A stretch of 33,749 bases of DNA from Spirochaetaceae bacterium (GTDB taxonomy: Bacteria > Spirochaetota > Spirochaetia > Treponematales > Rectinemataceae), in the NCBI GenBank assembly GCA_025355995.1, contig JANXYQ010000073.1:1-33749 (forward strand), in the 5' to 3' direction. Positions 1 to 33,749 of the stretch are shown piece by piece. Numbering within the stretch: position 1 is the first letter of the stretch; every line of letters starts with the position of its first letter. The notes beneath the pieces were generated by a model. It searched no databases. It saw only the letters and a program-made list of their open reading frames with translations, and was not told where the DNA came from. A program made the translations under genes and the position numbers.

Positions 1-791
1 TTGGTCTCGATGTTGAGCTTGAAGTAGGGCAGTAGGTCGAACTCCTTGAGGAAGGCGTAGCAAGCCGCCGCGTCGGAGTCGTACTGGTGCTTGGTGGGCT
101 CCAAGGGCTTGGGCTCGATGAGGAACTGCCCCTTGAAGCCGATCTCCTTCGCGTAATCGACGGCCATATGCAGGAATCGGGCCATGTTCTCGAGCTCGAG
201 CTTCATGTCGGTATTGAGCAGGGTCTCGTAGCCCTCGCGGCCGCCCCAGAAGACGTAATTCTGCCCGCCGAGCTCTTTGGTGACCTCGAGAGCCTTCTTG
301 ACCTGGGCAGCGGCGTAGGCGAAGACCTTGGGCTCGGGGCTCGTCGCGGCACCGTGCATGAAGCGGGGGTTGCCGAAGAGGTTGGCCGTGCCCCAGAGGA
401 GCCTGGTCGGGCTCGACTTCATCAGGTCCTTGGCGAGGGCGACGATCTCGTCGAGCTTCTTGTTGGACTCGCGCAGCGTCGCGCCCTCGGGTGCTATGTC
501 GCGGTCGTGGAAGCAGAAATAGGGCATGGAGAGCTTCTCGGTGAGCTCGAATACCCCGCGCATCCGCATCTTCGCGGCTTCCATGGGATCGGAGACCGAG
601 TTCCAGGGCCGCTCGGCGGTCGGGTCGCCGAAGGGATCGCGGCCGCCGCCGGTCATCGTGTGCCAGAAGGCCATCGCGAAGCGCAGGGAATCCTTGGACT
701 TCGCCGACTCGTAATGCTTGAACGCGAGGGGATTGTCGGATTTAGGGCCTTCGAAGGGGATCTTCGGGATGCTCGGGAATAGGTCGCTCAT
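1..791 (-). CDS. xylA: Xylose isomerase, 5' part (runs off the window)
   Basis: Interconverts D-xylose and D-xylulose in the cytoplasm, the first step of xylose use. The 263 residues present cover the N-terminal 60% of the roughly 440-residue family. Visible landmarks are [12 protein letters not shown] near residue 94, which carries the catalytic His and Asp pair, then [10 protein letters not shown] and [14 protein letters not shown], which carry metal-site residues. The start is the ATG at 791, preceded by a good Shine-Dalgarno (GGAGG, 7-base spacing). It is divergent from an AraC-type regulator, which suggests pentose control. Nothing looks broken in the part seen; the 3' end lies outside the window. 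The identification is firm. Confidence 0.97.
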
Positions 792-823
792 GGAATACCT
801 CCGGTCTGGGAATCTCTTTCAAG

Positions 824-852
824 TATATATGCCCGGAAGGCCGATATTGCAA
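824..852 (-). promoter_or_regulatory. Putative xylA promoter
   Basis: On the minus strand, TTGCAA (847-852) and TATATA (824-829) are separated by 17 bases. An overlapping alternative -10, TATACT (822-827), would have a 19-base spacer. It sits about 32 bases upstream of the xylA ATG, leaving room for a leader with the GGAGG ribosome site. It shares the 105-base divergent region with the regulator's promoter, so one bound protein could affect both. Predicted by eye only. Confidence 0.5.
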
Positions 853-861
853 TCTCGCCCT

Positions 862-891
862 TTGACGTTATATATCCAGGATTGATATGAT
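862..891 (+). promoter_or_regulatory. Putative promoter of the AraC-type regulator, leaderless layout
   Basis: TTGACG (862-867), an 18-base spacer and TATGAT (886-891). Only 5 bases (GAGGC) separate the -10 from the ATG at 897, so transcription would start at or within a few bases of the start codon. The weak GAGG would not be usable in such a transcript. Confidence 0.55.
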
Positions 892-896
892 GAGGC

Positions 897-1712
897 ATGC
901 GCTTCGAGGACTTCGTCTTCGTCTATCACCTCAGGGACGAGGCCCAGATCGCCTGGCACGGGCGGCTGCACAGCCACCCGGGGGGCCTCTTCGAGCTGCA
1001 CTACTTCATCTCGGGAGAGGGCTCCTTCCGCGACGGCGACAGGGTCTTCGCGATCCAGCCGGGCAGCCTCTACCTGACGCCCCCCGGCGCGGCCCACCAG
1101 ATCGCGGCGACGAACGCCAAGAGGCCGATGACCTACTACGCCCTCCTGGTCGACGCCGAGGGAGACGCCGAAGTCCTCGGCCTCCTCGAGCTGCTCATGG
1201 CCAAGCGGGGCGCTTTCTCCATCGGCCCATCGCAGCGCTTCTTCTTCGCGGACCTGCTCGAGAAGGGCGCCTCGGGGAGGCGGGAGCTCGAACAGGCGGC
1301 CTACCACGGCCTCCTGTCCTTCCTCTACGGCCTCGCCGGCGGCCAGGTCGCGTCCCGGGGCACGGCGGACAACGCCCACGTCGAGAAGGCCCTCGCCATC
1401 ATGCAGGGCGCGATCGAGCGGAACCTCGACCTAGGCGCGCTCTGCGATCGGATCGAGCTTTCGCGCGAGCATTTCGTGCGCGTCTTCACCGAGCGCATGG
1501 GCATGCCGCCGATGCGCTATTATTCCCGCCTCAAGATCGAGGCCGCGCGCGCGATGCTCTCGAGCACCAACCTGCGCGTCGGGGAGATTGCCGACAAGCT
1601 CGGCTACGAGAACCAGTTCAGCTTCGCGCGCGCCTTCCGGCGCGTATCCGGCATGTCGCCGACGCTTTACCGCGCGACCTGCCTGCAAGGCGCCGACTTC
1701 GCGGCGGGATGA
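897..1712 (+). CDS. AraC-family transcriptional regulator (cupin plus HTH)
   Basis: 271-residue cytoplasmic regulator. Residues about 20-65 form a cupin sensor domain (HSHPGG, ELHYFISGEGSF, PGSLYLTPPGAAHQI). Residues about 165-265 hold the two helix-turn-helix motifs of AraC/XylS proteins (LGALCDRIELSREHFVRVF, then VGEIADKLGYENQFSFARAF). It is divergent from xylA with 105 bases between the starts, so xylose or pentose control is the likely job; this is inferred from position. The start at 897 is the only ATG in this frame near the cupin domain, and the promoter -10 lies only 5 bases upstream. A small unknown gene follows after 10 bases and is probably co-transcribed. Confidence 0.9.
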   Translation: MRFEDFVFVYHLRDEAQIAWHGRLHSHPGGLFELHYFISGEGSFRDGDRVFAIQPGSLYLTPPGAAHQIAATNAKRPMTYYALLVDAEGDAEVLGLLELLMAKRGAFSIGPSQRFFFADLLEKGASGRRELEQAAYHGLLSFLYGLAGGQVASRGTADNAHVEKALAIMQGAIERNLDLGALCDRIELSREHFVRVFTERMGMPPMRYYSRLKIEAARAMLSSTNLRVGEIADKLGYENQFSFARAFRRVSGMSPTLYRATCLQGADFAAG

Positions 1713-1722
1713 GGAGAAAAGC

Positions 1723-2124
1723 ATGGGCTTCACCTGCATGAACGAGATCGAGATCCGAGGCGGAACCGAGGCCGAGCGCGGGGCGGCCGCCTCGCTCATC
1801 CTCGCTGTCGAGACGGTCGACGAGGAATCGGCCTCGAGGGAGGAGCGCGCCTCCTCCCTCGACCTGCGCTTCGAGAGCGTCGACGGCCTGCCGGAGGACG
1901 AGGTCGCCGCGATCGCGCCCCAGTTCCCCTCGCTGTCCTTCACCCTGGTGTATTATTCCCTCGACGGCGAGTTCTACGGCTACGCCCGCTCGGGCGCCGG
2001 CGGCGAGGCCGCCGCCGAGAGCGAGGACTTCGGGGAGGGGACCCGCGACGAGATCGGCCGCCGCCACGACGGGGACGGCCTCGCCTTCGTCAGGGCCGCC
2101 TACGGCCTGAGGCGCGCGGACTAG
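1723..2124 (+). CDS. Small unknown protein, possible DUF1281/Api92-like fold
   Basis: 133 residues, with no signal peptide or membrane segment. The start ATG at 1723 follows GAGGAGAAA at 1711-1719, which overlaps the stop of the upstream regulator, so the two genes probably share a transcript. The central part (LRFESVDGLPEDEVAAIAPQ, then FPSLSFTLVYYSLDGEFYG) recalls ferredoxin-like Api92/DUF1281 proteins, in which a pattern of this kind describes judging a field 'as large as it should be'. That comparison is from memory and weak. The C-terminal half is rich in Ala, Glu and Gly. The stop TAG shares a CTAG with the convergent exporter gene. Coding is supported by the ribosome site and frame; the function is unknown. 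Confidence 0.65.
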   Translation: MGFTCMNEIEIRGGTEAERGAAASLILAVETVDEESASREERASSLDLRFESVDGLPEDEVAAIAPQFPSLSFTLVYYSLDGEFYGYARSGAGGEAAAESEDFGEGTRDEIGRRHDGDGLAFVRAAYGLRRAD

Positions 2125-2981
2125 GGCGCCGGGGCCCTCTTGTCCAGCGAGAGCTCAGCGACGGCAAGGCCGACAATGACCACCAGGGTACCGGCGACGA
2201 AGCGCAGCGAGAGGCCCTCCCCGAGGAGGAGGCCCAGGGCTATCGCGAGGGGTATCTTCAGGAAGGAGATGATGCCGGCCTCCGAGGCTGGCATGAACTT
2301 CACCGCCCAGGTCAGGCTGATCTGCCCCCCGTAGCCGAGCACCGCGGAGGCGACGAGTACGAGCCCCGATCGCAGGTCGAGGCTCAGGGCCCTCGGCGCC
2401 GTCCAAATGCAGGCGATGATCCCCGACAGGCAGACGGCCAGGTATACGATCTCGGATGAGTTGTTCGCCCTCGCCTTCTTCATGTATTGGATCGATACGC
2501 CGGCGACGAGGCCCGACAGCAGCCCGAGGGCGTCGCCGAGCAGGCTCGGCGACGAGGAGTCCCAGAAGATGAGGGCGACGCCGGCGAAGCAGACGAAGGC
2601 CCCCGCCTTGCTGCGCCGGTTCATCCTCTCGCCGAAGAACAGCGCCCCGAGGAGAATCGAGAAGAGCGGGTAGGTAGTGTTGAACACCGAGCCCCTGCCC
2701 GCGCCCGAGAGCTCGATCGACATGAAGTATAGGATCATGCCGATGGAGCCGTAGATCCCGCGCCAGACGACATCCTTCGGGTCGCGGATCGCGAAGCCTT
2801 CCCGCCTTATCACGATCGTCGTCGAGGCGATGAGCGCCCCGACGACGAAGCGGCCGAGCGAGACGAAGATGCCGTCGTACTCCGCGGACAGCAGCTTGAC
2901 CAGGGCCGCCATTCCCGCGAACAGCGCGCTCGAGGCGACCACCGCCGCGATGCCCGCGCCCCTAGAGCTCCGTAAGGCCAT
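2121..2981 (-). CDS. EamA/DMT-family transporter
   Basis: 286-residue inner-membrane protein with about ten hydrophobic helices arranged as two EamA repeats (roughly residues 10-140 and 150-280). The first helix is AAVVASSALFAGMAALVKLL, and GSIGMILYFMSIELSGAGRG and AVLGYGGQISLTWAVKF are typical of drug/metabolite exporters. The substrate cannot be deduced. The ATG at 2981 has no Shine-Dalgarno, but a -35/-10 pair (TTGAAG, 18 bases, TATAGT) ends 5 bases before it, so the mRNA is probably leaderless. It is convergent with the small upstream gene, the two stops sharing a CTAG, and divergent from ssb. Confidence 0.9.
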   Translation of the reverse strand: MALRSSRGAGIAAVVASSALFAGMAALVKLLSAEYDGIFVSLGRFVVGALIASTTIVIRREGFAIRDPKDVVWRGIYGSIGMILYFMSIELSGAGRGSVFNTTYPLFSILLGALFFGERMNRRSKAGAFVCFAGVALIFWDSSSPSLLGDALGLLSGLVAGVSIQYMKKARANNSSEIVYLAVCLSGIIACIWTAPRALSLDLRSGLVLVASAVLGYGGQISLTWAVKFMPASEAGIISFLKIPLAIALGLLLGEGLSLRFVAGTLVVIVGLAVAELSLDKRAPAP

Positions 2982-2986
2982 GAGGG

Positions 2987-3016
2987 ACTATAGCCGATAG
3001 CAGCTCTTCCCTTCAA
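2987..3016 (-). promoter_or_regulatory. Putative exporter promoter, leaderless layout
   Basis: Minus-strand TTGAAG (3011-3016), an 18-base spacer, TATAGT (2987-2992), then 5 bases to the ATG at 2981. The predicted transcription start falls at the start codon. Confidence 0.5.
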
Positions 3017-3046
3017 TCGCCGGCTCGTTCCGCGCGCGTAGCGCTC

Positions 3047-3478
3047 ATGCATGCGGAAGGCGCGTGCAAGGAGGCGCTTACGAATAGTCTCAATTCCATC
3101 CTGCTCGAGGGCAACCTTACGAGGGATCCAGAGAGCAAGACCCTGGCGACCGGCACCCAGGTCTGCAACTTCAGCATAGCCAGCGACCGCTTCTACCGGC
3201 AGAACGAGAGCACCGAGAAGGAGGTCTCCTACTTCGACGTGGAGGCCTGGGCGCGGCTCGGCCTAGCCTGCAGCCAGAATCTCAAGAAGGGCCGCGGCGT
3301 GCGCGTCGTCGGCAGGCTGAAGCAGGACAGATGGCAGGATCCCGAAGGCAAGGCGCGCTCGCGAGTCCTGATCGTCGCGGAGCACGTGGAGTTCAAGCCG
3401 ATCAAGCAGCCGGCCCCGGTCCCGGAGGGAGCCGAGGGCGAGGAGCCGGCCGAGGAGGCGGTCGCGGCCGTGTTTTAG
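3047..3478 (+). CDS. ssb: Single-stranded DNA-binding protein; true start probably ACG at 3080
   Basis: Binds single-stranded DNA during replication and repair. The OB fold is clear: NSLNSILLEGNLTRDPESK, then QVCNFSIASDRFY, SYFDVEAWARLGLACSQNL, KGRGVRVVGRLKQDRW, and VLIVAEHVEFKPIK. The C-terminal tail is short and acidic and ends in VAAVF, not the usual Asp-Asp-x-Pro-Phe. The first ATG, at 3047, has no ribosome site and adds eleven residues unlike the family. A textbook AAGGAGG lies at 3068-3074, five bases before an ACG at 3080, exactly where SSBs of this type begin (M/T-N-S-L-N-S). The coordinates give the longest ATG form; I think translation starts at 3080. The family call is firm. Confidence 0.93.
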   Translation: MHAEGACKEALTNSLNSILLEGNLTRDPESKTLATGTQVCNFSIASDRFYRQNESTEKEVSYFDVEAWARLGLACSQNLKKGRGVRVVGRLKQDRWQDPEGKARSRVLIVAEHVEFKPIKQPAPVPEGAEGEEPAEEAVAAVF

Positions 3479-3554
3479 GAAGCGCGGCGGAGGAACGCGG
3501 CGGAGCATCGCCGCGCCCCGCCGCCGCGGCGGCGGAAAGACTCCTCGAACCGCC

Positions 3555-3582
3555 TTGACTAGGGGCGCGCAAGCATTATGCT
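3555..3582 (+). promoter_or_regulatory. Putative promoter of the sugar-sensor kinase, leaderless layout
   Basis: TTGACT (3555-3560), a 16-base spacer and TATGCT (3577-3582), then 7 bases to the ATG at 3590, so +1 would be the A of the ATG. The ATG at 3578 lies inside the -10 and cannot be on this transcript. This decides the start of the gene. Confidence 0.6.
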
Positions 3583-3589
3583 TACCGCA

Positions 3590-5921
3590 ATGCCGCGATA
3601 CAGGATCGGCCTATTCATACCGTTTACGATGAAACCTTGGACGCTTAGGCAATGGCAAGGCATATACAACGGCGCTCTAGAGCGCGGAACCGACCTCGTC
3701 GCGTACGTCGGCGGCGTGCTGGGGTCGACAGCCTTCGATGGCCAGGCCAATGTGCTGTACGACCTGGCCGACGTCGGGGAGCTCGACGGCTTGGCCATAT
3801 GGTCCACCGGGATCGGTTGGAACAAGCCGAGGCGAGAGATGGCCGATTTCCTGGAGCGCTACAAGGCCATCCCGCGCGTGAGCCTAGAGATGGCCTTCCC
3901 CGGGGTGCCGAGCCTGCTGCTGGACGACTATCAGGGGATGAAGGACGTCGTCTCGCACATCATCGAAGCGCATGGGTGCAGGCGTATCGCTTTCCTCCGA
4001 GGAGCCGCGACCCATGAAGGATCCGTACTCCGCTATAAGGCCTTCGTCGACGCCCTCGCGGAGCATGGCTTGTCTCCGGATCCCGATCTCGTCCCCGCGA
4101 CGAACCCCGACTGGGACGGGGCCGCGATGGCCGGCAGCGTACTCGAGAGATGCGGCGCGGATTTCGACGCGCTGATCGCGTCGAGCGAGTCCATGCTTAT
4201 CGGGGCGCTGCCGATCCTCGAGTCCGGCGGTATGCGCATTCCGGAGGACCTTTGCGTCGCCGGCTTCGACAACCTCCCCGAGGGGACTACCCTCACACCT
4301 CCCCTGACGACGGCGGACCCGCAGTTCTTCGAAATGGGCAGGCGGGCGGTCGAGCTGCTCGTAGACCAGATCGAGGGCCGCCCGGTACCGGAGCTCCAGA
4401 CCCTGCCCGTCCGCCTGGAGATCCGCGAGTCCTGCGGCTGCCCTCCCCGCGTCATCCGGGATTCCCTCGAGCGAGGAGGGGCGCGCCGCGTCCCGTTCGA
4501 GCCGCGCGCCGCGCGCGGCCCCGGCCATCCCGCGGCCGAGCCGGCCGCCGGCGATGTCCTTCGAGCTCTGGGCGCCGCCGGGCCGGGAGCGGACGGGGAA
4601 AGCCTGAGCCGGATCTGGGCCGCCTTCGTCGCGGAGGTAAAGGACGACGAGCGCGGATTCCTATCGATCCTCGACGAACTGCTGACCCGGGTCGCGGCGG
4701 CCGACGGCGATGTCGGCGTCTGGCTCGCGGTCCTCGGGGGCCTGAGGCTGCTCTCCTCGGACTGGATCGACGGCCTGTCCGTCGAGGCGCGGCGGCGCGC
4801 GGACGGTCTCTGGCTCGACGGCCACCGCCTGGTCGTCGACGTGGCGCGCCGAATCGAGATAAGGAGGGGCTTCCTCATCGAATCGCGACGGTCCGCGGTA
4901 CTCTCGATCAGCGAAACGCTCATCGCTACCTTCGACGCGCAGGCGCTGATGGACATCATCGCCCGCGAGCTTCCGCGGCTCGGGATCCTCGGCTGCTGGA
5001 TCTCCGTCTACGTTCATCCCGAAACGCCGACCGGGGAGGCTCGGCTCATCTTGGCCTGCGACGAGCGCGGACAGCTCCCGCTGCCCCCCGACGGGGTCTT
5101 CTTCCCCTCGCCGCAGCTCGCTCCCGCCGGATACCGCGTCGTCGATCGCCAATCCGTCCGCCTATTGCTCGCGCTCTTTTTCCGCTCCGAGAACATCGGA
5201 TTCGTCCTCTTCGACCTGAGGGGGCCCGATGACGCCTCCGTCTGCGAAGCCTTGCGCTGGCAGCTCAGCAGCGCCCTGAAAGGCTCCTTCCTGGTCCAGC
5301 GCGAAAAGGCGGAGGCGAGCGAGAAGGCGACCCTCCTGAAAGAGCTCCAGCACCGGGTGATGAACAGCATGAGCCTCATCTCGAGCATCGTCAGCCTCGA
5401 GTCTAGGAGGGCCAAGGCCCCGGAGACCGTAGAGACCCTCTCGAAGCTCGAGACGAGGATCCTCGCCCTGGCCTCGCTCTACAAAGCCCTGTACCATACC
5501 GGCGTCATCGAGCGGGTCGAGCTCTCGGACTACCTCGCGCGCGTCGTGGATTCCGCGGCCGCGGGCATGGGCGCCGACGCAAGGGGCATAGAATTCGATC
5601 GCGAAATCGAGCCCTGCAAGATCGACCTGAAGCGGGCCGTCTCCCTCGGCCTCATCGTAAACGAGCTCGTCACGGACAGCCTGAAGTATGCCTTCCCCCC
5701 GGGCCCCCCGGGGCCGGGTCGCGATAAAGCTCGAGCGCTCGCTCGGGATGCTCAGGCTCGAGGTCTCCGACGACGGCATAGGCCTCCCTGCGGATTTCGA
5801 TATCAAGACATCGAAGGGCTTCGGCCTGAATCTCGTCGCCCTGCTCGCCAAGCAGATCGGCGGCGACCTCCAGTTCGCCGCCTCGAAGGGCATGAGGACT
5901 TCGATAGTCTTCCCGGCCTGA
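3590..5921 (+). pseudogene. LacI-like sugar-binding domain fused to a HisKA_2 histidine kinase, frameshifted
   Basis: A soluble sensor kinase with no membrane segment. Residues 1-290 are a LacI/GalR-type periplasmic-binding fold (RIGLFIPFTMKPWTL, LDGLAIWSTG, RRIAFLRGA, CVAGFDNLP, TTADPQFFEMGRRAVELLVDQI) but lack the DNA-binding helix-turn-helix. A helical and GAF-like region follows (about 330-580), then a HisKA_2 domain (LLKELQHRVMNSMSLISSIV, phospho-acceptor His) and an ATPase domain. In SLKYAFPPGP, near 5690-5715, the frame is lost inside a C6-GGG-C6-GGGG stretch; the rest (GMLRLEVSDDGIGLP, KGFGLNLVALLAKQIGG) continues in the +1 frame to the TGA at 5919-5921. One extra base explains this, whether from mutation, phase variation or sequencing error. 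The start at 3590 follows from the promoter position. The stop abuts the stop of the convergent chemoreceptor. It probably senses a sugar in the cytoplasm. Confidence 0.85.
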
Positions 5922-7694
5922 CTAGAACTCCTCGAAATCAGGATCGCTGGCGTCGCCCTCAGCGGCCCTAATGGCCATCGCCCGGGGCGCCGCTTGCGAG
6001 ATCCTCGGCCTCGACGCGGCGGGCCTCGCGACCGGCGGGGCGCTCCGCCTCGGGGAGCCGGGCTTGGCGGTGGGCCGAGGCTCACCGGCCGATTCCGCCC
6101 CGCCGGCCTCGGCGACGTGGAAGAAGGAGACGGCCTCGTTCAGGCCCATCGCGCGGCCGTTGAGCTGCTCAGCAGTGGCCGCTATCTCCTCCGATTGGCC
6201 CGCGAGCTCCTCAGAGAGCGACGATAGCTCCTCCGAGGTCGACGCGTTGCTCTGGATCACCTCGTCGAGTTGGATGATAGCCTTGTTGATCTGCTCGACG
6301 CCGCTGTTCTGCTCGCGGGACGCGGCGCTGATCTCGCGCACGAGGTCGGCCGTCCGGATGATCGTGTCGAGGACGCCGCCGATGAGGTTCCCCGCCTTCT
6401 CCGCGGCCGCGACGCTGCTCATCGCGGTCTTGTTGATGTCGGAGGCGGCGATCTGGCTCCGCTCCGCGAGCTTGCGCACCTCGCTGGCCACGACCGCAAA
6501 ACCCTTGCCTGCGTCGCCGGCGCGCGCCGCCTCGATGGCCGCGTTGAGGGCCAGGAGGTTGGTCATGCGGGCGATCTCCTCGATGACGTCTATCTTCGAG
6601 CAGATGAGCCGCATCGCCTCGACCGTCTGGGCGACCGCTTCCCCTCCTTCCTTCGCGTCCTTCGCCGACTTGTCGGCGATCTTCTCGGTCTGCGACGAGG
6701 CCTCGGCGTTCTGGCGGACGTTGGCTCCCATCTCCTCCATGGACGAGGAGACCTCCTCCCCCGAGGCCGCCTGCTCGGTGGCGCCCTGCGACAGGGCCTG
6801 GGCCGAGTTCGAGAGGTCCTGTACGCCCTTCGACATCTGTTGGACGGAATCGCTGAGGGCGCCGGAGCCGCCCGAGACGTCGGAGGCTATGGTCTTGATG
6901 GAGTTCACGGCCCCCTTCATCGCCCCGACCATGGCGTTGAGCGCGAGCGCTAGCTCGCCAATCTCGTCGCTGCGCCCGACCAGGGCGTCCTCGAGGGTCC
7001 GCGTGAGGTCGCCCTCGGCGACGGAGCCCGCGAGCTGGACGGCGGTCCGGAGCGGCCGCGTGATGCCCCTCGCCAGCACGATGCCGATGACCGACCCGAG
7101 GGCGAGGAGGACCAGGGCTATGACGACGCTCAGGGTCTGCATCGTCCCGAGCGTCCTCTCGAAGGCCGCCTGGGCCAGGTCCTGGTCCTTGGCGAGCGAG
7201 TCCCTGACCTTGGCGAGGGAACCCGCGATCGATTTCATCGGGATGTCGATCTCGCCGTCGATCTCGGAGAGGAGGGCGAGATTTGCGGCCGCACCGCGCT
7301 CCAGCTGAGGAATGGTCTTGCCCTCGAACAGCGAGACGATCGAAGCGAACGCGGTCTCGGCCTCCGCGAGGTCGGCCTTCTCCTCGGGCGTATCGACCAC
7401 CGCGCGCAAGCCGATGAGCTCCGCCGTCGCGGACTTCTTCATGTCCGCCCAGCCCCGCTTCATCTCGCCGATATCCCCCCGGTTTATCACCGCGTCGGCG
7501 ATGACCTGGTATGCCACCGGCCCGAGCCTGCTCGAGAGGATTATCTTCGCCTCGTCGGAGGTCCGGCCGCTCATGGCCAGGAAGGCGCGATTCAGGCCGC
7601 CCAGCTGGATTACCATGAGCGCGCTATAGAGGACGATCAGGGCGAGAACCGACCCGAAGCCTATGAATAATTTTCTACCGATAGTGAATTTCAT
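5922..7694 (-). CDS. Methyl-accepting chemotaxis protein with CheR-tether C-terminus
   Basis: 590-residue transmembrane chemoreceptor. TM1 is residues about 8-30 ([20 protein letters not shown]), a helical periplasmic sensor of about 155 residues follows, and TM2 is about 187-210 ([20 protein letters not shown]). Then come a HAMP domain and a long coiled-coil signalling domain. The hairpin tip, which contacts CheA and CheW, is recognisable ([20 protein letters not shown]). After a Pro/Arg/Ala-rich linker the protein ends in DPDFEEF, a good match to the aromatic pentapeptide that tethers CheR or CheB. The start ATG at 7694 follows GGGGG. It is convergent with the sugar-sensor kinase. The ligand is unknown; the periplasmic domain resembles a four-helix-bundle sensor. 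Confidence 0.95.
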
Positions 7695-7818
7695 GTAGCC
7701 CCCGTTGTGAATAAATATAAGCCTGGGCTAACATTCGGGGGACAACAATATACTATTTATTTCTTTTACAATCGCTTGCCGATTTGGCACGGGGATATTG
7801 CTGTGCGCGCCACGAAAC
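7695..7818. other. AT-rich spacer between chemoreceptor and IclR-type regulator
   Basis: 124 bases, noticeably richer in A and T than the surroundings. It must hold the chemoreceptor promoter. A minus-strand TATATT (7714-7719) lies about 20 bases upstream of the ATG, but no convincing -35 sits at the right spacing. I did not find a sigma-28 style TAAA-N15-GCCGATAA. An imperfect dyad, TAAGCC-TG-GGCTAA (7717-7730), is present. Confidence 0.35.
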
Positions 7819-8610
7819 CTAGGCAGGGGTCTGGGCCGCCGGCGCGACGACGGCCTCTACGCTGGCGGCCGCCTCCAGGGCGGCCTGAGCCTCGGCGGCG
7901 GCGCGGGAGAGGCAGTCGAGGAAGCGGTCCCTCGTCGCGACCTCGCGCATGCGCGCGGTCGGGCCGGACACGCTTATCGCGCCCGCGAAATCCGAGCCCG
8001 GCAGGCGCAGTGGCTTGGCGATGCATGTGAGGCCGACCTCGTATTCCTCTCGATCGAGGCCGTAGCCGGACTCCCTCGCCTGGATCGCCTCCCTGATGAC
8101 GTCCTCCGGATCGGTGAGGGTCCTCTCGTTGATCTTCGGCAGGGGACCCACGCCGAGGATGGCCCGAGCTCGCTCCTCGGGCAGGAGGGAGAGGATGGCC
8201 TTGCCCACGCCCGTGCAATAGAGGGGAAGGCGATCGCCCGGGACGGAGCGCATGCGCAGGCTCCTGTCAGCCTCGGCCCTGTCCAGGTAGATCGCGCTCG
8301 AGCCCGCGAGGCAGGCCAGGTTGGCGCTCTCGCCGGTTTCCCGGGCCAGCCTCTCCAGGAAGGGACGCACCCGCTCGACCACGATGGAGCGAACGGGGAC
8401 GTGGGAGCCGAGCTCGAAGAGGGCGAGGCCCAGCGACCAGCCCGCGAGGGACCGTTCTGCCACGCCGCGCGACTCGAGGACGGATAAATAGCGAAGGGCG
8501 GTGGCCTTGTTCATGCCGGTTTCGCGGGAAAGGCGGGCGAGGGTGACGGCCGTGCCGGTGCGCGCCAGGTAAAAGAGAAGATCTAGCGCCTTTCCAGCAG
8601 ATTCGCTCAT
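7819..8610 (-). CDS. IclR-family transcriptional regulator
   Basis: 263-residue regulator. The N-terminal winged helix-turn-helix covers about residues 5-60 (KALDLLFYLARTG, LARLSRETGMNKATALRYLS). The C-terminal IclR effector domain covers about 75-250 (VRPFLERLARETGESANLAC, DRLPLYCTGVGKAILS, YGLDREEYEVGLTCIAKPL with the usual effector-pocket Cys). The start at 8610 has a weak GGGGA site. Its promoter region holds a KdgR-like operator and a perfect dyad overlapping the -10, so self-regulation is likely. KdgR-type members answer to sugar acids from pectin or uronate breakdown; assigning that ligand here is inference from the operator alone. No target catabolic genes lie next to it. Confidence 0.93.
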   Translation of the reverse strand: MSESAGKALDLLFYLARTGTAVTLARLSRETGMNKATALRYLSVLESRGVAERSLAGWSLGLALFELGSHVPVRSIVVERVRPFLERLARETGESANLACLAGSSAIYLDRAEADRSLRMRSVPGDRLPLYCTGVGKAILSLLPEERARAILGVGPLPKINERTLTDPEDVIREAIQARESGYGLDREEYEVGLTCIAKPLRLPGSDFAGAISVSGPTARMREVATRDRFLDCLSRAAAEAQAALEAAASVEAVVAPAAQTPA

Positions 8611-8637
8611 GTATCCCCGCTTTGCCGCGGTTCACAA

Positions 8638-8654
8638 AATGAAACGTTGTTTCG
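8638..8654. promoter_or_regulatory. KdgR-like operator
   Basis: AATGAAACGTTGTTTCG, with the inverted repeat GAAAC-GTT-GTTTC. It closely matches the known KdgR/IclR-family box (AATGAAAC-n3-GTTTCATT type). It lies just downstream of the predicted transcription start of the IclR gene, a position suited to autorepression. Confidence 0.6.
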
Positions 8655-8661
8655 CAGCCTA

Positions 8662-8678
8662 GGATGATTAAATCATCC
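8662..8678. promoter_or_regulatory. Perfect 17-base dyad over the IclR promoter -10
   Basis: GGATGATT-A-AATCATCC, perfect 8-base arms around a central A. It covers the minus-strand -10 (TTTAAT) of the IclR promoter. No run of T follows on either strand, so a second operator is more likely than a terminator. Confidence 0.5.
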
Positions 8679-8695
8679 ATCGAAATGCTAGTCAA
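8667..8695 (-). promoter_or_regulatory. Putative promoter of the IclR gene
   Basis: Minus-strand TTGACT (8690-8695), a 17-base spacer and TTTAAT (8667-8672). Transcription would start near 8660, about 50 bases upstream of the ATG, with the KdgR-like box between +6 and +22. Confidence 0.6.
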
Positions 8696-8721
8696 GTCTT
8701 TTCAGTATATAGCGTTTCTAC

Positions 8722-9354
8722 TCAAGGTAACAGTTCATAGTCTCGGGCGAGGGTCGCCTGGAAGTCGATTTCATCGACGAAGCGGAAGCTCGACAGGCCG
8801 GCGCTGAGGGCGCCCTCGACATTGTCGGGATTGTCGTCGATGAAGAGCGCCTTGGAGGGCAGTACCCCGGCCATGTCGAGGGCCAGCTCGTAGATCTCGC
8901 GCTCGGGCTTGAGGAGGAGGTGTTCGCAGGAGAGGACGAGCTCGTCGAAGTGCGCGGCCCAGGCCCTGCCGGCGCCCTCGCGGAGATAGCGCGCCCCGTC
9001 GATGTGGATGTTCGAGAGGAGGACGAGACGCCCCACTCTGCCCCGCGCCTGCCCGAGGAAGTCGATCATGGAGGGGCGCATGTTGAACCAGCTCTCGAGA
9101 TCCAGGCGCACCAGGTCCGGGAAGGCGGAGGGAGCGAAGGGGACGCCGAGCGCGCGAGCCACCCTAGCCCAGTAGTCTACGCCCTCCGCGACGCCGCGGT
9201 CGTAATCGAAGCGTTCGGCGTAATAGGCCTCGAGGAAGGTCGCGCGCGGGCAGCTGAGGCCCAGCCTCGCCATTATCTCGTCGACCTTCTCGAGGCGGTG
9301 GTCCTGGGTGAGCACGCCGCCCATGTCGAGCATCAGGCAATTGACCTTCTTCAT
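8722..9354 (-). CDS. HAD-superfamily hydrolase (subfamily IA-like)
   Basis: 210 residues, with a haloacid-dehalogenase fold acting as a phosphatase on an unknown small phospho-compound. Motif I is DMGGVL (nucleophile Asp, about residue 10; the second position is Gly, not the usual acid Asp, so the motif is DMGGV as in YihX/epoxide-hydrolase-like members). Motif II is VLLSNIH, motif III the KPEREIYELAL region, and motif IV FIDDNPDNVEGA. A helical cap lies between motifs I and II. The ATG follows the upstream U32 gene's stop by three bases, and GAGGG inside the end of that gene serves as ribosome site, so the two form an operon. The substrate cannot be named. Confidence 0.92.
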   Translation of the reverse strand: MKKVNCLMLDMGGVLTQDHRLEKVDEIMARLGLSCPRATFLEAYYAERFDYDRGVAEGVDYWARVARALGVPFAPSAFPDLVRLDLESWFNMRPSMIDFLGQARGRVGRLVLLSNIHIDGARYLREGAGRAWAAHFDELVLSCEHLLLKPEREIYELALDMAGVLPSKALFIDDNPDNVEGALSAGLSSFRFVDEIDFQATLARDYELLP

Positions 9355-9357
9355 CGA

Positions 9358-11442
9358 TCAACCCTCGCGGCCGCGATCGGCGGGGCCGTTCGTCTCCTCG
9401 GGCTGCCAGAATCCCTCTTTCCAGTTGAAGCGTCCGGTGTCGGGAAGGATCTTGCCCTCGATGGCGGCGCGCATCACCTGTTTGTACAGCGGCTTGGTGA
9501 GCTTGATGCTCGAGAAGTCGAGGATGAACTTGCCGACGCCGTCCTTCTGGAGGAAGGGCATGCGGTCGATTATCGAGAAGGGCTTCATCGGCGTGACGAC
9601 CGAGCCCTCGCCCGAGGAGGAGAGCTCGTAGACCGAGCCGTCCCGGTCGGAGAAGGCGGTGAAGTCGTAGGTCGCGGCGAGGTCGGCGCGGATGCGGAAG
9701 AGGGCCGGGTAGGAGAAAACGATCGGCATCCAGGATCCTGCGGGCGCCACCTCCGCGACCTTCTGGTAATCCTGCTTGGATATCTCGAGGGGGGGCACGA
9801 CGAAGCGCGCTCCCTCCTCCAGGAGGAAGGAGGCGGCCCAGCGGTTGAACGCGTAGAGATAGGGCCCGGCGACGATGGTGAGCCCCTTGCCCCGCAGGAG
9901 GGCTAGGTGGCCGACATTGTTCGCGACGAAGAGGCGCTGCTCCCTGCCGATCCAGTACTCGATCTCGCCCGAGAGCCACTCGGCGTCGGACTCGGGGAAG
10001 AAGGGGTCCAGCCAGATGACGAGGTTCTCGCGCTTGAAGGGCAGTTCCTTCTCCTCCTTGCGCATGACCTCGGCATTCTTGCGGTTGAAGAGGAGCATGG
10101 CCTTCTTGGGCCGCGTGGAGTTCAGGATGTGGAGGTCGCCCGTCTTGGCCACGAGGGCGTAGATGCCGTCGGGCAGGGGGGCGAGGTCGGCCTTGGGCAC
10201 GTTCACGCGCTCGGGCTCGGGCGCGGCCTCGCGGCTCGGGAACTTGCGGTAGCGCGCGATGTCGCGGGGCAGGACGGACTTGTAGCGCCTCCCGGTCGTC
10301 TGGGTCTGCACGAGGTACACGAGGTCGCTCTGGCGGAAGTCCGCGTCGGCCCGGACGAACATGCCGTTCGTGGCGTAGTTCACCTCGCGAACCTTGGCCG
10401 TGAGGCGCTCGGAATCGTCGGGCCGGTGGAAGCGCAGGGAGTCGCCCTCGGCGAGGCCCTCGTAGGTATTGAGGAGGGCGGAGCGGCCCTCGTCGAAGAC
10501 GCGGATGTCGCGCACCTTGCCGAGGAAGATGCCCGTGCCGCCGGACTGCTTGGGCTTGATGAACTCGGGGTCGACCCTGCCCGCGAAGAAGAAGCGCGTC
10601 TTGCGGCGGGCGAAGTCGGACAGGAGCATGGACTGGGCCTTGGCCAGGGCCTTATCGCGGTCGAGCTTCCAGTTGTCGATCATGTGCCGGTAGGCGGCCA
10701 CCACCGAGCCGACGTACTCGGCGCTCTTCATGCGCCCCTCGATCTTGAAGGACTCGACTCCCGCCTCCATGAGGTCGGGGACGTACTCGATGAGCTGGAG
10801 GTCGTCGGGCGAGAAGTAGTAGCCCGACTCGGTGTCGTTCGTGTAGAGGCGCCGGCAGGCCTGGGCGCAGGCCCCGCGGTTGGCGCTCTTGCCTCCCAGG
10901 TAGCTCGAGAAGAGGCAGAGGCCCGACTCGCTGACGCAGAGCGAGCCGTGGACGAAGATCTCCAGCTCCAGGTTGGTCGCGAGGCGCACGGCCTTGACCT
11001 CCTCCAGGCTGAGCTCGCGAGCCAGGACGGCGCGCTTGAAGCCGCGGCGCGACAGGAGGTTCACGCCCTTGGCCGAGGCGACGTTCATCTGCGTGCTCGC
11101 GTGGAGGTCGAGCTTGGGGAAGTGCTCGTGCGCCATCTTGGCGACGCCGAGGTCCTGCACGATGATGCCGTCCGGGCCGACTCGCTCCAGGTACTGGAGG
11201 AACTGCCACATGCGGTCGGCCTCGCGCTGCTCGAACACCGTGTTGACGGTGACGTAGATCTTCTTGGAGTGCTTGTGGCAGATATCTACCGCGGCCTCGA
11301 GCTGGTTGAAGGCGAAATTGGAGGAGCGCAGGCGCGCGTTGAAGTTGCGGGCGCCGAGGTATACGGCGTCCGCCCCCTCGCCGAGGGCCGCGTCGAGTGC
11401 TTCGGGGTTGCCCGCGGGGGCTAAGAGCTCAACTGTAGGCAT
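9358..11442 (-). CDS. U32-family protein (RlhA/TrhP type, RNA hydroxylation)
   Basis: 694 residues, the long U32 architecture with a C-terminal extension. The TIM-barrel N-terminus opens with VELLAPAGNPEALDAALGEG and ADAVYLGARNFNAR. The Cys-rich signature is present (VHGSLCVSESGLCLFSSYLG, then GACAQACRRLY): four Cys that in characterised members are needed for activity. Members formerly called collagenase-like peptidases make 5-hydroxyuridine in tRNA (TrhP) or 5-hydroxycytidine in 23S rRNA (RlhA), so RNA modification is the better expectation. Which of the two this is I cannot say. The ATG at 11442 has no Shine-Dalgarno; the promoter -10 ends 7 bases before it. It is co-transcribed with the HAD gene. 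Confidence 0.92.
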   Translation of the reverse strand: MPTVELLAPAGNPEALDAALGEGADAVYLGARNFNARLRSSNFAFNQLEAAVDICHKHSKKIYVTVNTVFEQREADRMWQFLQYLERVGPDGIIVQDLGVAKMAHEHFPKLDLHASTQMNVASAKGVNLLSRRGFKRAVLARELSLEEVKAVRLATNLELEIFVHGSLCVSESGLCLFSSYLGGKSANRGACAQACRRLYTNDTESGYYFSPDDLQLIEYVPDLMEAGVESFKIEGRMKSAEYVGSVVAAYRHMIDNWKLDRDKALAKAQSMLLSDFARRKTRFFFAGRVDPEFIKPKQSGGTGIFLGKVRDIRVFDEGRSALLNTYEGLAEGDSLRFHRPDDSERLTAKVREVNYATNGMFVRADADFRQSDLVYLVQTQTTGRRYKSVLPRDIARYRKFPSREAAPEPERVNVPKADLAPLPDGIYALVAKTGDLHILNSTRPKKAMLLFNRKNAEVMRKEEKELPFKRENLVIWLDPFFPESDAEWLSGEIEYWIGREQRLFVANNVGHLALLRGKGLTIVAGPYLYAFNRWAASFLLEEGARFVVPPLEISKQDYQKVAEVAPAGSWMPIVFSYPALFRIRADLAATYDFTAFSDRDGSVYELSSSGEGSVVTPMKPFSIIDRMPFLQKDGVGKFILDFSSIKLTKPLYKQVMRAAIEGKILPDTGRFNWKEGFWQPEETNGPADRGREG

Positions 11443-11449
11443 ACAATGA

Positions 11450-11477
11450 AGGATATCAGAATTCTAATATTTTGCAA
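11450..11477 (-). promoter_or_regulatory. Putative U32 promoter, leaderless layout
   Basis: Minus-strand TTGCAA (11472-11477), a 16-base spacer, TATCCT (11450-11455), then 7 bases to the ATG at 11442. There is no ribosome site between, so a leaderless mRNA is predicted. Confidence 0.5.
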
Positions 11478-11483
11478 AGACTC

Positions 11484-11506
11484 TCGCGACGGCGAAGCCG
11501 TCGCGA
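11484..11506 (-). terminator. Hairpin after the signalling operon
   Basis: Perfect 10-base stem TCGCGACGGC / GCCGTCGCGA with a 3-base loop, starting 6 bases after the stop of the last gene of the signalling operon. The run of T after it on the minus strand is poor (GAGTCTTT), so intrinsic termination may be weak. It lies immediately upstream of the U32 promoter. Confidence 0.7.
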
Positions 11507-11511
11507 CGCCA

Positions 11512-13245
11512 CTACTGTGGCGAGGGTCCCGCGACCGGCAGCTCAATGACGAAGGTCGTGCCCTCGCCCGGCTCGGACTCGACGGCCAGGCTGCCCCCGT
11601 GCTTGGTCACGATGATGTCGTAGGAGATGCTCAGGCCTAGTCCCGTGCCCTTCCCGGGCTCCTTGGTCGTGAAGAAGGGATCGAAGATTCGGGTGCGGAT
11701 CGCCTGGGGTACGCCGGGGCCGTCGTCGCGGATGATGATCCGCACGCGGTCTCCCCTCAAGGCGGTCTCTATTTCGATGAGCCCCTTCCCGGGCCGCTTC
11801 TGCGCTTCGATGGCCTGGGCCGCGTTGACGAGGATATTGAGGATGACCTGGTTGATCTCCCCTCCCCGCGCCTTGACCTGGGGCAGCTCGCCCAAGCTCT
11901 TCTTCGTATCGGCCACGTACTTGATCTCGTTGCGCGCGACGACGAGGCTGCTCTCGATCCCCCCGTTCACGTCGTAGAGCTCGAACTCGCTGCCCTGGTC
12001 TATGCGCGCGAAATTCTTCAGGTTGCCTATGATCCGCATGATCCTGGAGAAGCCGTCGGCCGACTCCGAAAAGATGGTGTCGAATTCCGAGAAGACGAAG
12101 GGCAGGTCGAACTTGGCCTCGATCGCCCCGATGGCCTGGCCGGCCGCGGAGCGCGCCTCGGCCCAGGCCTCCCGCAGCTTCGCGGTGTATCTCTCGAGGA
12201 TGACGTGATTGCTCTTCAGGAATCCCACGGGGTTGTTGATCTCGTGGGCGATCCCAGCGGCGAGCTGGCCGATCGACGTGAGCTTCTCCTGCTGGACCAT
12301 GATGACCTGGGTCTGCTGGAGCTTGATGTTCGCCTCGGCGAGCTCGAGATTGGCCTTCCAGAGCTCGCCCTCGTTCTTGATACGCTCGCTGATGTCCTTG
12401 ACGATGCCCTGGACCTCGATGATCTCGCCCTTCTCCCCCTTGAGGGTGTGGGCGGTCTCCAGGCAAAAGACCGTGCTCCCGTCCTTGCGCAGCAGGACTA
12501 TCTCGTAGTCCTCGATGAAGCCCTCCTCGCGGATGCGGCGCAGGAAGAACTCCCTGTCGCCGGCGTTGAGGGCTAGGGCCGAGAAGGGACGTCCGAGGAC
12601 CTCGCCCTTTTCAGCCCGGCCCGTCAGGTCGAGGCCGGCCGCGTTGACCGTGGTGAGGATGTCCTCCGAGTTGGCAGTATAGATCATGTCGCGCGAGTCC
12701 TCGAAGAAGGAGCGGAGCCTCTTCTCCTTCTCCGAGAGGAGGAGCTCGGCCTGGCGCCTGACGCTCTCCTCCCTCTCCCGGTTGATGCGTATGCCGACGA
12801 TGGGAGCGATCGTCGAGGCGATCGACGCGAGGGCGAGTTCCTCCTGGTCGTCCCAAGGCCGCGAGGACCTGCCGAGGAAGAGGTAGCCCACGTCGCTCTC
12901 GGAGGAATACAGCTTCGAGGAGATCCAGAACTCCAGCGACCCGCCGAATACGGGGAGAGCCCAGGGGCCGAAGCGCGCGGTCTCGGGACCGCCCTGGGCG
13001 CGGCTCACGCTCTCCCTCCACCGCGCCTCGCCAAGGCCGATTGGGAACTCGGTGCCCGCGAGGCAGAAGCGGTGTTCCCGGCGTCCGCTCACGTAGAAGA
13101 GCGCGGCCGCCTCGGCCCCGAAACGGCGCTTGAGGACGTCCACAGCCGCGATGTTGGCCTTCTCCGAGTCGTCCTGGGCGAAGTGCCGGCAGAGCTCCAT
13201 CGTCGCTTCGAGGGAGTCGATAGCCCGGGACGGATCCTCACTCAT
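11512..13245 (-). CDS. GAF/PAS sensor histidine kinase
   Basis: 577-residue soluble kinase. Residues about 20-165 look like a degenerate GAF domain, and about 170-295 are a PAS domain (FFEDSRDMIYTANSEDILTT). A coiled coil leads to a HisKA domain with the phospho-acceptor in LAAGIAHEINNPVGFLKSN, then an ATPase domain with the N box (NILVNAAQAIEAQ), DDGPGVP, FDPFFTTKEPGKGTGLGLS and a final HGG. All catalytic motifs are intact. Its ATG lies inside the end of the STAS gene (8-base overlap), so the two are translationally coupled and probably work together. It is the last gene of the minus-strand operon, followed by a hairpin. The natural receiver partners are the REC proteins encoded upstream. 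Confidence 0.95.
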   Translation of the reverse strand: MSEDPSRAIDSLEATMELCRHFAQDDSEKANIAAVDVLKRRFGAEAAALFYVSGRREHRFCLAGTEFPIGLGEARWRESVSRAQGGPETARFGPWALPVFGGSLEFWISSKLYSSESDVGYLFLGRSSRPWDDQEELALASIASTIAPIVGIRINREREESVRRQAELLLSEKEKRLRSFFEDSRDMIYTANSEDILTTVNAAGLDLTGRAEKGEVLGRPFSALALNAGDREFFLRRIREEGFIEDYEIVLLRKDGSTVFCLETAHTLKGEKGEIIEVQGIVKDISERIKNEGELWKANLELAEANIKLQQTQVIMVQQEKLTSIGQLAAGIAHEINNPVGFLKSNHVILERYTAKLREAWAEARSAAGQAIGAIEAKFDLPFVFSEFDTIFSESADGFSRIMRIIGNLKNFARIDQGSEFELYDVNGGIESSLVVARNEIKYVADTKKSLGELPQVKARGGEINQVILNILVNAAQAIEAQKRPGKGLIEIETALRGDRVRIIIRDDGPGVPQAIRTRIFDPFFTTKEPGKGTGLGLSISYDIIVTKHGGSLAVESEPGEGTTFVIELPVAGPSPQ

Positions 13246-13609
13246 CGGATTCCTCGAGGCAGAAGAAGGAGAGGAGTCCGAGCGTGTCCATGATCTTCCT
13301 GATCCGCGCGGGCATGTCGAGGAGCACGAGCCTCACCGACCGCCTTTCGGCGGCGATCATGACGGTCGAGAGCAGCCCCACGCCAGTAGACGATATGTAG
13401 CCCACGCCGCGGAGGTCGAGCACGAGCCTGCCCCGCGCAGGGCATTCGTGGAGGACGGCCGAGAGGAGGGGCGCGATGTCCGTGGCGGCCTTCATCTCCA
13501 GCTCCCCCGAGAGCTCGAGCACGACGTCGCCGCATTCAGAGCGCCTCGAGCCCACGAGGCCTGCGGGATGGCCCTCGTTGTATTCCCGGAGGAGCTCGTC
13601 GAGGGCCAT
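13238..13609 (-). CDS. STAS-domain anti-anti-sigma-like protein
   Basis: 123 residues, essentially one STAS domain as in RsbV and SpoIIAA. The core strands (GDVVLELSGELEMKAATDI, GRLVLDLRGVGYISSTGVGL) are clear. S74 or T75 in YISSTGVG is the likely phospho-acceptor, and the REC-SpoIIE phosphatase encoded 5 bases upstream would remove that phosphate. In known modules the dephosphorylated protein binds an RsbW-like anti-sigma kinase, but none is in the window. It has no good ribosome site of its own, so coupling to the upstream gene is likely. It overlaps the next kinase gene by 8 bases. Confidence 0.9.
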   Translation of the reverse strand: MALDELLREYNEGHPAGLVGSRRSECGDVVLELSGELEMKAATDIAPLLSAVLHECPARGRLVLDLRGVGYISSTGVGLLSTVMIAAERRSVRLVLLDMPARIRKIMDTLGLLSFFCLEESDE

Positions 13610-13614
13610 TGGGA

Positions 13615-14775
13615 CTACAGCACCCGGGCCGTGACGATCGTGACGTCGTCGTCGAAGTCCGCCCTGCCGGACTCGGCCAACGCGGCCTCGAGGAGCTTGC
13701 GGTGATAGTCGGAGGAATACTCTACTCGTTCGAAGAGGGCTACAGGCTTGATCGGCTCGCAGCCTTCGCAGGCGCCCGGCTCCGTGAGGCCGTCGGTGAA
13801 GAGGCTGATCACGTCCTCGGACTTAATCGCGACGGACTGCTCGGCGTAGGCGATCGAATCCGCGAAGCCCAGGCCCGAACCGGAGATCGGGAGCTCGATG
13901 GCCTTCCCCAGCCGCAGGATCACGGGGTGGGTCTGGCCCGCGTTCGCGTACCGGAGGGTCCCCGCCTTCATGTCGAGGACGCCCGCGAAGAAGGTGACGA
14001 TGAGGCCGGAGGCGCTGCGCAACTCGAAGTTGAGCCGCTCGTTGAGCCAGCTGAGGAAGAGGCCCGGCGAAAAATCCTTGCCGATGGCGCCTCGGACGTA
14101 CTCGGGGTAGATGATGGCCTTGAGGATGCCGGTGACCAGGGCCGCGCGGACGCCATGCCCGGCGACGTCGCCGATGAGGAGGAGGTACTTGTCGGAGGAA
14201 AGGAGTATCACGTCGTAATAGTCCCCGCCGCAATAGAGGCCGGGCACCGGCCTGTAGCTGGCCCTGAATTCCAGCCCGTCCGTGCGCGGGAGGCTCGGCT
14301 TGAGGATGGCCTTCTGCATCTCGCCCGCCCACTTGAGCTCCTCCTCCATGATCTTGAGGTAGCGGGCGTTCTGGCGCTTGAGCTCGCCGAACTCGAAGGC
14401 CTTCTGCAGCTCGGCCACGAGGTAGTCGGATTCCCAGGGCTTGAGCATGTAGCTGAAGATGCCCGCCTTCACGGCCTTGATCACCTCCTCCGTCTCCGAG
14501 TAGCCGGTGAGGAGGATCGTGACGATGTCCGGGTATTTCTGTCCGACCGTCGTCAGGAAGTCGGAGCCCTTCATCTCGGGCATCTTTAGGTCGGAGACCA
14601 CGATGACGACGTCGCCTTCCCTCTCCGCGAGGAGCTCCAGGCCCTTGCGGCCGGAGATCGCCGCGAGTATCTCCAGCCCGCGCTCGATGGACCAGTCGCG
14701 GAGCTCCCGCTTGAGGGCGTTGAGGATGTTCTGCTCGTCGTCGACCAGGATTACGCAGCGCTTTTTTGTCGCCAT
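13615..14775 (-). CDS. Response regulator with SpoIIE/PP2C phosphatase output
   Basis: 386 residues. The receiver domain (1-120) has the acidic pocket (VDDE), the phospho-acceptor D62 (SDLKMPEMKG) and the switch Thr (LLTGYS). A coiled coil leads to a SpoIIE-type PP2C phosphatase (about 190-386) with metal-site motifs CGGDYYD, LIGDVAGHG, LFTDGLTEPG and DDDVTIV. Its job is a phosphorylation-controlled Ser phosphatase, most likely acting on the neighbouring STAS protein. An in-frame GTG at 14793 exists, but the ATG at 14775 has the good site (AAGGAAGGA), so I chose it. The architecture is that of RsbU/HsbR-like regulators. Confidence 0.94.
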   Translation of the reverse strand: MATKKRCVILVDDEQNILNALKRELRDWSIERGLEILAAISGRKGLELLAEREGDVVIVVSDLKMPEMKGSDFLTTVGQKYPDIVTILLTGYSETEEVIKAVKAGIFSYMLKPWESDYLVAELQKAFEFGELKRQNARYLKIMEEELKWAGEMQKAILKPSLPRTDGLEFRASYRPVPGLYCGGDYYDVILLSSDKYLLLIGDVAGHGVRAALVTGILKAIIYPEYVRGAIGKDFSPGLFLSWLNERLNFELRSASGLIVTFFAGVLDMKAGTLRYANAGQTHPVILRLGKAIELPISGSGLGFADSIAYAEQSVAIKSEDVISLFTDGLTEPGACEGCEPIKPVALFERVEYSSDYHRKLLEAALAESGRADFDDDVTIVTARVL

Positions 14776-14799
14776 TATTCCTTCCTTCTCCACGGGCCG

Positions 14800-16959
14800 T
14801 CACTCGGACGGGAATCGGAGGATCGCCTCGGTTCCCTTGTCGCCGCGGAATTCCATCGTGCCCAGCAGCTGGTTCGCAAGCGAATGGACGAGTATCATGC
14901 CGAGCGAATCCGCCATCCCGGCCTCGTAGTCCTTCGGCAGGCCCACTCCCTCGTCCCGCACCGAGAGCTCGATGCGGGCGCCGACGCGCCGGAGGGCGAT
15001 CCGGACAGAGGCTTGCGCCGAATCGCCGCCGGGATAGGCGTGGGTCAGGGCGTTCGACAGGAGCTCCGCGGCCACGAGGCCGGCGGGCACCGCCTTCTCC
15101 AGCGTGAGCAGTACGGCATCGCTGCCCGGGGCTATGGCTATCCTGTCGCGGGACTTCCCCCTCTCGCCGGAGAGCCCGTCCGCGAGTTGACGGAGGTAGA
15201 GGAGGAAGTCGATGCGCGCCATGTCGGGGGAGCTGTAGAACTGCTCGTGGACGAGGGACATCGACATCACCCGGCGCGAGACCTCGCCGAGGATCTTCTG
15301 GAGCCCGGAATCCGCAATCTTCTGCGAGGACAGGCTCAATAGGCTGATTATCAGCTGCATATTGTTGTTGATGCGATGGTGTATCTCCCTGAGCAGGACA
15401 CTGTTCTCATCCAGCGAGGCCCTGATCCTCGCTTCGGACAGTTCCCGTTCGGTCACATCGCTCTTGATCGCGATGAAGCTCCTGATGGCCCTGGACTCGT
15501 CGACCACCGGGGTGATGGTCATCTCCTCAGTATATTGGGTCCCGTCCTTCCTCTTGTTGACCAGCTTGCCCCGCCAAACCCCGCCCGAGAGTATGGTGTC
15601 CCACAGGGATCGATAGAATTCCGGACCCTGTTCGCCCGACTTGAGCAGGCGGGGGTTCTTTCCCGCGACCTCGCCCGGCGGATAACCGGTCAGGGCCTCG
15701 AAGGCCGGGTTGGCCCACTGGATGGCGCCGTCGCGGTCGGTTATCACGATGGCGTTAGCCGCCGCGTCCAGGGCCTGGCTCTTGAGCGAGAGCTCGGACT
15801 CGGCGCTCTTCCGGTCGCTGATGTCGGTTAGGGTCCCGACAATCTCGGCATCGCTGTGCTCCGACTGGACGAAGCGCATCTCGTCGCGCAGCCAGACGAT
15901 GCCGCGGTCCTTCCGCTGGAAGCGGTACTCCTGGCCGAAACTGCCCTTCGTCGTCAGCTTGGAGATACCGCCCAGGGCCTGCATCCGGTCCGCGGTATGG
16001 ACGTTCCGCAGCCACCAATCCGGCGCCAGCACCTCTGCGAGGGAGTAGCCCAGGAGGCCGCATATGTTCTCGCTCGCCCACTGCCATCGGGCGGCCCCGT
16101 CCTTGATCCGCATCGAGTAGGTCACCGTGGGGCTGGTGGAGAGGTAGTGGTCGAGCCGCGATGAGAAGTCGTCCCGTGCCCGCTCCGCGGCGACCCGCTC
16201 CGAGATATCGTGGACGATGGAGAAAAGGTGGGGCCTGCCCCCGAGGACGATGGGCCCAGAGTGGGTCTCCACGTCGACGAGGGAGCCGTCCGACCGCTTT
16301 TGCTTAAGGATGAAGTGGTGGTTCCTCATGCTGATCGCGCGGTCGACATTTCTCTCGATCTCGTCCTCCGCCAGCGTGTTGTACACCGTCATCTTCTGCC
16401 CGAGCAGGGTCTCCTTCGTCCAGCCGTAGAAATCGCAGGCGGCCTGGTTGGCCTCGACGATGGTCCTTTTCTCGGGATCTATGATGATCATCACGGCGTG
16501 GCTGTTCTCGAAGAGGGCGTGATAGCGCTCCTCGCTCTCGCGCAGGCCGCTCGCGGCCTCCGCCGACGCCCTGCGGCTCTTCTGGAGCTTGAGGGCCTCG
16601 GCGACCGCGAAGGGGAGGCGCGTGATGTGCTCCTTGATCACGTAGTCGCCCGCCCCCGCCTTCATGCATTCGACCGCGGTATCCTCGTGCATGGAGCCGG
16701 TGAGGATGATGAAGGGCAGATTAGGATCGCGGGCGTGGGCGAGGCCCAGGGCCGACATGCCGTCGAAGACCGGCATCGAATAGTCGGATATGACGACATC
16801 GGGGCGGAACTCCTCGAGCGCCGCGAGGAAGGACTCCCTGGTATCGACCCTCATCGGCTCCAGGTCGAGCCCGCCCTTCCTCAGTACCCGCTCGGCCAGC
16901 TCGGCATCCGTGGGAAGATCCTCTACGAAGAGGACTCTCAAGGGCTTTTTTTCGATCAC
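14800..16959 (-). CDS. REC-PAS-PAS-PAS-HisKA_2 histidine kinase
   Basis: 719 residues, soluble. It starts with a receiver (VLFVEDLPTDAE; phospho-acceptor D59 in VISDYSMPVFDG). Three PAS domains follow (about 140-260, 265-385, 390-505); the third has TDRDGAIQWANPAFEALTGY. A HisKA_2-type domain is centred on LLREIHHRINNNMQLIISLL (His near 525), and an ATPase domain follows (AAELLSNALTHAYPGG, VRDEGVGLP). The N-terminal receiver means the kinase can be switched by an upstream kinase as well as by PAS ligands, making it a relay node. It lies 43 bases after the single-domain receiver and 24 bases before the phosphatase regulator. No defects are seen. Confidence 0.94.
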   Translation of the reverse strand: MIEKKPLRVLFVEDLPTDAELAERVLRKGGLDLEPMRVDTRESFLAALEEFRPDVVISDYSMPVFDGMSALGLAHARDPNLPFIILTGSMHEDTAVECMKAGAGDYVIKEHITRLPFAVAEALKLQKSRRASAEAASGLRESEERYHALFENSHAVMIIIDPEKRTIVEANQAACDFYGWTKETLLGQKMTVYNTLAEDEIERNVDRAISMRNHHFILKQKRSDGSLVDVETHSGPIVLGGRPHLFSIVHDISERVAAERARDDFSSRLDHYLSTSPTVTYSMRIKDGAARWQWASENICGLLGYSLAEVLAPDWWLRNVHTADRMQALGGISKLTTKGSFGQEYRFQRKDRGIVWLRDEMRFVQSEHSDAEIVGTLTDISDRKSAESELSLKSQALDAAANAIVITDRDGAIQWANPAFEALTGYPPGEVAGKNPRLLKSGEQGPEFYRSLWDTILSGGVWRGKLVNKRKDGTQYTEEMTITPVVDESRAIRSFIAIKSDVTERELSEARIRASLDENSVLLREIHHRINNNMQLIISLLSLSSQKIADSGLQKILGEVSRRVMSMSLVHEQFYSSPDMARIDFLLYLRQLADGLSGERGKSRDRIAIAPGSDAVLLTLEKAVPAGLVAAELLSNALTHAYPGGDSAQASVRIALRRVGARIELSVRDEGVGLPKDYEAGMADSLGMILVHSLANQLLGTMEFRGDKGTEAILRFPSE

Positions 16960-17002
16960 TTCAAGACTCCATCATTTTCGGCTGCTCGCGCGGGGAGGCG
17001 GG

Positions 17003-17443
17003 TCACGGCTGCTCGTTGAGCAGCAGCCAATACAGGCCGAGCTCCTTCACGGCGTCCACGAACTTGTCGAAGTCGACGGGCTTGACGATGTAGCTGTTCA
17101 CGCCCAGCCGGTAGCTCTCGATGAGATCCCGCTCCTCCTTGGAGGTCGTGAGCACGACAACGGGGGTCAGCCTCGTGCGCTCGTCGGCCTTTACTTCCTT
17201 GAGGACCTCGAGGCCGTCGACCTTGGGCAGCTTCAGGTCCAGGAGGATGAGCCGTGGCCTATCCGATACATCCCGGCCCTCATACGCCCCCCGGGCGAAG
17301 AGGTAGTCGAGGGCCTCCGCCCCGTCCCCGAGGTGCAGGACGTTGTTGGCGAGGCGGTTCTTGCGAAGGGCGCGGATCGCCAGCTCGGCGTCGTTCGGGT
17401 TGTCCTCGACGAGGAGGATGTCCACCTGTTTCTGCTCGTACAT
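17003..17443 (-). CDS. Single-domain response regulator (Rcp1-like)
   Basis: 146 residues, a stand-alone receiver without an output domain. The acidic pocket is in [12 protein letters not shown], the phospho-acceptor D69 in [13 protein letters not shown], the switch Thr in [12 protein letters not shown] and the Lys in [11 protein letters not shown]. The PNDAEL pattern and the insertion near residue 50 are typical of Rcp1-type receivers that pair with phytochrome-like kinases, which fits the kinase just upstream (2-base gap). The ATG at 17443 has GAAGGAG at the right distance; longer frame extensions overlap the kinase gene and lack a site. It probably passes phosphate between the kinases of the cluster. 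Confidence 0.94.
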
Positions 17444-17445
17444 CG

Positions 17446-18921
17446 TCAGCTCCTTCTCGGTATGGAAAAATAGAACGTAGATCCCTCTCCGAGGCGGCCC
17501 TCGGCCCAGACCTTCCCTCCGTGGCGGGCGACTATCTTCTTGACCATGGCGAGGCCCACGCCGTTTCCGGGGAATTCGACCTCGCCGTGGAGCCGATTGA
17601 ACATGCCGAAGAGCTTGTCGGCGTAGCGCGGGTCGAAGCCTACGCCGCGATCCCGGACGTAGTAGACGCTCACGCCGTCCTCGGCGCGTCCCCCGACCTC
17701 GATCGAATGCCTCGGGCTCGGAACCGAGTACTTGAGCGCGTTGGAGAGCAGGTTGGCCCAAACCCGCTCGATCATGGGCGCGTCGACGTAGGCATCGGGC
17801 AGGTTGCCCACCCGGAAATCGAAATCGCTCGCGACCTCGGGGCCGGCGACCAGGGCGAAAGCGTCGCTGGCGGTTGACCGCATGTCCACTGCCGAGAGGC
17901 AGAGATCCGTCCTGCCGAGGCGCGAGATCTCCAGCAGGCTCCCGATGAGATCGTCCATCTTCACAGCCCCCCCGCGGATGATGGCGAGGATGCGCGCCCC
18001 TTCGGCGCTCAGGGCGGGGCCCAGCTCCTCCTCGAGGAGGCGGGAGTAGCCATCGATCGATCGCAGGGGGGCCCGGAGATCGTGGGCGACGGAGTAGGCG
18101 AAGGACTCGAGCTCTTCGTTCGAGGTTCGGAGCTCGGCGGTGCGCAGGGCGACGCTCTCCTCGAGGTTGGCCTTCGAGGTGAGGAGGCCCGCGAGGGACT
18201 CGGTCATGCGGTTGATCCCTAGGGCCACCTCCGATATCTCGTCCCCGGAATCCGTCGCGAGCCGGTAGCTAAGCTCCCCGCCACCTATGACGGTCGTGCC
18301 TTCCTTCAGGCGCCCTATGCCCGCGTTCAGGATCCGTCCGATCAGAAAGCCGTTGACCAGTACCACCGCCACCACCACGGCGAGGCAGGCTCCGAAGAGC
18401 CAGTTCGATGCCGACATCAGGAAGCTGAGCTCGCCGAAGCGGAGCTCGACGAGCCTCGCGGCGTCGTCGCGCAAGATAGAAGCCCGTATGTTCAGCTGGC
18501 TGAAGAGGGTCTGGTCGTACTCCGCGGCGAGGCTCCGCGCGATCGGATCGGAGTCCATACCCCTCGTATTCTCGATCAGCTTGGCGAAGAGCGAGTTGAT
18601 GTTCGCACCCACCTCACTCATTTCCACGAGGATCTCCTGGTCTTTCGCTCCCTGGAAATCCAAGCGCGCCCTGGTCAATTGCCCGGCCAGGGTCGCGGTC
18701 TTGGCCAGCCACTGCGACTTGGGGCGCTCCTCGCGGTGGATATAGTACTCGTCTCTCAGCATGATCCTCTCGAGCACGGTGTCCCCAATGTCGTTCGCGA
18801 GGCTCAAGTCTTTGTTCGCCTTCCAGATCCGGTCGGTGGAGTACCACAGGGAGCCGAGGGAGACGAGGATCATCGCCAGGGAGGCGCCCATGGTGAGCGC
18901 GAGAAGGGAGCGAATCCTCAT
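17446..18921 (-). CDS. Membrane histidine kinase with HAMP domain, coupled to a solute-binding protein
   Basis: 491 residues. TM1 is about 8-27 ([20 protein letters not shown]), with a helical periplasmic domain of about 150 residues (CHASE3/four-helix-like). TM2 is about 178-200 ([20 protein letters not shown]), then HAMP. The phospho-acceptor is in [19 protein letters not shown]. The ATPase domain is of the phytochrome-associated type ([38 protein letters not shown]). The ATG overlaps the stop of the upstream binding-protein gene (ATGA), so the two are made together, and the periplasmic domain probably reads that protein's ligand state. The phosphate acceptor is probably the Rcp1-like receiver encoded two bases downstream. 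Confidence 0.95.
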
Positions 18922-19907
18922 CGGGTAAGCCTCATCCTCTCCGGAGCGACGGAGTGGAGGGCGTCCCCCCGCAGTGTATCGAGGTAATTCGGCATCCCCG
19001 CGTACGATGCGGGCCGCAGGTCCATGGCCCAGCGGGACTCGTCCTCGAGGACCAGGAGGAGGGATTGCTCGATGCCCACCTGGAATCGAAACAGCTCCAG
19101 CAGGGGCTTAAGCCTGCTCTCGTCGGTCCTCGTGTACGAGGCGATTATCGACAGGGCCTTCTCCGGGCTCTGCTTCATGAATTCCTCGCCGCGGATCAGG
19201 GCGCGGATCAGGCCCCTCATCGCGGCCGAATTTTTCTCGACGAAGGCTCGGCCGCCGACGACCAGGTCGCTCGCCGTGTAGATGCCCTCCCCGGAGAATA
19301 CCGTCCCCTTCCCCCCGAGGACCGCGTCGACCTCGAGGAGGAGGGGATTCCAGAGCACCGCCGCGGCGATCTTCCCGCTTTTCAGGTCGCGAAGGATATC
19401 CCCGAGCTGAGTATCGATTATCCTGACCCGCGAATCCGAGATCTTGTTCGCTACCAGGAAGGAATGGAGGAAATACTCGGTGGCGCTGCCCCTCGTCACC
19501 CCGATAGCCTTTCCGACCAGGTCGGCTGGCTTCGCAACCCCGGAAGCCCGGTTGGCGACCAGGGCCAGGTTCCTATCGGAGGACCCGACGGCCGCGACGA
19601 CGCTCAGCCTCTCGCCGCCGAGGATGGCGAAGACCAGGGGAGTTTCCAGGACGGTGGCGAGGTCTGCCTCTCCCCTTATAAGGGCGGCCAGGGCGTCCTT
19701 GCCGACGACGAAGGGCTTGACGTTCACGGCGAGGCCCTCGGCCTCGAAATAGCCCTGGGCGAGGGCGACGTGGACAATGCCGAAGTCCGGGTTCATGACG
19801 CAGGCGAGGTTGACGGGCGTCTGTCGTACCGCGGCCTTCCGCGCGTCCCTGACGCAACCTGCGAGCAGCAGGGCCGCCGCGATGACAATCGCAATTCCTT
19901 TTTTCAT
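18918..19907 (-). CDS. Lipoprotein solute-binding protein (SsuA/NMT1-like), orphan
   Basis: 329 residues. The signal peptide ends in a lipobox (LLLAGC, Cys 18), so the mature protein is membrane-anchored and faces the periplasm. The fold is that of the SsuA/TauA/ThiY group (type II binding proteins for sulfonates, nitrate or thiamine precursors): FGIVHVALAQGYFEAEGL, GEADLATVLETPLV, LVGKAIGVTRGSATEYFLHS. The ligand is unknown. No ABC permease or ATPase is encoded nearby; instead it is translationally coupled to a membrane histidine kinase, so a sensing role is likelier than transport. The ATG at 19907 is chosen because the signal peptide starts there and GAGGAG precedes it. Confidence 0.92.
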   Translation of the reverse strand: MKKGIAIVIAAALLLAGCVRDARKAAVRQTPVNLACVMNPDFGIVHVALAQGYFEAEGLAVNVKPFVVGKDALAALIRGEADLATVLETPLVFAILGGERLSVVAAVGSSDRNLALVANRASGVAKPADLVGKAIGVTRGSATEYFLHSFLVANKISDSRVRIIDTQLGDILRDLKSGKIAAAVLWNPLLLEVDAVLGGKGTVFSGEGIYTASDLVVGGRAFVEKNSAAMRGLIRALIRGEEFMKQSPEKALSIIASYTRTDESRLKPLLELFRFQVGIEQSLLLVLEDESRWAMDLRPASYAGMPNYLDTLRGDALHSVAPERMRLTR

Positions 19908-19945
19908 GCCTCGCTCCTCGGGCGCAGCAGCGACTTCGCCTACAA

Positions 19946-19973
19946 AGTCTAGCCCTATCCGATCCAATTGCAA
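19946..19973 (-). promoter_or_regulatory. Putative promoter of the minus-strand signalling operon
   Basis: Minus-strand TTGCAA (19968-19973), a 16-base spacer ending AGGGC, and TAGACT (19946-19951) followed by TTG. It leaves a leader of about 31 bases with a ribosome site. It is nearly identical to the divergent promoter at 20007-20034. Confidence 0.6.
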
Positions 19974-20006
19974 GGGCGAGGAGCTCGCGCGGAATTTGCT
20001 CGCGGT

Positions 20007-20034
20007 TTGACATCGGAACCGCGAGGGCTAGACT
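20007..20034 (+). promoter_or_regulatory. Putative promoter of the plus-strand kinase pair
   Basis: TTGACA (20007-20012), a 16-base spacer ending AGGGC, and TAGACT (20029-20034) followed by TTT. It leaves a leader of about 33 bases with a strong purine-rich ribosome site. The two divergent -35 boxes are 33 bases apart. Confidence 0.65.
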
Positions 20035-20073
20035 TTTAGTGGCGCTAGAAACGTCTCGCCGAGGGGGAAGGGG

Positions 20074-21858
20074 ATGAATACAGCAGGGTCACGTCCGCGC
20101 CCGGCCAGCGCCGCGCTGGAGCTCATCCGCCTCATGCCCGAGCTCTCGGAGGCGCCGAGCGAGGCGGAGGCGATCGCGCTCTTCGTAGCGGCGATCGGGA
20201 GGATCTGGCCTGGGAGAGCGGCGGGCTTCCGGGTCTCCCTCCCCGAGGGGGAGGATTCGCTCTCGATCGAGGGCGCCCAGCTCCTGCCGAAAGCGGACCG
20301 CGAGCTCATCGAGGGCGCGGTCGACATGCTCCGCCTCGTCCTAAAATGCCGGCGGGAGCGCGAATACCGGCTGGCGAACGCCCGCTTCCGCCGCATGATC
20401 GACTCGAATATCGTGGGCGTAGCCATCGCCACGGCGGACGGCAGGATCGTCGAGGCCAACGACTATTTTCTGAGGATAGTGGGTTTTACGAGAGCGGAAT
20501 TCGAGTCCGGCATCGTCGATTGGCGGACCATCACCCCGCCCGAGTGGCTGCCGGCGGACGAGGCGGCGATCGGGGAACTGCGGAAGCGGGGAACCTGCGC
20601 GCCTTACGAGAAGGAATACGCGCGCCGCGACGGCTCCAGGGCCGCCGTGCAGATCGTGGACGCGCTGCTGCCCGGTCCGGAGGAGCAGATCGCCGCCTTC
20701 GTCCTCGACGTCACCGCGAGGAGGCGATCCGAAGAATCCCTCCGCGAGGCGCAAAAGATGGCCCACCTCGGCTTCTGGCGCTGGGAGGTGTCCACGGGGG
20801 CGGTGGAGTGGTCCGAGGAAGTGTACCGGATCTTCCGCCTCGATCCAGGGAGCTTCGTCCCGCGGATCGAATCGATCATGGCCCTCTCGCCCTTGGAAGA
20901 CGACAATCAGCGGGATCGGGAGCTCATCCGGAGGGCGACCGAGAGCCGCGAGGCGGGAAGCTACGAGCAGCGCTTCCTCCGGCCGGACGGCGGGGTCGGC
21001 TATTATTCCTCGACCTTCCATGGGGAGTACGACGGAAGCGGAGGCCTCGCGCGCATCATCGGGACCGTGCAGGACATCACGGAGCGGAAGGAGGCGGAAG
21101 AGGCGACGCGGCTGCGGGAGCGGCGCGACGCCGAGGGCCTGGAGCGGCTCGTCCGAGAGCGTACAGCCCAGCTCGTGGCGGCCAACGCCGAGCTCGAGGC
21201 CTTCGCCTACTCGGTCTCCCACGACCTCCGGGCGCCGCTACGGGCCATCGACGGCTACACCAGCATCCTCGTCGAGGGCTACGAGCCCCTCCTGGACGCC
21301 GAGGGCCGCAGGATCTGCGCCGTGATAGTGGAGAGCGCCCGGCGCATGGGCGCCCTCATCGAGAAGCTCCTCTCCTTCTCGCGCGTGGGCCGCAGCGGGA
21401 TGGAGCCCGTAGCCGTGGACATGGGCGAGCTGGCCACGAAGGTCTTCCTCCAGCTTACGAACACCAAGGCGCGGGAGCGGATCTCGCTGCGCATCGCCAA
21501 ACTTCCGGCAGCCTTCGGCGATCCCGGCCTCCTGCGCCAGCTCTGGGCCAACCTCCTCTCGAACGCCTTGAAATTCACGTCCAAGAATCCGCGGGCCGTT
21601 ATCGAGGTGGAGGGAGAAACGAGCGAGTCCGAACTCGTGTACTCGGTCAAGGACGACGGCGCCGGCTTCGACCCGCGCTACGCGGACAAGCTCTTCAAGG
21701 TATTCCAGCGCCTGCACCGCGTCGAGGACTTCGAGGGGACGGGTGTGGGCCTGGCCATCGCCCACCGCATCGTGGCGCTCCACGCGGGCAGGATCTGGGC
21801 CGAGGGCAGCGTGGGCGGCGGGGCGACATTCAGCTTCACGCTGAGGAAGGACGCATGA
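20074..21858 (+). CDS. PAS-PAS sensor histidine kinase
   Basis: 594-residue soluble kinase. After a helical N-terminus come a PAS domain (about 100-220; FRRMIDSNIVGVAIATADG) and a second, PAS_3-like domain (about 225-345; AQKMAHLGFWRWEVSTGAVE). The phospho-acceptor His is in [19 protein letters not shown]. The ATPase domain has [31 protein letters not shown] and GTGVGLAIAHRIV. The ATG follows GAGGGGGAAGGGG. The catalytic half closely resembles the kinases encoded at 17446-18921 and 21855-23648, which suggests duplication. The next kinase starts within the stop codon (ATGA), so the pair is co-translated. It lacks a membrane anchor. Confidence 0.95.
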   Translation: MNTAGSRPRPASAALELIRLMPELSEAPSEAEAIALFVAAIGRIWPGRAAGFRVSLPEGEDSLSIEGAQLLPKADRELIEGAVDMLRLVLKCRREREYRLANARFRRMIDSNIVGVAIATADGRIVEANDYFLRIVGFTRAEFESGIVDWRTITPPEWLPADEAAIGELRKRGTCAPYEKEYARRDGSRAAVQIVDALLPGPEEQIAAFVLDVTARRRSEESLREAQKMAHLGFWRWEVSTGAVEWSEEVYRIFRLDPGSFVPRIESIMALSPLEDDNQRDRELIRRATESREAGSYEQRFLRPDGGVGYYSSTFHGEYDGSGGLARIIGTVQDITERKEAEEATRLRERRDAEGLERLVRERTAQLVAANAELEAFAYSVSHDLRAPLRAIDGYTSILVEGYEPLLDAEGRRICAVIVESARRMGALIEKLLSFSRVGRSGMEPVAVDMGELATKVFLQLTNTKARERISLRIAKLPAAFGDPGLLRQLWANLLSNALKFTSKNPRAVIEVEGETSESELVYSVKDDGAGFDPRYADKLFKVFQRLHRVEDFEGTGVGLAIAHRIVALHAGRIWAEGSVGGGATFSFTLRKDA

Positions 21859-23648
21859 ACCTCATCGACATGCGCACCATCTTCCTGACTCAGATCATGA
21901 CCGACGCCCTGTGCACCCTGGTGATGGCCCTCCTCTGGTTCCAGAACCGACGCCGCTTCCCGGGCATCGGGTACTGGCTCCTGGACTTCGCCCTCCAGAC
22001 CGCCGCCATCCTCCTCATCCTCCTGCGGGGAGTCATTCCGGATTGGCTTTCGATGACGGTCTCCAATGCCGCGGTGATAGTGGGGTCCCTCCTCGGCTAC
22101 GTCGGCCTCGCCCGCTTCGCGGGGAAGAGGGTGCCGCAGGCGCACAACGTTGCCCTCGTCCTGCTTTTCATCGCCGTCCACATCTATTTCGAGGTAGCCA
22201 GTCCGAGCATAGCCGCGCGCAATCTCAATGTCTCGCTGACCCTCCTCGCCATCTGCGCGCAGTGCGTCTGGCTGGTCGCGCGCGGCTTCGCGCCGGGCGC
22301 GCGCCGGGGCTCGCGCTCGGTCGCCCTGGTCTTCTTCCTGTTCTGCCTGGTGAGCCTGATCCGCGTCGGGGTCATCGTCGCGAAGCCGCCCACGAGCCAG
22401 GATCTCTTCCGCTCGGGGAGCTACGATACCCTCGTGCTGCTAAGTTACAAGCTCCTCCTCATCGCCCTGACCTTCGCCCTGACGCTCATGATCAACGGCC
22501 GCCTCCTCCGCGAGATCCGGAGCGAGGAGGAGAAATTCGCTACGATCTTCCGCCTCTCGCCCTACGCCATCACCCTCTCACGCATGGAAGACGGCCGCCT
22601 CCTCGACGCGAACGAGGCCTTCCAGAAGATCTCCGGCTACTCCTCCGCCGAGGCCATCGGAGAGAGCGCCGTAGACCTTCGGCTCTGGGCCGCCGCGGAT
22701 AACCGCGAAGAGGTGGTCCGCGACCTAGCCGCGGGGAGACGGGTCTTCGGCAGGGAGTTCCTATTCCGACGGAAGTCGGGCGAGCTCCTCACGGGCCTCT
22801 TCTCGGCCGAGATCGTCGACCTCGACGGCCGCCCCAGCATGCTGGCCAGCATAGCCGACATCACCGAGAACAAGCGGGCCGCCGAGGAGCTGCGGGCCCA
22901 GGCCGAGGGCTTCGCCGCCGAGCTCGAGCGCCGCGTCGCCCTGCGCACAGCCCAGCTCGAGGCCGCCAGCGAGGAGCTCGAGGCCTTCGCCTACTCGGTG
23001 TCCCACGACCTGCGCTCGCCGCTGCGTGCGGTGGACGGCTTCGCACGCATCCTCGCGGACGAATACGGCTACCGTCTCGACGACGAGGGCAGGCGGATCT
23101 GCTCGGTGATCGGCGAGGGCGCCGGCGAGATGGGCAGGCTCATCGACGACCTCCTCGCCTTCACGAAGCTCGGCCGCTCCGCCATGCGGCGCGAGGCGGC
23201 GGACATGGAGGCGCTGGCACGCTCCGCCTTCCTCGAGGCCGCGGGCAGCGAGGATCGGGCGCGGATCGACTTCCGCCTCGGGCCCCTGTCCGCTGCCCAT
23301 GGCGACGCCAGGCGACTCGGCCAGGTCTGGCTCGAGCTCCTGTCCAACGCGGTGAAATTCTCCTCCAAAAAGGAGAGGGCGGTCATCGAGGTGGCCGCCT
23401 CGGAGAGCGAGGATGAGATCGTCTATTCCGTCCGCGACAATGGCGCCGGCTTCGACATGGCCTTCGCCCACAAGCTCTTCCGCGTTTTCCAGCGCCTGCA
23501 CGGGGCGACCGAGTACCCGGGGCGAGGAGTCGGGCTGGCCATGGTGCATCGGATAATCGGTCGCCACGGCGGCCGCGTCTGGGCCGAGGGCAGGCCGGGA
23601 GAGGGGGCGACCTTCTCCTTCTCGCTGCCCAGAAACCCGAGGCTTTAG
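21855..23648 (+). CDS. Multi-pass membrane PAS histidine kinase
   Basis: 597 residues. The first 220 form about seven hydrophobic helices with short loops (IMTDALCTLVMALLWFQN, LQTAAILLILLRGVIP, LLLIALTFALTLMING), an integral-membrane sensor like the 7TM or MHYT types but not one I can name. A PAS domain follows (about 225-345; FATIFRLSPYAITLSRMEDG). Then come HisKA (FAYSVSHDLRSPLRAVDGF) and the ATPase domain (ELLSNAVKFSSK, DNGAGFDMAFAHKLFRVFQ, GRGVGLAMVHRII). The ATG at 21855 overlaps the previous stop and has AAGGA upstream; the open frame reaching back to 20346 is a shadow. It is paralogous to its neighbour in the catalytic half. Confidence 0.94.
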   Translation: MNLIDMRTIFLTQIMTDALCTLVMALLWFQNRRRFPGIGYWLLDFALQTAAILLILLRGVIPDWLSMTVSNAAVIVGSLLGYVGLARFAGKRVPQAHNVALVLLFIAVHIYFEVASPSIAARNLNVSLTLLAICAQCVWLVARGFAPGARRGSRSVALVFFLFCLVSLIRVGVIVAKPPTSQDLFRSGSYDTLVLLSYKLLLIALTFALTLMINGRLLREIRSEEEKFATIFRLSPYAITLSRMEDGRLLDANEAFQKISGYSSAEAIGESAVDLRLWAAADNREEVVRDLAAGRRVFGREFLFRRKSGELLTGLFSAEIVDLDGRPSMLASIADITENKRAAEELRAQAEGFAAELERRVALRTAQLEAASEELEAFAYSVSHDLRSPLRAVDGFARILADEYGYRLDDEGRRICSVIGEGAGEMGRLIDDLLAFTKLGRSAMRREAADMEALARSAFLEAAGSEDRARIDFRLGPLSAAHGDARRLGQVWLELLSNAVKFSSKKERAVIEVAASESEDEIVYSVRDNGAGFDMAFAHKLFRVFQRLHGATEYPGRGVGLAMVHRIIGRHGGRVWAEGRPGEGATFSFSLPRNPRL

Positions 23649-23784
23649 GACCGAGCGATCCGATCGCCGCGAAATGACGCAGTTTTTCCATGGCGCCTCG
23701 CGGGGACCGCATGGGCGCAAGGCCCCCGCGATCAACTAAACCGTAGGCGAGGAGACTCTCCCTGTCAAGAAAAGCGCTTGCGCC

Positions 23785-24390
23785 CTAGCCCTCCAGGAAG
23801 GCGTCGATCCGCGCCGTCAGCCCCGCGTAGTCCTCTACGGCGGAGAGGTCGGGGCACTGGGTCTTGATCGAGGCCGGCGCGCGGAAGAGGCAGCCCGAGT
23901 CCGCCGCGCGGATCATCGACAGGTCGTTGTAGGAGTCCCCCGCGGCGAAGACGCGGAAGTTGAGCGATTTCAGGGCCTCGACGGAATGGCGCTTGCCCTC
24001 TTTCTGCCGCATCTCGTAGCCGACGATCGCTCCCGCCGCGTCTATGGTCAGTCTATTGCAGAAGAGCGCGGGATAGCCGAGCTTCGCCATCAAGGGCTGG
24101 GCGAACTGGGTGAAGGTATCGGACAAGATGACCAGCTGCGTCCGGGCTCGGAGGGCCTGGGAGAATTCCATCGCCCCGGGGAGGACGTCCATGCCGCCGA
24201 TGACCCTCTGGACGTCGGGGAGCCTGAGCCCGTGCTTCTCGAGGATGTCGAGGCGATACCGCATGAGCTTGTCGTAGTCGGGCTCGTCGCGGGTCGTCAG
24301 CTTGAGCTCGGGTATGCCCGTCGCCTCGGAGAAAGTTATCCAGATTTCCGGTACGAGGACTCCCTCGAGGTCGAGGCAAACGAGGTCCAC
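23785..24390 (-). CDS. thrH: ThrH-like phosphoserine phosphatase / homoserine phosphotransferase
   Basis: 201 residues, a HAD-superfamily enzyme. It begins at once with motif I, CLDLEGVLVPEIW (nucleophile Asp, second acid Glu), the hallmark of ThrH, followed by VILSDTFTQFAQPLMAKLGY (motif II), the Lys-containing KEGKRHSVEALKSL, and AAGDSYNDLSMI (motif IV). ThrH dephosphorylates phosphoserine and can move the phosphate to homoserine. The length matches the family (about 205). I chose the GTG at 24390, preceded by GGAGGG with 7-base spacing, over an ATG 78 bases upstream that adds 26 residues foreign to the family. It is divergent from the helicase gene. Confidence 0.93.
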   Translation of the reverse strand: MDLVCLDLEGVLVPEIWITFSEATGIPELKLTTRDEPDYDKLMRYRLDILEKHGLRLPDVQRVIGGMDVLPGAMEFSQALRARTQLVILSDTFTQFAQPLMAKLGYPALFCNRLTIDAAGAIVGYEMRQKEGKRHSVEALKSLNFRVFAAGDSYNDLSMIRAADSGCLFRAPASIKTQCPDLSAVEDYAGLTARIDAFLEG

Positions 24391-24497
24391 TGCGCTACCC
24401 TCCGGGGCTGGACGATAGCACGGCGGAAGCGATTTGGGATAGGTCGCGGGCGACCGCTGTCCCGCCATCGCCTTTCCGGGCTAGTGTTACGAACCTT

Positions 24498-25655
24498 ATG
24501 GAAACCGACGCGATCCCGATCCCCTTCTCCTCCCTCGGCCTCGCGTCCGGACTGCTCCAAGCTCTCGAGGCAGAGGGCTACGCCTCTGCCCTTCCTGTCC
24601 AGGCGAGGGCCATCCCCCTCGCCCTCACCGGAGCCGACGCGGTAGTGCTCTCGCTCACCGGCTCGGGGAAGACCGTCGCCTTCGTCGCGCCCCTCCTCCA
24701 GCGCCTGGGCGCCGAGGGAAGGGCGGGGGCGAACGCGACGGCCGCCCTGATCCTGGTCCCGACCCGCGAGCTGGCAGCCCAGGTCCGCGCCGTCGCCGAG
24801 AGGCTCGCCCGCTTCCTGCCCAGGCGGCTCAAGATCCAGGCGGTCTTCGGCGGCGTCTCGATCAATCCGCAGATGCTCGCCCTGCGCGGAGGCGCCGATA
24901 TCCTGGTGGCGACCCCCGGGCGCCTCCTCGACCTGATGGAGAAGAACGCGGTCAAGCTGGGCAGCGTGAGGACGCTCGTCCTCGACGAGGCCGACCGCAT
25001 GCTCGACCTGGGATTCGACGACGAGATGGGCAGGATACTGGCCCTCCTCCCGCACGAGCGGCAGACCCTCCTCTTCGCGGCCACCTGGGATCCCCTCGTG
25101 CAGCGACTGGCCGATGCCTACCTGCGCCATCCGGAGGTCGCCGATATGGGCGGCATCGCCAGTGAGGCTAGCGCGACGAGAGCCCCGCATCGGTCCGAGG
25201 GAGTCTACCTCCTCCCCCGCGACGACAAGGGTCCCCTCCTTCGCCGCCTCCTGGCCGAGAACGGCTGGGCCAGGATCTTGGTCTTCGCCAGCTCGATACG
25301 CAGGGCCGACAACGTGGCGCGGAAGCTCGAGGCCGACGGGGTCGGCGTCGCGGTCCTCCACGGGGACAAGAGCCAGGGCGCGCGGACGAAGGCCCTCGAG
25401 GATTTCCGGAGCGGCAAGGTCAGGGTCCTCGTCGCCACCGACCTCGCCTCGCGTGGCCTGGACATCGAGGCTCTGGATTGCGTGATCAACTACGAACTGC
25501 CCCGCGCCGCCCTCGACTACGTCCATCGCACGGGCAGGACGAGCAGGGCGGGACAGGCGGGCACGGTGATCTCCCTGGTCTGCCCCGATGAGGAGCCCGG
25601 CCTGAATCTAGTAGAAAGGCGGTTGGGGAAGGCATTGGACAGGATCGAGCCCTAG
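24498..25655 (+). CDS. DEAD-box RNA helicase, short form
   Basis: 385 residues, an ATP-dependent RNA helicase core with almost no C-terminal extension. Motifs run in order: Q motif (LPVQARAIPLAL), I (SLTGSGKT), Ia (PTRELAAQ), Ib (TPGRLLDLM), II (VLDEADRMLDLGFD), III (AATWD, where the family has SAT), IV (ILVFASSIRRAD), V (VATDLASRGLDI) and VI (YVHRTGRTSRAG, where HRIGRTGR is usual). Loss of the Ser in motif III is noteworthy because it helps couple ATP hydrolysis to unwinding. It resembles RhlE/RhlB-type proteins, but I do not assign one. No obvious ribosome site precedes the ATG; a TAGTGT lies 10 bases upstream. Confidence 0.93.
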   Translation: METDAIPIPFSSLGLASGLLQALEAEGYASALPVQARAIPLALTGADAVVLSLTGSGKTVAFVAPLLQRLGAEGRAGANATAALILVPTRELAAQVRAVAERLARFLPRRLKIQAVFGGVSINPQMLALRGGADILVATPGRLLDLMEKNAVKLGSVRTLVLDEADRMLDLGFDDEMGRILALLPHERQTLLFAATWDPLVQRLADAYLRHPEVADMGGIASEASATRAPHRSEGVYLLPRDDKGPLLRRLLAENGWARILVFASSIRRADNVARKLEADGVGVAVLHGDKSQGARTKALEDFRSGKVRVLVATDLASRGLDIEALDCVINYELPRAALDYVHRTGRTSRAGQAGTVISLVCPDEEPGLNLVERRLGKALDRIEP

Positions 25656-25669
25656 GGCGTCGCCCCGCC

Positions 25670-25945
25670 CTACTTCTCGCCCTTCGCCTCGAAGAAGGGC
25701 GCGTAGGCTTTGTCCGCGCCGAGGACGTGGGTCCCGAGCCAATCCCTGAGAAACTCCATCGTCTCGTGCGAGAGGAGGCTCGGGCTGGAGAACCTGTCCG
25801 CCTTGAGGGCCGTGAGCTCGCCGACAATTCGCCGGGGCTCGGCAGCGTGCTCGGCCGCGGCCGGATAGCCGTGCTTGGCCAGCATAGCTTCGTCGATCCG
25901 TTGGATCCCGACCGAGAACTCCTCGCGCCATACGATGAATTCCAT
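25670..25945 (-). pseudogene. Bacteriohemerythrin with internal deletion
   Basis: 91 codons remain of a family of about 135. The N-terminus (MEFIVWREEFSVGIQRID) and C-terminus (AKHGYPAAAEHAAEP, then LRDWLGTHVLGADKAYAPFF) are unmistakable. The part between, which carries the first iron-binding His, the next His and the bridging Glu, is gone: the sequence jumps from GIQRID to EAMLAKHGYP. The second His of the EHxxxH pair is also Pro. It therefore cannot hold the normal di-iron site or bind oxygen. The frame is open and the promoter looks intact (TTGCAA, 17, TATGCA, then 7 bases to the ATG). It is convergent with the helicase gene. Confidence 0.8.
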
Positions 25946-25952
25946 AGGCCTA

Positions 25953-25981
25953 TGCATAGGCGCGAAGGGCGACATTTGCAA
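25953..25981 (-). promoter_or_regulatory. Putative promoter of the hemerythrin remnant, leaderless layout
   Basis: Minus-strand TTGCAA (25976-25981), a 17-base spacer and TATGCA (25953-25958), then 7 bases to the ATG at 25945. A perfect 14-base palindrome, GCCTATGCATAGGC (25948-25961), covers the -10, overlapping a second 12-base one, CATAGGCCTATG (25943-25954). Confidence 0.5.
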
Positions 25982-25986
25982 AGCAT

Positions 25987-26014
25987 TGACTAAAAGCGCT
26001 CGGGCGCTAGACTT
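25987..26014 (+). promoter_or_regulatory. Putative promoter of the broken sensor kinase, leaderless layout
   Basis: TTGACT (25987-25992), a 16-base spacer ending GGGCGC, and TAGACT (26009-26014) followed by TTGACGCG and the ATG at 26023. The -10 region matches both promoters of the signalling island. Its -35 is back-to-back with that of the hemerythrin remnant. Confidence 0.6.
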
Positions 26015-26022
26015 TGACGCGA

Positions 26023-27231
26023 TGGAAATGCTCGCCGTCGAACGTATACGGCTGCTTTGCATGGCCTTGATGGCGACGCTCCATCTCGAGGCCGAACCGA
26101 TCGCCCAGCCCGATGCCGACGCCCTGATCACGATCAACAAGACCGACGCCCGGCAGCGGGTCCTGGATTTTTTCGACCCCCTCCTCGATTCGAATTTCAG
26201 GATCTTCGTTTTCGGGAAGAGGCTGGGCATCGCGGAAATGGACGACCTCCGGGGACTGACTGTCGGAGTGGAGAGAGCGGGTTCCCCGCAGGTGGCCTTA
26301 CGGAGCGATCCGCGAATTCGCTCGACCGTGATACCCACGATCCTCGATGGATTCAAGATGCTGAAGGAAAGACGACTCGACGCCGTGGTGGTCGACGAGT
26401 GGGTCGGGCGATATATCGTTTTCGTTTTGGTTTTCGCCGCCTTGGTCGCCGCGTTCTTCGCCGCGCTGGCGCTCATCCCGGCCCGCAGGCTCTCCGCCGA
26501 AGGGCGGTACAGGCAGGAAACCACCGATAAGTCCATGACTATCGATGAAAAAGAGTCGGCCCTCAAGGAGGTCAGATACTTATAGGGGCAACTCGACGCG
26601 ATCCTCGACAACATCCCCGGGCCCGTGTTCTACAAGGACACCAAGAATAATTTCGTCCGGGTGAACCGCTACCTCGCGCAGGGCTATGGGGCGGAAAAGG
26701 CCGAATTGGAAAACAAGAATCTCGGCGATTTACACACCAAGGAAATGGCCGATCACTACTACCAGGACGACCTGGCCATAATCGAGGCCGGCATGCCGCG
26801 GTATGGCATCGATGAGCCCTGGCAGACCCTCGAAGGCATGAGGTGGGTGAGCGCGAGCAAGATTCCCCATCGCAGCCCCGAAGGGGAAATAATCGGAGTG
26901 ATCGGCATTTCCATGGGTATCACGGAGCCCAGGAACGCGATGGCGAAGATCCGAGCCCTGCTCCGGGAGAAGGAGCTGCTCCTCAAGGAAGTCCATCATA
27001 GGATCAAGAACAATATGACCACCATAATCGGCCTGCTGTCCTTGCAGGCGGCGTCGGCGAAGGAGCCTGCGGCCGGTAAGGCTCGAGATCGACCTTCCCG
27101 AGTTCCGCCTCGACGTAGGGCAGATGGGGAACATCGGCCTCCTCCTCCTGCGGGACCTAGCCAAGCAGCTCGGGGGGACGAAAATAATCATGGAATTCGC
27201 CCTCGAAGGACCCGGCGCCGGCTCTGGATAA
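26023..27231 (+). pseudogene. Sensor kinase (SBP_bac_3-TM-PAS-HisKA_2), gutted
   Basis: Remains of a kinase with a periplasmic amino-acid-binding-type sensor. Recognisable blocks are part of a SBP_bac_3 domain (QPDADALITINKTDARQRVL, LRGLTVGVERAGSP, GFKMLKERRLDAVVVDE), one membrane helix (VFVLVFAALVAAFFAALAL), a PAS domain (AILDNIPGPVFYKDTKNNFV) and HisKA_2 (LLLKEVHHRIKNNMTTIIGL). Damage: the start and end of the sensor are missing, an in-frame TAG at 26583-26585 sits between helix and PAS (one C-to-T change from CAG), and after AASAKEP (about 27070) the frame shifts. The ATPase domain is reduced to scraps (LEIDLPEFRLDVGQMGNIGL, LAKQLGGTK) without N or G boxes. It cannot signal normally. Confidence 0.85.
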
Positions 27232-27261
27232 TCCCCCCTCTACGGCGTACGATGCCCCCCA

Positions 27262-27589
27262 TGGACATCCGTAGCCTCGACCCGGCCGACGAAATACCTC
27301 GTGATGGACGACATAGGCCTAGCTCGGGAGGTCAAGCTGAGCGCCCCCGGCGCGCTGCTCATAGGCGAGAGAGGCGGCGTCGCGATCCCGGCCTGCTCAG
27401 CATCTACTGCACCGCGACCAGGGGCGAGCTCTTCGGCGAGGAGGACTACCTCTTCGCCGACTACCTGTCGAAGGAGCTCCGAGGAGAGCCCAGCGACTTC
27501 GCGGCGATAGGGTCGTGGCTGAAGGGGGGCAGCGGCGCGGGGCCGTCGAGGGCGAGACGCGGGTGGCCGAGCTCGTGGCCCTCTTTTAG
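27262..27589 (+). pseudogene. Possible ComB-like (2-phosphosulfolactate phosphatase) remnant
   Basis: About 330 bases with no intact gene. Pieces in three frames read like one protein: PGALLIGERGGVAIP in the frame of 27304, then CTATRGELFGEEDYLFADYL in the next frame, then ETRVAELVALF and the stop at 27587-27589 in the third. LL-GERGG-IP is the signature I recall for ComB-family phosphatases, and an acidic E-DxL block near the end would also fit. With deletions and at least two frameshifts it cannot encode the enzyme. The family guess rests on one short motif and is tentative. That this is a decayed gene is more secure. Confidence 0.35.
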
Positions 27590-28266
27590 CCCGACCGCGC
27601 CATCGCTCCCAGCTTCTCGAGCTCATGCGGCTCTTCGTAGAGAGCCACGCGCGCGACGGAGCGCAGCTCGCTCACCCAGGCGTCCAGTTCCCTGATCTTC
27701 CCGTCCCTCGCCGCGGCGGAGGACTGGGCGGCGCCCGAGCCCTGTGCCTTGGCCCGAGCCAGAGCGCGCACCGCCTGGACCAGGGCGGCCTCCTCCCCCA
27801 GCTTGGCGAGGCTGTAGCCGAAGCGCGTGAGCCTGAAGCCCAACGTGGAGTAAGGCGGCCCGCCGGCGCTCTCGGCGGCCAGGTTCGCGTAGAAGGCCTC
27901 GGCCTGCTCGAGCCATCCGGCCAGGCTCTGCCTACGCGGCCCGTAGAGCTTGAGGGCGGCGATCGCTCTCGAGTCGTCGCCGAAGCATACGCGCGCGATC
28001 TTGAGCGTCTTCATGTACGCGGCGTTCGCGGCCTCGAAGGCCTTCTCGAGGCCCTTCGTCGCCCCGCGATGCCCTCCGGGATCCAAGGGCTGCTCCTTAG
28101 CCAGGGCGTCCGCCTCGGCCCAGAGGGCGCGGCCCTCTCCCAGGCGCTGGGCGTCGTAGCCGTAGGCCCCGAGCGCCTTGGCAATCCCGGGAACGCCGGC
28201 CGCGTTCTCGATGAGGGTCCTGGAAGCCTTGAGGAAACCAGCCTGCGATACGCGATGAGATGACAT
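27586..28266 (-). CDS. Helical protein with internal duplication, function unknown
   Basis: 226 residues, predicted to be all-alpha and cytoplasmic. Two halves resemble each other: GAYGYDAQRLGEGRALWAEA ... KTLKIARVCFGDDSRAIAAL in the first, and TRFGYSLAKLGEEAALVQAV ... SELRSVARVALYEEPHELEK in the second. Each half carries a GY-x5-L start and a VAR/IAR-V end, with a linker containing SLAGWLEQAEAFY. I recall similar hypothetical proteins in other bacteria but no function. The ATG at 28266 has a good AGAGGAG site. Its stop overlaps the end of the decayed gene on the other strand. It appears intact in an otherwise decaying region. Confidence 0.75.
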   Translation of the reverse strand: MSSHRVSQAGFLKASRTLIENAAGVPGIAKALGAYGYDAQRLGEGRALWAEADALAKEQPLDPGGHRGATKGLEKAFEAANAAYMKTLKIARVCFGDDSRAIAALKLYGPRRQSLAGWLEQAEAFYANLAAESAGGPPYSTLGFRLTRFGYSLAKLGEEAALVQAVRALARAKAQGSGAAQSSAAARDGKIRELDAWVSELRSVARVALYEEPHELEKLGAMARSG

Positions 28267-28405
28267 GTTCAGCTCCTCTCATTTTAGCAATGGAATCATT
28301 CTCGGAGCGCGCCTCGCGCGCGCCCGTCCTGCCCTCCGACCGGAGGAAGTTATCAATAAAGACCACCATTTCTCCGGGGCCTCAAGGCCGATGGCCCGGT
28401 TTGCC

Positions 28406-28423
28406 TGTAGACATTCATCTACA
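28406..28423. promoter_or_regulatory. Operator-like inverted repeat
   Basis: TGTAGA-CATTCA-TCTACA, perfect 6-base arms. It lies about 60 bases upstream of the -35 of the YdeI-like gene. No T run follows, so a protein-binding site is likelier than a terminator. The arm resembles TGTA/TACA-type repressor sites, but I cannot name the protein. Confidence 0.35.
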
Positions 28424-28484
28424 AGGGGCGAAATGGGCTTAATGGATTTGTAGTAGCGCCCGGGAGTAGCGGGGGCGGGCTGCC

Positions 28485-28512
28485 TTGACGCGGGGTCCGG
28501 GCCTCATAGAAT
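28485..28512 (+). promoter_or_regulatory. Putative promoter of the YdeI-like gene
   Basis: TTGACG (28485-28490), a 16-base spacer and TAGAAT (28507-28512). An ATG at 28511 falls in the -10 and so cannot be the start; the ATG at 28571 with GGAGG upstream is used, giving a leader of about 50 bases. Confidence 0.6.
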
Positions 28513-28570
28513 GGAGGATATAATCGGCGACGATGAAACGCGGGACGCCGGCGGCTTGGAGGCAGGTAGG

Positions 28571-29149
28571 ATGAATCCCAAGGTAGACGCATTCCTGGCC
28601 AAGGAGAAGAAGTGGCAGGAAGAGTTCAAGAAGCTGAGGCAGATCATCCTCGACTGCCGGCTGACCGAGGAGCTGAAATGGGGCCAGCCCTGCTATTCGC
28701 TCGATGGGGCCAACGTAGTGCTGATGCACGGATTCAAAGAGTATTGCGCGCTCCTGTTCATGAAGGGCGCCTTGCTTAAGGACTCCAAGGGCATCCTGAT
28801 ACGACAAACCGAGAACGTTCAGTCGGGGCGCCAGATCAGGTTCACGAACGCCCAAGAGATAGGCAAACTGGAAAAAACGCTAAAATCCTATATAAACGAG
28901 GCCATCCAAATCGAAAAGGCCGGCTTGAAGGTCGAGCTCAAAAAGACCGCGGACTACGAGGTCCCGGAGGAATTCCAGGGCAGGCTGGATGCGCTGCCCC
29001 CCTTGAAGGCCGCGTTCGATGCCCTGACTCCTGGACGCCAAAGGGCGTATCTCTTCTACTTTTCCCAGCCCAAGCAATCCAAGACCCGCGAGTCCAGGAT
29101 CGAGAAATTTATCCCGAGGATCCTCGACGGAATGGGATTGGACGATTAG
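28571..29149 (+). CDS. YdeI/OmdA-family protein (DUF1801)
   Basis: 192-residue cytoplasmic protein. The N-terminal DUF1801 domain is clear (MNPKVDAFLAKEKKWQEEFK, ELKWGQPCYSLDGANVVL, HGFKEYCALLFMKGALLKD, LIRQTENVQSGRQIRF). A helical C-terminal YdeI part follows (ALTPGRQRAYLFYFSQPKQS, RESRIEKFIPRILDG). The DUF1801 fold resembles frataxin-like small-molecule binders, and family members have been linked to stress survival, but the biochemical role is unknown. I chose 28571 because it follows GGAGG at 28562 and matches the family's N-terminus. Its stop overlaps that of the convergent membrane-protein gene. Confidence 0.93.
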   Translation: MNPKVDAFLAKEKKWQEEFKKLRQIILDCRLTEELKWGQPCYSLDGANVVLMHGFKEYCALLFMKGALLKDSKGILIRQTENVQSGRQIRFTNAQEIGKLEKTLKSYINEAIQIEKAGLKVELKKTADYEVPEEFQGRLDALPPLKAAFDALTPGRQRAYLFYFSQPKQSKTRESRIEKFIPRILDGMGLDD

Positions 29150-29802
29150 CGGTCCCTCAGTATCGTCTCGCCCTTGACCAGCCAGGATATGCCGAAGGCC
29201 TCCAGCAATATCGTCTCGGCGAAGAACTCGACCTTCGTCCGCTCGAGGGTCTGGGGGTCGAGGACCAGCAGCAGGACTCCCAGGACCGCGAGGGTGACTA
29301 GCATCACGCAGCCGCAGGCTATATAGACGGCGTTCCTCCGCCGCTTTCGTTCGGTCGGCTCCCTGTCCTTGCGGGTCTTCGTGAAGAGGAGGAGCGAGCT
29401 CAGGGCCAAGAGGACGAAGAAGATCGCGGCGCAGGAGAAGTGCACGACGTTCGAGCAGGACTCGCGCAGCCGGAAGAAGCCGACCCGCGCGTCGGGATCG
29501 AGGGCGAGGCAGGGGAAGAGGCCGACGCAGACTCCGGCGAGGCCGGCCGCCAGGTTGGCCATGGTGTCGATGAGCTCATGGCCCTTGTAGGTCATCATGA
29601 AGAAGGCCATCGCTATCATGAGGCCGACGAAGAAATCCCGGACGTTGGTGTAGTAGTAGCGGCTTATCGACCTCTGCAGGGCCTCGCCCCCAAAGGCGAG
29701 TCCCCCGAGGAAGCAGACCAGGGGGAGGACCATGCCGAGGATGCCGATCAACCTCCGGAGTCCCTTGAAAGATAGGATCATGCTCTTGTTGCGCCGAGCC
29801 AT
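29146..29802 (-). CDS. Integral membrane protein of unknown function
   Basis: 218 residues with about six membrane helices: GILGMVLPLVCFLGGLAFGG, FFVGLMIAMAFFMMTYKG, LAAGLAGVCVGLFPCLAL, CAAIFFVLLALSSLLLF, VYIACGCVMLVTLAVLGVLL and a last one near FFAETILLEAFGISWLV. The first loop has SISRYYYTNVRDFFVG, a pattern I recall from uncharacterised DUF998/Frag1-like membrane proteins. A charged cytoplasmic loop (TRKDREPTERKRRRN) lies between helices 4 and 5. The ATG at 29802 has a strong AAGGAGG site. No partner gene suggests a job. Confidence 0.85.
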   Translation of the reverse strand: MARRNKSMILSFKGLRRLIGILGMVLPLVCFLGGLAFGGEALQRSISRYYYTNVRDFFVGLMIAMAFFMMTYKGHELIDTMANLAAGLAGVCVGLFPCLALDPDARVGFFRLRESCSNVVHFSCAAIFFVLLALSSLLLFTKTRKDREPTERKRRRNAVYIACGCVMLVTLAVLGVLLLVLDPQTLERTKVEFFAETILLEAFGISWLVKGETILRDR

Positions 29803-29849
29803 GGGGAGCCTCCTTTATAAATCGACGAGCCGTGTTAGGATAACCCTCG

Positions 29850-30068
29850 ATGCGTTTCGACGACAAGCTATCGTTCGAGGCCCGCCTGCGCCCCAATCCC
29901 GGGGAGGTCGCGGCCATCATCGGGCTCCCCCTCGCCGCGCTCCTGGATCCGCATAACGCGAGCGAACGGGAGATACTAGTCCGGGGCGAAAGGCTTCTCG
30001 TCCCCTGCTACCTTTTCGGCGACCGCCTGGTCTGGGGCGCGACCGCGATGATCCTATCCGAGCTGTAG
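29850..30068 (+). pseudogene. C-terminal remnant of a Nudix (CoA pyrophosphatase-type) hydrolase
   Basis: 72 codons. LRPNPGEVAAIIGLPLAALL, then VPCYLFGDRLVWGATAMIL, match the C-terminal third of NudL/CoA-pyrophosphatase-like Nudix proteins. The Nudix box itself (GX5EX7REUXEEXGU) and everything before it are absent, so no metal-binding catalysis is possible. The short frame starts with its own ATG, 8 bases after a TAGGAT that may act as a -10, so it may still be expressed. I judge it a truncated gene, but a small stand-alone protein cannot be excluded. Confidence 0.65.
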
Positions 30069-30075
30069 GAGCTGC

Positions 30076-30104
30076 TTGGCGGCTTCGTCGGGCCAGGCTA
30101 CAAT
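30076..30104 (+). promoter_or_regulatory. Putative methyltransferase promoter, leaderless layout
   Basis: TTGGCG (30076-30081), a 17-base spacer, TACAAT (30099-30104), then 8 bases to the ATG at 30113. The predicted +1 is at or next to the start codon. Confidence 0.6.
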
Positions 30105-30112
30105 CCGAGGCC

Positions 30113-30916
30113 ATGAAAGTCGTCGTCGATTACTATTCCTCCTTCGACGAAGCTGGCCGCCTGTCCGGCGAGCACTCGCTCGAGCGCCTCCGCAGCCGGG
30201 AGATCATCGGGCGGTACCTGCCCGCCGCCGGAAGCGCCATCATCGACATCGGGGGGGCGGCGGGGGCCTACTCCTTCTGGCTCGCGGGCCTCGGCTACGA
30301 CGTGACCCTGGTGGACCTCACGCCGAAGCACCTGGAGCAGGCCCGTAAGAGGAACGACGGCGCGGCCGCCAAGCTCGCGCGGATGGAGCAGGGCGACGCC
30401 CTCGACCTGAAATTCCCCGAGGGAGCCTTCGAGATGGCTCTCCTGATGGGGCCGCTCTACCACCTACCGAAGCGCGAGCATAGGATCCGCGCGATCCGGG
30501 AGGCCGGGCGGCTCGTGAAGCCGGGCGGCATCGTAGTCGCAGCCGCCATCTCGCGCTTCGCCGCGATGCTCGACGGCTACAAGCACGACCTCGTCTCCGA
30601 TCCCGCGTTCAGAAAGATCCTCGACCGAAGCCTCGCGACCGGCGACCACCGCAACGATTCGGGCAACCCGAAGTATTTCACGACGGCCCGCTTCCATCGC
30701 GGCGCCGAGCTGCGCGAGGAACTCGCCGAAGCGGGCCTCGCCGTCAGGAAAGTCCTTGCGGTCGAGGGCTTCGCCCACTGGGTCGAGGGCGTCGAGTACA
30801 AGATGCGCGACGACGGCTATCGCGGCTACCTCCTCGAGAAGCTCCGCGAGACCGAGGAGGAGGAGAGCCTCATCGGCGCGAGCTCGCACCTCCTCGCGAT
30901 CGCCGTGAAGGCCTAG
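30113..30916 (+). CDS. Class I SAM-dependent methyltransferase
   Basis: 267-residue cytoplasmic enzyme. Motif I, the S-adenosylmethionine loop, is IIDIGGAAGAYSFWLAGLGY, and motif II is DVTLVDLTPKHLEQA. The acidic motif near EQGDALDLKFPEGAFEMALL leads to LMGPLYHLPKREHR, typical of UbiE/Methyltransf_11-25 proteins. A post-core helical region (YFTTARFHRGAELREELAEA) resembles ubiE-like small-molecule methyltransferases; the substrate cannot be predicted. The coding frame is intact, although it lies among decayed genes. Its stop TAG shares a CTAG with the stop of the convergent GH31 remnant. Confidence 0.9.
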   Translation: MKVVVDYYSSFDEAGRLSGEHSLERLRSREIIGRYLPAAGSAIIDIGGAAGAYSFWLAGLGYDVTLVDLTPKHLEQARKRNDGAAAKLARMEQGDALDLKFPEGAFEMALLMGPLYHLPKREHRIRAIREAGRLVKPGGIVVAAAISRFAAMLDGYKHDLVSDPAFRKILDRSLATGDHRNDSGNPKYFTTARFHRGAELREELAEAGLAVRKVLAVEGFAHWVEGVEYKMRDDGYRGYLLEKLRETEEEESLIGASSHLLAIAVKA

Positions 30917-32310
30917 CGAAGGAGGCCCGCGTCGAGGCTCGCGCCCTCGCGGAGGAAGAGGGGCATGGAGTCGAGCGGCGCGTCGCAGTCGATCCGGGCT
31001 CGAGCACCGGCGCCACGAGGACATCGGGCCCGAAAAAGAATTCGTCGTCGATCTCCCAGGCCGCCCCGTCCTTCGGGAAATCGTAGAAGAGGGGCCTCAT
31101 GGGAGGCGTGCCCTTGTCGTGAGCGGCCCTCATGATCGAGGCGACGTAGGGTCGTATCCGCTCGCGCATGAGCATGTACTTTTTGAAGACCCCGTAGGCT
31201 TCGTCGCCGAAGCGCCAGACCTCGTTGTCCGCACCGCTGTGGAACTCCGCGCTCCCCGGGCTGCGAGGCGCCTTCTCGGGCAGCCTATCCCCGTGGAGGC
31301 GGAAGACGGGACAGAAGGCCCCGTACTGGAACCATCGCAGCAGGAGCTCCGCATAGGCCGGATCCCTCACGTCGCCGCCGAAGAAGCCGCCGATGTCGGT
31401 CGTCCACCAGGGGATGCCGGCGATCGCCATGTTGAGCCCCGCCTTGATCTGCCGCTTGAGCGAGGCGTAGCTCGATTGGACGTCGCCCGACCAGACGAGG
31501 GCGCCGTAGCGCTGGCTGCCGGCCCAGGCGCAGCGCACGAGGTTCATGGGCGCTTCCTGCCCCGCCGCGAGCATCCCGTCGTAGAAGGCCTTCGCGTGCA
31601 GCGCGGGGTAGATGTTGCCCACCTGGAGGTCGGTGCCCAGGTGGTAGCGGTAGTCGTCGAAATCGTAGGCCGAGTACTCGGGCTCGGCTTCGTCCAGCCA
31701 GAAGAGGCGCACGCCCTTGTCGAAGTAGCTCTTCTTCGCGGCGCGCCTGAGATAGCCCCTCGCCGCCTGTACTCGCGCGCCGCCTCGAGCAGCTCGTCCT
31801 GGCTTCGATAACGGAGCTTGCACTGCCAGAAGCCCATGCCGTAGTCGGGCATCATGGGAGGCGTACCGGTGGCGGCCGCGTAGGCTTCCTCGATTTCGGC
31901 TGGGGAATCGCCCGCGGCTATCCAGTAGTCCAGGGCCTTGGTCGAGGGCGCCTTCCACTCCGTGCGGTTGTTGCCGAAGACGACCTCGCCGATGGCCGGA
32001 TTGTTCCACAGGAAGCCATAGCCGCGGCTCGAGAGGGCGAAGGGCACGCTCGCCTGGGAATTACGCCGCGCGAGCTCGAGGACGCAGCCCTTCATGTCCA
32101 TGCTATCCTGCTGGTACTGGCCCATGCCGAAGATCCTCTCGCCCGGATAGGACTCGAAACGGGCGGTCAGCCTATAATCTCCTCCGGGAGTCGGAGAGAA
32201 TTCCCGGGGGAATACCCTGATGGCCGCGGGCGCGCCCTCGCTGTCCCAGTTTCGCGCATACTCCTGGAGGAGCGTCGCGCCCGGCTCGGGCGTGCTAAAC
32301 TTGGCGCCGA
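30913..32310 (-). pseudogene. Glycoside hydrolase family 31 (alpha-xylosidase/glucosidase-like), decayed
   Basis: Remains of a GH31 enzyme. The 5' block reads through EPGATLLQEYARNWDSEG, YPGERIFGMGQYQQDSMDMK, SRGYGFLWNNPAIGEVVFG and PDYGMGFWQCKLRYRSQDEL. The frame then breaks near 31765. The catalytic block follows in another frame: GVRLFWLDEAEPEYSAYDFD (nucleophile Asp), LVWSGDVQSSYASLKRQIKA (acid/base Asp) and WWTTDIGGFFGG. The end (APLDSMPLFLREGASLDAGL) is in a third frame. Missing are the start codon and N-terminus, about 100 residues between EYRRRG and AKKSYFDKG, and part of the C-terminal beta-domain after VAPVLEPG. A GH31 next to xylose genes elsewhere in the window would fit xyloglucan or pectin-side-chain use; here it is dead. 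Confidence 0.9.
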
Positions 32311-32322
32311 GAAGAAGGGGCC

Positions 32323-32900
32323 ATGCTGGAAAGGGCCTTCATTTCCGGATGCGACCGCGGCCTGGGCTACGCCCTCGCGGCGCTCCTCTGCTCCAAGGGC
32401 TGGGAGGTTTTCGCGGGCTGCAATTCGCCCTCGGGGATCGAAGCCTACCGCGTCTTGCCGGGGAAGGTCCTTCCCCTTTCCCTGGATGTCGCCTCCGACG
32501 AGAGTGTCCTGGTCGCGGCGGCCGCGACGGCGGAACGCACTGATGCCCTCGGCCTGCTCATCAACAACGCCGGCGTCCTCGGCAAGATCGAGGATCCGAT
32601 CGACGGCCCCCCTCCCCCTCCTCCTCGCGTCGGGCGCGGCGCGCGTGGCGACCGTCTCGAGCGAGGCCGGCTCCAACGGCGAGTGCTCGCGCGATTCGTG
32701 GTACGGCTACGCGATGTCGAAGGCCGCCCTGAACCGCGAGTCGGTGATCCTGCACCACTAGCTGCGCAAGCGGGGCGGCGGCGTCCTACGAGCCCGAGGA
32801 GGCCGCCGCGATGGCCTGGGCGAACATCATGCGCCCGGGCGTCTTCGAGGACGCGGAGCCGCGCTACCTCGCTCACGAGGGGAGGGCGCTGCCGTGGTAA
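32323..32900 (+). pseudogene. Short-chain dehydrogenase/reductase, decayed
   Basis: The Rossmann start is present: RAFISGCDRGLGYALAALLC (the TGxxxGxG loop), DVASDESV and LGLLINNAGVLGKIEDPID. The sequence then jumps, out of frame, to the second half (LASGAARVATVSSEAGSNGE, YGYAMSKAALN with the catalytic YxxxK), hits an in-frame TAG after ILHH (32759-32761), and ends in yet another frame (YEPEEAAAMAWANIMRPGVF ... EGRALPW, TAA at 32898-32900). About 60 residues are missing in the middle. The ATG follows GAAGAAGGGG, and an extended -10 (TGCTAAACT, 32293-32301) lies upstream. It abuts the truncated end of the GH31 remnant. Confidence 0.85.
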
Positions 32901-33360
32901 GGCGAAGGATAGCGCTCTTGGGAACCTGCCTGGAAGCGGCCTTCCATCCGCTCGCAGCCCTTGAGACCGAACTGACGAAGATCTTTTCCCCCTTCGGCGA
33001 GCCGCTGTTCCTCACCGACGGGGACGCCTTCCTCGCGTCGATTCCCGAGGACATCGGCCTGCTCGTCTCGCTCTCGGACGATTGGCAGAGGGCCGCGGAT
33101 GACGCGGCGATGGCCGGTCTCGTCTCCTGGACGGCGGGTGGCGGCGCGGTCCTCGCGTTCCGCCCCATAGGCGCCTTGGGAAGCCTCGCCGAGCTCGAGG
33201 CTTGGGAGATGCAGGACGAGCCCTACCGTTTCGAGTTCGGCCCCTTCACGGAGCTTTCGCCCCTCCTCGAGTACCGCGATGCCGAGCGCGTCCATCCTAC
33301 GCTCGCCTCGTCTCCGCCGCCGCACGGCGGATGCTGGAGTAGCCTCGTAGGCGCGCGCGA
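32894..33360 (+). pseudogene. ThuA-like protein remnant
   Basis: The frame opens with a GTG at 32894 that overlaps the dehydrogenase stop and has GGGAGGG upstream, so the two genes were probably an operon. RRIALLGTCLEAAFHPLAAL, then LLVSLSDDWQRAADDAAMAG, LVSWTAGGGAVLAFR and EMQDEPYRFEFGPFTELSPL, follow the ThuA (trehalose-utilisation-like) fold order. The central block between GSLAELEA and WEMQDEPYRF looks deleted. The C-terminus is lost: after HPTLASS the frame carries no family sequence and stays open into fusA without a stop. The end coordinate is therefore approximate. ThuA-like proteins often sit with sugar dehydrogenases, as here. The family call is moderate. Confidence 0.6.
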
Positions 33361-33382
33361 GCCGGCCGCGCACTCACCAACC

Positions 33383-33412
33383 TTGCAAGCGACTCGATTT
33401 TTCGGCTATCAT
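33383..33412 (+). promoter_or_regulatory. Putative fusA promoter, near-leaderless
   Basis: TTGCAA (33383-33388), an 18-base spacer, TATCAT (33407-33412), then 10 bases to the ATG at 33423. The leader would be only 2-4 bases, and no ribosome site is present. Confidence 0.5.
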
Positions 33413-33422
33413 CGCAGTACCT

Positions 33423-33749
33423 ATGGATATCCGCACGACCCGCAACATCGGCATCATGGCCCACATAGACGCCGGCAAGACCACCACGACGGAACGCATC
33501 CTCTTCTACTCGGGCAAGACCTACAAGATCGGCGAGGTCGACGACGGCGAAGCCACCATGGACTGGATGGAGCAGGAGCGCGGCATCACGATCACGAGCG
33601 CCGCCACCACGACTTACTGGCGCAAGCACCAGATCAACATCATAGACACCCCCGGCCACGTGGACTTCACAGCCGAGGTGGAGCGGTCCCTGCGCGTCCT
33701 CGACGGCGCGGTCGCCGTCTTCTCGGCGGTGGACGGGGTCGAACCCCAG
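33423..33749 (+). CDS. fusA: Elongation factor G, 5' part (runs off the window)
   Basis: The GTPase that moves tRNAs and mRNA through the ribosome. The first 109 residues are present and open. The P-loop is [20 protein letters not shown], switch I runs through [20 protein letters not shown], and switch II is [19 protein letters not shown]. In E. coli EF-G the switch I segment reads [13 protein letters not shown]; here it is [11 protein letters not shown], two residues shorter. The DNA is GAGCAG-GAG-CGC, which would arise from losing one GAGCAG unit. The start has no Shine-Dalgarno, and the promoter -10 is 10 bases away. The rest lies outside the window. Confidence 0.96.

Follow-up and report, generated by a model that had tools for sequence, protein, structure and literature searches.

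A solute-binding lipoprotein of the NMT1/SsuA type paired with a membrane histidine kinase in a Spirochaetaceae genome: comparative evidence for a dedicated sensory binding protein

In TorT-TorS and LuxP-LuxQ, an adjacent kinase is gated by a periplasmic binding protein; the periplasmic domain of LuxQ is PAS-like. The D-xylose system XylFII-LytS of Clostridium combines a binding protein with a kinase whose periplasmic domain of ~120 residues is a four-helix bundle, and XylFII contacts helices H3 and H4 of this bundle (PMC9769921). CuaD-CuaSR of Ruminiclostridium, which responds to cellobiose, comprises a signalling binding protein encoded in an operon with a kinase and a regulator (PMC10384115). 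Among the characterised kinases activated by solute-binding proteins (SBPs), 10 of 11 are encoded beside their SBP, and AgtS and AruS showed no activation by the neighbouring SBPs tested (PMC11113362); adjacency is therefore no proof of activation.

Here we analysed a locus of a Spirochaetaceae bacterium in which a binding lipoprotein of a type usually assigned to importers is encoded with a sensor kinase, within a stretch of 33,749 nucleotides (the window). Given this pairing, the lipoprotein is most likely the detachable sensing part of the kinase.

Gene pair, operon, and transporter genes

The binding-protein gene starts with ATG and encodes the lipobox LLAGC with the lipid-anchor residue Cys18, this lipoprotein signal forming the N-terminal start of the protein (MKKGIAIVIAAALLLAGC). 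The match to the Pfam family NMT1 reached 85.7 bits (cut-off 20.5, E 5e-24) and passed the curated score; together with the SsuA/TauA fold of the AlphaFold model, it bore out the SsuA/NMT1-type fold proposed in an earlier note on this DNA. The kinase starts inside the stop codon of the binding-protein gene (CGATGAGG), and the shared ATGA described in that note is present (Table 1). The expression "translationally fused" that the note had used applies to the overlapping stop and start, but no fused protein is encoded. The kinase contains H280, the N box, and both G boxes, and an extracytoplasmic domain of ~140 residues, close to the previous estimate of ~150, lies between its two TM helices. 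The region between these helices matched no Pfam or NCBIfam family in the window copy.

Table 1. Features of the binding-protein/kinase locus and the genes that follow it
Feature	Position	Strand	Evidence
NMT1/SsuA-type solute-binding lipoprotein, 329 aa	18918..19907	-	PF09084; AlphaFold pLDDT 93; SsuA Z 30.8, TauA Z 29.6
ATGA overlap, binding-protein stop / kinase start	18918..18921	-	sequence; kept in L022, L023, L024
Membrane histidine kinase, 491 aa: TM1 - helical periplasmic domain - TM2 - HAMP - HisKA - HATPase_c	17446..18921	-	
Periplasmic sensor domain, ~residues 31-172, predicted four-helix bundle	18406..18831	-	AlphaFold pLDDT 94; LytSN Z 16.5
Rcp1-like single-domain response regulator	17003..17443	-	PF00072; 77% identical in L022
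Receiver - PAS repeats - HisKA_2 kinase	14800..16959	-	Pfam; syntenic in L024, 53% identity
Receiver - SpoIIE-type PP2C phosphatase	13615..14793	-	Pfam; syntenic in L024, 69% identity
STAS-domain (anti-anti-sigma type) protein	13238..13609	-	Pfam; syntenic in L024

The Rcp1-like regulator gene starts 2 nt past the kinase stop codon, and a 60% identical regulator adjoins the binding-protein/kinase pair of another locus (L028). The regulator is likely the direct phospho-acceptor of the kinase, via D69. The receiver-PAS-HisKA_2 gene probably belongs to the same operon, and the receiver-PAS-HisKA_2, receiver-SpoIIE, and STAS genes that come next suggest an output via a phosphorelay and a partner switch rather than through a DNA-binding regulator encoded next door. 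Scans for promoters and terminators returned no signal for the operon beyond the chance level, and no riboswitch or other RNA family hinting at a ligand was found in the window at gathering thresholds.

Further sensor kinases are encoded in the window. Divergent from the binding-protein gene are two overlapping PAS-histidine kinase genes (20074-21858 and 21855-23648, plus strand), whose kinase cores closely resemble that of the studied kinase. A 797-aa protein (3578-5971, plus strand) with a LacI-type Peripla_BP_3 domain and a HisKA_2 kinase domain represents a second binding-protein-like sensor kinase.

The absence of a permease or ATPase gene from the window, as claimed before, holds for ABC types: the contig had no match to the ABC permease family BPD_transp_1, the window had no SsuB/SsuC-type gene, and a Pfam scan of 30 ORFs of the window showed no ABC permease or ATPase. 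An EamA-family transporter is encoded ~14 kb from the pair. The source genome (4.5 Mb, 95% complete) encodes four NMT1 proteins over the cut-off, the studied binding protein among them, and those of C13 and C117 are each in an operon with a permease and an ATPase. A genome-wide search for SsuC-type permeases, in line with the check for an orphan importer proposed in the earlier note, returned only those of C13 and C117, both accompanied by an ATPase and a binding protein of their own. As both already sit in full operons, the assembled genome has no spare permease, and the unpaired cognate permease that would have counted against a sensor did not turn up.

We rejected an assignment of the binding protein as an SsuA aliphatic sulfonate importer subunit (TIGR01728), for which it scored 82.5 bits against an NCBIfam threshold of 163.5; by context, no SsuB/SsuC-type ATPase or permease is encoded with it. 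In another NMT1 protein of the source genome, C43 (L012:5453-7207), an N-terminal NMT1 domain, a TM helix, and a HisKA_2 kinase domain make up a single 585-aa chain, in which NMT1 sensing and kinase are naturally fused. Counting this fusion and the studied binding protein, NMT1-type sensing would thus occur at least twice in this genome.

Conservation and phylogeny of the pairing

Binding-protein searches covered 149 related genomes, one species-wide collection scan, 393 genomes of the phylum, and 244 genomes of the class containing a Geobacteraceae relative. The pairing with a membrane sensor was found at ~60 other genomic loci in several bacterial groups. The first ten relatives (31-49% identity, or belonging to the divergent tandem set of G032) came from the window's family and order, Gammaproteobacteria, Desulfuromonadales, Magnetococcales, Deltaproteobacteria, and Geobacteraceae, and in all ten the gene directly downstream encodes a kinase that shares the N-terminal sensor, at offsets of -4 to +27 nt. 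The ATGA overlap was kept in four loci, the window included, with 42-49% protein identity in the other three.

In the Geobacteraceae-containing class, 52 binding-protein matches of at least 190 bits corresponded to 51 loci, two of which were cut by a contig end; a two-TM membrane sensor followed the binding protein in all 49 testable loci. Because the full-sensor profile (A2) gave many HAMP-only matches, we built a periplasm-only profile (A5). The latter identified 38 of the paired sensors, the longer profile identified 10, and one was a 4HB_MCP_1 hybrid kinase; ten of the 49, very divergent in periplasmic sequence, are known mainly by their TM/HAMP layout. At ~40 of these loci, the flanks were scanned, and no ABC gene turned up close to the binding protein; the paired loci of other groups that were checked for ABC genes likewise had none. 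In the window's phylum, the pairing was present at eight of nine loci (G000, G010, G018, G032, G060, G069, G278, and G297), and at the ninth (G170) the binding protein had no kinase and lay beside an HD-domain gene.

Outside the sensory clade, the first matches checked below it (L169 and L170; 153 and 145 bits) and ten relatives from the phylum were in ABC operons, and five others (L101, L102, L103, L105, and L107) had no adjoining ABC gene and stayed unassigned. Plasmid relatives (~25% identity), one with annotated ABC genes, were importer proteins and served as controls.

The reverse association was weaker. Of the 51 matches to the periplasmic domain in the Geobacteraceae class, 12-13 had no binding-protein match upstream; the sensor domain can therefore also exist on its own or have a partner encoded elsewhere. 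At one of the 13 (L219:2948-3992, plus strand), a clade-type binding-protein gene was split over two overlapping frames; most of the others were kinases without any binding-protein gene. The split gene, located in front of a 1559-aa hybrid kinase, reflects a frameshift or a sequencing error. The kinases of L212, L213, and L215-L218, a subgroup in this class, carry the sensor domain with no binding protein nearby, and for most of them an Rcp1-like regulator comes next. At L026:6835-9884 (minus strand), a single kinase is preceded by three paralogous binding proteins in tandem, and at L162 by two, an arrangement suggesting several ligand subunits per receptor.

A tree built from 56 binding proteins grouped the sensory set, all 40 members of it, to one side of a single branch with an ultrafast bootstrap of 84 and an SH-aLRT of 95, which was seen in 88% of bootstrap trees. 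E57, K70, E241, E288, R292, and the lipid-anchor Cys were far more conserved in the kinase-linked set than in ABC-linked proteins. Pairwise distances of the binding protein correlated with those of the kinase periplasmic domain (r = 0.63, 39 non-redundant pairs; partial r given HAMP 0.61) and less with those of HAMP (r = 0.30), which we take as supporting evidence only because shared ancestry contributes. The cytoplasmic outputs of the partners varied (HisKA, HisKA_2, HisKA_3, or only PAS domains) and the sensor layout persisted. In one clade member (L165:1642-5310, minus strand), the partner kinase carries a 4HB_MCP_1 sensor in place of the usual domain, a partner swap. The partner sensor at L153:5158-6126 (minus strand) has TM-HAMP and ends in the short Cys-containing motif CMYCKKIRDD; no kinase domain was found in it.

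Taken together, pairing in distant lineages, membership of one clade, the lack of ABC neighbours, and the lack of an orphan SsuC-type permease strongly favour, at the level of sequence comparison, a dedicated sensory binding protein. With somewhat less assurance, we lean towards a broader reading, namely that a whole SsuA/NMT1 lineage in Spirochaetota, Desulfuromonadia, and Proteobacteria left transport and became an obligate, interchangeable ligand-sensing subunit of four-helix-bundle sensors with freely swapped outputs and a shared ligand.

Predicted structures, mechanism, and alternative explanations

We predicted structures of single chains with AlphaFold2 on 50-sequence alignments (model scores in Table 1). 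The N-terminal model of the kinase was an all-helical four-helix bundle (helices 3-62, 65-88, 92-120, and 126-213) that ran on into both TM helices; a PAS-like sensor of the LuxQ type was rejected on this ground. Among the best structural matches of the bundle were McpS (Z 17.2), LytSN (1.5 A over 122/122 residues), QseE (13.6), and TorS (13.1). The LytSN-like fold is common to many other sensors and receptors, and because designed bundles also score Z 14-16, the fold alone says nothing about partners. The window sensor matched none of the Pfam families 4HB_MCP_1, CHASE3, HBM, and TarH, and 26 members gave single weak HBM and CHASE3 matches. Its most conserved polar residues (E51, R52, R56, D57, Y59, R66, Q70, W71, E134, R138, and Q142) lie near the turn between helices 1 and 2 and the beginning of helix 4, which by topology is the membrane-distal end; in the model, this set forms a candidate docking or signalling surface.

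We consider it quite probable that the pair encodes a dedicated three-component sensor, a binding-protein-gated kinase with an architecture closest to XylFII-LytS, which feeds the Rcp1-like regulator and a SpoIIE/STAS branch. We infer its steps as follows, from ligand binding and physical contact to the response sign and phosphotransfer route. The lipid-anchored protein would bind a small periplasmic solute, probably anionic or heterocyclic by analogy with the family, and would dock on the four-helix-bundle domain of the kinase rather than deliver the solute to a permease. Closure on the ligand would change bundle packing and, through TM2 and HAMP, set autophosphorylation at H280, with subsequent phosphotransfer to the Rcp1-like regulator.

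Alternatively, the lipoprotein might serve an unlinked SsuBC-type importer, with the adjoining kinase incidental or a regulator of that importer. Most NMT1 proteins examined do serve ABC importers, and in other systems a single binding protein is known to serve both purposes, as for BctC (PMC9602780). The source genome has two SsuC-type permeases, but both belong to complete operons with their own binding proteins; a further permease may have been missed, as the genome is 95% complete. Since close relatives scanned with flanks show no ABC genes and have a membrane sensor next to them downstream, and the kinase-linked clade is separate from the ABC-linked proteins, we regard this explanation as unlikely.

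We give a similarly small chance to direct sensing by the kinase, in which the helical domain would bind its own ligand in the manner of NarQ or McpS and the binding protein would tune the response or add a second input, without being an obligate receptor. Such a reading would accommodate the kinases that have this sensor domain and no adjoining binding protein, the similarity of the fold to the direct-binding sensors McpS and NarQ, and the conserved polar set near the predicted bundle tip. It is at odds with the almost exclusive pairing wherever the binding protein exists and with the joint divergence of binding protein and sensor. The structural matches of the binding protein include the enzymes DszB, Thi5, and MqnA/D, and an enzymatic or scavenging role in place of sensing could thus be envisaged; the lipoprotein signal, the pairing with kinases, and SsuA and TauA, both binding proteins, as the closest structural matches make this highly improbable.

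Owing to their family, kinase-linked NMT1 proteins are likely to carry annotations as importer components. If they are receptors, they would provide kinases of environmental bacteria with unknown inputs, many of the Geobacter type, with a defined soluble subunit and an easy ligand screen, and they would offer a clear example of how a family of transport proteins gave rise to a clade devoted to sensing.

Comparison with known systems

The principle of a binding-protein-gated kinase is known; the NMT1-type family described here is widespread and appears to be undescribed. In the open-access papers searched, we found none that describes kinases of this kind with an NMT1-type binding protein as partner, which does not prove absence. 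In its working, the locus would most resemble XylFII-LytS, TorT-TorS, and CuaD-CuaSR. The studied protein shares fold and Pfam family with the NMT1 binding proteins SsuA, TauA, and NrtA, and differs from them in having no linked ABC permease or ATPase and in the clade-enriched residues listed above. CuaD, in contrast, is sugar-binding, and the regulator of that system controls a neighbouring importer operon, none of which was seen at this locus.

QseG-QseE is similar in that a lipoprotein acts on a helical kinase sensor domain, although QseG is not a solute-binding protein. The earlier note had suggested a sensor in the style of LuxP-LuxQ or TorT-TorS. The comparative evidence supports the dedicated sensory binding protein implied by that suggestion, but the binding proteins of both systems belong to other families, and the TorS sensor is longer. 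Because the periplasmic domain is predicted to be a four-helix bundle, XylFII-LytS is a nearer analogue than LuxQ, as are, to a lesser degree, TorS and QseE. XylFII-LytS differs in that XylFII is sugar-binding and not of the NMT1 type, the kinase core belongs to the LytS family, and the sequence identity of the two bundles is only 12%; the combination of a binding protein with a kinase bearing a four-helix-bundle periplasmic domain is common to both.
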